From NCBI GenBank assembly GCA_037893245.1, contig JBAIAA010000886.1, forward strand, positions 682,001 to 746,000: a DNA stretch of 64,000 nucleotides, given 5' to 3'. The DNA is from Crossaster papposus. Lineage: Eukaryota; Echinodermata; Asteroidea; Velatida; Solasteridae. This document shows, one piece after another, positions 1 to 64,000 of this stretch; position 1 is the stretch's first letter, and the number at the start of each line of letters is the position of its first letter. A program made the translations under genes and the position numbers. The notes beneath the pieces were generated by a model. It saw only the letters and a program-made list of their open reading frames with translations, was not told where the DNA came from and ran no database searches.

Positions 1-351
1 TGGGTCCTTTTCCCATTTTAAGTCCAGTGCGAACAGGGCTAAAGACAAAGATGAAGCCAGCGATTCAAAAAGGCTCATAACAATTTCACTTGTTTGTATT
101 TGTTTTAAATTCTGCTTTTAGGATTTATTAATGACAATTGCTAAAGAAAATTATTAATTATTGGTACAGTATTAATGATGCTAATTCTTCCAAATACGCT
201 AATTTGTCTCCACAAGTGCCTAAGTTTTTAGGTAATAAGGAGACAGTGGCACTTAGGGAGATACTGAAATGTCTCCCTTAGTGTCTAGCTACCAATATTT
301 GGGAGTTATTTTTGTCCAAGAACGACAGATTTTGGTCTAAATAGCATAAAT
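1..351. other. Flank left of DIRS element, no gene seen
   Basis: AT-rich sequence with no convincing open frame, splice pair or repeat structure. It is the insertion flank of the DIRS element to its right. Confidence 0.5.
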
Positions 352-540
352 TCCCCCTCCACAGTAGTGTGGATGGGGTCTACTAGCTCATACTTACCTG
401 TAGAGCGAATTACTACATTTGCATATTCCCTAGACCGGCAGGTATAATCGCTAAGAGTTTGCCAACAGCGCCCTCCAGAGGCTACCCCATAGAGCCCGCA
501 CATGCGTGCCCCGTGAACGTCCTCTTTTCTCGAGCGCCAC
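352..540 (-). repeat. DIRS right inverted terminal repeat
   Basis: Positions about 397-534 are the near-perfect reverse complement of 6289-6424. This copy has an extra outer segment with the word CCATCCACACTACTGTGGAG (about 352-380) that is absent from the other terminus. That asymmetry is what lets the internal complementary region mark each end separately. Confidence 0.88.
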
Positions 541-595
541 ATAAGGATACGGACACCCAGAGTCATCGAGGATAGTGGGGAAGGAGGGCGGGACG

Positions 596-697
596 CTCTA
601 CAGGTAAGTATGAGCTAGTAGACCCCATCCACACTACTGTGGAGGGGGAGTCTACTGCGCTCATACGTTACCTGTAGAGCGAATTACTACATTTGCA
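596..697 (-). repeat. DIRS internal complementary region
   Basis: Bases 596-651 are the inverse of the outer end of the right terminal repeat (about 352-407). Bases 652-697 match the outer 45 bases of the left terminal repeat at 6398-6442. The two segments abut, giving a head-to-tail image of the element's two ends, as in the template DIRS elements use to restore full-length circles. Confidence 0.85.
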
Positions 698-990
698 TAG
701 AATCGCACCGGATTATGATGGAGGGTCTACGAGATGCAGCAATTAGCAGAGGGGCACGCCAACGGTAAACCCCAGGGCCTGGAGCAGCGCCCGCGGGCGC
801 CGTCACGGCCCTAAACAAGTGGGACGCGGACCCCGTCAAGGGTGCGCGTGCACCGGACTGAGATAACATCGACCGAAAAACCCGCCGGAGCGCCGGAGCG
901 AACGGGGGAAAAAAAGAACATGTCAATGTTAATTAGTATATCATAACAATGAATACACATGCCAAAGCAGAAAAACGGGAGAAAACACAC

Positions 991-2290
991 CTATTGACGG
1001 GGAGGTCCCGGCTGAGGTGGGTCGTGCCGTTTGGTAGGAGCCCGGCTAGTCGTTGTCAGGACTGCCCTTCCAAACCTGCCCTCTGACTGAAGTACATCCC
1101 GAAGGTAGCAGTCAGTAAAAGTATTTGGCGTCTTCCAACAGGCAGCCTGGGTGATGTCACCTAGGGATATGCCGCGGAAAAACGCGAACGATGTCGCCAC
1201 GGCCCGGATCTCGTGAGCACGAATAGGCGCCGCCGGCGAGACGCGAGCGTCCGAGCGGATCGCTATAAGTAGCCAACGGCTAATCGTATCCCGCGACGCC
1301 GGCCCGTGAGGCGGGGTCGAAGTCACGAATAGGTGGGTACGAGTCGTACGGAGTGCCTCCGTGCGACTAATATACCATTTAAGGGCCCGGACCGGGCACC
1401 AAAAAACGATCCTCCGCGACAGATGATCGTGACTTAATGTCTGGGACAAAGATGTCCGGAGGAACAAATGACTCGGACTGGTTTTTTACTAGGAACCCGG
1501 CCCGGGGAATGAGGCGGACCCCGTCAGGTTCCTACCTGATGTGGCCCGCCTCGGTTGACAATGCATGGAGCTCGCTACGTCGGCGCGACGTGGCGACCGC
1601 CAGCAGGAATGCCACCTTGATGGACAGGTGGAGCAAGGTCGAGCTGCCCATTGGCTCAAAAGGAGGCCCCGCTAGCGTTGATGGTACGCTAGGGAGGTCC
1701 CAAGCCGGTACCAGCCGACGCGTGGGGGGTCGAGCGACAAACATGCCCTTCAGGAGTTGGCTGAGGGCCGGGTTGTCCGACACGGAGGTACCATCAGGGA
1801 AACCCTTGTGGACCGCTCCAATTGCCGACCGGTAATTCCTTACCGTGCCGATCGAGAGCTCGCTCTCGAATAGATAGACAAGGAAGTCGGCCACATCCCC
1901 TAGAGATGAATCGGTGGGACGAACAGGCCGCCGTCTGCACCATCTAAAAAAGTGGCGTAGTCGGCTGTCGTAAACCCGCCGCGTGGAGGCCCTTCGACTG
2001 CGGGCTGCGATTGACGCAGCTCGCTCAGAAAAGCCTGCCGCGCGGAGGGATTGAGTGACAACACCCAGCACGTCAGGTGTAGATCCTGAGGAGCTGGGTG
2101 AAGAAAACCCGATCCCGGCTGGAGGAGGACATCCGCCTGTCGGGGCAAGACCACCGGGCGGTGGACCAGCAGCCCGGTCAGCCGCGTGAACCACGGCTGA
2201 CGAGGCCAAAATGGGGCGATGAGGAGGACTTTGCAGTCCTCCTCCTCCAGCTTTGCGAGAACCCGAGGGACCAGCGAGAACGGGGGAAAA
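991..2290 (-). pseudogene. DIRS tyrosine recombinase region (broken)
   Basis: Catalytic integrase-like region of the DIRS element, which would integrate the circular DNA copy. The N-terminal part shows the SAM-like core-binding pattern (a stretch with STRRVYDSRLRHFFRWC, then a DVADFLVYLFE helix and TVRNYRSAIGAVHKGF). The C-terminal part holds the HEIRAVATS box with the second catalytic arginine, followed by the WKTPNTFTDCYLRDV tail with the tyrosine nucleophile. The recombinase frame overlaps the end of the RT/RNase H frame, which is usual for DIRS elements. It appears broken about once. Confidence 0.85.
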
Positions 2291-2349
2291 GCGTACTAGT
2301 AACCCGTCCCACCGGAACGACAGGGCATCCGTCCGCCATGCGTTCGGGT

Positions 2350-3875
2350 CGTGAGCCCTTGCAATAGATGGGGAGCTGGTGGTTGAATCGTGAGGCGAAC
2401 AGGTCCACATGTGGCCGGTCGATCAGTCGGAACAGCGACTGAACGATCTGCGGTCGGATGGTCCACTCCGTGGGGCGGATCCACCCCCTGGATAGGGCGT
2501 CCGCCCCCACGTTCTCGTCGCCGGGAAGGTACACCGCCGAGAGGTCGACCTCGTTTTGCATGCACCAGTGGAAAAGCTCCCATGTGTGCGCGCAAAGCCG
2601 GGGGGAGTGGGTGCCCCCCTGGCGGTTGATGTACGAGACCACCGTGGTGTTGTCGCACCGGATCTGCACCGCCCGTCCCGATACTAGGGACTGAAACTGT
2701 TCCAAGGCATTGGCCACGGCCAACAGCTCGAGGACGTTTATATGGGACGAGCGATGCTCGGGGCCCCAACAGCCCGCCGCCTGGCGGGGGTGGAGGGTGG
2801 CCCCCCAACCGGAAAGGGATGCATCGGTCGTGACCGTCAGGGATGGGCGGGGCCTGCGAAAAGCCTTGCCCCCCATCAGGTTGGCCCGGACCAGCCACCA
2901 CCGCAGGTGAGGGACCAGCCACCACCGCAGGTGAGGGACCAGCCAGGCCGTGACTGGCACGGGATGACTGATGTCGTGTCGGCTGGGCCGGTAAAACATG
3001 AGTAGGTGCAGCTGGATTGGCCGCATTCGCAGCCTGCAATAGCTGACCAAATCCACCAGGCTGGCCATCAGGCCCAGCAGCCTGAGCCAGGCCCGTGCCG
3101 GGGCCGTCTCGGCCGGTAGAAAAAGGGAGACGCACTGCTGAACATTCAGCAGGCGTTCCTCTGTAGGGCGTGCCAGCCTCGATCGGAGACCGAGGGCCGC
3201 GCCTAAGAAGGTGGGGGACTGGGTTGGCAACGGGTGCGACTTCTCGGGATTTATCAAAAAACCGAGGTCGGCCGCCAGGCGCAAGGTGTGTTGAAGCGCC
3301 CCCGCTGCTGAGTGCCGCGACTGGCCCACCACGAGCCAGTCGTCGAGGTACATAAAGACCGAGACCCCTTGTTTCCGCAGCGCCGCCCCGACCGCCCGAG
3401 CCACCCGGGTGAATACCCGAGGGGAGGTCGAGAGGCCGAAGGGGAGCACTGTGAATTCGTAGCGTGTCCCGTCGTATTGGAACCGCAGGAATTCCCAGTG
3501 CTCCCGTCTGACAGGGACATGCAAGTATGCGTCCTTCAGATCGAGGCTGGCCGCCCATGCTCCCGGTTGGAGGGACTCGAGGATGGTTCTGAGTGTCTCC
3601 ATCCGGAAGCACCTGGGGCGGATGAATTTGTTCAGCCGCTTGAGGTTGAGAATTGGGCGCCATAAGCCGGCGTCCTTCTTGGGGATCAAGAAGAACGTCG
3701 ACATAAACCCCGACTGCGCCCGCTGGGCGGGAAGGACCCGCACTGCGCCCTTTTCGAGGAGGGAGGAGATCTCCCCCTCGAGGGACGCACGTTGAGCCGG
3801 GTCGGTCGGGATTGGTGTATGGTTGATGCTGGGGATGGGCGGGCCGCGCACCCGACGGGTTGTCGGCACGGCCAC
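2350..3875 (-). CDS. DIRS reverse transcriptase and RNase H
   Basis: Polymerase region of the DIRS element, which copies the element RNA into DNA. In order it shows the palm entry KKDAGLWRPILNLKRLN, the ASLDLKDAYLHVP motif (first catalytic Asp), LPFGLSTSPRVFT, and the active site FMYLDDWLVV with paired aspartates. A connection and an RNase H domain follow, with TDASLSGWGA (Asp), HINVLELLAV (Glu), IRCDNTTVVSYIN (Asp) and a late GADALSRGW (Asp). All RNase H acidic positions are visible. The frame is long and open over these domains. A retroviral protease or integrase is absent, as expected for DIRS. Confidence 0.9.
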
Positions 3876-3889
3876 GAAAACTCCCTCTG

Positions 3890-5381
3890 TTCGCCTTCAC
3901 AGGTCTGCGTCGGGGGATGGTGAACGACGCTTTCTTAGGCTGGGAGGAAGGCTTCGCGGTTGAAGGTTTCTTGAGATTGATTTTCTCTGTCATCTTCAAA
4001 CGCTTGGCCTCAGCCTGCATCAACTCTTCGAACTGGCCTGCGAAGAGATCCATGCCAGCGAGTGGGAGCTCTTCAAATCGTCTGCGCGCCGCAGGGGAGG
4101 GCAGGAACATTGAGTCCAGCACATTCCCGCGACGGGCCGATGTCATCAGGGTGGAGATGCGTGTAAATTGGTCGAGGACCACACGCAACCCCTGGTCCAA
4201 GCAGTGGAAAGCAGCCTGCAGCATGTCAGCTGGGACGCCTCCCTCCTCATCCAACCCCGAGACCAAATACTCCGAAAGGAGTAGCAGGAACGAGGTGGAG
4301 CGCATACCGAAGCGGGAGGCGGTGTCAGATTTACGCAACGTCTCCTCAAACTTCTCTCGGACCTTGTCTGAGAAGATGCGTTTCCCTGTTGCAGCACCCG
4401 CATCAGCGGCGAGCTTGTCCTTCGCCGCATCGGGGACAGTAGGCACGGCGAAAAAGTTTTCATAATCCGCCGGCGGGAACTGGTAATAGTCCTTGGTCCG
4501 GCGGGTGACGGCGGACCACTTGTCTGCTTTCATGATCTTTCCCATATGTTCAACGCACACCTGGTCCAGCGGGAGGACGGGAAAAAATTTCCTCCTAGCT
4601 CACCGCCGGCCCAGTGCGCCGCTTGAACGACCTATGGTCGGGCTTCGGTGCTGGCTCCACAAGGGACAGTTGAAGCACGCGACACATGTCACGCTGGACC
4701 AGACGCAGCTCCGTTTCCGCGATGGAAAAGGCGCTGCATATGGACGACCTCATCCTCTGAGGCCGAGCCCCCCGAAGGCATGGGCCGAGTTGACCCCTGA
4801 GACGGTGAGCTGGCCGGCCCCTGTGGCGGGGCAGGCAGCGCCATGTCACGGTCCGGTGGCTGGGCCGTATCCTCAGGCACAAGGGACATTGATGGATGCA
4901 GGCTGAGGGCCGGTGGGGACGGCGGCGCACGGCTGACTGTGTGCGGTGCGTCCCTTTGTACTTGAGCCACCCAACCGTGACCGATAACAGACGGCTGGGC
5001 AGCGTATCCCAACGGTGCCACTGGGCCGTCCACCGCGGCCCTCTGCCGGGGGGCAGAGAGGGCCGCCAGTGAGGCCGAGATGGTTTGGAACGCCGTAAGG
5101 AACTCGGTCCGGGAGACGTTGTCGCCATGGCGACGCTTTCCCCGGCGGCTCAAAGAGCTGCTCGAGCTGGACGAGGAAGGCGAGCGGCGGGAACGCCGGC
5201 CAGACTTCCCTTTCTTATGTTTCGAGCGGACCCGCCGGGAGGATTCCGAAAAATCGGATGACTCCTGGGGGACCACGACCCCCGAACACCGGGTAAAAAC
5301 CCGATGCGGTGGTCGGCCCTTCAGAGTGGGGGTCGGCCAGCAGTCCAGGGGCCCCTGGGAAAGACTGGTCCACACCCCCAA
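3890..5381 (-). CDS. DIRS gag-like region
   Basis: The 5' protein region of the DIRS element. The part nearer the RT has the typical DIRS gag features: DKWSAVTRRTKDYYQFPP, then a helical stretch with a FHCLDQGLRVVLDQFTRI core, and a basic tail with PRRRPVKANRG. The part nearer the 5' end is a serine-arginine-rich region (RRSRRSPSSSSSSSS) followed by a proline-rich linker. No zinc knuckle is visible. Assignment rests on position upstream of the RT and resemblance to DIRS gag proteins. The exact start and number of frames are not resolved. Confidence 0.7.
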
Positions 5382-5429
5382 AACCCCTGCCCGGGCGGCA
5401 GCGCCTCCAGCCTCACAGGGCGGGGTCGG

Positions 5430-5860
5430 TTAGCAAGCCCGGGGGCCCGTAGGCCTGTCCACCCCGTGACTCTGTGGCGTACACTGCCAGTGAGCTGGGG
5501 GGTACATAAAGGTACGGGGGGTTATGGCCCACCGAGCTGCGTGGGCTCGTCACAACAGACGGCCCCGAGCTCGGAAACGAGGCGGGTAAAGCGTGCGGGA
5601 CCGTGACAATGGACCCTGGCTTTTTATTCCCGCGCCCCTTCCCGTTTTTGGCTAGCAAGCCCGGGGGCCCGTAGGCCTGTCCACCCCGCGACTCTGTGGC
5701 GTACACTGCCAGTGAGCTGGGGGGACGCGGGGGGTTATGGCCCACCGAGCTGCGTGGGCTCGTCACAATAGACGGCCCCGAGCTCGGGGACGGGGCGGGT
5801 AAAGCGTGCGGGACCGTGACAATGGTCCCTGGCTTTTTATTCCCGCGCCCCTTCGCGGGC
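5430..5860 (-). repeat. Two-unit tandem repeat in DIRS leader
   Basis: Two adjacent copies of about 220 bp (5430-5649 and 5650-5860) share the words AGCAAGCCCGGGGGCCCGTA and GACTCTGTGGCGTACACTGC with few differences. They lie between the left terminal repeat and the gag-like region, and so probably in the leader. Confidence 0.8.
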
Positions 5861-6442
5861 TTGGGTTTGGTTCCGACACCGGAGTCCGCCTTGCGGCTCT
5901 TGCCGGAACTACCCTTACGTTTAGCCGCCCCACCGACGATGGCCGGGGGGGAGACCGTAGCTGGTACTCCCCTGCCCGATCGGTGGGACCGGCAGCGCCC
6001 ACAGCTGATTGTGGCTGTGAGTGCCGGCTGGGGGAAGAATTAGGGAACGGCGCAGCGTTTCCCGCATCAACCCCTGAGGCTCCCGGCTGTCCCGAGTGAG
6101 TACAAATTCCCTCGGTTATGACAGACGGAGCTCTCGCCAAACGTCTCATACTGTAACTCATCAAAACAACACTCTACAAAACTCTACAATATCTTGTTAT
6201 TCTGTTGAACTCTCTTGCGAAAAACACAGTAATTTAAGTGTAACTGGGAGACCCAGAAAAACACGTCTTACCGCGAGCACCGCTAAGAGAAAAGAGGACG
6301 TTCACGGGGCACGCATGTGCGGGCTCTATGGGGTAGCCTCTGGAGGGCGCTGTTGGCAAACTCTTAGCGATTATACCTGCCGGTCTAGGGAATATGCAAA
6401 TGTAGTAATTCGCTCTACAGGTAACGTATGAGCGCAGTAGAC

Positions 6443-8154
6443 CTCGAAGATCTTGGAGAAAAGGGTTAGGGTAAACAAGTTGGGACTGTTTTAAATTTGT
6501 GTACATCTCTATGGGATTGTCTCCCCAAGTGCCTATTTGGAGGTAATAATCACAGTTATCTTTATACAATTCTTGTACTAACTCTTTCTGTGCCTAGGTT
6601 GTACATTTACGATCTACCGTTATGTAGTCCAAAGGTGCCACTACGACCCATCGCTAAACGTAATGTACATAATGGTTGAATACAACATTTTTTGTAGTTA
6701 TTTGGGTTCTTGGCACTGAAAGAGTTAATTCATTAACAAATGTTATTGCGATTAGGCAACAGACCGGATAGTATTATAGCGCCCTCTGTGGCTGCTGGAT
6801 AACTATCATGGATTTATGCTACGGCTGTGTCGAACAGCTCCCTCTGTTGCAATGTGTGGAGAGGCGACATCAGGTCACATGACTGGCTGGCTTGATGTTT
6901 TCAACACCCAGGTGAAAGAGAAGACAAAAAGTGCAATTTATTATTAATGACAAACAAAATCACTTGGCAACAAAACAAACGAGCTTAAACCCAGAACCGT
7001 ACGTGTTTGAGGGGTACTTAAACTACGCCTGGCAATGACTTAATAATTACATGTGATGATGTGTAAATTTTACTTTTAGAACGGAACCTTCCAATATTTT
7101 AAACCAACAGGGCTTGTGGATATCTCACTTTTCTAAATGGCCACCTTCGAGTCCTTAATCTCAACATTTCTTGCAACAATTAGGCACCGAGTACATTGTC
7201 TGCAATATTTATTACAAATGTCAAATTTATCTCCAAAGAGGTCTTAGAACATTTGTTCGAACAAAAGTTGTCGTCTTTTCAATTGCATTTATCTTCCGTG
7301 TTTGTCCCAAGAGAAAATCATTGAATCTTCTTGTGCACATGCGCAGTTGCATTAGTAAACTGGCTTATTTGGCGCAGCGTAGGCTTTTGAGAAAGGACTC
7401 ACCATTCGATTCGATTGGTGTCATGAAAATGCCTGGTGTCTCCAGGATTCTAGACCACAGCTGCCATTCCATGAGTTTTGATGCGGGCCGAATTTTGGCT
7501 CCTGTTACTCTTTGAAAAGAGCATCTGTCAAAATTATTAAGGCAAAGCTGGTACAATCAAAGTACATGTCAAACCTGATATCTTGTGCGACTTGCGTTTT
7601 GACGCTATTACCGCTTTACAGTCCATTATGGAGAAGACCATCCACACAGAGAGGGGGAAAACATGAGAAGAAAAAACATTACTTGTCTAAAACAGAACTA
7701 CGACAGGCATGTGGTTGGAATAGAGGTACAGTCAGGGGCCTATATTAGCAGATGTAAAGGTCCCACTGTACTTGGCAGGTTGTAAGGTTTTAGGCCTAAT
7801 TAGCAAAACATTAAGTGCACCTTTGTGGAGACTAACTGAAAAGAACGGTCATATTCTTGAGATGCGTGAAATCTACACTGGATTGGTCAGGTTTCTGAAA
7901 CAAGTAACAACAGAGGAAAAGATTCTGGCAGATTTTGCATTTGGTCATGTTGGGTATTTTGACGAGTCTCTCTCTACTGAGCGCACAGGTGCTTTCGGGA
8001 CTTTTTGTGTCTTGTAAGCGGATTGAGGAAAAATGTCCTTTTGGAGCCTAACGGAGGTTAACAAAATACCGCGACGATTTCGAAGCAATTTGAAGTGTTT
8101 TTGTAGCAACGCTTCAACGTCCTGCATTCTGGTGGATGTTACTTTTTTGTTAGT
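6443..8154. other. Non-coding stretch, nothing recognised
   Basis: No open frame here has coding character or a credible splice pair. The sequence just inside the right DIRS flank is ordinary AT-rich DNA. Confidence 0.4.
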
Positions 8155-8345
8155 ATGAAGGGGGGAGGTGGGGTGGGGTTGGGGTTGGGGGGGGGGGGGG
8201 AGGTGGGGTGGGGTTGGGGTTGGGGGGGGGGGGGGGAGGTGGGGTGGGGTTGGGGGGGGAGGTGGGGTGGGGTTGGGGGGGGGGGGGAGGTGGGGTTGGG
8301 GGGGGGGGGGGAGGTGGGGGAGGGGATAGAGGTTTGTGGAGGGAG
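8155..8345 (+). repeat. G-rich simple repeat array
   Basis: A degenerate array of the words GGGGTTGGGG and GGAGGTGGGGTG with several runs of ten or more G. On the plus strand it is an obvious candidate for stacked G-quadruplexes. The apparent glycine-rich and proline-rich frames on the two strands are products of this composition. Confidence 0.9.
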
Positions 8346-8980
8346 GTAGGGGTGGTGGATGAGGGGAGGGGAGTGTCGAGGGAGGGAAAGGGGGAAACAT
8401 ATGTTTTAACGTTTAATTTACAAATAAGTTCAGGGGCGGAGGGGTTGGGCCCTCAGATTTGTTTATGTCCGACTGTTTCGTAGCGGTGCACATAATATAA
8501 GTTTTCCCAGTCGATTTCGGGCGATTCTTTCTCAATTTCATAAAGACGCTATCATTTTCTCTAAGCGAAATTTCAAATAAGTACGACACAAAAGCGCTTT
8601 ATTGGTAAGGGGGGGGAGACCTATTTTGTTTTGGTGTTTGTGTTTGTGAATCATTAACATTTTTACCGTTTAGTTATGTCTTTATTGGTTTGTTTTCTCT
8701 TTGTTTCCTATTGTTTATTTATGTTGACTCCTGTGCTAAAAGGGCGTGTTTTAGATTGCACAATGGCAGTAATGCCTGCCCATTAATAAATTTGAATGAC
8801 CGAACATACGTCTCAAAAGAGCCCATGCGAATTTGAATACTGATTTGTTGAATTGTTAAATTTGATGGATATTTTTGTTAAATATAATGACGCAACAGTA
8901 CTTTTGACCAGTCATAAGACAATATTCATTTTCAGGAGTATTCGATTTCGCGCAAAATAGAATGGCGCGGTGGTTAATAT
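8346..8980. other. No gene seen
   Basis: AT-rich sequence with no supported feature between the G-rich array and the telomere-like island. Confidence 0.4.
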
Positions 8981-8984
8981 CGTA

Positions 8985-9180
8985 GCCATAACCCTAACCA
9001 TTAACCTGTAATTCTAACCCTAACCGTTAAAATGTAACCCTAACCCTAACCCTAACCATTAAATCACAATCCTAACCCTAACCAGTGCATTGTAACCCCT
9101 ACCCTAACCATTAAATTGTAACCCTAACTCTAACCATTAAATAGTAACCCTAACCATTAAATTGTAACCCTAACCATTAA
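8985..9180 (+). repeat. Interstitial telomere-like repeat island
   Basis: About 190 bp made of CCCTAA hexamers mixed with a 20 bp unit of the form AACCCTAACCATTAAATTGT. The C-rich strand is the plus strand. It reads as a degenerate interstitial telomeric repeat, because unrelated sequence continues on both sides. Confidence 0.85.
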
Positions 9181-9904
9181 TATTAGTAGATTAGAATATT
9201 GCATTATCATTACACTAGGCATTTTGTTGTTCTCATGTTTTGACTTGAATAAAGCAATTAAATGACCACCATATCTCAATATTACGATAATTAGGTATAA
9301 TTCCAGTTCTTTGCACATTATCTCATTATGAGTTTAAAAATGGACCTCCTGCAACATCAAGGTCATGTGACCTTTCCAGCTGTATCAAAAATATTAATTT
9401 TAGACCCTAATTATCATATCTCATGGATTATATATGCAACGGGGTTTCTTGTTTACTGCATTTCTGATGCCTTAACTTGCTGTTTTTAAATGATTTTCAG
9501 CATCAATATTAATTTAAAAGAACTTGCCATTGTAAGTTAAATTTTCAGCATTAACCCTATACGCATATTAAAACACTCCTGTAACAATCCATCAAACTCC
9601 AAAAGGCATGTTAATGTTTGGTTGAATATTATTCTGTTCAATTAGTGACGGAATGGATTGAGGACGACTCCAGTAAACTGATTAGGCTTTACATGGGATA
9701 CCCCAATACACTTGACGAGTTGAGTTACCATAATAATGATGTTTGATTTTGCTAAAGGTGAGGAAGGATCCAAATAAGAGTAGGGGTTAAATAATTTTAT
9801 TGATAAAAAGGAAAGCAAAAGTATTGTGAGACCACCTTCTGCTGTCCTGCTTCATTAAAACAACCGCCAGTACCTGAACAGAAATTGTTTCATGATGTTT
9901 ATTC
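9181..9904. other. No gene seen
   Basis: AT-rich intergenic sequence without a recognisable gene, repeat or splice-bounded frame. Confidence 0.4.
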
Positions 9905-10015
9905 TTTATGGCCTTGGTGCCCTTTGGTTAACTTGCAAGTTGGCCTTGGTGCCCTACCTCATGGCCTCGGTGCCCTTTAAAAATTTGACCAATTCAAGGC
10001 CAAAGTGGCCTTGCC
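9905..10015 (+). repeat. Short GGCCTTGGTGCCCT repeat
   Basis: Three imperfect copies of GGCCTTGGTGCCCT (near 9911, 9942 and 9964), then a related GGCCAAAGTGGCCTTG word. This is a small degenerate tandem repeat or the end of an interspersed repeat. Confidence 0.6.
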
Positions 10016-10428
10016 CTAAAAATTGCGAAGTTTGAGGCCCGAGATGTCTGTTTTGTGTTTTTATCACTCTTGCTGTTTAGGTTTGCCCCGCTATTTTAAA
10101 ACATTTTCATTCAAATTCACCAACCTAGATTCGAAGCACATCAGGAATTTCAGGTTGAGAGCTCAGCAAGAGCTACAGTCTCTGACCAACCCAAGTAAGT
10201 TACATTTTGGGGCTGCATGGCCAATACCCATAGATCATCAAATTACTACTAATAATAATAATAATAATAAACATTTATAAAGCTCTCTTACACATGGTAT
10301 CACAGCGATGATTACAGAAAAACAGTCAGATATAGTGAAGGTGATAACAATTAACGAATAAACAAAAAGGTTTTGAGAGAGTTCTTGAATCTTCAAGTGA
10401 CTGTACCCTACTAGAAAAATCAGTCATT

Positions 10429-10865
10429 AATTGGTCATCATTAGTAGAATTGGGCATCATTTGGTCATCACTGGGCAAAATCATCATTATTTGGGCATCA
10501 ATGGTCATCATTCAGGCATCAATGGTCATCATTCAGGCATCAAAAGGCATCAATGGTCATCATTCAGGCATCAAAATGCATCAAAATGCATCAATGGTCA
10601 TCAATGGTCATCATTCGTCATCATTCAGGCATCAAAATGCATCAATGGTCATCATTAAGGCATCAAAGTGTCATCAATAGGCATCATAAGGCATCAATGC
10701 TCATCATTCAGGCATCAAAATGAATCAAAGTGTCATCAAAAGGCATCAATGGTCATCATTTAGGCATCAAAATGCATCAATGGTCATCATTATGGCATCT
10801 TAAGGCATCAAAGTGTCATCAATAGGCATCAATGGTCATCAAGAGGTATCAATGGTCATCACAAA
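10429..10865 (+). repeat. Left subterminal GCATCA/TCATCA array
   Basis: More than 400 bp of short words such as GGCATCAA, TGGTCATCATT and AATGCATCAA. The local unit is 10-30 bp. It starts right after the left terminal repeat and runs in the opposite sense to the right array. Confidence 0.9.
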
Positions 10866-10950
10866 CTGACATCACATCATCATACAGTCCTCACAGTGGA
10901 TGACTGTTGTGAAATTTCCAAAGAAAGAGGCATCATATAATTCAAAAACA

Positions 10951-10999
10951 AAGTTTCAGTCATCAAAGCTAGAGGATGACTCTTTGATGACTGAAACTT
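10951..10999. other. Perfect hairpin, 18 bp stem and 13-nt loop
   Basis: AAGTTTCAGTCATCAAAG at 10951-10968 is exactly complementary to 10982-10999, with a 13-nt loop between. The stem contains the GTCATCAAAG word of the neighbouring array. It could be an intra-element recombination signal or a folded transcript element; the role is unknown. Confidence 0.9.
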
Positions 11000-11006
11000 A
11001 GTTTAA

Positions 11007-11049
11007 TTTCTCAAAGTCCATTGATGCAATTAATATGGACTTTGAGAAA
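11007..11049. other. Perfect hairpin, 15 bp stem and 13-nt loop
   Basis: TTTCTCAAAGTCCAT at 11007-11021 is complementary to 11035-11049, also with a 13-nt loop, and lies eight bases after the first hairpin. The matching loop sizes and tight spacing suggest a designed pair, not chance. Confidence 0.9.
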
Positions 11050-11746
11050 CTATACTCTTCGTATTACCCACCGTATGTTATGTAGACAGTTGGTGAAATG
11101 GACATTTTAACTAACTTTTTTGTTACACACATCTTTGAAACAAGTGAGTTTTTACGTGGCATGTCACATTTTGTATTTTTAGTCCCCAAAACTGTTTTTT
11201 TTTTAGTATTTTGTTACGATTTTTCTGTTTAGGGGCAATAAAGTCAATTGAACAGCAATTCGGACTATGTCAAAATAGTTATTTCTGTGTTTAGTAAACA
11301 TGACGCGGCGCGCGGCAGCCAGCCAATAACGTTTCACGAAAACAGAACAAATTGATACAATGTAACAATGTTCGCGTCCTACATGCATATCCCATGCACT
11401 AGACCGAATTTCTCCCATTAAAAATTATAATAACTTCTGTTAGGTCAAACCAAAAATCCATTCCCCATTCATTACCCAGGTGGCATATGGTATACTACTT
11501 ATATAGAGGTCAATAGGTTATAACTACCTTGGCATGCAGTGACCACCACAAGGCCAAGGGGTAATAAAAGTATGTCCACTGGGATGTGCTCTATCCAATA
11601 GAGAGGTCTAACTGGGATTTGTTTAAAAGGGAGAAATTCTTAACCGTCACTTCGGTGTAGTTTTTCGAAGCAGCTAGTCGCTACATAATTAAATAATACT
11701 AGTTGTTTGACAATCGAACATACAACAATCTATATTGTTTGGCACA

Positions 11747-13295
11747 ATGACCTCGCTCTTGGGCTTGGATGTCAGCAATCTTCTTCATGACAACACAAAA
11801 CATTGTCAGCAGAAAAAGAAATCCTGCCTGGTTTTCTGGGTCGATGATCAAAAGACCAGCATCGAGCCACTGTCGGCTGTAGTCAACGAAGAGCATCGCG
11901 AGGAAGGAGCCACAGGAATGGTGAGGTGGAAAGGGCCGGAGAGGAAATCTTACAAAGCAAAGATTTTGAAAATAAGTGGTAAGTTGACTTATTGCATTAT
12001 GTTTAAACAAATAAAAGCTACACAATTAGTAATTAAATAATACCAATGTAGTCGTAGGGGCCTAGGCCTAGTACGGTAGTAGTCCTCTGCATCAACAACA
12101 GAGCCCTCCACATCGCAGAGCCCAAGACAACAGGAGGTGACTGCCAAAGCACCGACCGTGAACCCCCAAGTCGACAACAAATGGCACTGGTGTGTCGAGA
12201 CTGATGTATGTATTTTTTAAAATTAGTTCTGTACTTTTTTTGTTGTGTTTTCTTTAGGTATTGGATTTCTCAAACTTTGGTTCGAAACCAGACCATATGA
12301 ATCTGAGAGTAACACATTACCGTGTATTACCGTTTTAGAGTAAAATGCTGACCCCCACACCCAAATTTCAGATCTTTTTTTCGGAACGGACAATTTCATC
12401 TGAATTTTTTTACATACATGTACATGTAGAGAAAGAATTCAAACTGACTTGAAATATTTTGAAAAGAATTCTTTGTTTCGGCAAAGAAAATTTGACTGAA
12501 CCAGGACTTGAACCTCTCGGGTTCGAATCCGTGTTCAGTCAAATTGTCTTTGCTCAAATTAAAAAATTAAGTTTTTTAGGTGCAACTTAATTTGTTCTTT
12601 TCTTTATTTTAATGCTTTATTAGAGCTGTGGCATTCCTAAAGTTCAACTGCATCCAGGTGTTTTTGTCAATCAAAAACAATTGCATGCAGTGAAATCATC
12701 ACTGTCTTCCAAAGAGACGAAAGGACTGAAGGTGGTTCTTCGTAATCTTCTCTTGACCCTCTTCTCCAGGGAAGAACTTGCAAAATCATGTTGTAAGGGC
12801 CAGAAGGGCAAAGATGATGACCATGAGGCCCTGCCAGAAAAAGCTGTTCAAACTGCTAAAAGTAAGTAATGTGTCTGTTTGTTAACTGGAGTACACTTGC
12901 ATCCCTTTTTCACCTCATGCTTTATTGTGAGAAAGATGTTACCACCTGAGAAAATATTTGTCTTTTCACTTCCGAGTTCAAAAATGCTTTATGTGTACTG
13001 TCATGTGAGCCCCATAAAATAACAGGTATTCCCAGTTTGGCAATCTCTGAAAACCACGAGGCTTGTGGCTACACCACATACATCAATTTTGCAACAAGAG
13101 AAAACAATGCAGATGTTAGTACTGTGGTTCCACTTGGTCATACAAACTTGTTTAGTAATGTTTTTCTTTTCTTTTCTAGGTTTCATCTATCAACTGGCAC
13201 TGGAAAATGACATCCCACCGTTAAAGAACACGGATGTAGTCAGAATCATAAACAGTGCATGTTACAATGCCAGGCGTGCATCCAAGGCCATGTAG
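11747..13295 (+). CDS. BEN-domain protein, four exons
   Basis: Exons 11747-11978, 12102-12205, 12624-12861 and 13180-13295 have consensus donors (gtaagt, gtatgt, gtaagt) and AG acceptors, and their phases agree (1, 0, 1). They encode 229 residues with no interruption. Residues about 28-77 resemble the small beta domain often found ahead of BEN domains (SCLVFWVDDQKTSIEPLSAV, then TGMVRWKG and KSYKAKILKISG). A short proline-glutamine linker follows. Residues from about 113 to the end match a BEN domain: VQLHPGVFVNQKQLHAVKSS, RNLLLTLFSREELAKS, then DVVRIINSACYNARRASKAM. BEN domains are known to bind DNA and chromatin partners, so a nuclear role is likely. The in-frame stop at 11708-11710 supports the chosen ATG. 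It is the only gene in the surrounding inverted-repeat element, which suggests cargo or a silencer or regulator of the element. Confidence 0.85.
12481..12552. repeat. Intronic inverted repeat with tRNA B-box-like words
   Basis: About 34 bp arms (12481-12514 and 12519-12552) pair with about four mismatches around a TCTC loop, in intron 2 of the BEN gene. The right arm holds GGTTCGAATCC, a perfect match to the tRNA B-box consensus, and the left arm holds GGTTCAAGTCC on the minus strand. There is no A box or cloverleaf, so it is not a tRNA gene. Confidence 0.75.
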
Positions 13296-13461
13296 ACATG
13301 TACAATGTATTATACGCATACACAAATTCAGAAAAGTCGTTGCGTTTTTCCATGTTAGTCTTGCAGGCCTGGTGTTGTAGCATGCACTGTTTAAAGGCAC
13401 TATATACATGTAGGATTGGTAAGGAAAACAAATGCATAGTTTCAACAATAGTTTTAATCAA

Positions 13462-13467
13462 AATAAA
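13462..13467 (+). promoter_or_regulatory. Candidate polyadenylation signal of BEN gene
   Basis: AATAAA lies about 165 bases after the BEN gene stop codon and before the right subterminal array, a suitable place for the 3' end of its transcript. Confidence 0.45.
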
Positions 13468-13799
13468 CACAATATGAATGTGCACTAAATAATTTTTTAA
13501 ATAGAGCTTTTCAACACTGTCATTGTTTACAAGCCCATAACTATTTACCTGCATTATGATTAAGATTACGTAAAGCACCTGTGAAAACCAAATCGAACAC
13601 CTAACCACAAGGCCATATGCTCTGTACATTGTACATTAAAGGGGTACAAATTTAATGCACTCATGGAACAAATACTTGAATGCAACAATAGAATAAAAGG
13701 AAGCAACCACGGCTGAATTTCTTTTTCTATGTGATGCCTTTGAATTTTTCTGCTTTTTCTGCTTTTTCGTGCCTTTTCTGATGCTTTTCAGTGATTGGT

Positions 13800-14550
13800 T
13801 ATATATTTAGTGCCTTTTATTTGAACTAATGACTGTTTGATGCCTGATCGCAACTGATGCCTGTTTGATGCCTGATGTTGCCTAATCACAACCACTGACT
13901 CTTTGATGCCTGTTTGATGCCTCTTTGATGCCTGATCACGCCCAATGAATCCTTGATGCCTGTTTGATGCCTAATTATACACCCGATGACTCTTTGATGC
14001 CTGATTACACCTGATGACTCTTTGATGCCTGGTTGATGCCTGATCACAACTGATGACTCTTTGATGCCTTTACTCTGATCACAACTGATGACTCTTTGAT
14101 GCCTGACTGATGACTCTTTGATGCCTGACTGATGACTCTCTGATCACTGACTGATGACTCTCTGATCACAACTAATGACTCTTTGATGCCTTTACTCTGA
14201 TCACAACTGATGACTCTTTGATGCCTGACTGATGACTCTCTGATCACTGACTGATGACTCTCTGATCACAAATGATGACTCTTTCATGCACTCTTCAAAA
14301 GTCATCTAACTACAGTTATCAGGCATCAAAGAGTCAAATGTTGTGATAACATTTTGATGCCTGATCACAACTAATGACTCTTTGATGCCTTATTTGCACA
14401 AAGGGTCATCAAATAGTCATCATTCTGATAACTGTTGATGATATATCCCTATTTGTTTCATTATATTGAGGGTTCCAATTGCTGCCCTTTTAATGCCTTT
14501 GATGCCTTTTGGGCATCAATGCTACTGCGATCACCAAAATCAGTCATCTG
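13800..14550 (+). repeat. Right subterminal GATGCC/TGATGACTC array
   Basis: About 750 bp of words such as TGATGACTCTTTGATGCC and CTGATCACAACTGATG, the reverse-complement flavour of the left array. It includes recent duplications: the block at 14050-14165 recurs near 14180-14280. It ends at the right terminal repeat. Confidence 0.9.
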
Positions 14551-14721
14551 ATGACTGATTTTTCTAGTAGGGTAGTGACCAGTCAAATAGCCTTGTATTG
14601 TTTTATACAGAAAAATCATACATGGTGTACATGTACACTTTATACTGTATATGTATATTATTATTATCATGTGATCTTAACCAAGTGATGGTGTAACCGT
14701 CTTTCACGAACCCAGCTTATA

Positions 14722-15539
14722 ATGAAGACTGCAGCTAGGCTGCGAAATCTACTCATAGTAGATATCCTTCTGACCCAGGCGCCTCGGGCAGGCGTCATTG
14801 AGAACGCCACACTTGGCGAATTTCGGCAGAGGAAGAATCATACTCTACCAAGGACCTTTGAGGAGATTACATCTTTTCAGGTGAAACTCTTTGTGAAAGT
14901 TGACCGAGAGCACAATGACTTTACCATAAATTTAAATTCATAAATTCATTAGTACCAAACATTATCATTTAGTCACAGCACAGTTCCTGGTGAACTAATA
15001 CAAACTAATTTGAAGAGGGTGGGGTTTACCCCAATTGGGTGATTTGACACAAAATAACCCAAAGTCAATTTGTTGTAGGTTGCCAAGCATAAGACGGCAA
15101 GGGCTGGGCCGGCCGTAATATGTTGTCATCAAGAAACAAGAGCTTTCCTGGAGTACTATGTCCAGTATGGTCGGCCAGTATCCAGGTGTAATGGTGAGCA
15201 AATACACTGTAGGTCAAAGTTCTTTACAGGATTTCTGTTCCATGTATTTTGTCTATCTTTAGCACCACACGTACCTTGCATTAAAGAGACGTACATTGTA
15301 GTCATAAGTTGGAGAATCTTTGATTGGAATGTATATTTTATGTTCACATACTTAGTACAGGTACATGTATTTAAATTTGTTTAGGAGTTGACATCCTCTC
15401 AGACTCCAGTCCACTGTTTTTAACCAGCAAGGGCCCAGCTGTGACAAAAGTGGCCCAACATGTTCAAGCCACTTGGAGGTCAATGGATTTGCCTGGGGCA
15501 ATAAATCCCACAATCATAAGGAAAACCTTGGCAACAAAG
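14722..15539 (+). pseudogene. Tyrosine-recombinase-like gene, three exons visible
   Basis: Three exons fit in phase: 14722-14880, 15079-15193 and 15385-15539. Exon 1 has LRNLLIVDILLTQAPRAGVI and the NATLGEF box, where the first catalytic arginine of tyrosine recombinases sits. Exon 2 has VAKHKTARAGPAVI, the usual place of the beta-hairpin lysine, and a YYVQYGRP end. Exon 3 has SPLFLTSKGPAVTKV, TWRSMDLPGAINPTIIRKTLATK, which matches the second arginine box. The pattern resembles Crypton-like and related domesticated recombinase domains of invertebrates. No clear exon with the final tyrosine follows, and the BEN-carrying element ends only about 150 bases upstream, so the gene is probably incomplete. 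It could be a Crypton-derived host gene. Confidence 0.55.
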
Positions 15540-15625
15540 GTACACTTTCGAATGTATATTTTATGTTCACATACTTAGTACAGGTACATGTATTTAAATT
15601 TGTTTAGGAGTTGACATTCTCTCAC
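15327..15625 (+). repeat. Two direct copies of an intron-exon boundary, 223 bp apart
   Basis: The segment 15327-15402 (intron end, acceptor and first bases of recombinase exon 3) recurs at 15550-15625 with almost no change. The second copy offers a duplicate acceptor and a short frame after it. This is a recent local duplication spanning a splice site. Confidence 0.85.
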
Positions 15626-15719
15626 CCAAAACAAATAGAAACCTCAGTCGGCTGGAGCAGGTGTACGTAGACGGAGAAGATGTGTTTAGTCGTTTACTGA
15701 AGCATTAGATGTGCGATAC

Positions 15720-15935
15720 AACTTTGTTTGGAAGGAACAGCTGAGACCATCTCCTGTACAACAGTATTCATCTGTGTTTAACAATAAACATATAGCGACC
15801 CAGTTATTGTTTCAGTGAGATTCGTCTGTTCTTCTGTGTACATGTATAGTTATACCCTCAGTAGCTTTCCACCAACACTATGGTAACCCGACCTACATGT
15901 GGGAACGCAACCTAGATTCAAATAATCAGTGTTAC
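15720..15935 (+). repeat. LTR fragment, same family as 44.1-44.4 kb
   Basis: It shares with 44145-44394 the words GAGACCATCTCCTGTA, CAGTATTCATCTGTGTT, AATAAACATATAG and GAGATTCGTCTGT, then a CAGTGTTACAAT end. The AATAAA and the end position suit the R-U5 part of a long terminal repeat. Only a solo remnant is present, and the family is uncertain (Gypsy-like by the primer site at the other copy). Confidence 0.5.
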
Positions 15936-16483
15936 AATACCATGGCTGTGCATGGCTTGCATTCTGCCATGTAACAGCCTCATCAGATTACAAACGCAGG
16001 TTTTAACTGTGGAAACCAGTGCCTCTGCAAGCTTCAATGTGTTAGTAAATTGCTGAAAGTTCTGTAAAACATGTACCTAAATCGGCCATGTCTTGATGCA
16101 TTAAAATGTCTTCTTCAGAAAAATCACTCATTTTAGTTGTATTTAACCTTGGGAAAGTTCCAAACATCTTTTTTAAATCTTTACTGCATAAGAATAATTT
16201 GGTACATGTACCAACTGAAGGGGCTTACTGTACATTGCAATTCAAAGTTAACCTGGGAATGAGAGTGGAAAAAAAATTATTGAGCCTTTTCACACAAGTG
16301 GAAAATTGTTTTTCCACCTGTTCAGAGTTTTAAAAAATGTACCATTCCATTTGCAGTGCCAACTTTGAATTACAATGGACTATATACTCGACATAAACTC
16401 GACAATGTTCAAAACTTGGATGCCTTTCTGGAACTTTGCATTTGTATGAATATAATTATTTTACAATCAATAATTAAATTTAA
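15936..16483. other. No gene seen
   Basis: AT-rich DNA with short open frames of no coding character. Confidence 0.4.
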
Positions 16484-16803
16484 AGGTAGGATACACCATT
16501 TGCTGATATATCAAAAAAAATTACTACCAAATTATTAAGAAATATCTTACTAATTTGAAAGTAAATAATTAGTCCAGGCATCTAGCAAAATGATTGCACT
16601 CTATATCCTGTAATTGTTCTGAAAAATTCAATTTTATAAAAAACAAATCACGATCACCGAATAAATAAAACCAAGAACTGCCCGACACCGGTTAAAAACG
16701 AACGCTGTTTTCTTGTTTTTTTCCCAAACATCCATGATTGTAAAACTTCGGGCAGGTCATTTAAATGATATTTACTATAAAACACAATGTACAACCCCCA
16801 AAT
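16484..16803 (-). mobile_element. TTAA MITE family 1, partial copy
   Basis: It starts with AGGTAGGATACACCATT directly after TTAA (16480-16483) and runs in reverse orientation to the 63.4 kb copy, sharing its CATGGATG and CCGGTTAAAAACGAACGCTG-type words. The far end is missing about 55 bp. Confidence 0.8.
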
Positions 16804-17289
16804 CCAGACATTTAAACCCTTTAGATTTAAATGTCAACACTTTGAAATTAAGCACAATATGTGTGTGACATATGTGACCCACGTCGGCAAATGCCATTTC
16901 GAGATACGGCATTGTGCACAATTTTTTTTTTTTTTTTTTCATAAATCGTTAGTTAAAACTCTAATTTATAGGCTGTTCATGTTTAAACCTTTTTTCAAAA
17001 TCCCCGAAAGTGATGATATCAGCCTTCTCCTGATTTTTGCTCAATAATATATGATAACAATGAACGACTTTAGTGCTCGTTTTCTCAAAAGCATCCCTTG
17101 ACACTTCCTAACTTCAAAAAGATGTAACTTCAAAAGTATACCACCTATTTGAGTCCACTATAGCTTATTTTAAAGCTTAAAACGCTAGCAATCCAATGGT
17201 ATAAAAATCATATGAAAACATTTGACTTCAGCCTGGTTTTGGGGTGGTGGGTCACATATTACAAAACAAATATTTACTATTTTATCTTG

Positions 17290-17417
17290 TGGTGTAGTAA
17301 ACCAGCCTCCGGAGGTTATGAAGCATATATTATAAAAAATTCCGAGGCGAAGCCCAGGAGGAAAATGAAATGCCCCATGGATCACCTCCGGAGGCTGCCT
17401 GTAGTTTTACTACACCA
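17290..17417. mobile_element. Small MITE-like inverted repeat
   Basis: TGGTGTAGTAAA followed by CAGCCTCCGGAGGT at 17290-17315 recurs inverted at 17384-17417, with about seven extra bases between the two blocks. Total length is about 128 bp. It is a probable very short non-autonomous element with no clear target duplication. Confidence 0.55.
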
Positions 17418-19960
17418 CTTAAAGCAGTAAATATTTATTTGTATGTTATATACAATGCTTGAATAAATTCACATCATTGGATTCTTTGTTTTATTGTCCA
17501 AAGATTTGAACTTAACAGAATAACATTTACCAATCCGATTATTTTTATTTTTATTTCTAATTTTGAAAGTCATTACTGGTGGCGATGATAAGATTCCATT
17601 CAAGTGTTGTATAAAACAAATGAGGTTTCCCATATTCTTGTAGAATGAAACACTGTCTGTCACCTTATACAAATTGTCTTAACATTCCACTACACTACCA
17701 TAATTTTGTTTTTACTAATTACTAGATTTACAGAGTTGTAGTCGAGTACTTTCTGATTATTTTGTTTACTTCTAAATATTGAGCCTAGTTATGACTTTTT
17801 AAAGTGTGACAAACATTGGAATAGTACTGATGCACTGTCTCCGTCAGCTAGGAATTCTCTCCCAGCTAACACCCTGAAGTGAGGCCAGTCCGGGGAGCCA
17901 GTGCACACTGTCTACACATTTTATAACCCAGCTATTTAACCATTTACCCCGTCATATCATAGTCCCCTTTCCTTAATATAGGTTTAATCAAATTAAATTG
18001 TTATACTTTCAACTTAGATACTGTATTTGTATTGGTCTCCAACTATCCCGTTTCCAGTCAATAAAAATACTGTCTGTAAGGGCACTGAGTCGTGAACCCA
18101 CAACAGAGGAATAAATCAAATATCAAAACAATTGTTGACTGCTGTGATTTGGGATGACGTTTTGAACACCCTCTGGGGTTAAAAACATATCCCACACCAC
18201 AACAGTCGATAACTGTTAACTATTGTCACCTCTTTAAAAATCTAATCACTACTCTACTACCTGTACCTGTACCCCTACCTTAAAAAATATTGTTATGGTA
18301 CTGACATGCCCACAGACACTCGCCAAGTACTCGCTTTGGCTATTAAAGAAACCATATTTTCCATTGTCATATTTTAAAAATTTCTTTTTGTGGTTACATG
18401 TAACTGCCATCCAAGATACAGTGTGTGCAGGAAGCATTGTCGGTAGACTTGGTGCCAAGTCGGTAATAGCGGTCCACTCGGTATACAGGGGGGAGGTTGC
18501 GGTTGCCTCGTTCCCAATTTCGAAGTTAATTTACCGACTTGGACATATCGTTTTCAGTTTTGTACACAACCTATGGCAATCGCTAGCAAATTCTATGCGA
18601 GCACTCTGATTGGTTCAGATTCCAGAGGGGATAAATATTTATGAGCAGCTTTATACAGCATGTATTCTACGCTGCTTCGCGTATTGTACTGGTACGCGGT
18701 ACCACTGATCTCTACAAACTGGATAATTCGAGCGTACATATTAATAGGATAGAGAGCCGTGAAACTTGTGTTGCCGCGCCTTCGCATTCGCAAGTTCGTA
18801 CATGCGTACCGCAGACCGTCGAGAGTGACACAGTGGCAGCAGCGATGGTGGGTAAAATTGCATTAAAATCCTTTGTAAATAATTAAATTTATTATATAAA
18901 CTCGCAGACTGTACGATCAGTGAACTATCCGTGTAGAAAATGTCAGAACTACGGTTTTAAGTGAGATTTAGGAGAACATTGCTCTAGGCGAAAATGTTAT
19001 TTTTGTTTTCAGCGGGATTTGTTCATTATTGTGGTCCTTTCTGAGAGAAAAACTTGAATATTTCGAAAGAACAGTAGAATCAGTTGGTCTAGGGTACCCT
19101 TTACAAAGGATTGAATTCCACAATACAGGTATTTTCAGATCAATGTTGTACACATTCCACGAAGACTGTCCCGTTGACTTTGGTTCATGGTGGTAATTTG
19201 TGTACACAACATATTGTGTCATGAACTATTTGACGTGCATAAATGTAATGTACTGTAGAATTTTCCTAAAATCGCAATGGTCAGTTTTTTCTCTCACAAT
19301 TCTGGAAGTGTAGAGCTACCTAATGTTGCAACATTATTCCCTTGGCATTTAATTTATACCTGTATATTTTCTTTCTTTGTACACTACAGCTAATTGGTTT
19401 ACCCAAGTCCACTTCTTGCTACTGAGATGTCAGGCTGTACAGCTTATTAATACGGCTGCACAAGTCACAGGTATGACAGAGGGATAACAGATGACAGTGA
19501 ATGTCAAAACTTATTTTGTTTAACCATCAGTAAACTACGGAAGCTTAACCCTAACTCCCTACACAACAAAGGAAGTTGGAGGATTTTGGAGGAATTGTAT
19601 TGTTCAATAACAATGGTGAGGGAGTTAGGGTTAATTGACCAACTAAATTTTCCAAGATAAGCTATCTCGGTGTTCCACATTTTTTAGATGTGCTGTAAAA
19701 ATATCGCAGAACTCTGCATCTTGGCATTTCATGTTTCAACAATATAAGTACAGATAATAAAACAGTCGCAACAGTCACAAAATTATCTTGGAAACATGGA
19801 AGTATACATAATATTCTTTTGAGCTTTCGTATAGTGAATATGTGTTTCATGAAAACCGACAAGTCTGGTTAAAATTGTATTGTTAATATTCAAAGCAAAT
19901 TATACAGATGTTAAAATGACATAGATTTACCCAGTCAGTGTTCTCCACAATCTATTTTAG
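17418..19960. other. No gene supported
   Basis: Mixed AT-rich DNA. A GC-richer stretch near 18420-18860 could be a promoter region with a short first exon, but no splice-consistent frame is convincing. Confidence 0.35.
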
Positions 19961-19969
19961 CAGGGTAGC

Positions 19970-20066
19970 CTGCCCTGTGTAAATGTTACGCTGTTCTGCC
20001 ATATTTTTATGCCGCCCTGTTGAAATGTTATGCCGGCCTGTCAAATGTTATGCCGGCCTGTCAAAT
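19970..20066 (+). repeat. Short tandem repeat of ATGCCGGCCTGTCAAA
   Basis: About four degenerate copies of a 20 bp unit (two near-perfect ones adjoin at 20028-20066). No coding frame is associated. Confidence 0.65.
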
Positions 20067-20542
20067 TTTGCTTTTCAATCACGGTTTTATACAAAACAGA
20101 AATTGTGTTGTACAAATCTGTAATATCGTGTTCATATTGCACAAATATCCAGAAACACTCACAATTCAAAGTTAAAGCCGTACAGGGTGTCCTATCAAAA
20201 TTTGGCCTGTGAAGAACGCTGCCAAATGTATCTTTGCATAGTATGAACAATTATTATTCTAAAATGACATCGCAAGTTTTTATTTTGGTTTTAAATTCAT
20301 AGAAAGTCGGGGGCTAATTTTGTTTTCGTTTTATTATTTTGGTTTTATAACATCAGTAAAAAATACATAATAAGAATATTAATACTATGGCAGTAGTTAT
20401 TACATGTTATCTGCAGTGTATCAATGCCAAATAAAAGCAAGCAAAATTTAATCCATTGTGTGACTTGTATGTCATTAGTTACATGTGTGATTGGTATTTG
20501 TAATTGTGATTTATTTCAAGTTTCTCAAGTTCATAGTTTAAG

Positions 20543-20577
20543 CCATAGAGCTGTATCTTTATTATACAGCTCTATGG
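20543..20577. other. Perfect 14 bp stem hairpin
   Basis: CCATAGAGCTGTAT at 20543-20556 pairs with 20564-20577 around a seven-base loop. Weaker pairing extends outward. There is no nearby gene, so function is unknown. Confidence 0.8.
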
Positions 20578-21569
20578 TTTAAGCTCAAACCACATAATTT
20601 ATTTTTTCTGTCCACTTGTCCAGCAAGAATTGTTGGGACCCTGGTTAAACATTAGGTTTATTCCAAATCTGGACACTGTCCCCACGAACAAACCAATTAA
20701 TGTGCCAAATACATTTTCCTAAAACACAGACATTTTCCCTTTTTAATTTTATCATAAAACTTTTTATTGTCTGGATATAAAATTAAATCAACATTTTCAA
20801 AAATGTTCTTAATTAACAAAATCTCGTTTTTCTAAGGTTTGTGCATAAGATTATGATGTGGAATTCTTTCCCCCAAAAAACTTTTCTATTTTTTTTTAGA
20901 ACATCTTGTAAATACGTGCACTGCATTGCATCGTCTCACACGAATGTCTCGTATCTTTTCCCGAAAATAGGTCTACCTAACATTCAAACTTGGCGTATAC
21001 ATGTCATTCTTGGGTGTTTTTATGTTTAACTTAATTTTCCTAATCAAACTGGATTGTTTTTGTGATATTAAATTCGTTTTCTCGGTCGTGCGCTATACGA
21101 ACATGTGTACGCCTACAGTGTTTTTAAACCACCTTTACAGATCTCGTACAACACATGCGGTTAAAAGAGGTGTTCAGCTCCTATTCTTTTTTCTACGTAG
21201 ATCATTCTCATTACTTCAAGGGTTCGTACTTTGTATTGTGTAACATTACAAAAGTAATAATAGAGCATACACAACTCAAATAAATCAAGTGTATCACAAT
21301 GATATATTTTATTGCAACACGCAATTGACCTAGCTAAGTGTGTTGGTCGTTAAACGTCACCAGATATAGAAACATGTCCCCAATGTATTGAGTAGAACTC
21401 CCCATGTAACGGAATGGATGAGTCTTCATTTGCATACCAGTGCGCCATTGGATCTCACCGCAGAAATACATTGCATATGTATTGCGCTGCACGCATATAT
21501 GAATAACGGTCGAGAACGTATTGATCAAGTCGTTAGATCTGTCGCAACTCGGCACGTTACTAGTCTTAA
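20578..21569. other. No gene seen
   Basis: AT-rich intergenic sequence. A short frame at 21388-21594 runs into the MITE beside it and is not convincing. Confidence 0.35.
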
Positions 21570-21803
21570 CCAGTTCGCGCCGGGATTATTTTAACATCGC
21601 CGAGCCGACGGGCGGGATTATTTTTAACGAAACTCGATCCGAAGCGTGTTCAGGCCTATAGTGCTGGGTAGCACACCCACGCATTTCCGGCCTTGCGCGC
21701 TGCTGACATATATTTCCGAACTTGAACTTGGCGTATATATTCGTCATCCGTTTTGAATTTGGGGAAATTTTTGCGTTTATATTCGTCATCCGGCGCGAAC
21801 TGG
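21570..21803 (+). mobile_element. TTAA MITE family 2, full copy
   Basis: A 234 bp element with inverted ends CCAGTTCGCGCCGG, flanked by TTAA at 21566-21569 and 21804-21807. It matches 28927-29160 in length and nearly in sequence. The TTAA target suits piggyBac- or Kolobok-type transposition. Confidence 0.88.
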
Positions 21804-21959
21804 TTAAACCAGCCGTGCCGATGAATTTCGACTGAAATTCACGGATAAAACCCGACTATCTAACGACTTGTCTTCAAGTCTACATTGTCGGAGGTTTAAG
21901 ATGGCACTTTCGAAGATTTATTTTGTTGTCAGTTTATGAGTGTTGATGAGGTTATCATG

Positions 21960-22870
21960 AAGCCGTCACTGCACTCTAATAAATTCCAATAGTGGCTGGA
22001 GTGAAGGCATTGTAACTAGATGGTGCAGACCTCCGCTGGCTTCTTTGTGTGATTGTGACAACGTTTAGTATCACACAATTAATTTAAGTTGGGACTTGGT
22101 TCCGGTGGATTGATTGCATGTGATGCACTGTCGCAGACATTCATTTGGTACATGCCATGAAGCTGTCGCTACTCTCCAATTACAAAGGTGGCTGACGTGA
22201 AGGCATTGTGATTGAATGGTGCAGACCTCAATAGGCTTCCTATTGTGCAGAAAGCATTGTCAGGTTTACAGTTGGGACTCGATGGATCGAAGGCATGTAA
22301 TGCACTGTCACAGATCTTCATCCGTTGCCGAGTTTGTAGATGTTGGCGAGGTTCCTGAAGCCAGCACTGCTCTACAATTACAAAGGTGGCTGACGTGAAG
22401 GCATTGTGATTGAATGGTGCAGACCTCCATAGGCTTCCTATTGTGCAGAAAGCAATGTCAGAGGTTTACAGTTGAGACTTGGTAGCTCGATGGCATGTAA
22501 CGCAGTGTCGAAGATCTTCATCCGTTGCAGCGTTCGTAGGTGTTGGTGAGGTTCCTGAAGCCAGCACTGCTCTACAATTACAAAGGTCACCGAAGTGAAG
22601 GCATTGTGATTGAATGGTGCAGACATCTATCGACTTCCTATTGTGCAGAAAGCATTGTCATAGGTTTACAGTTGGGACTTGGTAGATCGATGGCATGTAA
22701 TGCACGGTCACAGATCTTCATCCGTTGTCGAGTTTGTAGATGTTGGCGAGGTTCCTGAAGCCATCACTGCTCTACAATTACAAAGGTTGCTGAAGTGAAG
22801 GCATTGTGATGGGACAATGCAGACCTCTGTCAGCTTCTAGGTGTAGTTGTGATAACTACAAGTATCATGT
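21960..22870 (+). repeat. 198 bp tandem array, about 4.6 units
   Basis: The word GTGAAGGCATTG recurs at 22001, 22197, 22395, 22595 and 22795, giving units of 196-200 bp. Each unit carries CAGACCTCNNTAGGCTTCCT and CAGATCTTCATCCGTTG-like blocks. The outer units are the most diverged. No coding frame is conserved across units. Confidence 0.88.
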
Positions 22871-23376
22871 GATTCATGCGAAGTGGTATTAGACCTCAGC
22901 AAAATCAGTTGTAAAAAGTGTCCATCAATTACTTCTTGCAGCAATGCATTTTGAAGAACTTCCACAAGTACAATGTACCGTAGACTGACGTCACACGTTG
23001 AAGAAAGTCAGTATTCTTAATTTTCTGCTGTGGGATGGTTGACGTCACAATGACTTCATGGATCACAGGTTTCATTTTGAAGCTGGATGAAGACAGAACA
23101 TCTGGATTTACTACTGGGTTTAGAGATGATGGTTGAAGTGATGTTGCCATGACAACTGTTACTGGTGTGCATTTACTGCAGATGCCGTCATGATAACCGC
23201 TGCAGTCATCAAAGGCTTCCTGCTGCTGCTGCTGGATTGAGTGAGCTGTGAATGCTGAGCTGTCTCACCGCTAGATTGGCTACAGTTAAAGTAGACAGAT
23301 GGCAATGTGAGGAGCACTCGCTGATGTCTGCGTCTTACAGCGCGGTTCTAAAAGTACATGCTAGAAAATTCGTATA
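22871..23376. other. No gene seen
   Basis: Intergenic sequence with a short CTG run near 23220. Nothing else is recognised. Confidence 0.4.
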
Positions 23377-24639
23377 CACTCTTAAAACTCCGGGGTTACA
23401 AATCCCGTGGTCATTATTTTTTGACAACTTTCGTGGTCGAAATAACCCCGAACTGTTCAACTTCTGTTTTAATAACTACGTTTATTGGGGTCATTTTGAC
23501 CACGAAAATTGTGGTGAAATTAATTACGCATTCTGATTGGTTGAGGTTTGTCATGCTATCACGTCATTGTGTACTAATACACGGTTCGGCGAAGCGCCGA
23601 TCATGACTTTATTAAATAAGAATGCTTTTAAAAGTAAATTCAGTTAAAAGTTAAGTTAAAATGTAGTTAAAAAATAAAATGATTGTTTTTGTGAGAAAGA
23701 AATGTTACTTCACATTTTACAAGCAAACTTATGGTAGACCTACATAATTGTTCGCGGATGTACATGTACATGTACGCAGCGTGACATGTCGGCCACCGCG
23801 CGAATTTTGACACGAAGCGGCCGCCATTGCAACTTTGTTGACAACGCGGCGTTAAAACGAAGGAGAAATTGCTTGAATACTGGGTTTTCAATACTATATT
23901 GAAAAGTTTAAAGGTAGGATGTGGTAAAAGCAGTGAAGACAGTCTGTGTAGGTCTAGGTTAACTTTGGGAAGTTCGTGCGTACCGAAGTTACGCTGCATT
24001 TTTGCACTCATTTTTACGTTAGCCGGCGACGCTGTGTTGGTATGCGAACGTAGCGTGCACTGGCGATTCCGGTACATGACTTGTGTTTCACTATTCGGCC
24101 GGCCACCGCTCCCGATACGCGTGCGTGGTACGACCGGTCGGTGTAGCGCGAATCCAGTTGAAATATGCCAGAGTAGCCAGACTGGGGCGCCGGTTGCGGT
24201 ACTAAATTTAGAAGGCTGCGTGTGTTTACAGTACCAAATGATAAACTGGCTACTCGTAATCGTATACAGAGACTGTCTTCATGTGTTTATATCGCATCCT
24301 ACCTATAGTGCCTTTTCAAATTTAGTTTAATACCACAGCATTCCAGTAAATTCTCCATAGATTTCTAAACATATTCATATAACGTGGACAAATTGGTGAC
24401 CACGAAAATGGGGTTATTTCGAAATGACAACGGGAAGGGGTTAATTTGACCACGGGATTTGGGTTATATTATAACCACGATTGTTGTCAAAATCTGACAA
24501 CAATACGTGGTTGTTTTTGTTGACCACGTCGCACGGGGTCATTTTGACCACGTACGTCGTCTGTGCATATCTGACGACGGGAACGTGGTTAAAGATGACC
24601 ACGACGTGGTTACTTTTTAACCACGTATTTTTAAGAGTG
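23377..24639. mobile_element. 1.26 kb TA-target element with CACTCTTAAAA ends
   Basis: Inverted termini CACTCTTAAAA are flanked by TA on both sides. Both subterminal regions are filled with repeated ACCACG/CGTGGT and GGGGTTATTT words, about 150 bp on the left and 250 bp on the right. No transposase is present, so it is non-autonomous. A TA duplication suits Tc1/mariner-like transposition, but the superfamily is unproven. Confidence 0.65.
23913..24306. mobile_element. Nested degenerate inverted-repeat insert
   Basis: Within the TA element, AGGTAGGATG with a downstream GAAGACAGTCT (23913-23943) recurs inverted at about 24268-24306. This looks like an older MITE nested in or carried by the larger element. 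Its ends resemble those of TTAA family 1 only over about ten bases. Confidence 0.45.
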
Positions 24640-25151
24640 TACTGGATCTGCGAAAGTTGGAAGTTGATGTCACGTGCGAAGGGTCTAGCACCCCTAAAAT
24701 ATTGGCTCTAGAACCGCACCTGGCATCTTACCAGATGGACAGTCATAATCTTAAGAAGTTCCGGGTGTAGAGAACTTCCACATCCCCACTTCTGAATGGA
24801 CTCTTGATGATTTACTGGTTCCAAGTAGCTACTGCCTTCCAATGTTTATGGACCATCCAGCCTGACAGAGGCTATCACGTGTTGGCTTTAGAAATCAAGT
24901 CCTTCATGCTTAAGTCACTCTGCATCACCAAGAAGAGCCATTTAACTTCCCAACAGTGTCTGGATAACAACCTCTAAGTTGATCCAAGTTGTCTTCAATT
25001 GAACATTTTTCTAGACTTTCATTCTGCAAGCCATGAATGTGCATTCACATGTGCAGTCATCTCTCCGAGAAGCAGGGCTTGTTTAGCAGTAACCACAATT
25101 TATGTTTGTTTAATTTATATAATTAGACTTTGGAAAATATGGTTTTTTTAA
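24640..25151. other. No gene seen
   Basis: Intergenic sequence with no supported feature. Confidence 0.4.
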
Positions 25152-25316
25152 CCAGTTCGCGCCGGGATTATTTTAACATCACCGAGCCGAGGGGCGGGAT
25201 GATTTTTAACGAAACTTGATCCTAACAGACATTTCTGGCCTTGCTCATGGCGAGTTTATGCGTCATTCATTTTGAATCTGGGGAAATCTTTGCGTTTATC
25301 ATTTGGCGCGAACTGG
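25152..25316 (+). mobile_element. TTAA MITE family 2, shortened copy
   Basis: It has the same CCAGTTCGCGCCGG ends as the 21.57 and 28.93 kb copies but is only about 165 bp, having lost part of the middle. TTAA precedes it at 25148-25151; the other side has decayed to GTAA. Confidence 0.85.
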
Positions 25317-25778
25317 GTAAAGGCTATTAAACATGTACATTCATTACACTTTAATATTATTATACAACTGATATACAGATCTTTGTCATTTAATTGGTGG
25401 AACTCGTACCATGTGACATTCATTATTGTTCCCATTCACATCAGGTTAATGAGATTTACTATTCAACAGTTATAATCATCCTTGTTCCTATGGTTAACAG
25501 TTGACCCTCACCACAAAACCTGGGGAGAAGGTTGTAACCCGATTAATGCTGGGCTGTTTTCCAAATCCCACCTGCATCAATCCCATGGCTTCATTTATGC
25601 AGTTTGGCAATGGTAATGGAGCAGGAGACGAAGCCCAAGCTGGGGTTTGGAAAATGGCTCTGCTTGTTGACAACATACAATAATGGCAGCGGGTGGGGAC
25701 ATCAACATACATGTATGAGCCAACATTAACGGATCGAATGTATATCAGTTATATACAACAAATATTGAGTGGTCTTAG
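25317..25778. other. No gene supported
   Basis: A 60-codon open frame (25501-25683) has no recognisable domain. Otherwise the sequence is AT-rich. Confidence 0.35.
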
Positions 25779-26530
25779 AGATACACCATTGGTTATTGCT
25801 TGAATTATCATGAATGGTTACATTTGGGGGGTTGTATTTTATAGTAAATATCATTTAAAGGTAGTATACACCATTGGTAATTTGTTGAATTATCAGGAAT
25901 GGGTAGATTTGGGGGGTTGTATTTTATAGTAAATATCGTTTAACTGACCTGTCCGAATTTTTACATTCATGGATGCCGAGAAAAGCATGAAAAACAGCGT
26001 TTGTTTTCTACCGGCGTCGAGCAGTTATTCTTATGTTATCTTTGTTTTTTCGCGCTCGCCGGACGGCGAGAATGAATTTTGGTTTATACAATTCAATTTT
26101 TTGGAACAATTACAGGATATCTAAGGCCCTCATTTTGCTGGATGCCTACAATCATTATTTACTTTTAAATAAGTAAGATATTTCTTAATAATTCGGTAGT
26201 AAATTTTTTCGATATCTGCAAATGGTGTATCCTACCTTTAACTGACCTGTCCGAAGTTTTACAATCATGGATGCCGAGAAAAGCACAAAAACGGCGTTTG
26301 TTTTCAACCGGTGTTGAGTGGTTATTCTTATGTTATTTTGGGGGTTTTTCCCGATCGCCATCTCGCGAATTTTTCTTTATAAAATTAAATTTTTCAGAAT
26401 AATTACTGGATATCTAGGGCAACCATTTATCTGGATGCCTAGAATCATTATTTACTTTAAAATGAGTAAGATATTTCTTAATAATTCGGTAGTAAATATT
26501 TTCAATATATGCAAATGGTGTATCCTACCT
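25779..26530 (+). mobile_element. TTAA MITE family 1, outer copy split by an insertion
   Basis: Left part 25779-25854 and right part 26242-26530 together make one copy of the same element as 63450-63821. It is interrupted at an internal TTAA by a second copy of the same family. TTAA follows at 26531-26534. Confidence 0.88.
25859..26237 (+). mobile_element. TTAA MITE family 1, inner nested copy
   Basis: A 379 bp copy with AGGTAGKATACACCATT ends, flanked by TTAA at 25855-25858 and 26238-26241. It sits inside the outer copy, which resumes exactly after the second TTAA. This establishes both the ends and the target duplication of the family. Confidence 0.92.
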
Positions 26531-27178
26531 TTAAATTAAATTGTGAAATAAGAGGAATAGTATCGCTCGTTAAAATATAGTGATGGGAGAAATTGGAGAT
26601 TTCAAAATTCGGTTTTTCTTTTCTTTTTTTTTCAAACCGAATACTGATTAATTGATTTTACTGAAAGTTGCAATCCAGCTCACAATCATGTCAACAAAAG
26701 GTGAAGAGCAAGGTGCCTCTTGTGCTTAAAATGCAACAAGACATGTCCTGACAAACTAGCATAACAACATGTACACTCATGTACTGGTATTTGGCAAGAT
26801 TTGGAGATTGAGTTCAAAACAAATTATGTTACTTTTAAACCTTTTTCTGTAAAAACACACACACAATGGACGACTTTTTGCTAGAAATCTATTTATGCAG
26901 TGCACTGGGTTTAGTAGTAACTGTTCCCTGAAAAGTAAACTAGTCTTACACTGCAATACACCTAAACAATGTTGTCAGAGTCACCTTTATTGTTATGAGA
27001 CTAACCCCTCAATTACTTTCTTAATCCCCTTGACCCTTAATTCACCCGTCATTCGGCATCGTTTTAAACACGCGATGATGCTAAGTTACAGGCCGGTTGA
27101 AAATAGTTTCCTTTTTTTAAACTGGATACATTCTGTGTGCGATTACCAAAAGAAATTTTTCTCCTATAATAACCTCTG
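26531..27178. other. No gene seen
   Basis: AT-rich intergenic DNA between the MITE pair and the first homeobox promoter block. Confidence 0.4.
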
Positions 27179-27515
27179 CAAACACAATCTTTGAGAAACA
27201 ACCGGTGGCGTTTACAATGTTGACAGAGTCCGGTTTATTGATACCTTATCGAGAGACGTTGTGCCGCCACTCGACTGGCTCTTATCCCCAAACAAATAGT
27301 GTAAACTTTATTCCGGTGTCAATCACTTTCGCCTGAGACCAGCCCGTACGGTACCCCTAGGGCCGAGCAGGGCTGACGTAGCTAGCCGTATAGAATGTGT
27401 GTACATTAGATGCGTACGTACGTGGATGTAAACTTCAGTTCAATAATTACACTTCGGTCGGTCAAGATCGACGTATAATTATCTGATAACCTCCAAGCAA
27501 GCACCGGCACATATC
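27179..27515 (+). promoter_or_regulatory. Upstream block shared with the 43 kb homeobox gene
   Basis: About 330 bp upstream of the homeobox-like gene A aligns with 42801-43128 upstream of homeobox gene C. The best-kept part is 27179-27218 (ACAATCTTTGAGAAACAAC, then GGTGGCGTTTACAAT). Other shared words are TAGAATGTGTG and GGTACCC with GAGCAGGGC. The CTTTGA core fits a TCF/LEF site. Conservation may reflect recent duplication as much as function. Confidence 0.6.
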
Positions 27516-27910
27516 ATGTCTAACCCTAACCAAAAATTAGACGCAGGTACGTGTGCTTCTTTTTTTTAAATCAGAATCATCCTGTAATGTCGATCCTTAT
27601 TTCAAGGAAACAAGTTGATGCTTTGTCTTTCTTTAAAATGTTGGGAAACTTATTCCTTGTGCATTTCATTACAGGGGCCGGTCCATCCGGCGTTGACCGT
27701 GACGACACGCCGGTCGCATCGGCGGAGAGCATCGAACGGCCGCCCACGGCCCGGCGTACCCAGACCAGATTCGAGGCCGCTCAGTTGACCGTTCTAGAGG
27801 CTGGCTGGCTGGTTTGCAAATCTCCGTCTCGCGACGACCTGGAACAACCATGGACTAAGCACAGAGCACAGAAAGTCTCTACAGCAGCTGTTTGTGTTGG
27901 ATATGCTTGA
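27516..27910 (+). CDS. Homeobox-like gene A, lacking helix 3
   Basis: Exons 27516-27546 and 27675-27910 join in phase 1 through a gtacgt donor and an acag acceptor. The layout (tiny first exon, then a linker and homeodomain start) matches homeobox gene C at 43 kb. The protein is about 88 residues. ARRTQTRFEAAQLTVLEAGW fits homeodomain positions 1-20 with F8, Q12, L16 and an aromatic at 20; P26 and SRDD follow as in the loop before helix 2. Helix 2 is poorly kept, and no WF-N-R helix 3 exon is found before the next gene family. It is probably a decaying paralogue, though a truncated dominant-negative-type protein is possible. Confidence 0.55.
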
Positions 27911-28140
27911 AAAACGCGACAGTCAACTAACCGCAGTGTGTGATGTTTTTTTCTTCTGATGGTGTTCCTGGCCAACCAGATGATACTGTGTTTCCTGAAA
28001 ACATAGATCATCTCCTTGGCAGGACAAGATGTCCCCAACATCCAGTGTCCACTGTCTCCGGAACAGCAGCAACATGTAAGAAACATGCTCAATCCTCGTC
28101 AACACGTGACAGATCATGGTTTGTCAATGTATGTTAATGC

Positions 28141-28428
28141 TCGTCGCAGTGTAGCAATAGTTTAATCCTATATTTTTTTTTTGCATTTGAAGTTGCGTCG
28201 GTCGGTTGGTCTGCATTTCAACGTGGCAATAATCCAATTAATAAACATTTAAGGTATTTAATTTTCTTTTGGCATCTTATTTTTTGTATAATCGTGATCA
28301 TTTCTTCCGCCTCTCTTTTTACAAATATTTTATTATTATGGACATCCCTATGTGAGGAATGGAACATGATTTTACTATGTACTGTACAGTAGTTGTGTTT
28401 TTTTTTAAAAAGTAGAACGAGACAAAAA
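28141..28428. other. Conserved upstream sequence of GLW exon
   Basis: The part from about 28300 (ATGGACATCCCTATGTGAGG and GGAACATGATTT) recurs before the GLW-type exon at 37030-37134 and 45110-45190. It is duplicated along with the exon and is probably its intron or leader. No coding frame is seen. Confidence 0.5.
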
Positions 28429-28875
28429 ATGCAAACCAAAGTGATGTGTACAGAGGAAGTCACCAAACAAGGAGGGTTGTGGACAACGGCGAAAAGAGTT
28501 GAGAAGGAGATGAAGAAACTGCATCACCAGAATGCATCGGACGAAGACATTCGAAGGGCAATGTATAACCAACTGAATTTTCACCCAAACATACTTGCCT
28601 CCGAAACCCCACGTCGGGAATGTTTCCAACTAGAAACGACAGACGGCGGAAAAAGAAGAAGAGCGAGAAAGAGGCCCCGCGGCCGAGGGACCCAACCCCA
28701 CCGAGGAACTTAATCAAGACCCGGGACCAGACCTTCTACGTGGACGCGACATCGTCGGACGATGATCAGTCCAATGAAAAGTCCGAGTCCGAGTCAGATT
28801 CTTCATCGGCAGATAGCGACTCTGCAGCCAGAAAGAAACCAAATGTTGGTGCATCAGCTCAAAACTCGCACACCG
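28429..28875 (+). CDS. GLW-domain exon fused to acidic exon, copy 1
   Basis: From ATG 28429 one frame encodes a helical region with GGLWTTAKRVEKEMKKL, then DEDIRRAMYNQLNFHPNILA; the same region recurs at 37.1 and 45.2 kb. I do not know the domain, though GLW..., QLNFxxxIL patterns occur in multicopy invertebrate proteins. Without an intron it runs into a segment (28663-28875) that elsewhere is a separate phase 1-1 exon. In that exon's own frame it encodes acidic serine-rich sequence: RDQTFYVD, then a KSESESDSSSADSD run and a RKKPNVGAS tail ending at the donor G|gtaagt. The two frames differ here, so this copy may be an accidental fusion. Confidence 0.5.
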
Positions 28876-28926
28876 GTAAGTCAAGCAAACATTTCCAAGA
28901 AAAAAACAAATTATGATGCGTCTTAA

Positions 28927-29160
28927 CCAGTTCGCGCCGGGATTATTTTAACATCACCGAGCCCACGGGCGGGATTATTTTTAACAAAACTCTATCTGAA
29001 GCGGGTTCAGGCTGATAGTGCCGGGAAGCACACCCACGCATTTCCGGCCTTGCTCGCTGCTGACATACATTTCCGAACTTGAACTTGGCGTGTTTATGCG
29101 TCATCCGTTTTGAATTTGGGGAAATTTTTGCGTTTATATACGTCATCCGGCGCGAACTGG
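28927..29160 (+). mobile_element. TTAA MITE family 2, full copy in an intron
   Basis: A 234 bp copy with CCAGTTCGCGCCGG ends and TTAA on both sides (28923-28926, 29161-29164). The duplicated intron at 36235-36260 and again at 32900-32925 reads GCGTCTTAAAGC without the insert, so both preserve the empty site. Confidence 0.93.
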
Positions 29161-29205
29161 TTAAAGCAATAAGGCCCGCCAAGGTTCGGATGCAAAATTA
29201 CCACC

Positions 29206-29565
29206 TTTCCACCCCGGCAGCAAGATTCGGAATCGGCGTGGGAAACTGGGGATACGGAACTACAAGAGCAGATGGACGAAGACGAAAAGTTGGACTCCGT
29301 CGTCCAAGATATAGGGGGGTGGTCAAGGCCACTCCTTATAAGCCTGGAACGACGGGCGACGCAGGCGATCAGGGCAACCACAAACATTACAAGGGGCAAC
29401 GCCCATGAATGCCCCTTCCCCCAATGCTCGCCAGGGAGGCTGTTCGCCAACGTTTACAACCACATGCGAAAGGTGCATCACACAACGATGTCCCGGGCCA
29501 ACAAAAACATAAACAAAGAGAATAAAAACCGGTCAGACAAAACTCCTTGTGTGTTGTACTTTTAG
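29206..29565 (+). pseudogene. C2H2 zinc finger exon, copy 1 (5' end deleted)
   Basis: The frame encodes an acidic stretch (EQMDEDEKLDSVVQDIGGWS), a basic helix (RPLLISLERRATQAIRA), then one C2H2 finger: AHECPFPQCSPGRLFANVYN with HMRKVHH, that is Cys-x4-Cys-x12-His-x4-His. A single finger with a GRLFA core suggests a nucleic-acid or protein-binding module. Compared with the 36.5 kb copy, the intron end, the acceptor and the first part of the exon are missing here (joined near 29200). The exon therefore cannot be spliced in the original way. A MITE also sits in the upstream intron. Confidence 0.6.
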
Positions 29566-29945
29566 CATAATGGTTGACAAAAAAAATTAGAAAGGGAATT
29601 TCCGTGGCAAGTAGGAGTAGTTTTTTTGGTTTTTTTAAATACGGTTATTTAAATTCTTGGTTATTTTTATTTTACAAAAACAATTTTTTAGTTTTGGTTT
29701 TAATTAGAGGTGTGTTTTGTTTTAAAGAAATACAGTGTTAGCTAGCTGCAAAGAGTTTTTAGTTAATTTAGGTTATTTTGGTGACGGGTTTATTCAAATT
29801 AGTTTAAAAAGGAAAAGATTAAAATATTAAAAAAGGTTAATAACATAGATTTTGTTTTTTATTTTTACAACTGATAGTTTACAACTGACAGTTTATTTAG
29901 TGTTCTTTGAATTAGTGTTTAGTCCAATAAAATAAAAAAAGAAGT

Positions 29946-30266
29946 TTGAAAGAACTGAAAGACTCGGCTTCGGAAACTGGGGATACAGAAGTACAAGAAC
30001 AAATGGATGAGGACGAGAAATTGGACTCCGTCGTCCAGGATATAGGAGGGTGGTCAAGGCCACTCCTTATACGCCTGGAACAACGGGTGACACAGGCGAT
30101 CAGGGCAACCACAAACGTGACAAGGGGCAACGCCCATGAATGCCCCTTCCCCCAATGCTCGCCAGGGAGGCTGTTCGCAAACGTGTATAACCACATGCGA
30201 AAGGTGCATCACACAAACGATGTCCCAGGCCAAAAAATTGGGAAGTGTGTATTATCTCCCGTTTGA
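29946..30266 (+). CDS. C2H2 zinc finger exon, copy 2
   Basis: This is a second copy of the acidic-helix-C2H2 module: SASETGDTEVQEQMDEDEKL, then LEQRVTQAIRATTNVTRGN and the finger ECPFPQCSPGRLFANVYNH with MRKVHH. It ends in KIGKCVLSPV, which matches the end of the 36.9 kb copy. The 5' boundary is unclear because the sequence before 29946 is unrelated to the other copies. The finger itself keeps both cysteines and both histidines, so it could still be functional if transcribed. Confidence 0.55.
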   Translation: MKELKDSASETGDTEVQEQMDEDEKLDSVVQDIGGWSRPLLIRLEQRVTQAIRATTNVTRGNAHECPFPQCSPGRLFANVYNHMRKVHHTNDVPGQKIGKCVLSPV

Positions 30267-30541
30267 GTTTATCCTAACCTTGGGTGTTCCTAACTATAAG
30301 TATTATTGTAAATCAGAGCCTACCTACAGTATGTATGTGGTAAAAGTATTGTTCTGACCGCCCAGTGTATCATTATGATACAGTGCCCATCATCTATGTT
30401 TTTCCTTTAGACTATTTCTCAAATACAAATAAAATTAAAGTTCCTTCAATCAGCATTTACATTGTAATTACAAAAATTATTTTATTATAATACTGTCATC
30501 ATTTTCATTGTCATATTTTTCTTCCTCGTTCATTTTGACAG

Positions 30542-31409
30542 TCGGATGACGAGATCGAGACACAACTAGAACTGCCACCAACGGTAAGACCAGCTGTTTA
30601 GAGTGGATGAAAATGTTAATTATTGGCATAATTAAACAACTATTTCTCTCTACAGTTTTGAATTCTCAAATTTTAATATTTTTGGACATTTTTACAGTTG
30701 TTATTTCTTGTTCATTTCGACTATTTCTCAAATGAAATTAAAGTTCCTTCAATCATCATTTTCATTGTAATTACCAAAATGATTGTATTATCAATACTGT
30801 CATCATTTTCATTGTAATGTCATATTCTTCTTCCTCGTTCATTTTGACAGTCGGATACATGCATGCCAGAGTCCGAGTCATCTTTGGATGACAGTACTCC
30901 TGAACTGATTGAGGTGAGTTGTAGTTGAAGACCAATTTTATCTATATTTGTTGGTGGGGTATTTGTGTTGATATGTTTAGAGTGGATGAAAATGTTAATT
31001 GATGTCACAATTAAGCAATTATTTGTCTCCACAGTTGTTATTTCTTGTTTATTGGTCAGAGTATGGTCAGAAGATGCCATCAACGGTAAGACCAGCAAAA
31101 AAATAGCTTGAGATGAGTTGTACTTTGTAGTTGAAGACAAATTTAATTTATATTCGTTTGTGGGTATTCGTGCGGAAACATGTATGTTTAGAGAAGATAA
31201 AAATGTTAATTGATGACATAATTATTTCTCTTCTATTTATTTATCTTCTAAAATGTTGTATATTACAGGTTGAAGATCTACATTTACAAAAGAAAGAGGG
31301 TGAATCATCATCTTTGTCACCAGGGTCATCCCAAGTCCAAGACACAGAGGCCCCTAGTGATGACAGAGACTACTTATACACTGTTTTGAAAAAGGGGACA
31401 ATATTGTAA
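30542..31409 (+). CDS. Phase-0 micro-exon series, acidic C-terminus
   Basis: Four short exons with good splice sites, all multiples of three and all phase 0: 30542-30583 (SDDEIETQLELPPT), 30851-30913 (SDTCMPESESSLDDSTPELI and E), 31035-31085 (LLFLVYWSEYGQKMPST) and 31269-31409, which ends in VLKKGTIL and a stop. The introns are themselves tandem duplicates: the words TTAGAGTGGATGAAAATGTT and CTTCCTCGTTCATTTTGACA recur. The product is an acidic, serine-rich tail of unknown function. It could be the 3' end of the zinc finger gene upstream. The third exon is least certain. Confidence 0.45.
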
Positions 31410-32259
31410 AGATCTTGTAACTCACATACACCCTGACCTTATATTAAACTTTGTTGCTCCCAACCCAAGGTTGTGGAGTCAGTGATATTGTAACTGAAAA
31501 TGGGTCTGGTGCACAAACTCTTGAACCAATGGGGTCACGGTGGCTGGGGAGTAAATGGGTCCGATGTTTGGAAAATTCCTTATAGCTGAGTACAATGGAG
31601 CCTTGTGGGTTGGTACTTGAAGTTTAGAAACCCAGGGGAGCCGAGTACAAGGAACCTTATAGCATAAGTTAAGATTAGCTGTCAGTGGTCTGACAGGGTG
31701 TTGCGAGTTGTATTCATGAGGTTGTATAAAATCAATAACAAGGCAAACCTGAAAAGGGGGAAACCAGGATTGTTTAGAACACTTTTGAAAGCATACACTG
31801 CATGTATGGGACTAAATTCTGTTTGGATGGGGCTTGCAAATACATGGTGGACTACAGGGGGGGGGGGGGGGGGGGAGAAGAAGACAGTTGTTCGATGTTG
31901 CTCGATGGGAGTTGTTCTTATGATTCTGATGCAGTTCAGATTTAGTTTGTGACTAAGTTGTGTTGTGTTGTAGTCTTGTACTTGGGAGGCCGATTTTGTG
32001 CGCAGGATCTCGGACGAGTTGAGCACAAGTGCCTGGGATAATGTAGCACTATATACAGATGTAGGGTAGACCACATTAATGGAATTACCTTACTATAGTG
32101 TGTTACGTTGATGTAGGGCTGCTGATGCAGAAATTATGTATACAATTGTTTTTTTTATTTTTATTTTAACAAGGCTCCTGGTAAAACTCTGTAAGGACCC
32201 AAAACAGCCGCAAACAATATATAAGTACTTGCTCAGTGTCAAACAATTTGTACCTCCAA
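31410..32259. other. Mostly non-coding, G run near 31858
   Basis: It contains a G run at about 31858-31875 and a pair of related words (AGCCGAGTACAAGGAACCTTATAG). No gene is supported. A short coding-like stretch near 31985-32065 is not bounded convincingly. Confidence 0.35.
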
Positions 32260-33600
32260 ATGAACCCTGAGGCGGCCAAGACTATGAAGATGACAAATAA
32301 GATCAACCAGTCTATGGCTCTGGTTGAGCACTTCATGCAGTGCCTCCGACCCAGCATTATCGAATGCATGAACTACAACAAATCACAGGCGAGAAAGAGC
32401 CCCCCGCTGCCGATGGAGACCGCCAGAAGACCCGTGGCGTTCTACGTGGACCCTGAGCGAGGCGTCCCGACCCGGGACGTCCAGGAAGGACCCGCCGCGT
32501 GCCCAAAGCGGGCCAAAACTGGTAAGTCAATTTTCAATATCATAAAAAGGCAAAAACAAGCAGTTTGTTCAGATGCAAGTTTGGCACGACCAATTTAATA
32601 AATAAAAAAAAAAAAAGTAAAAAAAACAAATTTATTATTTGGCCCTTTCCACGAACGCACGCCAAAATAAAAACCCTTAACCCCTGATAACTTGGGTTAT
32701 GATGGTGCCTGCCAACAAAAAAAAACCCGTCGAATCAACAAAAAAGGTACAACTCTATAACAATTTATAACAAATTTTACAGGCAAGAAAGAGGCCCCGA
32801 GGCACCAGACGTTCACCGTGGACGATGATGAGTCAGAGTCAGAGTCAGAGTCGCACACCGGTAATTAAAGCAAACATCTCCAAGAAAAACACATATTATG
32901 ATGCATGCGTCTTAAAGCCATAAGGCCCGCCGCCATGGTTCGGTTGCAAAATTTTAACGTCAGTCATACGTCAAGAAGTTGAAAATAAAAAGTGGCAGTC
33001 CAAAAAAAAGAAAAAAAAAAAAAAAAAAAAAAGCGTCTTTGTAGGAGCTATTACATGTATGTGAACCATATTTGATTTGATAGGCAGCATTATTGAGATT
33101 GAAAAACTTAGAATGCCACGCGACCTCATTTGCTAATTTGTACCCAGGCATTTAAAATGTTTTCTTCTTGTTTCTCTTTTTTAGGCACCAGTACGGCTGC
33201 AAAAATGATCATCCAGCGCTAGGCCCTCCTTTCAAAGTTCCCGACAATGGCACCGTCCGCCGCCGCTCCTGACTCTTTCGCCATACCGCAACAACAGCAG
33301 CGAGACTCGGACTCGGGGTAGGACACCGAACTCATCGAACGCATCCAAGAGGATGACAAGTTGGACGCCGTCCTCCAGGATATAGAGGGGTGGCCAAGGC
33401 CACTCCTTATACGCCTGGAACGGCGTGCAACTCAGGCCATACGGGCGACAACTGACATGACGCGGGGAAACGCACACGAGTGTCCGTTTTCCCAATGCTC
33501 GCCGGGGAGGCTTTTCGCCAACGTTTGCAATCACATGCGAAGGGTGCACAACACAACGATGACCAGAGCCAAAAGATCCATTAAAAATCCATGCCTCTCA
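32260..33600 (+). pseudogene. GEKEAP/C2H2 family gene, copy 3 (decayed)
   Basis: Three exons in matching phase 1: 32260-32521 (MTNKINQSMALVEHFMQCLR, then a FYVDPERG segment ending KRAKTG), 32783-32860 (GKKEAPRHQTFTVDDDESES) and 33185-33600. The third has the acidic start, LERRATQAIRATTDM and a C2H2 finger ECPFSQCSPGRLFANVCNH with MRRVHN. The third exon has two in-frame stops (33222-33224 and 33319-33321) before the finger, so the full protein cannot be made in this frame. The finger keeps its four ligands. The exon order is the same as in the 36 kb copy. Confidence 0.6.
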
Positions 33601-34049
33601 ATACTACCAAAACTCGTCTCTCAAAAGTTAGTTGGTTGGCGCTGCAGACAGGTAAGACTTTGGTTTTTTTAATAGTTTAAAAGTGCATCATTTAAGTACA
33701 TGTATTGTGCGTTGTTTGTTAATTATCAAAATCTTTTGTATTTGTAGAATTCAAGACTTGAAGAAGCATCCTGAGCTATGTATTTGACGAATGCATCATC
33801 GACTAATCATGGAAGTCATAGAAGGTATGTAACGTACATTATGTTTTTTGTAATAATGATTTGTGTTAAAAACACAAAAAAATACATGTTAATTTTTTTT
33901 TAATTTATAAAAAACGTTTATTTCATAATTTTTAGAGATGGATGATTAAAAAGTAAATGTTGCCGCGCAAAACTTAGTTACAACTTGCAAAGAAGGATAC
34001 TACATGTACCGCAGGAAGTTTTGATCTGTGTGACTGGATTATAGACATT

Positions 34050-34131
34050 GAACAAGATGATAGAATAAGCGCTTTGTATCAACTTTGTAAAAAGCGCTAT
34101 ACAAATGTAATTATTATTATTATTATTATTA
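34050..34131 (+). repeat. LINE/SINE 3' tail with TTA repeats
   Basis: GCGCTTTGTATCAACTTTGT followed by AAAAAGCGCTATACAAATG and (TTA)n is the familiar 3' tail of CR1/L2-related LINEs and the SINEs that borrow it. Only the tail is visible. Confidence 0.6.
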
Positions 34132-34174
34132 ACCTTGGAAGATCAAGAAGAAATATGTAGCCAAGACATGGAAA

Positions 34175-35351
34175 TTGATAATGTGGTTGACCATGCTATG
34201 GACAATGGATCTACTAGATGGTGTACAAAATCAAACAAGGTACAAAATCTTTAACAAGGAAATTGCAAAACAAGATGAAATCACCATACTTGTTATCGGT
34301 GATGTAGAACATGTCGCCGTTATACTTAAAGACGATGAATATGTTGTGCGTGATTGTGATGATGATATGAATTTTGAGAATTCTAATGATTTCTTGAACA
34401 AATGTCTTGGTGCTATTATGAATGTGGAAGACGATAATCATGTAGAAATCGATACTGAAAATCTTAATGGTTTAGAAAGATGTGATGAAGTTGATGATGC
34501 AAATGTAGATGTACAAGTAATTGAAGATTAAAATGTCAACGCACGTGTAATTGAAGTTGGCAATGAAAATGTCAATGTAGGCCTACGTGAAGTTGATGAT
34601 AATGATAATTGTGTAGATGAATGTGAAAACTTTGATTTAGAAGTTCAACAACTGCCAGAAAACAATGCTGATGATATGGATGAAAACGACGATTCAAATT
34701 TATTACGTCAAGATGAAGTTGATTTACTAGAAGTTGTTAAACAACAACCAGATGATAATGATGATGTCGGTAAAAGTTTTGATTTTAGCGTGTCGAGAAA
34801 TTACACAAGCTGATGTAAGTCTAAATCTAGCAACTGAAGTGGATTTTTTGATGTTTCAAAGTTCACAACCATGTACGTGCACTTTGAATTGCTGTAATTC
34901 ATTTGCGTTAAAATATGGTAATAGAAACCATACAGACATGATGACTAGTGGTACTGCTTATTTGGTCACACATCACAACTTTGTTACGATTATCGACATC
35001 TGTTAAAGCAATTGCTTCATTATTACAAGCCAACTTGATGATGACGACAATAGATTGGAGCAAATTGCTCAATGCCTTGTAAAAAAAGAACTGTTAACAC
35101 ATTGCTTCGTTAGACACATACAAGACTGTGTTGTCTGTAAAACGATGAATTCCCAAAGTACAGTATGCAAATTACGCAACTTTTTACATTTAAAAGCTTT
35201 AACTTATTGGAGACAATTATTTCAAAAACAAGTGAACAATTTGTTGAGCATTTGGACCTCTGTGGCTGACATACAAGTTATAAAACCATACACAGGAAAT
35301 GTAAATGTAAAATGTACTGACATAATCGGGTATGTTATATGTCATCATTGA
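34175..35351 (+). pseudogene. Acidic Cys-rich gene, diverged relative of the 49-52 kb pair
   Basis: Open pieces encode an Asp/Asn/Val-rich acidic region with loose repeats (NVNV, EVDD). A tail follows that aligns with the 50 kb gene: VDFLMFQSSQPCTCTLNCCN with SFALKYGN, then QIAQCLVKKELL, DCVVCKTMNSQSTVCKLRNF, and TGNVNVKCTDIIGYV. The shared Cys pattern CxCxxxCC and the later CVVC...C are the best-kept parts, so they are probably structural. Several stops interrupt the series. The proline-rich minisatellite of the 49 kb gene is absent here. Function is unknown. Confidence 0.55.
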
Positions 35352-36000
35352 AAACGGAGAACATTCTGGCTATTTCACAATAAGCGTACACTTTCAGTCT
35401 CACTGGGGTCAAGTTTCAAATTTGTCCAACTCACAAAAACTCTGTTGATCTGAAAACTTCAGGATGTATACTAATAATTCCTAAAATATCAGAGCGTGGA
35501 ATTATGATTTTAAACATGTTTATTTTTTTGTCTGGAGAGGACATTTTGTTTAACAATAAACAAATTATGTACTTATAAATTACCACAAGAGCGGAAAATG
35601 TCTTTTCACATACCTTACATGTATATGTAGGGATCCGATCTGGTCCTCCTTTCTAAAACGGTAGCACCCTATTTTTAATTTGTATTAGTTCCCCAATATA
35701 TTGACTGTTTCATGCCATGTTCCCTTCTAACAAGACATTACATGAGCAGAACCAACATATGAAACAGCAGTAGAGTAATGGAATGGGCAACACCCAGGAG
35801 ACCACAGAGAACTGGTGATGTGGCAGTCCTTGTACCCTTCAAGCCATTCTTACATTAGATGACTTGAAGAGTACAACAAGATCCATTGAGAACAACCATT
35901 TACCAGTTTTCCCCTGTCTCTTTCCTTCACACTCATCGAATTAAGTTACGCCTACCTGTGACTTGTGAGAGTCACCTGCGGGTGCAACATAACAATATAC
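35352..36000. other. No gene seen
   Basis: AT-rich spacer between the Cys-rich relic and the next acidic exon copy. Confidence 0.4.
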
Positions 36001-36001
36001 A

Positions 36002-36905
36002 GGCGAGAAAGAGGCCCCGCGGCCGAGTGACCCAACCCAGCCGAGGAACTTTATCAAGACCCGGGACCAGACCTTCTACGTGGACGACGATCAGTCCGAG
36101 GAAAAGTCCGAGTCCGAGTCCGAGCCTTCATCGGCAGAAAGCAACTCTGCAGCCAGAAAGAAACCAAACGTTGGTGCATCAGCTCAAAACCCGCACACCG
36201 GTAAGTCAAGCAAACATTTCCAAGAAAAACACAAATTATGATGCGTCTTAAAGCAATAAGGCCCGCCAAGGTTCGGATGCAAAATTTTCCTGTGGGTCAT
36301 GCGTGAAGAAGTTGTAAAAGAAAGTGGCGGTCACCCCCCAAAAAAAAACCACAACAACATGAGGCGTCTTCATATGAGCTATTATGTGAACCTGGGCAAA
36401 ATTGAGATTGAAAAACATAGAACGCCGCGCTTCCTCATTTGCTAATTTGTACCCATGCATTTAAAAAATGTTATTCTTGTTTCTCTTTTTTTGTGTAGGC
36501 ACCAGTCTGACTGATAAAAGTGTCAGCCAGCGCCAGGCCCTACTCTCGGAATTTCCGATTAGGTCGTCCGGACAAGAAAGTTTTCCCTTACCACCCCGGC
36601 AGCATGATTGGGAATCGGCCTGGGAAACGGGAGATACATATGAACTACAAGACCAAATGGACGAAGATGAAAAATTGGACACCGTCGTCCAGGAGATAGG
36701 GGGTGGCCAAGGCCACTCCTTTTACACCTGGAACGACGGGTGACGCAGGCGATCCGGGCAACCACAAACATTACAAGGGGCAACGCCCATGAATGCCCCT
36801 TCCCCCAATGCTCGCCAGGGAGGCTGTTCGCAAACGTTTACAACCACATGCGAAAGGTGCATCACACAAACGATGTCCCAGGCCAAAAAATTGAGAAGTG
36901 TGTAT
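36002..36905 (+). pseudogene. GEKEAP/C2H2 family gene, copy 4
   Basis: The acidic exon 36002-36200 has acag and gtaagt boundaries in phase 1-1 and reads GEKEAPRPSDPTQPRNFIKT, RDQTFYVDDD, then a KSESESEPSSAESN run. Exon 36500-36905 continues in phase: GTSLTDKSVSQRQALLSEFP, an acidic block, then the helix and finger region. A missing G in the run near 36705 shifts the frame just before the helix and finger, although the finger itself (ECPFPQCSPGRLFANVYNH) is intact in the shifted frame. This copy preserves the original intron and acceptor that copy 1 lost. Confidence 0.65.
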
Positions 36906-37134
36906 TATCTCCCGTTTGAGTTTATCATGAGTTGATATCACTGCATACAAATAATCAATGTTTGATTTAAATAACAAAAATATACATTCAACCAAGTAAA
37001 TCATGTGATCATTTCTTCCGCCTCCCTTTTTACAAATATTTTATCATTATGGACATCCCTATGTGAGGAATGGAACATGATTTGACTACATGTACTGTAG
37101 TTGTGGGTTTTTTAAAAAGTAGAACAAGACAAAA

Positions 37135-37431
37135 ATGATGCAAACCAAAGTGATGTGTACAGAGGAAGTCACCAAACATGGAGGGTTGTGGACAACGGCG
37201 AAAAGAGTTGAGGAGATAAAGAAACTGCATCACCAGAATGCATCGGACGAAGACATTCGTAGGGCATTGTATAGCCAACTGAATTTTCACCAAAACATAC
37301 TTGCCTCCAAAACCCCATGTCGGGAATGTCTCCAAGTAGGAACAACAGACGGCGGAACAAGAAGAGACTTTACCGGAAACAAAATAAAAAACCACCTCAA
37401 TGAATCTTTCAACATAATAATCTCATCCTAA
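37135..37431 (+). CDS. GLW-domain exon, copy 2
   Basis: An open frame from ATG with VMCTEEVTKHGGLWTTAKRV, EEIKKLHHQNASDEDIRRAL, YSQLNFHQNILASK. It is closely related to 28429-28640 and to the decayed copy at 45.2 kb. The predicted fold is all helix with charged surfaces. After DGGTRRDFTGN the sequence leaves the similarity shared with copy 1. A further coding-like stretch, RKSQIEYFSEEERDRSFLSQ, follows near 37480-37545 in another frame. Confidence 0.5.
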   Translation: MMQTKVMCTEEVTKHGGLWTTAKRVEEIKKLHHQNASDEDIRRALYSQLNFHQNILASKTPCRECLQVGTTDGGTRRDFTGNKIKNHLNESFNIIISS

Positions 37432-38074
37432 CATCCGACCCAGAGGAACTGTCAGCACAAAACGAGACCAGTGCTACCAGGAAGTCGCAGATTGAGTACT
37501 TTTCCGAAGAAGAGAGAGATAGATCATTCTTGTCCCAAAACAATTAACTGATCAAAAACATAGAAGAGCGTGTGAAGAGAGCTGTGATGGGCTCCAAGAA
37601 GTATCTAGAAAAACTGTGCGAGTTGGCAGCTGATACTCCTCAGTGGTGCACTAGTGTAAGCCCACATCTTAACTAACCTGGTGGCATTTTATGTATCTCT
37701 TTATTGTAAGCCCCAACATCCTACTTCCCCTGATGACAAGTTAAATAAATATGAAATTAAATGCGAGATTTGAGATTTAGATTTTTAATGGAATTGTGAG
37801 ATTAATGCGTGGTCGTCTTCACAATTCGTATTACATGCAAAACGACCCGACCCTTACTTCCTGTCCAACCCGGAAGTTCCTTAAAATTAAAAAGTTGAAA
37901 ACGATGGATGTGAACTTACTTTCAAGGACATTAGGCGCTGGCTGGGTGTAAGTAACACAAATTATATACATTACTAGATACTCATGTGTGTGGATATAAA
38001 ATAAGGTACATTCGTCGGATTTAACTTTTGACGCCAACCAAATTTTATCTATTGTTTTGCATCGCCTTCCTCAG
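37432..38074. other. Spacer and intron before homeobox gene B
   Basis: From about 37905 the sequence aligns with the homeodomain introns at 38500-38752 and 43570-43693 (same TTTTATCNATTGTTTTNCAT and CNCCTTCCTCAG end). It is therefore intronic and its short frame is not coding. The exon for the first half of the upstream homeodomain was not found. Confidence 0.5.
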
Positions 38075-38926
38075 AATTGGTTTAACAACACACGATTCCG
38101 CCGGGGAGACAATCTATTACAATTACAACCGACGCAGTTTGAAGCTCTGCACGCTTCGTTTCTTCAATCGAGAAATCCACTTTCGTTTGAAGTTACGAGA
38201 TTGGTGGCTGCAACCGGCCTTGCGGAGGAATGCATACTGGTGAGTTTGAGTAGTTTCCATTTTTTTTTTTTTTTTTTTTTTAACCGTTCGTTTCACCACC
38301 CCAAAAAAGGAAATCGTACGGATGCACCCCTTGCGAATAATTGAAGCTATTGCCAATATAAAATATTAAAAATGTATTTAAAATAATATTTTATTAAAAT
38401 ATAATATTTAAAATATTTTTATCATACTGTCTTGCTTTGGGCAATATTGTTGATGTTTTTTTTTTAAAACCGGCCGTGTACACTACATTTACTAGTTTAA
38501 ACTTACTTTTCTTCAAATAAACCGCCGATTAAATACGAACGCGGAACAACAACAACGTCGACACAATGAAATAGGATCTCGATGTAACCATTGAGTCGCC
38601 CTAACCTAGTAACCAATGCCGACATATTAATAGACACATTAATAGATACTGTGTGTATGTCAAATAAGTTACATTCATCGGCGAATTGTACAGCTTTACC
38701 ACCTGTTGACGCAAACAAAATTTTATCAATTGTTTTTCATCACCTTCCTCAGATTTGGTTCACGAACAGAAACAGACGGTCCCGTCGGGGACAGGAGAAT
38801 CGAGCGCCTGGTGCGGCCGCGCCGGAAACCGAGGCACGCCAGCATGATGTTGGGACCCAGACTTCGGTGTGGGACTGCCTATCCACATCACATTTCCCGC
38901 CCATAAGAGACGAACGACTTTCTTGA
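38075..38926 (+). CDS. Homeobox gene B, back-to-back homeodomains
   Basis: Exon 38075-38239 begins with a homeodomain helix 3, NWFNNTRFRR, right after the acceptor. It then runs directly into a second homeodomain: LQLQPTQFEALHASF (Q12, L16, F20), P26, then LVAATGLAEECIL. The 46/47 intron (gtgagt, phase 0) follows. Exon 38753-38926 gives IWFTNRNRRSRR (W48, F49, N51) and a tail with DVGTQTSVWDC, ending at TGA. The arm residue 5 is Leu and residue 53 Asn, so DNA binding may be weakened. Position 50 is Thr. The first half of homeodomain 1 is not located, so the 5' end is incomplete. Homeodomain tandems with 46/47 introns recall double-homeobox (DUX-type) layout, but common descent is not implied. 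Confidence 0.7.
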
Positions 38927-39302
38927 CATATTATTGGCGCTACTGTCAATGCGGGATCGCGACCTGTTCAAACGGAATCCGGACCAAGTCGCACAATGTT
39001 TGTAACATAATTTTACTGGGTTCAAAAAGACCTTATTTGTCGTCTTTGTGCCGGTTTCGTTGGAAGAGGTCACTTTATTTATCTCATATTTCATTTTTTT
39101 TATTTTTAAATTAATTGCGTGTTCTGTTAATTGGCGTTTCCAATTATACGTCATTTGTTACGTCAATACAGTGGTCTGAGAAAATACAATAGAAACGAGT
39201 CGTGTGTCCTTATTACCGTATCGCAGCCGTTTTAATATATTTCGTTTTAACGAGACCCCCACAAAGAACAATATAACGTACAATCGAGTTTTTAGTTAAT
39301 TT

Positions 39303-40047
39303 TTGAACGAATGGCGGTTAATTCGGGCAAAGGCCTCTATTGCCGAATGCCAGACAACGGCAATTAACTGCCCTTCCATCAAGACGGTTTTGCCCTTGGA
39401 CCCGGTCATATCGCAGCTCATCAGGTGCATCGATGATGTTGTTGCTGCTCGCCCTTCGACCAACTGCGACCATATGGACATCTTCTGGGTCCTGATTCTT
39501 GTAACTCACAGGGAGCGGTTGAGACGAGGCAAGCCGCCTCGCTGGCATCCCTGGTTCAATTGGCGTCATTACTCACAAAACCTGCGTGAGTACATGTTGA
39601 CACATATTCAATTGCCATCTGACCCTGTTATTGCTTTCCCCGACCCATTTTTAATTATTTCTTGTTATGTTTCCCCTCTCCAACCCCCCCCCCCCCCCCC
39701 CCCCCCCAGAAATCCACGTGCACGAAATTTGCAGCGTTTTGCGAGATTATCAGCTGTTGCAAGATCGGGACTTGGTTGAAGGGGAGTTCCCTTTTTTTCT
39801 TCAATGGCAAGTATCGACGGACGTGCCTCGCTGCATCGTTGAACTGCGGGACAGACTGAATGACGATGGTGAAGATGAGACTGATCTCCCACCGGATGTC
39901 GTGGAGGCCGATTCAGAGGAAGAAGGCGAGGACACGATCGACGATTTTCCCCAACCAGTGGAGGATGTCTCCCCCCCCCCCCCCCCCCCCCATACGGCGC
40001 AGACGAGGTCTAGGCGCATTCTTGCACGAACTTGGCCAAGTGGATGA
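39303..40047 (+). CDS. Two-exon gene of unknown function, acidic C-terminus
   Basis: Exon 1 (39303-39588; start uncertain, first in-frame ATG 39473) ends with LRRGKPPRWHPWFNWRHYSQ at a gtgagt donor in phase 1. Exon 2 (39710-40047) continues in phase: IHVHEICSVLRDYQLLQDRD, then FPFFLQWQVSTDVPRCIVEL and an acidic block with EADSEEEGEDTIDDF, a proline run and a basic end. The acceptor follows an uninterrupted run of 24 C, and another 21 C encode the prolines. I do not recognise the family. It lies between homeobox genes B and C. Confidence 0.5.
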
Positions 40048-40356
40048 CGGCAACGGCCAACAGCGACCAAGGCGAGGGACGGATGTACTGACAAGTAATA
40101 AAACCCGACCGGCCCCTCCCCCCTAAAAACAACTGATCCTGGTCGACCAACTGCTTTCCCTTCAATTTTCCGATGATAAAATGTACATATCCCTTTAATA
40201 ATGTGAACCCCCCTCCAAAAAAAAAATTATTAAAATATTATTGTTGAAAATTTTGAAGACTGGTTAGATTTACCTTTAAACCCTGTATTTTAAAAACACA
40301 GTCTGTAACAAGCAGATCTCGAAGCTTTTCAGTTATGCTTCCCCCAACCCTAACCT

Positions 40357-40410
40357 CGGCAAACTGACCCAATCTTTGAGAAGCAACGGGTGGTGTTTAC
40401 GGGAGTTTTC
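40357..40410 (+). promoter_or_regulatory. Relic of the shared homeobox promoter block
   Basis: CAATCTTTGAGAAGCAACGG then GTGGTGTTTACGG matches the best-kept part of 27179-27218 and 42801-42840. Only this part is recognisable. It probably belonged to the decayed homeobox copies at 42.0-42.4 kb. Confidence 0.55.
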
Positions 40411-42017
40411 AATCATAATAGATACATTTTTATTGATTCCTTGTCTAGTCGTTAATCTGAACCGATCTTTTTGCAGAAGTATATTTTTTTGTTGTTGTAC
40501 TTTTTTCAATACCTCAAACCTCATATATTTTTGTCTTCCCAGCTTGCTTGTGATACCGAGCCCCCCACTATCCACTATACTTACAGTTTTGATACGTAAC
40601 GCGCCACCTCCCCCCAACTTAAAACACGTCATCGAATTCAGGAGACAGTACCAGTATTAGTAATGCGTGGACGTCTCATGTGTACATTTAAAACATTTTC
40701 CTTTTTTTTTATCCGAAAATTTATAAACAAAAGAAGGGTTAGGGTGTGGTCATCCAGGGTTTCGTATGGAAACACATGGACCCCACGTATTTTTCGCATT
40801 AAATAAAAATACTGTTAACATAACTATTATGCTGGTAATTCAATTACAACCACAAGGCGAGCTCGAATACGAGTACATGTTTTTATTTTTCGTTGTGTGC
40901 GTTTAATATACTAGTACAATTTCAAACAACGCAATTGTGTACATATATTTCGTTGATGGACCGCTGTTTTTTGGCTAAATTGCATAGTTTTTTTTCTTCA
41001 TGTACTCGTGTCCTGTCAGTAGGCAGTAGGGAGGGTTAGAAGGGGGTAGATTATGGCTTGTTGACAAGTTATAAACACATGTGTGATATGTTTGTCACAA
41101 CTTAATTCCAAATCCGTGTCTGGATGTTCTCAGTATAGTTTTGTGTACAGTGTCGGAAAAACGTTAGAAGTCGATCACCGTGATACCCCCGCTCGTTAAT
41201 CCCACTGTAGAGCACAAAAAAAGGATTATGTTGTTTGGGGTGTGGGTTTAAGGGGCCCATTAGGGTTTCTTACCAAGTGTGAAACAAACTGGATAACGCG
41301 TGTGTTAATGTTACGAGTATATTTCAATGCTTGTACAGTCCTCTCTGCCATCGCTGCGATACCCCCGGTCGTAAATGTATTTGGACATACAATGAAAATC
41401 CAGATTAGGGGAGCCGTTTGATATTTTGGTCAAACTTTCACTGAAGTGACGGCCACTGAATTATCACTGTGCACTGGGCTAAACCAAAACCCTCCACGTT
41501 TAACCTCTGAAAATTCAAATATTCTTTTGTTACATATGATATATACCTTTGGTTATTCATTGGTTGTTCTTCATTCCCCGTCGCGCACTGAGCAAAATAC
41601 TTCCACGTTGATTGTATTTAAAGAATAAAATGTTAATATTTAATAAATTCGTTTAAACAAGCAACCACACCTAGGTGTCCTCGTTTTTGTTTTCAAATTT
41701 TCAATAATAATAAATATACCCATTCTTGATAATTAAAGCAATCATATTTTTAAAAGCAAGACAACCAGCGTTTGTTTTTAACCTGCGACTGACAGAGATT
41801 GTTAGTTGTTGTCCTCGTTCATTTTATTAAAAATTTGATTGTTTTGGTAAGGGCTCCTCATTCCGGTATAGGCGGGCCCGACATGATGCTTAACCTTTTT
41901 TTTTAAATGAGCGAAATTTTTAGATGCAATTCAGAATTTTATAATTATGTTGGATTATTATATTCATTTGTTTGAATATGATATTTCCGATTTATGAGTC
42001 TCTATTGTGTGTAGTTT
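40411..42017. other. No intact gene, decayed cluster remnants
   Basis: A stretch near 41570-41660 (CCACGTTGATTGTATTTAA, AATAAAATG) resembles the ends of the two homeobox relics that follow. Otherwise no coding sequence is supported. Confidence 0.35.
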
Positions 42018-42166
42018 TGGGTGCAGAAACATGGTACAGCCGTTCCCTCCAGAGCGTTGTCAACCGAGGATGACGGCTTCCCGGGAACGTGTGCCGTGTT
42101 TTGGTCCAATATCACCCACGACGCAGCGCCTGAGCGCCCGGTCAGACGGGTACATTAATATGCACG
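42018..42166 (+). pseudogene. Decayed homeodomain helix-3 exon D
   Basis: After a gtgtag acceptor the frame reads FWVQKHGTAVPSRALSTEDD, then GFPGTCAVFWSNI and a stop. The W-V-Q-K-H start matches W48-F49-x-N51-R of helix 3 with changes at the key positions. The downstream DDGF-G segment and 3' region match relic E. Confidence 0.4.
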
Positions 42167-42327
42167 TACAGCGGACAGTACTCGGTTGATTATAATACGA
42201 GCTTTAACCGTTACTGATCGTGTGTATAAGTATCGCGTTGATTGTTTTTAATAAGTTGTCTTTCATTATTAGATTCAATACACGTGTCTGAATTTGTAGG
42301 TTATTTTGACCAAACTTGAATGGTTTC

Positions 42328-42419
42328 CTGTCGCACAATTTAGACGTATGGATGAATCTGCACCCTTTGATCAACGACAGGACGACGGTTTCAAGGGCGA
42401 TATCTTGTGCCGCGTTTGA
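42328..42419 (+). pseudogene. Decayed homeodomain helix-3 exon E
   Basis: LEWFPVAQFRRMDESAPFDQ then RQDDGFKGDILCRV and a stop. WF and FRR fit helix 3, but N51 is lost. The 3' flank TATTGATCGTGCGTACAAGT and CGCGTTGATTGT parallels that of relic D, showing that the two are tandem duplicates. Confidence 0.4.
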
Positions 42420-42800
42420 GGCCCATTATTACCCACAGCGCGGGGTCTGCGCGTCCGGTCGGTAGTAGGGTGCATTTGTACCGTTATTGATCGTGCGTAC
42501 AAGTCTCGCGTTGATTGTATTTAATAACTTTGATTTCCTTATTAGATTTAATAAAAGTGTTTGAATTGTTTTTCACATTTAACCAAACGTAAGCCTCCAC
42601 GTACACGTCGATGCTATCGCCCGTGTGTTAAATGCCTTGCATCACCTTACTGGTCGCCACTTTTTGTAGGTTGTTTGTGGGTTGTTCAATTCTATTCCAA
42701 TAGTACGGTAAATATATTTTCAAATTACTTACTTGCAACCAAGTCAACAAATTGGTCGTCGTGTGAATGCTTGTGCTTCCCCTATCTATAATAACCACGG

Positions 42801-43128
42801 CAAACACAATCTTTGAGAAACAACGGGTGGCGTTTACAATAATCTTGTCGAGACGTGGTGCCGCCTCTAGACGTATATACGAATTTGCTCGTACCCAAAA
42901 CAAATTGTGTAAACATTATTCCATTCAATCACCTTAGACAGATAACTGCCCACGGCTACGTACGGGTACCCGTATGCCGGAGCAGGGCGTACGTACATGT
43001 ATAGAATGTGTGCACTCAGTTACTGCAAACTCGTACGTGCAACTCCACTGCACTTCGACACTTTCAATTCAGGCGGACAACACTTATTTATCTTACACGC
43101 CTAGCATATAAAAATTGATACGTCCAGC
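42801..43128 (+). promoter_or_regulatory. Promoter block of homeobox gene C
   Basis: It aligns with 27179-27515. It starts CAAACACAATCTTTGAGAAA and includes GTGGCGTTTACAAT, TAGAATGTGTG and a GTACGTAC-rich stretch. A TATAAAA lies at 43107-43113, only about 16 bases before the ATG, which is too close to set a start upstream of it by the usual 25-30 base rule. Confidence 0.55.
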
Positions 43129-43840
43129 ATGTCGGGTATGTTTCATTTTTTTTTTATAACCTGAATCTTCCTTTGATGGTCATTACTTCTTTGAAAGACT
43201 TTGATGTTGTTGTTTTTTTGTAATGTTTTAACTTATTGCTTTTTCCATTTAATTAGTGTCAGGATTATCCGACGCTTCGGGCCATGTTCAGCGCGTAACA
43301 CCTGTCGCCAGGAGCGGCCAGCAACAGCCCCGGCGTACAACCAGAAACAAGACCAGGCTCACATCTGACCATTTGATGGTTTTGCACAATTGGTATCAAC
43401 AGTGCTGTTACCCTTGCTACGACGATCGTCTAACCTTGGCAGCTATAACCGGTCTGAGCGAACACTGCGTCAGGGTGAGTTTTATTATTTTTCATTTTCA
43501 CTTTTTCCCGAAAAGCGTTCCTTTAACCACCCCAAAAAGTGATATGTAATAACATAGTAATAATTGTTTATGTTATATATATAAAATCTACATGCATCGG
43601 TAGAGCGACATGTGCAGCTTTACCTGTTGACCCTACCCTTTACCTGTTGACGCAAACAATATTTAATTAATTGTTTAACATTACCTTCCTCAGACTTGGT
43701 TTAAAAACCGAAGGTTTCGGCAACGAAATACACCTGCACAGGAGGCTGAAGCTACACCTTCCGTAGACACCTCCACACGGCGGGATGTCGCCTGCCAGAC
43801 TTCGGCGGTGGAGTGCTGGCTGCCTTCAAGAACGACCTAA
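43129..43840 (+). CDS. Homeobox gene C, K50 homeodomain, intact
   Basis: Exons 43129-43135, 43257-43474 and 43694-43840 join in phase to a 123-residue protein. The homeodomain occupies about residues 30-87: TTRNKTRLTSDHLMVL with K5, L8, H12 and L16, Y20, Y25-P26, R31, LAAITGLSEHCV with L34, A35, L40 and V45, then TWFKNRRFRQRN with W48, F49, K50, N51, R53. All core positions are filled by accepted residues. The intron falls exactly between codons 46 and 47 (gtgagt, phase 0), the position typical of paired-class genes. Lysine at 50 predicts preference for a TAATCC-type site, as in Otx, Pitx or Gsc. The tail RRDVACQTSAVECWL resembles that of gene B. No paired domain, OAR or octapeptide is seen. 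A nuclear DNA-binding regulator is likely. Confidence 0.88.
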
Positions 43841-44144
43841 AGATGCGACCCTAACCCACCTCATCTATACGGTGACCTGTTCCAACCGAATATTGAATTA
43901 ATAACACCATGTTTTTACCTTTTTTTAAATTTTCTTTTCCTTGTAATTACAACCGTAATAAGAAACTAAACAATTTTTCTACTTCGTGAGGGTTTGGTTG
44001 GAGCAGGTCATATTACTTATCCCATATTTATATTTTTTTTCAACTCTTAAAAGTTCGTTATTATGTTCCATTTCTGTAAGTTTTCTTTTAATTTAAGTCA
44101 GCCCCCCATGCCTTAGCTTTAGACCTTCTTTGGATCTCAGTGAG

Positions 44145-44413
44145 TAAACACTCTCAACTGAGACCATCTCCTGTAAGACAGTATTCATCTGTGTTCGAAG
44201 AATAAACATATAGTGGCCCAGTACTTGTTCCATGCAGCGAGATTCGTCTGTGCTTCTGTGTATTCTTTCTTATGTGTCTAGTTGTACACACTCCGCTCTA
44301 TAGCCCTTAACCAACACTATAGTAACCTGACTAAGGAACGGTATCAATATACCACCTATACCCTCAACAATTCAGTGTTACAATTGGTAGCAGCGGTTTT
44401 GACCTGCCAAAGT
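44145..44413 (+). repeat. LTR fragment with primer-binding-like site
   Basis: The LTR-like part 44145-44394 is related to 15720-15935 and ends CAGTGTTACAA. It is followed at once by TTGGTAGCAGCGGTTTTGAC, the form of a tRNA primer site in Gypsy-type elements. No gag or pol follows, so this is a broken remnant. Confidence 0.55.
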
Positions 44414-44579
44414 CATCGATAAATAAAGCTCTTCATCCACGCTCTGGCCTTTCTCTTCCTTAACTCTGTGTGAGTTACATTTCCACAGTGCAGACTGCAC
44501 TGCTGAGAAAAACAAAAACGAAAAAAAAAAATCTCCGCATCTTTATCGGCCAACTTCTACGTGCATCTGTCTTCTTGTC

Positions 44580-44950
44580 AACGTTTCTGCACTGCCCCTT
44601 CTTCTAGCCTGCTTCTTCGAACTGTTCCTGTTTACAAGTCATCCAGCCCGTTCCTGTTGCCGTTTGTGCTTGTTTCTACCGGCTTACCACGGAAGTTCCC
44701 TTTTCCGCAATTCTGGAGACGCCACCGGTCCCTTGGCTGATCGAACCTGTTCCTGCGTCACTGCCCAGTTCCCGCTGCCGTTCCTGTGTTCCTGCGTTCC
44801 TGTCGTTCATCTTCCAGCCATCTCCCTGTGTCTTCGACTCCAGTTTCATCTTTTCCTGACTCATTTCTGCTCGTTTCTGAACTGTTCCTGTTCCTGCGCT
44901 GTTCCTGTTCCTGACCTGTCCCTGCTCCTGTTCTCCTAGTCTTCCGTATA
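44580..44950 (+). repeat. Pyrimidine-rich GTTCCTG repeat tract
   Basis: Degenerate runs of GTTCCTG and TTCCTGTTCCTG over about 370 bp. Apparent frames on both strands are low-complexity. No gene is supported. Confidence 0.65.
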
Positions 44951-45045
44951 CTACCCTCCGTATACTTTAGCTGCACCGTCATCTCCTTGTTGCCTGCCCT
45001 GCCAGTTCGTCCATCGGACCCATCCTTCCTGGCCAAGCCAAGCTG

Positions 45046-45502
45046 ACATCTTTCGCAAGTTATTTATTATTTTTGTTGTCCAACACATTTTCATTGATAC
45101 CTTCATCATTATGGACATCCCTATGTGAGGAATGGAACATGATTTTACTACATGTACTGTAGTTGTGGGTTTTTTAAAAAGTAGAGTGAGACAAAAATGA
45201 TGCAAAGTGATGTGTACAGAGGAAGTCACCAAACAAGGAGGGTTGTGGACAACGGCGGAAAGAGTTGAGGAGATAAAGAAACTGCATCACCAGAATGCAT
45301 CGGACGAAGACATTCGAAGGGCAATGTATAGCCAACTGAATTTTCACTAAAACAAACTTGCCTCCGAAACCCCACGTCGGGAATGTCTCCAACTAGGAAC
45401 GTCAGACGGCGGAAAAAGAAGAGACTTTACAGGAAACGAAATAACATCTTTCGCAAGTTATTTATTATTTTTGTTGTCCAACACATTTTCATTGATACCT
45501 TG
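45046..45502 (+). repeat. 57 bp direct repeats flanking GLW copy 3
   Basis: ACATCTTTCGCAAGTTATTT through CATTTTCATTGATACC occurs at 45046-45102 and again at 45446-45502, essentially identical. The duplicated exon lies exactly between them. Confidence 0.9.
45103..45445 (+). pseudogene. GLW-domain exon, copy 3 (decayed)
   Basis: It aligns with 28429-28640 and 37135-37375 but lacks seven bases near 45204 (shifting the frame) and has a stop in place of His-x in the QLNFH segment near 45347. The copied block is bounded on both sides by the same 57 bp direct repeat (45046-45102 and 45446-45502). Confidence 0.75.
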
Positions 45503-45645
45503 TGTTGATTTTGCCTTATTATCGTCACATTGATTTTGCTTTTTTGTTGATCGTTTATTCTGTGCCGAAAAAGCCTGTGTATTTGCTGTTTTCCTTCAAT
45601 TTGTATTCATCATTTTTAGTTGGTTTTGTATTTTCCATCAAATAC

Positions 45646-45895
45646 AGAAACGAAGTTACGAAGATGTGGAGTGGTAGTTCCCATTACCGATGAACCTGAT
45701 AAGAAATTAACTCATTCTGTTGGAAGCACTTTAGAATTGTCAAGGTACATGTACAGTACAACAGGATTTTTAACTCGGGTCATTTCATCCCAAAGTCAAC
45801 TTGTACTTGAGTTGTTTTTGTACCAATACGCCTCTGTACTGATCGGGAAGAGAAAGCCCAGCCCCATGTACATATTTACAGAAATTATATGGTGA
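45646..45895 (+). CDS. Short unrecognised frame
   Basis: An open stretch with RRCGVVVPITDEPDKKLTHS, then STTGFLTRVISSQSQLVLEL and a hydrophobic end. It has no recognised domain, no clear splice sites and no paralogue that I can see in the window. It could be an exon of an unknown gene or chance. Confidence 0.2.
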
Positions 45896-46447
45896 TGACA
45901 TACTGTCTGTTTCTTAGTTGGTTAGTTGGAAACTGCTAGCATTGCTGTATATACGGTAGTTTCACCTAAGGTGTTCTTTGGCTTCAAAAGAAAAGATAAA
46001 AGATTGCATTGCCTCCTTCATGGCCAACTCCTGTGACAGGAAGGAAGGCAGGAAACTCAGGAATGCGAAGTTAGTGGACAGTTGAACTGACAAGCAACTG
46101 CAGGGTTTCCATCCAGTACAGATGATGTCATTATCCTTGAAACAAAGAAGACCAAGCTTCCAGATCTGTAAATGTTCGATGGTTTTGCAACAGGGTTTAA
46201 TAATCTGAGTGACACCAGACCCTGAGATCCCACTTGGGAATACGGCGGGTACTGACAGATATCCTGGGCGCCCGGCCGGCATCGGGATTTCGTCAGGAAC
46301 TAGAGAAAGAAGAAAAAGAAAACGAAAAAGAGAGCCACTCTGGGAGAGTCCATAGGAATAGGGGGTTGCACAGTATGGGGGACAATGTTACGTAATTGGG
46401 GGTGGATAAAAGAGCCAGGTCGGACCAAAGTGATCTACTTCGTCAAA
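45896..46447. other. No gene seen
   Basis: Intergenic sequence without supported features. Confidence 0.35.
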
Positions 46448-48079
46448 ATGTCCAAGCGACAATGGAAGACAGAAAGGCCCCTCCGACATCTGTGCCTGTG
46501 TGGCGTGCGATTTGAGAGAGCACCCCAACTAAGGCTGAATCAGTGGACCTGTCACAGACGGCAGGAATGGCTGCGGGAGGCGGCGAGGCGAGCCACTGTG
46601 CCCGACGTCCGGCCCCGTAATATGGCAGAACTATGGTCAGGGGTTTCCCTTAACTTTTTTTTTCAGTGGCCCGCCGGGCTACCTAATTAGAGTTTTCAGT
46701 CGCCCGAAAGCATTTTCAGTGGCCACTTGTGCATTTGCATCTGTGTTTTCCACCGAGGTTACGCAACGCCAACTGCATTGTCCGACCTTCCGCGAAAGCG
46801 CGCTGCGCGTTCGGTAAAATTGCCGTAACGCGGCACGGCACGGCACGGCACTTTACAGCCCACTGCTTGTTGTAATCGCTGATCTTGCGGGAAGATTTAA
46901 TTTGCATCCGCCACAAAAGCTATCAAAACTAAACCTCACATGTGACAACAAAACTGACGGAGTTATTGTAAAAGCATATTAAATGTTTAAGGTTGAAAAC
47001 ATTTTTGGGGGAAAAACGGAGAATGTTGGCCTAAATCGATCTTTCACACGATGAACGCCTAGTTGACCAACACACCACACAAGCGTAAACTGAATGCAGG
47101 AAACATGCCGCGGTAGAACATTTTGTAGAAACACGCTACATCGCTCAAGAAGGACAAGCGTTACTACCTCGAAAGAAATACATTAACAGAAAATAAAAAA
47201 ATAGGAAAGGGCGACCATGATCTGATAATTAACCTGCAGGATATGACTTTCTTCATTGACGTTTGTTTGCCGGGCATTTTTACATCTTACGATGTCAAAT
47301 TCGACCATTTCGCGTAACGGAAAAATACATGCATGTCGGCCATGGACTGGTTTCGGTCCTTAACTTTGTCCATTGAAGCGTGCGGCGGAAACCAATCCAA
47401 CAATGTGCCTGCATTATGCATGCTTTGCATGGGGCGAGCACATGGCTTTTTGGCACCATCACCGTTTTTACGTACGCTTGCGGTACATGTACATGTGTAT
47501 GTGTGCCGCACAGGCCATGCGCGCCATGCGCTAGCGCTAGCAATAGCAAGCCGGCCATAAACATCGCGAATCTGTATCGATCCTATCTCTGCAATGCACG
47601 TGCGCGTGCACTGTTGTGTAAAGGTACTGCTGTACATGTACTGGTAAACAGTTGATCTGGGAAATCACATGTAATGTATTCAATATTTTAACTCGCCGGC
47701 CGGACGACCGAGGCAGTGTTTTGAGTCGTCCGTGGCTGTTTTGGGTCGCATTTGGCGAGCTGGCGACCGCTAAGGGGAAACCCTGATGGTATGGGAAAGC
47801 CGTGACCGACATTTCGGACCCATCGGACCAGGCCGAAGACACCATCCCGGTGAAAACGAGCGGAGGCCAGCCAAGCCAGCAGGTGGAGGCAGTCACCAGG
47901 ACCCGGCCCGGGGGCAAAACAGTTTTGCAACGCCTGTGGGAAGATATAAGGCCCGACCTTATGACATCGGCATCCTCCAGTACGTCGCCCGCTCCGTCTT
48001 CCAGTTTGTCGCCGGGGTCGTCGACCACTCCACCCTCCCGTACCTACATGTCTTCGGCACGCACTCATGAACCGGCCTA
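46448..48079 (+). pseudogene. Zinc-finger-like gene split by a transposon
   Basis: The frame from ATG 46448 encodes LRHLCLCGVRFERAPQLRLN with QWTCHRRQEWL, a C2H2-like finger in which the first histidine position is Asn. It stops making sense at 46637, where a 1.15 kb element is inserted. After the element the same frame resumes: GKAVTDISDPSDQAEDTIPV, KTSGGQPSQQVEAVTRTRPG and a serine/proline-rich tail (SASSSTSPAPSSSLSPG) to the stop at 48079. One copy of the 5 bp duplicated target joins the two parts in frame. A decayed paralogue at 52.9-53.1 kb lacks the insert. The host gene is probably inactive unless the insert is spliced out. Confidence 0.6.
46638..47785. mobile_element. hAT-like TIR element with 5 bp target duplication
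   Basis: Ends CAGGGGTTTCCCTTAAC and, inverted, CAGGGTTTCCCCTTAGC. The target ATGGT is duplicated at 46633-46637 and 47786-47790. The CAGGG start is characteristic of hAT elements, and some hAT groups make 5 bp duplications. No transposase is recognisable in the 1148 bp, so it is non-autonomous. The paralogous empty site near 52978 supports the boundaries. Confidence 0.75.
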
Positions 48080-48261
48080 AGCGATGGAGATCCGGTTGGA
48101 CATTACCGTGCTGAGGGGAGAAGTAGAGCTAAAAGAACAAGTGCGGCTTTACACACAACCGTTCGAGTTTGAACAAAACGAAAAAAAAACGAAAGAAAAA
48201 CCATTTGTTTGGCATTTTTGTTTATATCTGTACAGTTTACGGCCAACGGCTGAAAAGCAAA

Positions 48262-48648
48262 ATGGCTAGGCGTCTCCACACAAAACGGAGGCAGCATAAC
48301 CAGCAGGAACTAAACGTCAGGCCAATACTTGCCACGCGGGAATTACTACCGAGACCCCCAGCCCAAAAAGGGCAAATACCGGTAAGTCAATTTTCAGTAT
48401 GTTAAAAAGGCACAAACACGGGGTATGATTGTGCCTACAAAAAAAAACCCATCAAATCCCCCCACCACCCTTTTCCCCCCAAAAGGTACAACTGTATAAC
48501 AATAATTTATAACAAATATACAGGCGAGAAAGAGGCCCCGCGGCCGACGGAGTTGACCCCGCAGATGGAGACAGCCAAAAAACCCATTACGTTCTACGTG
48601 GACCCTGATAAGCGACCCGTCCAGACCCGGGTCAAAACTGGTAAGTCA
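48262..48648 (+). CDS. GEKEAP-type exons, copy 5
   Basis: Exon 1 ends at 48381 with KRANTG (phase 1, gtaagtc), aligning with the KRAKTG exon end at 32521. Exon 2 (48525-48644, acag acceptor) reads GEKEAPRPTELTPQMETAKK, PITFYVDPDKRPVQTRVKTG in phase 1-1. In the frame from ATG 48262 exon 1 does not connect in phase to exon 2, so the true start must be upstream by splicing. The FYVDP core is shared with copies at 28.7, 32.4 and 36.1 kb. No zinc finger exon follows before the Pro-rich gene. Confidence 0.5.
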
Positions 48649-49053
48649 ATTCTCAATTTACAAAAAACTGCACTTTTTATTTTCAACTTTTTAACGCAAT
48701 TTGTTCAGATTGCAGTTTGGCACGACCAATTTAAAAATAGTAACAAATCAAATTTATTCTATGGCCCTTTCGCACTCGGCGGTGCACGGCAACAACGCGC
48801 ACGTGGACTGGGGTAACTGCTTGGCGAAGTAAAATTTTAAGCTTGCCTTACGTGCCGGTATGAAATCGTATACCAATACCGACCAGCATCAGAACTCAAA
48901 AAGCAAACGGAGAAAGCACATGCATCAGGACCAGCAAACGGTATGTAGTTCGCACTTGTTGTAACGGCGGTAATTTTTGTTTAAACATTTCAATTTCTTA
49001 TTTGGTAGAATAACATTTTTTAATCCTATTTTTTGTAATCTTTTTTTTATCAG

Positions 49054-51042
49054 ATCACCAGAATGAATACCCCCACGTCTATCTCGCTCGACACAGATGT
49101 CGTCGATTTCGATAACATCGTTCTTGGTATGTATTTTTAAAAAATAACGCATTGGTTTTTGTATAAAAACAGTTTTTGCAAACAATTTTTTTTCTTGTAC
49201 ACAAACTAGGAACGCACGACTCTCCAGAATCGGTTTTCCCGTATGGAGACGACGAAGATGTCGAGTCAAACGACACAATCGTGGATGAACTGTCAACATC
49301 ATCCAAATCCATTGACGGTGAAAAGAAATTTGACTACGAAGAACTGGAAGCTATCACTTGGCAAGAAGTTTGTATCCATGGTGACGACGCCAAGGCTTAT
49401 GACTCTGACGAAATGTATTCGTACATTATGAACTTTGATTTTGACAATGGGGATATGCCACCGCTAGTGGATCAAAAAGACGCACCACCACCATCACCGG
49501 TAGTGGATCGAGAAGACGCACCACCACCATCACCACCATCACCGATAGTGGATCGAGAAGACGCACCACCACCATCACCGATAGTGGATCGAGAAGACGC
49601 ACCACCACCATCACCACCATCACCGATAGTGGATCGAGAAGACGCACCACCACCATCACCACCATCACCGATAGTGGATCGAGAAGACGCACCACCACCA
49701 TCACCACCATCACCGATAGTGGATCGAGAAGACGCACCACCACCATCACCACCATCACCGATAGTGGATCGAGAAGACGCACCACCACCATCACCACCAT
49801 CACCGGTAGTGGATCGAGAAGACGCACCACCACCATCACCACCATCACCGATAGTGGATCGAGAAGACGCACCACCACCATCACCACCATCACCGGTAGT
49901 GGATCGAGAAGACGCACCACCACCATCACCGATAGTAGATCGAGAAGACGCACCACCACCATCACCGATAGTAGATCGAGAAGACGCACCACCACCATCA
50001 CCGATAGTGGATCGAGAAGACGCACCACCACCATCACCGATAGTAGATCGAGAAGACGCACCACCACCATCACCACCATCACCGATAGTGGATCGAGAAG
50101 ACGCACCACCACCATCACCACCATCACCGGTAGTGGATCGAGAAGACGCACCACCACCATCACCGGTAGTGGATCGAGAAGACGCACCACCACCGGTAGA
50201 GAAAATGGAAGACGCACCAATAGAGGTCGGAGACATAGACACACCACCATCGGTAGAAGACATGGAAGACGCACCAATAGAGGATGGCAATGGTGAGATG
50301 ATTTTAAAATGGGCTTCGGTAACAGATATGTTAGATGAAGTAAATTGGCTATTATATCAAAGTTCACAAGAATGCATGTGTACATTTAAATGTTGTAGCA
50401 CTTTTTTGTTAAAGTATGGTGATATGAGTAATATAACCACAGATTTCAACATATGTCAAGCCTCATCAGCAATGGTAGATACTTGTGTAGATTTTAGCCA
50501 ACCAATAATGTCCAACGAATTACATAGCGCTGAAAGTGGTTTTATAAACTTTCGGTTAAAGTAAATAGCACATTGTCTTGTGAAAAAGGAAATCATAATA
50601 CAATGTTTAAGAAAACACATCATGCATTGTGTTGTCTGTAATTTGTTTAATCGCGAAACCACATGTTGTATTTTACGCAACTTTAAAAAAGATTCTTCTC
50701 GAAAGTACTGGAGAACAATGTTTGACAGAGAATGTGCAAAAATTGTAAACGTTTTAAGCAGCCTTGCAAGTGTAATGGTTATAAACACCCAAACAGGAAA
50801 ACCAAATATCGAGTGTGTAGCAATAACCGGATACGTGTATGCTGTTGTCAAAGAACTGATAGACAACAGAAAATGTATAAGTTTTGTACAAGTTTCTAAT
50901 CTTTTAAATAAGTTTTTACACATACATGTAGGGACCTATTGCTTACAACACTTACGTGCCGGTATAAAATCGTATACCAATACCGACCAGCATCACAACT
51001 CAAAAAGCAAACGGAGAAAGCACATGCATCAGGACCAGCAAA
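49054..51042 (+). CDS. Acidic Pro-rich repeat gene, copy 1
   Basis: Exon 49054-49126 (MNTPTSISLDTDVVDFDNIV) joins in phase 1 to a large exon from 49210. It encodes an acidic segment (YDSDEMYSYIMNFDFDNGDM), 17 repeats of VDREDAPPPSP(PSP), a KMEDAPIE double motif, then a globular-looking part: VNWLLYQSSQECMCTFKCCS, DTCVDFSQPIMSNELHSAES. A TAA at 50562-50564 sits where copy 2 has CAA. Beyond it the frame continues with CLVKKEIIIQCLRKHIMHCV, an RKYWRTMFDRE segment and a basic SKSKRRKHMHQDQ end, with a gtatgt donor at 51043. The repeats are probably disordered. A diverged relative is at 34-35 kb. Function is unknown. Confidence 0.55.
49475..50197 (+). repeat. Coding minisatellite, 17 units
   Basis: Units of 30 or 39 bp (the 39 bp form adds CACCATCAC) encode VDREDAPPPSP or VDREDAPPPSPPSP. 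All unit lengths are multiples of three, so five other frames also stay open and produce long artefact frames on the minus strand. Confidence 0.95.
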
Positions 51043-51170
51043 CGGTATGTAGTTCGCACTTGTTGTAACAGCGGTAATTTTTGTTTAAACATTTCAATTT
51101 CTTATTTGGTAGAATAACATTTTTTAATCCTATTTTTGTTAATCTTTTTTTTATCAGATCGCCAGAATGA

Positions 51171-52680
51171 ATACCCCCACGTCTATCTCGCTCGACACAG
51201 ATGTCGTCGATTTCGATAACATCGTTCTTGGTATGTATTTTAAAAAAATAACGCATTGGTTTTTGTATAAAAACAGTTTTTGCAAACAATTCGTAAAAAA
51301 AACCTTTTTTTCTTGTACACAAACTAGGAACGCCCGACTCTCCAGAATCGGTTTCCCCGTATGGAGACGACGAAGATGTCGAGTCAAACGACACAATCGT
51401 GGATGAACTGTCAACATCATCCAAATCCATTGACGGTGAAAAGAAATTTGACTACGAAGAACTGGAAGCTATCACTTGGCAAGAAGTTTGTATCCATGGT
51501 GACGACGACAAGGCTTATGACTCGGACGAAATGTATTCGTACATTATGAACTTTGATTTTGACAATGGGGATATGCCACCGCTAGTGGATCAAAAAGACG
51601 CACCACCACCATCACCGGTAGTGGATCGAGAAGACGCACCACCACCATCACCGGTAGTGGATCGAGAAGACGCACCACCATCACCGATAGTGGATCGAGA
51701 AGACGCACCACCACCATCACCGATAGTGGATCGAGAAGACCCACCACCATCACCGGTAGTGGATCGAGAAGACGCACCACCACCATCACCGATAGTGGAT
51801 CGAGAAGATGCACGCACCACCATCACCGATAGTAGATCGAGAAGACCCACCACCACCATCACCGGTAGTGGATCGAGAAGACGCACCACCACCATCACCA
51901 CCATCACCGATAGTGGATCGAGAAGACGCACCACCACCATCACCGATAGTAGATCGAGAAGACGCACCACCACCATCACCGATAGTAGATCGAGAAGACG
52001 CACCACCACCGGTAGAGAAAATGGAAGACGCACCAATAGAGGTCGGAGACATAGACACACCACCATCGGTAGAAGACATGGAAGACGCACCAATAGAGGA
52101 TGGCAATGGTGAGACGATTTTCAAATGGGCTTCGGTAACAGATATGTTAGATGAAGTAAATTGGCTATTATATCAAAGTTCACAAGAATGCATGTGTACA
52201 TTTAAATGTTGTAGCACTTTTTTGTTAAAGTATGGTGATATGAGTAATATAACCACAGATTTCAACATATGTCAAGCCTCATCAGCAATGGTAGATACTT
52301 GTGTAGATTTTAGCCAACTAATAATGTCCAACGAATTACATAGCGCTGAAAGTGGTTTTATAAACTTTAGGTTAAAGCAAATAGCACATTGTCTTGTGAA
52401 AAAGGAAATCATAATACAATGTTTAAGAAAACGCATTGTGTTGTCTGTAATTTGTTTAATCGCGAAACCACATGTTGTATTTTACGCAACTTTAAAAAAG
52501 GATCTTCTCAAAAGTACTGGAGAACAATGTTTGACAGAGAATGTGCAAAAATTGTAAACGTTTTAAGCAGCCTGGCAAGTGTAATGGTTATAAACACCCA
52601 AACAGAAAAACAAATATCGAGTGTGTAGCAATAACTGGATACGTGTATGCTGTTGTCGAAGAACTGATAGGGGTCCAGGT
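51171..52680 (+). pseudogene. Acidic Pro-rich repeat gene, copy 2
   Basis: A near-identical tandem copy starting with the same small exon (MNTPTSISLDTDVVDFDNIV) and large exon from about 51329. It has 11 repeats. One extra base within the repeat near 51810 shifts the frame, and a seven-base loss near 52430 shifts it again after QCLRK. It therefore cannot encode the full protein, although it reads through the point where copy 1 stops. The similarity to copy 1 ends abruptly at about 52670. High identity in introns as well as exons shows a recent duplication of about 2.1 kb. Confidence 0.65.
51589..52011 (+). repeat. Coding minisatellite, 11 units
   Basis: The same 30/39 bp unit as 49475-50197, with 11 copies. 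Some units carry single-codon losses (REDPPPSP), and one extra base breaks the frame. The difference from 17 to 11 units shows array instability after the gene duplication. Confidence 0.92.
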
Positions 52681-52907
52681 CTTTCTGAATGTAGAGAAAC
52701 ATCACAAGAATATATAACAAGATGGGAACAATCCTACGGGAACAAGAAATAAAAGGGGTGTTTGGATGCCGTATTCAAGATTCACCAAGATGCAACTGGC
52801 AGATATTGAATTTGGTGAGGCAAACACTCCTACATTGTTGTCCAGCCCGAACGAAGTTTAGAAAGAGACTATAATGCACTCTTTAACTCTGTACGTAGTT
52901 CATTTGT

Positions 52908-53112
52908 CCGCAGACGGCAGGAATGGCTGCAAGAGGCAGCGGGGCAAGCCGCTGCAACCAAGAGGCCCCGTACTATGGCAGAACAATGATACGGTAAAGG
53001 CCGTAGCGGATATATCTGATCCGTCGGACGAGAAACTCTTCCACTAGAAACGAGCGGGGGGCGGCCAGGTCTTCGGGTGCAGGCAATCACCAGGACCCGG
53101 CCCGGCGGCAAG
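52908..53112 (+). pseudogene. Decayed copy of the 46.4 kb zinc-finger-like gene
   Basis: CRRQEWLQEAAGQAAATKRP then RTMAEQ and, in broken frames, TSGGRPGLRVQAITRTRPGG align with the middle of the 46-48 kb gene. The transposon seen in that gene is absent here, so this copy records the site before insertion. Confidence 0.75.
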
Positions 53113-53279
53113 ACATTACACGTTTTGTCACTTTGAAGCTTTACTATTTCGTGTGACTTTCCGTGTAACTTGGGTCCCATTGTCTCGTGTCTAATGGCAT
53201 TACTTTGGCCATCTGATTTAATTACATATCCAAGTGCAACATTTGTTCTTGTTTTTCTTTCACGTGTACGAGTCCACTC

Positions 53280-53623
53280 CCCGTACAAGCCATTAGTGTG
53301 GGTAGTGGGCGACTCCTTTGTCAGCTGGACTGCCCGCGTGGCAGCATCATCAATGTCTGGGGCAGCACTAAGTGAGATTGTCCGACCGTGTGCGGTGGCT
53401 GGGAAAGAGGGGCATATACCTGGCCGACTTTAACGACTATCTCCATCGATGCTGGGAGCTCGAACAACAAAACCCAGACTATATAATTTTTCATGTTGGT
53501 TCCAATGATCTGGGGAATGTGCCCAAGAAATCTATCCAAGAGGCCGTCAAGTTCATTTTGACGGTAAAGTCTATTTTGACGGTAACAAAAGCTTTCTCAA
53601 AGGAAGGCATCACCGCCCGGTAG
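53280..53623 (+). pseudogene. SGNH-hydrolase fragment of retroelement type
   Basis: VWVVGDSFVSWTARVAAS has the GDS nucleophile block and NPDYIIFHVGSNDLGN the GxND block. This particular style (VGDSFVxW ... HVGSNDLG) is the hydrolase domain found with tyrosine-recombinase retroelements of the Ngaro type. Only part of the domain is present. It is broken, with about one or two breaks, and has no neighbouring reverse transcriptase. Confidence 0.6.
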
Positions 53624-53998
53624 GTCTTTATGTTTTTATGTACCGGGTATGCCTGAATCCATTATTTATAATATGTAATTTTTGATGAAAAAAAGAACAA
53701 CCATATGAACATAAAGAGGCCGAACAGATCATGTGTTTTCATCCTATTGCATAATGTACATTTGTATAAAAATCTATTTGCGTGGAAGGTGATTTTAATC
53801 ATTTTTTGTGGTTTTTGTTTGGGGCGGGGTTTCAGCTTGCGTCTTGCTGCTCTTAACTACAATGAAAACAGTGAGCGTCCTCAAGCTACCAAACTGGATG
53901 GGACCCCGAATGTTCCGAGTGGTCAGGCTCAAATACAGAGCAGTGCTGACTAAAGACCAGATCTGTGTAAAACAAAAAACTCTCACTCTTTGATCATC
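53624..53998. other. No gene supported
   Basis: Spacer with an AT-rich core. A short coding-like frame near 53810-53953 is not convincing. Confidence 0.35.
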
Positions 53999-54634
53999 AT
54001 GTCTGTAAAGCAAAATACGATTGATTTTGTCGAACTATCTTTTAATGACACAAACATCTTGTTGACAGAAGAGGACGACTTTTCTTCAGACGATGAATCC
54101 GACTGGGATTCGGATGACTCTGGCGTCGCTGTTAAATTTGATGAATTGATATGGAAGTTTTCAAATTTTAGCATCAACGACGTCAATAAAGCTAGAGAGA
54201 GACGGAACTTTTGGAAAAATTATCCAAACCATCATCTTCCTACCAGGTGTAACGGAAAATGGGACTCGACTGTTCAACAAAAAAACAAAACGCCGAGTGA
54301 ACTGGAAGCGTCAAGGATTCGACACAATAAAGAGATTGCCCAGGCTAATCCAACATTTGCGACCACAAATCCTCTTACCCAAAAGAGGTGGGATTTCCTT
54401 CCGCAAGATGCAGTACCCATCGGCCGGTACGACACGTTGGAGATCGCTAGAGAGCAAGGACACACGCAATATGAGGGATCGTTGATAACCTTTCAATTTT
54501 TGTGTGTGGGAACGATTCGCAAACACCTAACCCTACCGCAGGCCACAAGTTATGCACCCACGGAGCCTGCCATTGACGAACTCTCCCTATCGACAACTCT
54601 GCGACGGCTCTTCAAAACGGGTTATTTACATTAA
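53999..54634 (+). CDS. 211-residue acidic protein, weakly PPP1R15-like
   Basis: A single open frame from ATG 53999 with a preceding TTG codon. Residues about 20-42 are strongly acidic (LLTEEDDFSSDDESDWDSDD), followed at once by SGVAVKFDELIW, which contains a V-x-F core like a PP1-binding RVxF motif. About 60 residues later come ELEASRIRHNKEIAQANPTF and NPLTQKRWDFL. PPP1R15 (GADD34/CReP) proteins show the same order: acidic patch, KVxFxE, then W...ARDRxRFxxRI and a final helix. Those proteins direct PP1 to eIF2alpha. The resemblance is my own visual alignment and is weak. The frame is not interrupted and has no nearby paralogue, so it may be a real gene. Confidence 0.45.
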   Translation: MSVKQNTIDFVELSFNDTNILLTEEDDFSSDDESDWDSDDSGVAVKFDELIWKFSNFSINDVNKARERRNFWKNYPNHHLPTRCNGKWDSTVQQKNKTPSELEASRIRHNKEIAQANPTFATTNPLTQKRWDFLPQDAVPIGRYDTLEIAREQGHTQYEGSLITFQFLCVGTIRKHLTLPQATSYAPTEPAIDELSLSTTLRRLFKTGYLH

Positions 54635-55074
54635 CCTAACAATAGACCCAAACGGCTGTTTTCTACATAATTACCTAACACTTTATACCATATTGTAATG
54701 TATGCACCCTCTCGCGATATTTTGAAAACCTTTTGTGCATATTTTGTATATTGACCCTTAATTTTTACCCCATTGTTTAATTCATTATGAATCAGTAAAA
54801 ATTATAGGCATGTCAAAAATACACAACACATTTGTGTTTGTTTTTGTGTTGTGTATAGGTAGCTTGTTTTTGCTGTAATTATTAAAACAAAGGTTATGAT
54901 TTATTACTCATTTTACATGTTACAATTTAAAGTTAAAAAAAGATAAAAACAACGTAATTAAATAAGGGTTTTTATAAATGTCGCAAAAATCGAACAAACT
55001 AACTGATGTAAATAGCTATAAAATCGTGACATCGAACAGCATTGTATACATTATTAAAACGTCTACACAGCAAA
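54635..55074. other. No gene seen
   Basis: AT-rich spacer between two open frames, with no repeat structure recognised. Confidence 0.4.
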
Positions 55075-55467
55075 ATGGTTCAAAAAAAGTTTGCAGTATT
55101 GTTGAACACCCAAAAAAATGAAGACACAGTTTGCGATTTTGTAAAAAATAATACAACAAAAAACTATCCTGTGTATATTATTATTCAGCAAAATGATTTT
55201 ATGCGTACGTTTGCTAAATGTTCACATTTGCGACACAACTTTTTCATTATAAAAGATGAAGATGAGACAACAACTTGGGAAATTCCCAAAGATCATGTTG
55301 TAAAACAAAATACCTACACTTATTGTTTGTCTACTAGTCAAGCATTTGACTCCATTAAACATGTTGATCAACGTGGACATGTTGTTGGAGATTGTAATTT
55401 TATAGACTGTTTTACACAACTTTTTCTAGTTCGTAGTAACAATGCTCAAGGCATAACCTGTATTTAA
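55075..55467 (+). CDS. 130-residue ORF of unknown function
   Basis: An open frame from ATG 55075 (AAAATGG context) with MVQKKFAVLLNTQKNEDTVC, then NYPVYIIIQQNDFMRTFAKC, DEDETTTWEIPKDHVV and GDCNFIDCFTQLFLVRSNN. The alternation of short hydrophobic strands and polar turns suggests a small alpha/beta protein. There is no signal peptide or membrane segment. I do not recognise the family. It lies 440 bases after the acidic 211-residue frame on the same strand. Confidence 0.35.
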   Translation: MVQKKFAVLLNTQKNEDTVCDFVKNNTTKNYPVYIIIQQNDFMRTFAKCSHLRHNFFIIKDEDETTTWEIPKDHVVKQNTYTYCLSTSQAFDSIKHVDQRGHVVGDCNFIDCFTQLFLVRSNNAQGITCI

Positions 55468-57270
55468 TGATACAACAAAGGCAAAGCATGAGATTACTAT
55501 CTCTATGTATAACATACTAAACATAATATCCTCTACTTTCAGCCATGTTTTTCCGAGGTGGATGTGCAGTTGTTGGGTTTTTGACGTGCTTTGTTTTTTA
55601 CCCCAACAAAAATCGGCCTTATTTTCGGTGATTTGTTATCCTTATTATGAAAATCGTTATTAATAAGTTGTTCACAAAATATGATATTTTAATGGACTGC
55701 TCGGTCTTGCTGGTTCAAAAAATAGTGCATTTTGTTCCTCACAACTTGGGCATTCTGGCGATGGATGTCAACATGTTCGCCAGTTTTAGCCAACCTCAAA
55801 CAATGCTTTCGAAAATGTGGGTTTTTTTCCGATTTTTTTTTTCGGCAAACTTTTTCAAAGCTGCTTGGCATGGAATAAAATATGGAATAGAATATTTGCG
55901 CCTTTTTCTAGTTGTGTACAAAGAACTAGCAGAGAATTGAATGCATTTTCTCAAAGCCGTGTAGTTTGGACAATAAGTGAATTCTGTTTTTTACAAGTTT
56001 CATGGTAAAATAAATGCGGAAACAAGTTTTGCAACCGTTTTGTACTCGAGACAGATTTTGAATAACTCTGGAGTTTATTGATTTACGTCTAGGTCAGTAC
56101 ATGGGAAAAGGTATCAGTACTTTGCTAGAAAGTGTGACTTTTAATTTAAAGTTTTTACATGTACTAATTTTGTTTTAGCATTTAATTTGAGTCACAGCAG
56201 TCAGTGACACCGTTTTAAAATTCTGTTTATATACATGGAGGTGTTCTGAATTACACATTAACAAAATTTGAAACGTTTAGAATGATGTCGTTTAGCAAGA
56301 TCTTTCCCAAAATTTGGTTAAGTAACATAATCCCTAACTAACTTTCTAGGGTGTGTGCAAAATCAAAGTGATTGAGGATTGAGGACTATAGGGCTAACGT
56401 TAGAGTTATAAGGCCAAGTAAAATATATAGTTTAGTGTTTTAGTTATTTTTTAAATTATTTTCGTTGTTCTAGGATGCAGGCACTATTCTATACAGGTTG
56501 TGTCAATTGATGATAATTATTTTTTTCTTTTTTTAGATTTTCATCTAGATCTGGATGCCACTGAAAGAGTTCAATTATTTTCGAAGTCTTTGCAGGTTTG
56601 TGGAGAACATAGAGCAATTGAACCTGGAAGAAATCTTCATAGTAATGTGGGATAATGGAAATTTGTCTTCCTTACTTTAATCTTATAAAATTGTTTATGC
56701 CAAGGAGAACCAACCATCTGGTTGCAGTGCTGACAAACCAAATTCCAGGGACTGCTCCTCTGGGTCCTTTTGCTATACACAACATAGTGAACTATTGTGA
56801 CCTTTGTCAGACCGCAGTTTTAGTTCCTATTTAAGTAAACTCTTTGTTTTAGAAATACTTTCCCATGCTCTTGTCCAGTTATTTTTAGTAACTTGTATGT
56901 TTGGTTTTATTATTGGGAACACAAATCAACCTAGTTTTGGAAGTTGGTTGAGACCTGGAAGAGATTTTGGTGGTCAGCAGAAAATAAGTGATCTCAGGAG
57001 ATTTTAGTAACAGCCCAACCAATCAGAAGACTTACTCTAATTTCATAATTAGAAAGGAGGGGTTAAGATTTGAATTTGGCCAATCAGTAAATGGTCGAAA
57101 TTGGTCGTTCACCCACTTTTTGGGTGTATTTAATCTGCTGCACTGGGTCTGGGAAAGGACTCTGCTTCCGCCACCCAAGCAGATGTCATGATGCACTTCT
57201 GTGGTAGCCAGATTTGGCTCCATAGTCAGCCGAAGTATGCTAAAGTGTTAGTCGGTTAGTTTAACTGTCA
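55468..57270. other. No gene supported
   Basis: AT-rich. One frame at 55647-55940 is open but has no recognised domain. A possible small exon at 56537-56592 (DFHLDLDATERVQLFSKSLQ, with ttag and gtttgt borders) has no supported partners. Confidence 0.3.
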
Positions 57271-57274
57271 GATC

Positions 57275-57420
57275 CACCCAATGGGTCCGTCAAGGACCGT
57301 CGTTGTGTCCATCAAGGACTATTGTTGTGTCTGTCAAGGACCACTCGGTGTGTCTGTCAGTTGTGGTTCACCCATCAGTTGTGGTTCACCCATCAGTTGT
57401 GGGCCATCTGTCAGTCACAT
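57275..57420 (+). repeat. Degenerate tandem repeat (GTCAAGGAC, CAGTTGTGGTTCACCCAT)
   Basis: Three to four copies each of GTCNGTCAAGGAC and of an 18 bp CAGTTGTGGTTCACCCAT word. The reading frame across it is low-complexity and not convincing. Confidence 0.65.
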
Positions 57421-57599
57421 TTTGTGTCCGGATTGTGTTAGAGTATCAGCAATAAACTTAGATAGAGAGAAGTCACAGAACTGTGTCGTTCGTCGTCCCG
57501 TAATTGGTCGTTCTCTGAACCCTAGTGTATACATGTAACTGCACTAAAACCCAATCCCTGCTGCGAGGGGATTATACGACAGTAACACAATCATGCTGA

Positions 57600-59375
57600 A
57601 TTAATTTCACGAGCACTGAACATAGATGATACCACTGATGACAAGAATGTGCATTCCCTGTTGGTTTGCTACAACTGCGAAAAACAACTTAAAATATTGG
57701 TGGACAAACCAGATAAATAGGGTATTAGGTGCAGCATCAACGCCCATAGGTTAATAAAAACTGGTTGTACTTTTTGGCGCAAAGGATTTATTAACTTCGA
57801 CGACATTGCAAATGGGCATGGAATTCTCGTATGGTGTGGACAAAATAATTTGTCAAAAGATGTTGCAACTGTTTACCTAAAGGTTTTTTAAAGTTAATTA
57901 ATATGCACAATTGTCGATGCATAGAGAAAGGGTGTAGATGCTTGTTCTTAATCTTGGTAAAAAAAAAATTGTGAAGTACGTGCATCATTCCGGATTCACT
58001 TACAAGATGGACACTTGTACTGTTTTTACTGTAATTCAGTGCGCAATACTTTTGTGTATTCAAATTTACTAATTTTTTTCTTTCTACACATCATACAGGC
58101 AACAGGTGCAATGTTCACATAGTTCCATGCAGCATGGCAAACCATATCAAGGAAAGCTCCCACAGATCCAAAACTGTTCAGCTCATGACTCGACTTGCTG
58201 GGTGTGCAGTATTTATGCTGCACACATGTCACAACTCAGCCCTGGGTTTGCAGAGCCCTCCACATCTAGCATCACACCAGACCTTCCAGAAGCATCCAAA
58301 CCATGAACCAGCTCACAAGACTCAGTGCCTGCTCAGTCAAGCCTTTTAACTGCCACAAGGACCCTCTTTGGGGATAGCGTTCCGGACCCAGGAATGGCAT
58401 CACATGGGAGGAAGCGGGTATTGAGCTTTAAGGCAAGCTTGAAGCATGTCAGGCGGGATTATAAGCAGACAAAAGAGGCAGCTGTCTTCATTAGTGACTT
58501 TTGTGAAAGGCAGAAAGAGGACAAACTGGAACTCTTATACTTTCTGCTTTGTGACAATCTTAACAAATGTGGTGACCTCAGGTATTTCAAGACGGTGGTG
58601 CAACAAAAGAGGACGCCAAAAATTACGATAACTGTATTCATCGGCGGCTTGTTGGTACTGCAGAGGCTATGTTATAGATCAGATTTCAGTCAGTCGCTTG
58701 CATATTGGCTGAGGGCTAGGTTTGCAGTTCTATGAAATTGTGGAGAATAATGCAAATAGTTTGGACAAAGAGGTACTGGAAAATCATGGGATATACAATG
58801 GGACTGATAAGTTGTATGCGCGTGTTGAAGACCTTAGCAAGGAACATGAAGAATTGTGCAATTCAAAGAGGGAACTTGAAATCGAACTTGTGGCTAAGCA
58901 TGACCAGGTTGCTCAGGAGGCTAAGACAAATAATCCCAACACTTCACAAAAAATGGTCGAAAATACACTGAGAACAGTGCTAAGAAATACAGACATCAAG
59001 TAAAGGGTTCGTAGTCGTAGGGTTCAACACCTGAATAAGGACGCAAATCAAAATACAAAATTGAGGGTTGAAATTGACAAAGAAATTCAGAATGTCACCG
59101 GGCCATTCGTGACTAAATTCAAAAAGGTCTCAGAAGAAGTTGGTATTAGAAAACAGTCTTATCATGGGGGATCACTGATTGGCCCTGATAGGGTTTTGAA
59201 GAGCTGTCCAAAATTTTCAGACATTTTCCTGCTAGTTCAAGTAATAGACACTACAACAGAATGCAAGTCATTTGGCTCTCAAGACTGTCCAATAAAATAC
59301 ACACTATGTTTCAGAAGTTCAAATCTTGTTATGACTTGTACACACTCAACAGAATGCTTTGTAAACATAAGGTAG
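57600..59375 (+). pseudogene. Decayed multicopy-type gene with coiled coil
   Basis: Pieces on the plus strand: a CxxC segment (LLVCYNCEKQLKILVDK, near 57660), a helical piece (LSFKASLKHVRRDYKQTKEA, 58420-58500), a coiled coil (LYARVEDLSKEHEELCNSKR, 58810-58880) and VGIRKQSYHGGSLIGPDRVL near 59140-59200. The HGG-x-x-x-G motif after a coiled coil occurs in multicopy invertebrate proteins of unknown, probably transposon-related, function. Stops separate the pieces, and no splice scheme clearly joins them. There are no transposase acidic residues that I can name. Confidence 0.35.
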
Positions 59376-60931
59376 AGCTGCTAGCTTTGCGATGTTCCGA
59401 GTTCGGTTGCTGGTTTCCCGTAAATTTTCCAGAGAAAAAACTCTGAAGAAAGTTTCATTTATTGACAGTTGAAGCCCCTGGACAAGCACAACACTTACTG
59501 TAACGGCTAGTACAACTACCGGTACACAGTATTTTAGGTCATGTACAGTACTTTTGTACATGTACATCACAGGACACATAATGGGTATAATTCCAGGCAG
59601 GGGCCACTGGTCATGATTGAGGTCAAGTGTAAGTCCAGGGTAAGATTGGTATAATAAGTCCAAGGTAATAAATAATAAGTACACCAGTAGATGTAGGTAA
59701 ATCGAACCCAGGCCAGGCCATACCGGTAGGTCATGGCCTGTACCGTAGGTCAGGTTTAGTATGTAGACCAAGGAGTGGCTTGTATTTTAGGGATTGCTGT
59801 CGACTGCCACGTAGCATTTCAAGTTTATAGTTTCATGGAGTAGTATATAGTTGAAACAATTGGGCCCAAGGTGAAGTTTAGCTGACAATAAACCTGTAGA
59901 ATAGGAGTTCCCACACAGTCGTTAATCGCATACGCAGCTAGAATAAGTTAACCAGCTAGGATAAGCTAGGCAACACTAAGTTACACTATGTTAATGAAAG
60001 TATGCTGATAAGTTAATGAAAGCTACCGATACGTTGTACATGTAATCTACACCAGACTGTACGCTATACCATAGGATAAGGAGAATAAAGATTACACATA
60101 AAGCGAGTTCACGCTCATGAATTCCTTTCTTAAGTACAGACAATACACTTACTGTTGGCATGATGTCTGAGCAGGCAATAGAAAGTATCCATGCAAACAA
60201 ATCAAATGTTAGTTCCGATACCTAGAGACCTACATACCTGGAAACCAAAATAAGGCCACCAAGAACACATCGATCAGTGAAACTTTAACCATCGTTCCTA
60301 GAGCGTTAGAGTAAGTTGTAGAGATTCGCAACTGACCAAAACATCAAAACGGGCATGCAGGTGTTCTTGAATGCAGAAGCTGAACACACAACCATCACAA
60401 GAATTGGGCCTGCTACCACAAACCCAATTAACAAAGCTGGGGTTGGATGGCGTATTCCTGCTTCAATTCGCAGCAGCGTCAGCAACTTGAACAAAGAACC
60501 AGCGAGTCACTATTAGCAACCTGCGAAGAAGTGGTGTTCTGAATGCATGGCATTTGAGAGAGAGAGAGGACCTCTACATCTGATTTTCCTTCGACTTCTG
60601 ATTCTAGTCCTTCTCAATGCATACTCCTTTAAAATTCCATGCGCAAGCCGCGCATCATATGCATAATAAAAATGTGCTTACTTTATCAGACTATTGTTAA
60701 TTGTTAATTTCATATTTTGTGGAATCGTTTATGCATGAAGACGCATGTTTACAAGTTATTTCATTTTTCAAAAAGGAGGGGCACCCTCTGTTGCTCATGG
60801 CAATAAGGGACAGGTCTTCCAATTCTGTCCGTGCCTTTAAAGTAAGGATAGAGAAGGAGAGGTCTCACTTTCTACAAATGGCACCCTCTAAAAACCAAAT
60901 CCACATTTTCGGCTATTAATTTTTGGTGAAA
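59376..60931. other. No gene seen
   Basis: Mixed sequence with a few repeated CATGTAC words and a short (GA)n run near 60557. No supported gene. Confidence 0.4.
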
Positions 60932-62215
60932 ATGGACCAAGACCTGATGCTGTTCAGCGATGATGAAATTAATTGTGGACAAACGCAGCCTGCCCCTCCT
61001 ACCCCGTTGAAGAAACCAAAAAGAAAAACAGCTCATCATGCTCAAACCTCAAGCCAGAAACGTAATCAGCAGCGCCAAGCCAGAGGTCGTCCGCCTGAGA
61101 CATCGGGTTTCGGAGACGGGCAAGCACGTTAGAAGAAAGTCTCAGCCGTGGTGAAGTTCCCGATTGGCTCAGAGTTAGAAACCCCCCACCCTTCTTGTGA
61201 TGTATCTCCTGCTCACCAGAGATGATCATCTCATGGAATAAAAAAATAGCGGAGTGCTCCTTGGAGCTTGCCTCAGTTAATTAAGACAGGGCTTGCTTAA
61301 GCAAAAACGGCGGGTTTAAGCTTGATAGAAGCTGAGCTACACGACAGGGTGAAGAGCCCAACAAGTCTTTTAAATTATCGTCGATGCAGCTGAGCGGAAG
61401 ATGGGCATCTACACCACATCACGGGCTGGGAGCCACAAGGTGATCACATCAACCGTCAACAAAACCAACCCAACGGCTCTTTTCAGAGCCACAAAAACTT
61501 CCGAAAATTGTTCCTCTTTCATGTCTAATAACAATTCTATCAGTACTACCCTTATCCCCACCAACACCAATTTTTAAGCCCACTCGTGCAGTAAAGGCAC
61601 TAATTATTGGAGATTCCTTGAGCAAATTTTTAGCAGAGAATGTCTCGTCACCATTGGTTGAGGTCGAAGTGATCACTCGTCGCGGAGCAACAATATCCAG
61701 TCTGAGGAAGTTTTTACAACAGCACCGAGACAACTTCAAAGATGCTCCTGATATTGTTGCTGTCCATGTTGGGACCAATTAATGACCTCCCTTTTGGATT
61801 TTTGAACAGCAACATTCGACAGTTTCGTGACCTGATTGCTGCATTGCATGACGTTTTTCCAACATCAAAGTTGGCAGTCAGTGCAAGTTCCCCGCAAGGA
61901 CAATGACGGTCTTGATATTTCACGTTTTTACCACAACATCAAGTTTGGTAATGTCTGTGCCGAGCTGCACTGTCAATTCTTTGAGATTGGTGAAGAGCTA
62001 CGGGACTGGCACTTTGCTAGAGATGGCCTGCACCTCAATTGGGATGGCAACTCTCTTTTTGGTGAAATATTTCAAGCCCATCTTGAGAGATTGTCCAGGA
62101 ATCTGCTATCTTCATGTACGTCACGGAAGGCCGGGCCCGTTTCTACCCCTTCCTCTGCAATGTTTTATTTAAACTACCTCAATGTTGATGCGTTTTATGC
62201 ATTTTTTCAGCTTGC
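60932..62215 (+). pseudogene. Transposon-type SGNH-domain gene, broken
   Basis: The start, MDQDLMLFSDDEINCGQTQP with a basic KKPKRKTAHHAQ run, is followed about 450 bases later by an SGNH-hydrolase-like domain: VKALIIGDSLSKFL (nucleophile block), EVITRRGATISSLRKFL, PDIVAVHVGTN (Asn block) and HFARDGLHLNWDGNSLFGEI (Asp-x-x-His block). All catalytic blocks are recognisable. Such domains occur in ORFs of several invertebrate retroelements. No reverse transcriptase is nearby, so the parent element is unknown. It is broken, with a few breaks. Confidence 0.5.
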
Positions 62216-62762
62216 ATAACATAAAAAGAGTAAATAAAACATGTTTAAGTTTCTTGTATTCAGCGTCTGTTTGGAATGTTACTTTTTTGTTACTAGGGAA
62301 AGTATCGGAAAATAATTTCAATCACAAACTACCCTCCATTGCACAGTTCTAACCACCCAGTAAATCAAGTAATGGTGTATCATTTTCAATTAAATTCAAT
62401 TCAAGAAAATTTATTTCCATTTGTCGCAAAATGAAGGGAAAAAAAACATTCTGTGAAAATTTTTCATTTTCAATTTAATTCAATTCAAGAACATTTTTTT
62501 CCATTTATAGCAAAGAAAATATAAAACAAAATCAATCTGTGAAAATGAATTGAAAAGCTCCATGTCAAAACTAATATTGTAACATTTTATTTGGATTGAA
62601 ACCAACAAGAATATTGGAACGAAACTTATTGTACCATATAGCATAAAGCACAACAAAATCTGTGTCCGAAATCTGGGCCGCGCCGGCTTGTTTACTAGTA
62701 CATCCGGGTATGTGCAATACTCGCCATCCACCAATCACAAGCCTAGAAATCCATGTGCAAAG
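62216..62762. other. AT-rich spacer with a two-unit repeat
   Basis: Two copies of an approximately 80 bp unit (TTTTCAATTNAATTCAATTC, AAGAANATTTNTTTCCATTT, then a CTGTGAAAAT end) lie at about 62382-62460 and 62464-62545. The GC-richer part from 62660 is the probable promoter of the exon that follows. Confidence 0.5.
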
Positions 62763-62837
62763 ATGGCGGTTGTACCGTTTCAGTCTGCCGGTAGTTTGTG
62801 GCGAAAACCTTGCGCCCTGAACCAGCTAGACAAAATT
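62763..62837 (+). CDS. Probable first coding exon, unknown gene
   Basis: ATG lies in the word AAAGATGGCGGTTG, which fits both a good start context and the AANATGGCG core of a YY1 site often found at metazoan transcription starts. The 25 codons read MAVVPFQSAGSLWRKPCALN with QLDKI, ending at a perfect gtgagt donor in phase 0. The upstream 100 bases are GC-richer than the surroundings. No second exon is identified in the remaining 1.1 kb, so the gene would continue beyond the window or within unrecognised sequence. Confidence 0.4.
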
Positions 62838-63449
62838 GTGAGTATAAAGGTATATTTTTATGTAGAATATGAAGTAACCTGTTTGTCTAGTGAAAATTTG
62901 GGCTGTGGGCACACACAAAAAAGAGATTTTAACGTATTTTCTATCGCAATTTTTTTCTTTTTTGAACCAAAATTCGTCCCAAAATTTTTCATTTTAATCG
63001 ATACAAAATTTTATTCAAACTTTAACAGTTTGAAAGATATACTCTTCCTCTGTGATTTTATATCAACAAAGTGATCATACATACCAAAAAAGCCGAGTAT
63101 TTTCCCACATTTCACAGGCTATTCCAGCTCATTAAATATGCAAGGTGAGGTCACGCACGGGAATTTATGAATATGTTGCAAAGAAAAGGAAGCACTATTG
63201 CGTGCACTGGGGATAGACTGTTCAAGTAAGAACCGAATGTTCACCACCTGTTTTGTTTTGTTTTGTGAAGTACATTTTTTAGTTTTCATTTCAATACCAA
63301 TGATCACCCTAAGGTCACTACGAATGCCAGCTCTGGTTATTATACTGATGATAATTTAGAAAATTTAACACATGACTAGAATTTAGCCAACTGGTACAGC
63401 CTTCTTTAATTCCTGTGTTTGGTTTATATATTTGTTCTCCTTAATTTAA
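62838..63449. other. Probable intron, nothing recognised
   Basis: AT-rich DNA after the candidate first exon. No acceptor-bounded coding exon stands out. Confidence 0.35.
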
Positions 63450-63821
63450 AGGTAGGATACACCATTGGTAATTGCTTGAATTATCATGAATAGGTGGATT
63501 TGAGGGGTTGTATTTGATAGTAAATATCGTTTAAATGACCTGTTCAAAGTTTTACAATCATGGATGCCAAGAAAAGCATGAAATACAGCGTTCGTTTTCA
63601 ACCGGCGTCGAGCAGTTATTCTTACATTTATTACAGTTATTCTAACATGTGTATTATCTTTGTTTTTCTTTATAAAATTCAGTTTTCCGGAATAATTACA
63701 GGATATCTAGTGCAATCATTTTGCTGGATGCCTAGAATCATTATACTTTCAAATAAGTAAGATATTTCTTAATAATTCGGTAGTAAATATTTTCGATATC
63801 TGCAAATGGTGTATCCTACCT
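63450..63821 (+). mobile_element. TTAA MITE family 1, full copy
   Basis: A 372 bp copy with AGGTAGGATACACCATT ends, flanked by TTAA at 63446-63449 and 63822-63825. It shares the ATGGATGCCNAGAAAAGCAT and CCGGCGTCGAGCAGTTATTC blocks with the 25.8-26.5 kb copies. Confidence 0.92.
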
Positions 63822-64000
63822 TTAAGTGGGTGGCTTTCCATACTCTACATGTGTTCTTTTACTTAGGCCAATAAACAAACTCTAGTTACTGGTATGTGGG
63901 CCAGACCCATAATTTAGTTGTCCTTCATGGGTTCTCACTAGCTGATTTATATGTTTTTCTGTAGGGTTAAGTGCTGTTTTAATCTTTCCTAGTTTTTTTG

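Follow-up and report, generated by a model that had tools for sequence, protein, structure and literature searches.

Why should an intact gene for a BEN-domain protein lie between the inverted ends of a transposon-like element in the genome of the sea star Crossaster papposus? The original prediction, made on the 64-kb stretch of contig JBAIAA010000886.1 analysed here (hereafter the window), offered two explanations: capture of a host gene by a non-autonomous element, or a class of elements whose mobility or silencing involves a BEN protein. BEN domains are known from chromatin factors and viral proteins, and a pairing of BEN genes with EnSpm transposases would tie these domains to mobile elements and would give a named candidate for the second, repeat-binding protein in animal CACTA relatives. 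We consider it probable that the window carries a transposase-less TRC copy of a two-gene element, whose BEN protein would bind the end repeats and assist or regulate transposition in the manner of TNPA.

Ends, target sites and class of the element

The element occupies positions 10406-14572 (4167 bp). It is bounded by a perfect 22-bp terminal inverted repeat (TIR), CCCTACTAGAAAAATCAGTCAT, on the forward strand at 10406..10427 and on the reverse strand at 14551..14572, and by a TA target site duplication at 10404..10405 and 14573..14574, of which one TA is retained in the empty-site alignment. The inverted ends had been predicted to be perfect over 24 bp; perfect they are, with the empty sites dividing the 24 bp into the 22-bp TIR and the 2-bp TA. 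These two are the sole TIR matches in the 64-kb window with up to 3 mismatches allowed, and two matches arose in 0 of 100 shuffles. Empty sites were looked for, as the prediction had suggested, and exact ones with one TA were found. In a search with the window flanks joined by one TA, 11 of 40 matches spanned positions 1-331 full length, at 84-95% identity to the joined flanks. Of the five empty sites that were fetched, two, both on C897, show no difference across the junction (GACTG-TA-GTGACCAG), and the remaining three depart from it nearby by substitutions and short indels. Because the empty sites carry TA once and the flanks are multi-copy, the insertion must have struck a single member of a multi-copy repeat. 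That repeat, visible at 10280-10403 and 14575-14780, has at least 11 uninterrupted relatives in the genome. Three frames flanking the element have no Pfam match.

Two-bp duplications, read by eye, flank all five copies whose two ends and flanking sequences were available: TA at the window and C107 copies, CG at C886:620162-623466, AT at C568 and TT at C285. Copy ends start with CCC, barring some mutated ends such as the right end at C568 (TACTACTAG). The animal CACTA relatives (TRC) have CCC core ends and 2-bp direct repeats in the portion of their description used here (PMC1636069), and the window family, with its CCC ends and 2-bp duplication, therefore fits that description. Transposase_21 (tnp2), a further TRC criterion, is present in C107 and at C305 and absent from the window copy. 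The plant-type CACTA terminus is absent, the ends reading CCCTA, with one mismatch. The window element is a non-autonomous CACTA/EnSpm (CMC) copy of the animal TRC branch, a class already known.

The complementary subterminal arrays are as predicted. The left array (10428..10885, forward strand; families D1 and D2) repeats the motif G[TG]CATCA inward, and the right array (13806..14550, reverse strand; families D3-D7) repeats the same motif in opposite orientation. In the left 480 bp the motif points inward 31 times, with 0 copies on the other strand; in the right 760 bp the corresponding counts are 30 and 4. Shuffle means are 4.2 (left) and 2.2 (right). The arms of C107 hold it inward 23 and 31 times, and other-strand counts across the window and C107 arms are 0 to 4, with shuffle means of 1 to 4. 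Arrays inverted between the ends, as in plant-type CACTA elements, are present in both copies. Between the left array and the BEN gene of the window lie two dispersed repeats of ~175 bp each (11116-11291 and 11469-11643), whose copies elsewhere are mostly 92-94% and 76% identical; they are likely later insertions into the element.

The BEN gene of the window copy

The uninterrupted four-exon gene of the prediction holds up: it encodes a stop-free protein of 229 aa on the forward strand, and all introns are GT-AG with compatible phases. Exon 1 (11747..11978) encodes a conserved N-terminal region and is 75% identical to exon 1 of C107. Exon 2 (12102..12205) is delimited by phase-compatible GT-AG sites, exon 3 (12624..12861) holds the first half of the BEN domain according to the gene model and domain comparisons, and exon 4 (13180..13295) carries the end of the domain and the stop codon according to the gene model and a structure-database match. 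The genome BEN search with the window protein used an earlier 236-aa model, the start of exon 2 having later been set by splice phase. The large BEN intron contains, at 12469-12565, a 46-nt inverted repeat, 78% complementary, with a 5-nt loop.

The window protein scores 12.9 bits against the Pfam BEN model, below the cut-off of 23.2, and solved structures were therefore compared. By itself, the protein aligns with NACC1 across residues 89-226 (5.4e-5). The matches of a six-row profile are BEND6 (6.4e-8), NACC1 (8.8e-7 and 1.2e-6), 4ix7 'RE55538p', which we take to be insensitive (5.9e-6), and, weakly, Blastoderm-specific gene 25A (0.0033); four of the six profile rows were chosen by the Pfam BEN model, so the profile is biased towards BEN. 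Judged by sequence, the window protein is a match to BEN domains, and on this point too the prediction stands, the sub-cut-off Pfam score notwithstanding. For the N-terminal region, no Pfam family scored above its cut-off. DUF4806, which the part of the paper drawn on treats as a BEN subtype (PMC11075544), was rejected as the source of the domain, having 2 sub-threshold matches in the genome. Structure prediction for exon 1 gave four strands at a pLDDT of 55.4, too poor for use, and the poor fold predicted for exon 3 (pLDDT 60.7) returned no PDB match from Foldseek.

Between the window and C107 genes dN is 0.186 and dS 0.631 (Fisher 2.5e-10 on rounded counts), and the BEN gene has been under constraint between these two subfamilies. 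Comparison of the window gene with its closest relatives at C568, C17 and C545 gives pN/pS of 0.028/0.034, 0.041/0.082 and 0.065/0.093; changes among recent copies look close to neutral, as expected for decaying copies.

Other copies and a two-gene relative

The first 16 bases of the element end have ten exact matches in the 1.02-Gb genome; allowing up to one mismatch raises the number to 25, compared with 9 for a reversed control pattern. By DNA, the window copy is most closely related to pieces at C568, C545 and C17, mostly 84-98% identical, and to the left array at C305. A larger element of 15,698 bp, at C107:141283-156980, has the same ends and arrays as the window copy. Its BEN gene has four exons without stops, encoding a protein 72% identical to that of the window, and an 841-aa ORF matches Transposase_21 at 3.3e-9, above cut-off; the two genes are divergently transcribed and enclosed together by a single pair of ends, flanked by a single 2-bp duplication. 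In the transposase, the candidate motifs DGAQ (256), CPVC (364), HQLLH (579) and FESLN (602) follow in the expected order, with the second D placed by eye; EnSpm is defined, in the sections of the source used here, by C(2)C and H(3-4)H motifs between the second D and the last E (PMC12730594). In the window, no match to transposase turned up at E values of up to 1. Because C107 joins both genes to these same ends and arrays, the window copy is a derivative without transposase, and capture of its BEN gene as a one-off event is not supported.

Only C107 and C285 were seen to enclose both genes between their ends, the latter having both ends, stop-bearing transposase frames and a BEN gene reduced to its 3' exons. 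The prediction had also proposed asking whether other copies carry BEN genes, with copies that lack BEN and bear a known transposase counting against it, and the answer is divided: C107 carries both, while C305 has an end, a left array 85-88% identical to window DNA and transposase pieces with a Transposase_21 match, with no BEN match nearby among the matches listed. In the stretches searched, BEN exons occur without a transposase match in the window, at C568 (in part) and at C886:620162-623466.

At C17:586111-599237 (G000, L019-L032), about six copies of the element's left half are arranged in tandem at ~1.6 and 2.3 kb spacing; the unit comprises the array and BEN exons 1-2, a transposon fragment amplified satellite-like. 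The C305 copy has the remnant of another, more distant EnSpm transposase immediately beyond its left end (L015:1289-3479). At C160:292735 (L011) there is a canonical CACTACTAGAAAAATC end whose inner sequence differs, and which possibly represents a related CACTA-ended family; no mate was found for it within 9.5 kb with up to 4 substitutions allowed.

Genome-wide pairing of BEN and transposase genes

We merged all 56 matches of the C107 transposase into 51 loci, near-identical duplicates included, and compared them with a BEN set composed of 22 of 44 window-protein rows (further exons of the same copies being omitted), all 67 Pfam-model rows and 6 extra. A BEN-gene match lies within 15 kb of 15 of the 51 transposase loci, where 0.13 were expected, at distances of up to 13.4 kb. 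Orientation is divergent at 13 of these 15 (binomial 9e-7, a value that assumes independent loci, which these are not). Several loci are near-identical (C103/C191/C616, C234/C423), and the 15 are therefore not 15 independent events; by eye, they form about ten groups by identity. The BEN domain itself is matched at 10 of the 15, eight by the Pfam model plus C107 and C285, three of the eight (C359, C234, C423) scoring below the BEN cut-off. At the other five (C131, C616, C191, C103, C283) the N-terminal exon alone is matched, at 43-47% identity. Transposases at the paired loci are 32-100% identical to that of C107, and BEN-gene matches adjoin even those that are merely 32-46% identical. BEN exon peptides from four paired loci, C728, C344, C686 and C234, share 23-28% identity with window exon 3. 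Long open transposase frames also have BEN-gene matches beside them.

THAP, another domain found in transposons, served as a control: none of the 51 loci has a THAP match within 15 kb, the nearest being 15.4 kb away (150 scored of 1710 candidates; distances taken over the 18 contigs common to both lists). No BEN match lies within 15 kb of 36 of the 51 transposase loci, which reflects either search sensitivity or BEN-less families. The prediction had recognised no described family of this form; the class is in fact known, and what stands of that claim concerns the BEN gene, since we found no description of BEN as the second gene of EnSpm/TRC elements in the literature searched (Repbase being outside that search). 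The BEN-EnSpm pairing may be new.

Discussion

BEN genes often stand beside related transposase genes, and the BEN protein therefore probably aids movement or control of the element. Complete elements would pair a gene for a tnp2 (Transposase_21) DDE transposase with a divergently transcribed gene for a BEN-domain protein. The window copy has kept both ends, both arrays and an intact BEN gene without the transposase gene, and was thus presumably mobilised by transposase made elsewhere. Judging from this anatomy, the BEN protein most likely binds the G[TG]CATCA repeats at both ends; it may help to bring the ends together for the transposase, and may regulate expression of the element, the part that TNPA plays in maize Spm. 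Our best reading, by analogy, is that BEN would be the animal counterpart of plant TNPA. The element class envisaged by the prediction is supported as an association with BEN. Established are the ends, the duplication, the empty sites, the two-gene relative, the genome-wide association and the constraint on BEN between two subfamilies, to which we add, by inference, binding of BEN to the arrays and a part in transposition or repression.

Chance capture of a host BEN gene as cargo by one non-autonomous element would suit a window copy that has no transposase match, and BEN is a known host domain in animals. However, BEN also lies within the C107 and C285 elements, and BEN matches adjoin many related transposases genome-wide, including those 32-46% identical to that of C107, with 13 of 15 pairs divergent; capture is largely refuted, and we regard it as highly improbable. 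The proximity of the two genes might instead reflect independent elements nested in the same repeat-rich regions. Room for nesting is left by the distances of up to 13.4 kb, by the near-identical duplicates among the 15 loci, by the five loci that match the N-terminal exon only, and by divergent families that are known here from gene matches. Against nesting stand divergent orientation at 13 of 15 loci, 0 of 51 loci with THAP within 15 kb (150 scored of 1710 candidates), and C107, where both genes share a single pair of ends and 2-bp duplication; we regard it as improbable.

Repression is the main rival of the TNPA-like reading, and both need not exclude each other. BEN might act solely as a regulator, a transposon-encoded repressor or chromatin silencer, with BEN-only copies as repressor-producing derivatives comparable to the KP elements of the P family. 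Several BEN proteins are described, in those parts of the literature drawn on, as repressors or chromatin boundary factors, and the copies that keep BEN exons without a transposase match would agree with such a role. Against it, near-neutral change in recent copies gives no sign that BEN-only copies are retained for repression, and BEN-gene matches accompany long open transposase frames as well; a solely regulatory role therefore seems unlikely to us. In a bolder extension, which we consider doubtful, BEN proteins would be the standard DNA-binding accessory across a large clade of animal EnSpm elements and would diversify along with the subterminal repeats of each family; some host and viral BEN proteins might then derive from transposon genes, and not the other way round.

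The TNPA-like reading can be set beside known systems. NACC1, BEND6, insensitive and Elba2 share the BEN domain by sequence; they are host proteins, and we know of no transposon ends associated with them. Maize Spm/En resembles the BEN element in its Tnp2-type transposase, its short subterminal repeat arrays, its deletion derivatives moved in trans and its second DNA-binding protein, a part that BEN would play here, and differs in its CACTA ends and in a TNPA spliced from the same transcription unit. The Spm target duplication is 3 bp. A second protein, fast-evolving and binding the end repeats, is needed by CACTA elements of plants; the candidate reported for the animal element SmTRC1 had no detected relatives (PMC1636069). 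Within the material consulted, TNPA recognises the Spm subterminal repeats, and transposition requires it together with TNPD; deletion derivatives can be served in trans by both proteins (PMC2613891). Animal TRC/EnSpm elements (SmTRC1 of Schistosoma; TRC of Tribolium and Aedes) share with the window family, as far as the excerpted account extends, the Transposase_21 gene, 2-bp direct repeats and a CCC core, the Tribolium TIR starting CCCTAGTAG... and that of the window family CCCTACTAG... (PMC1636069). The extra proteins PrA and PrB of SmTRC1 arise by splicing and are given in that account as without detected relatives (PMC1636069), whereas the second gene of the C107-type element is separate, divergent and encodes a BEN domain. 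Fungal transposons with TET/JBP genes likewise carry an extra chromatin-related gene and count EnSpm among their lineages in the portion of the report used here, with a dioxygenase in place of BEN and fungi as hosts (PMC12730594).
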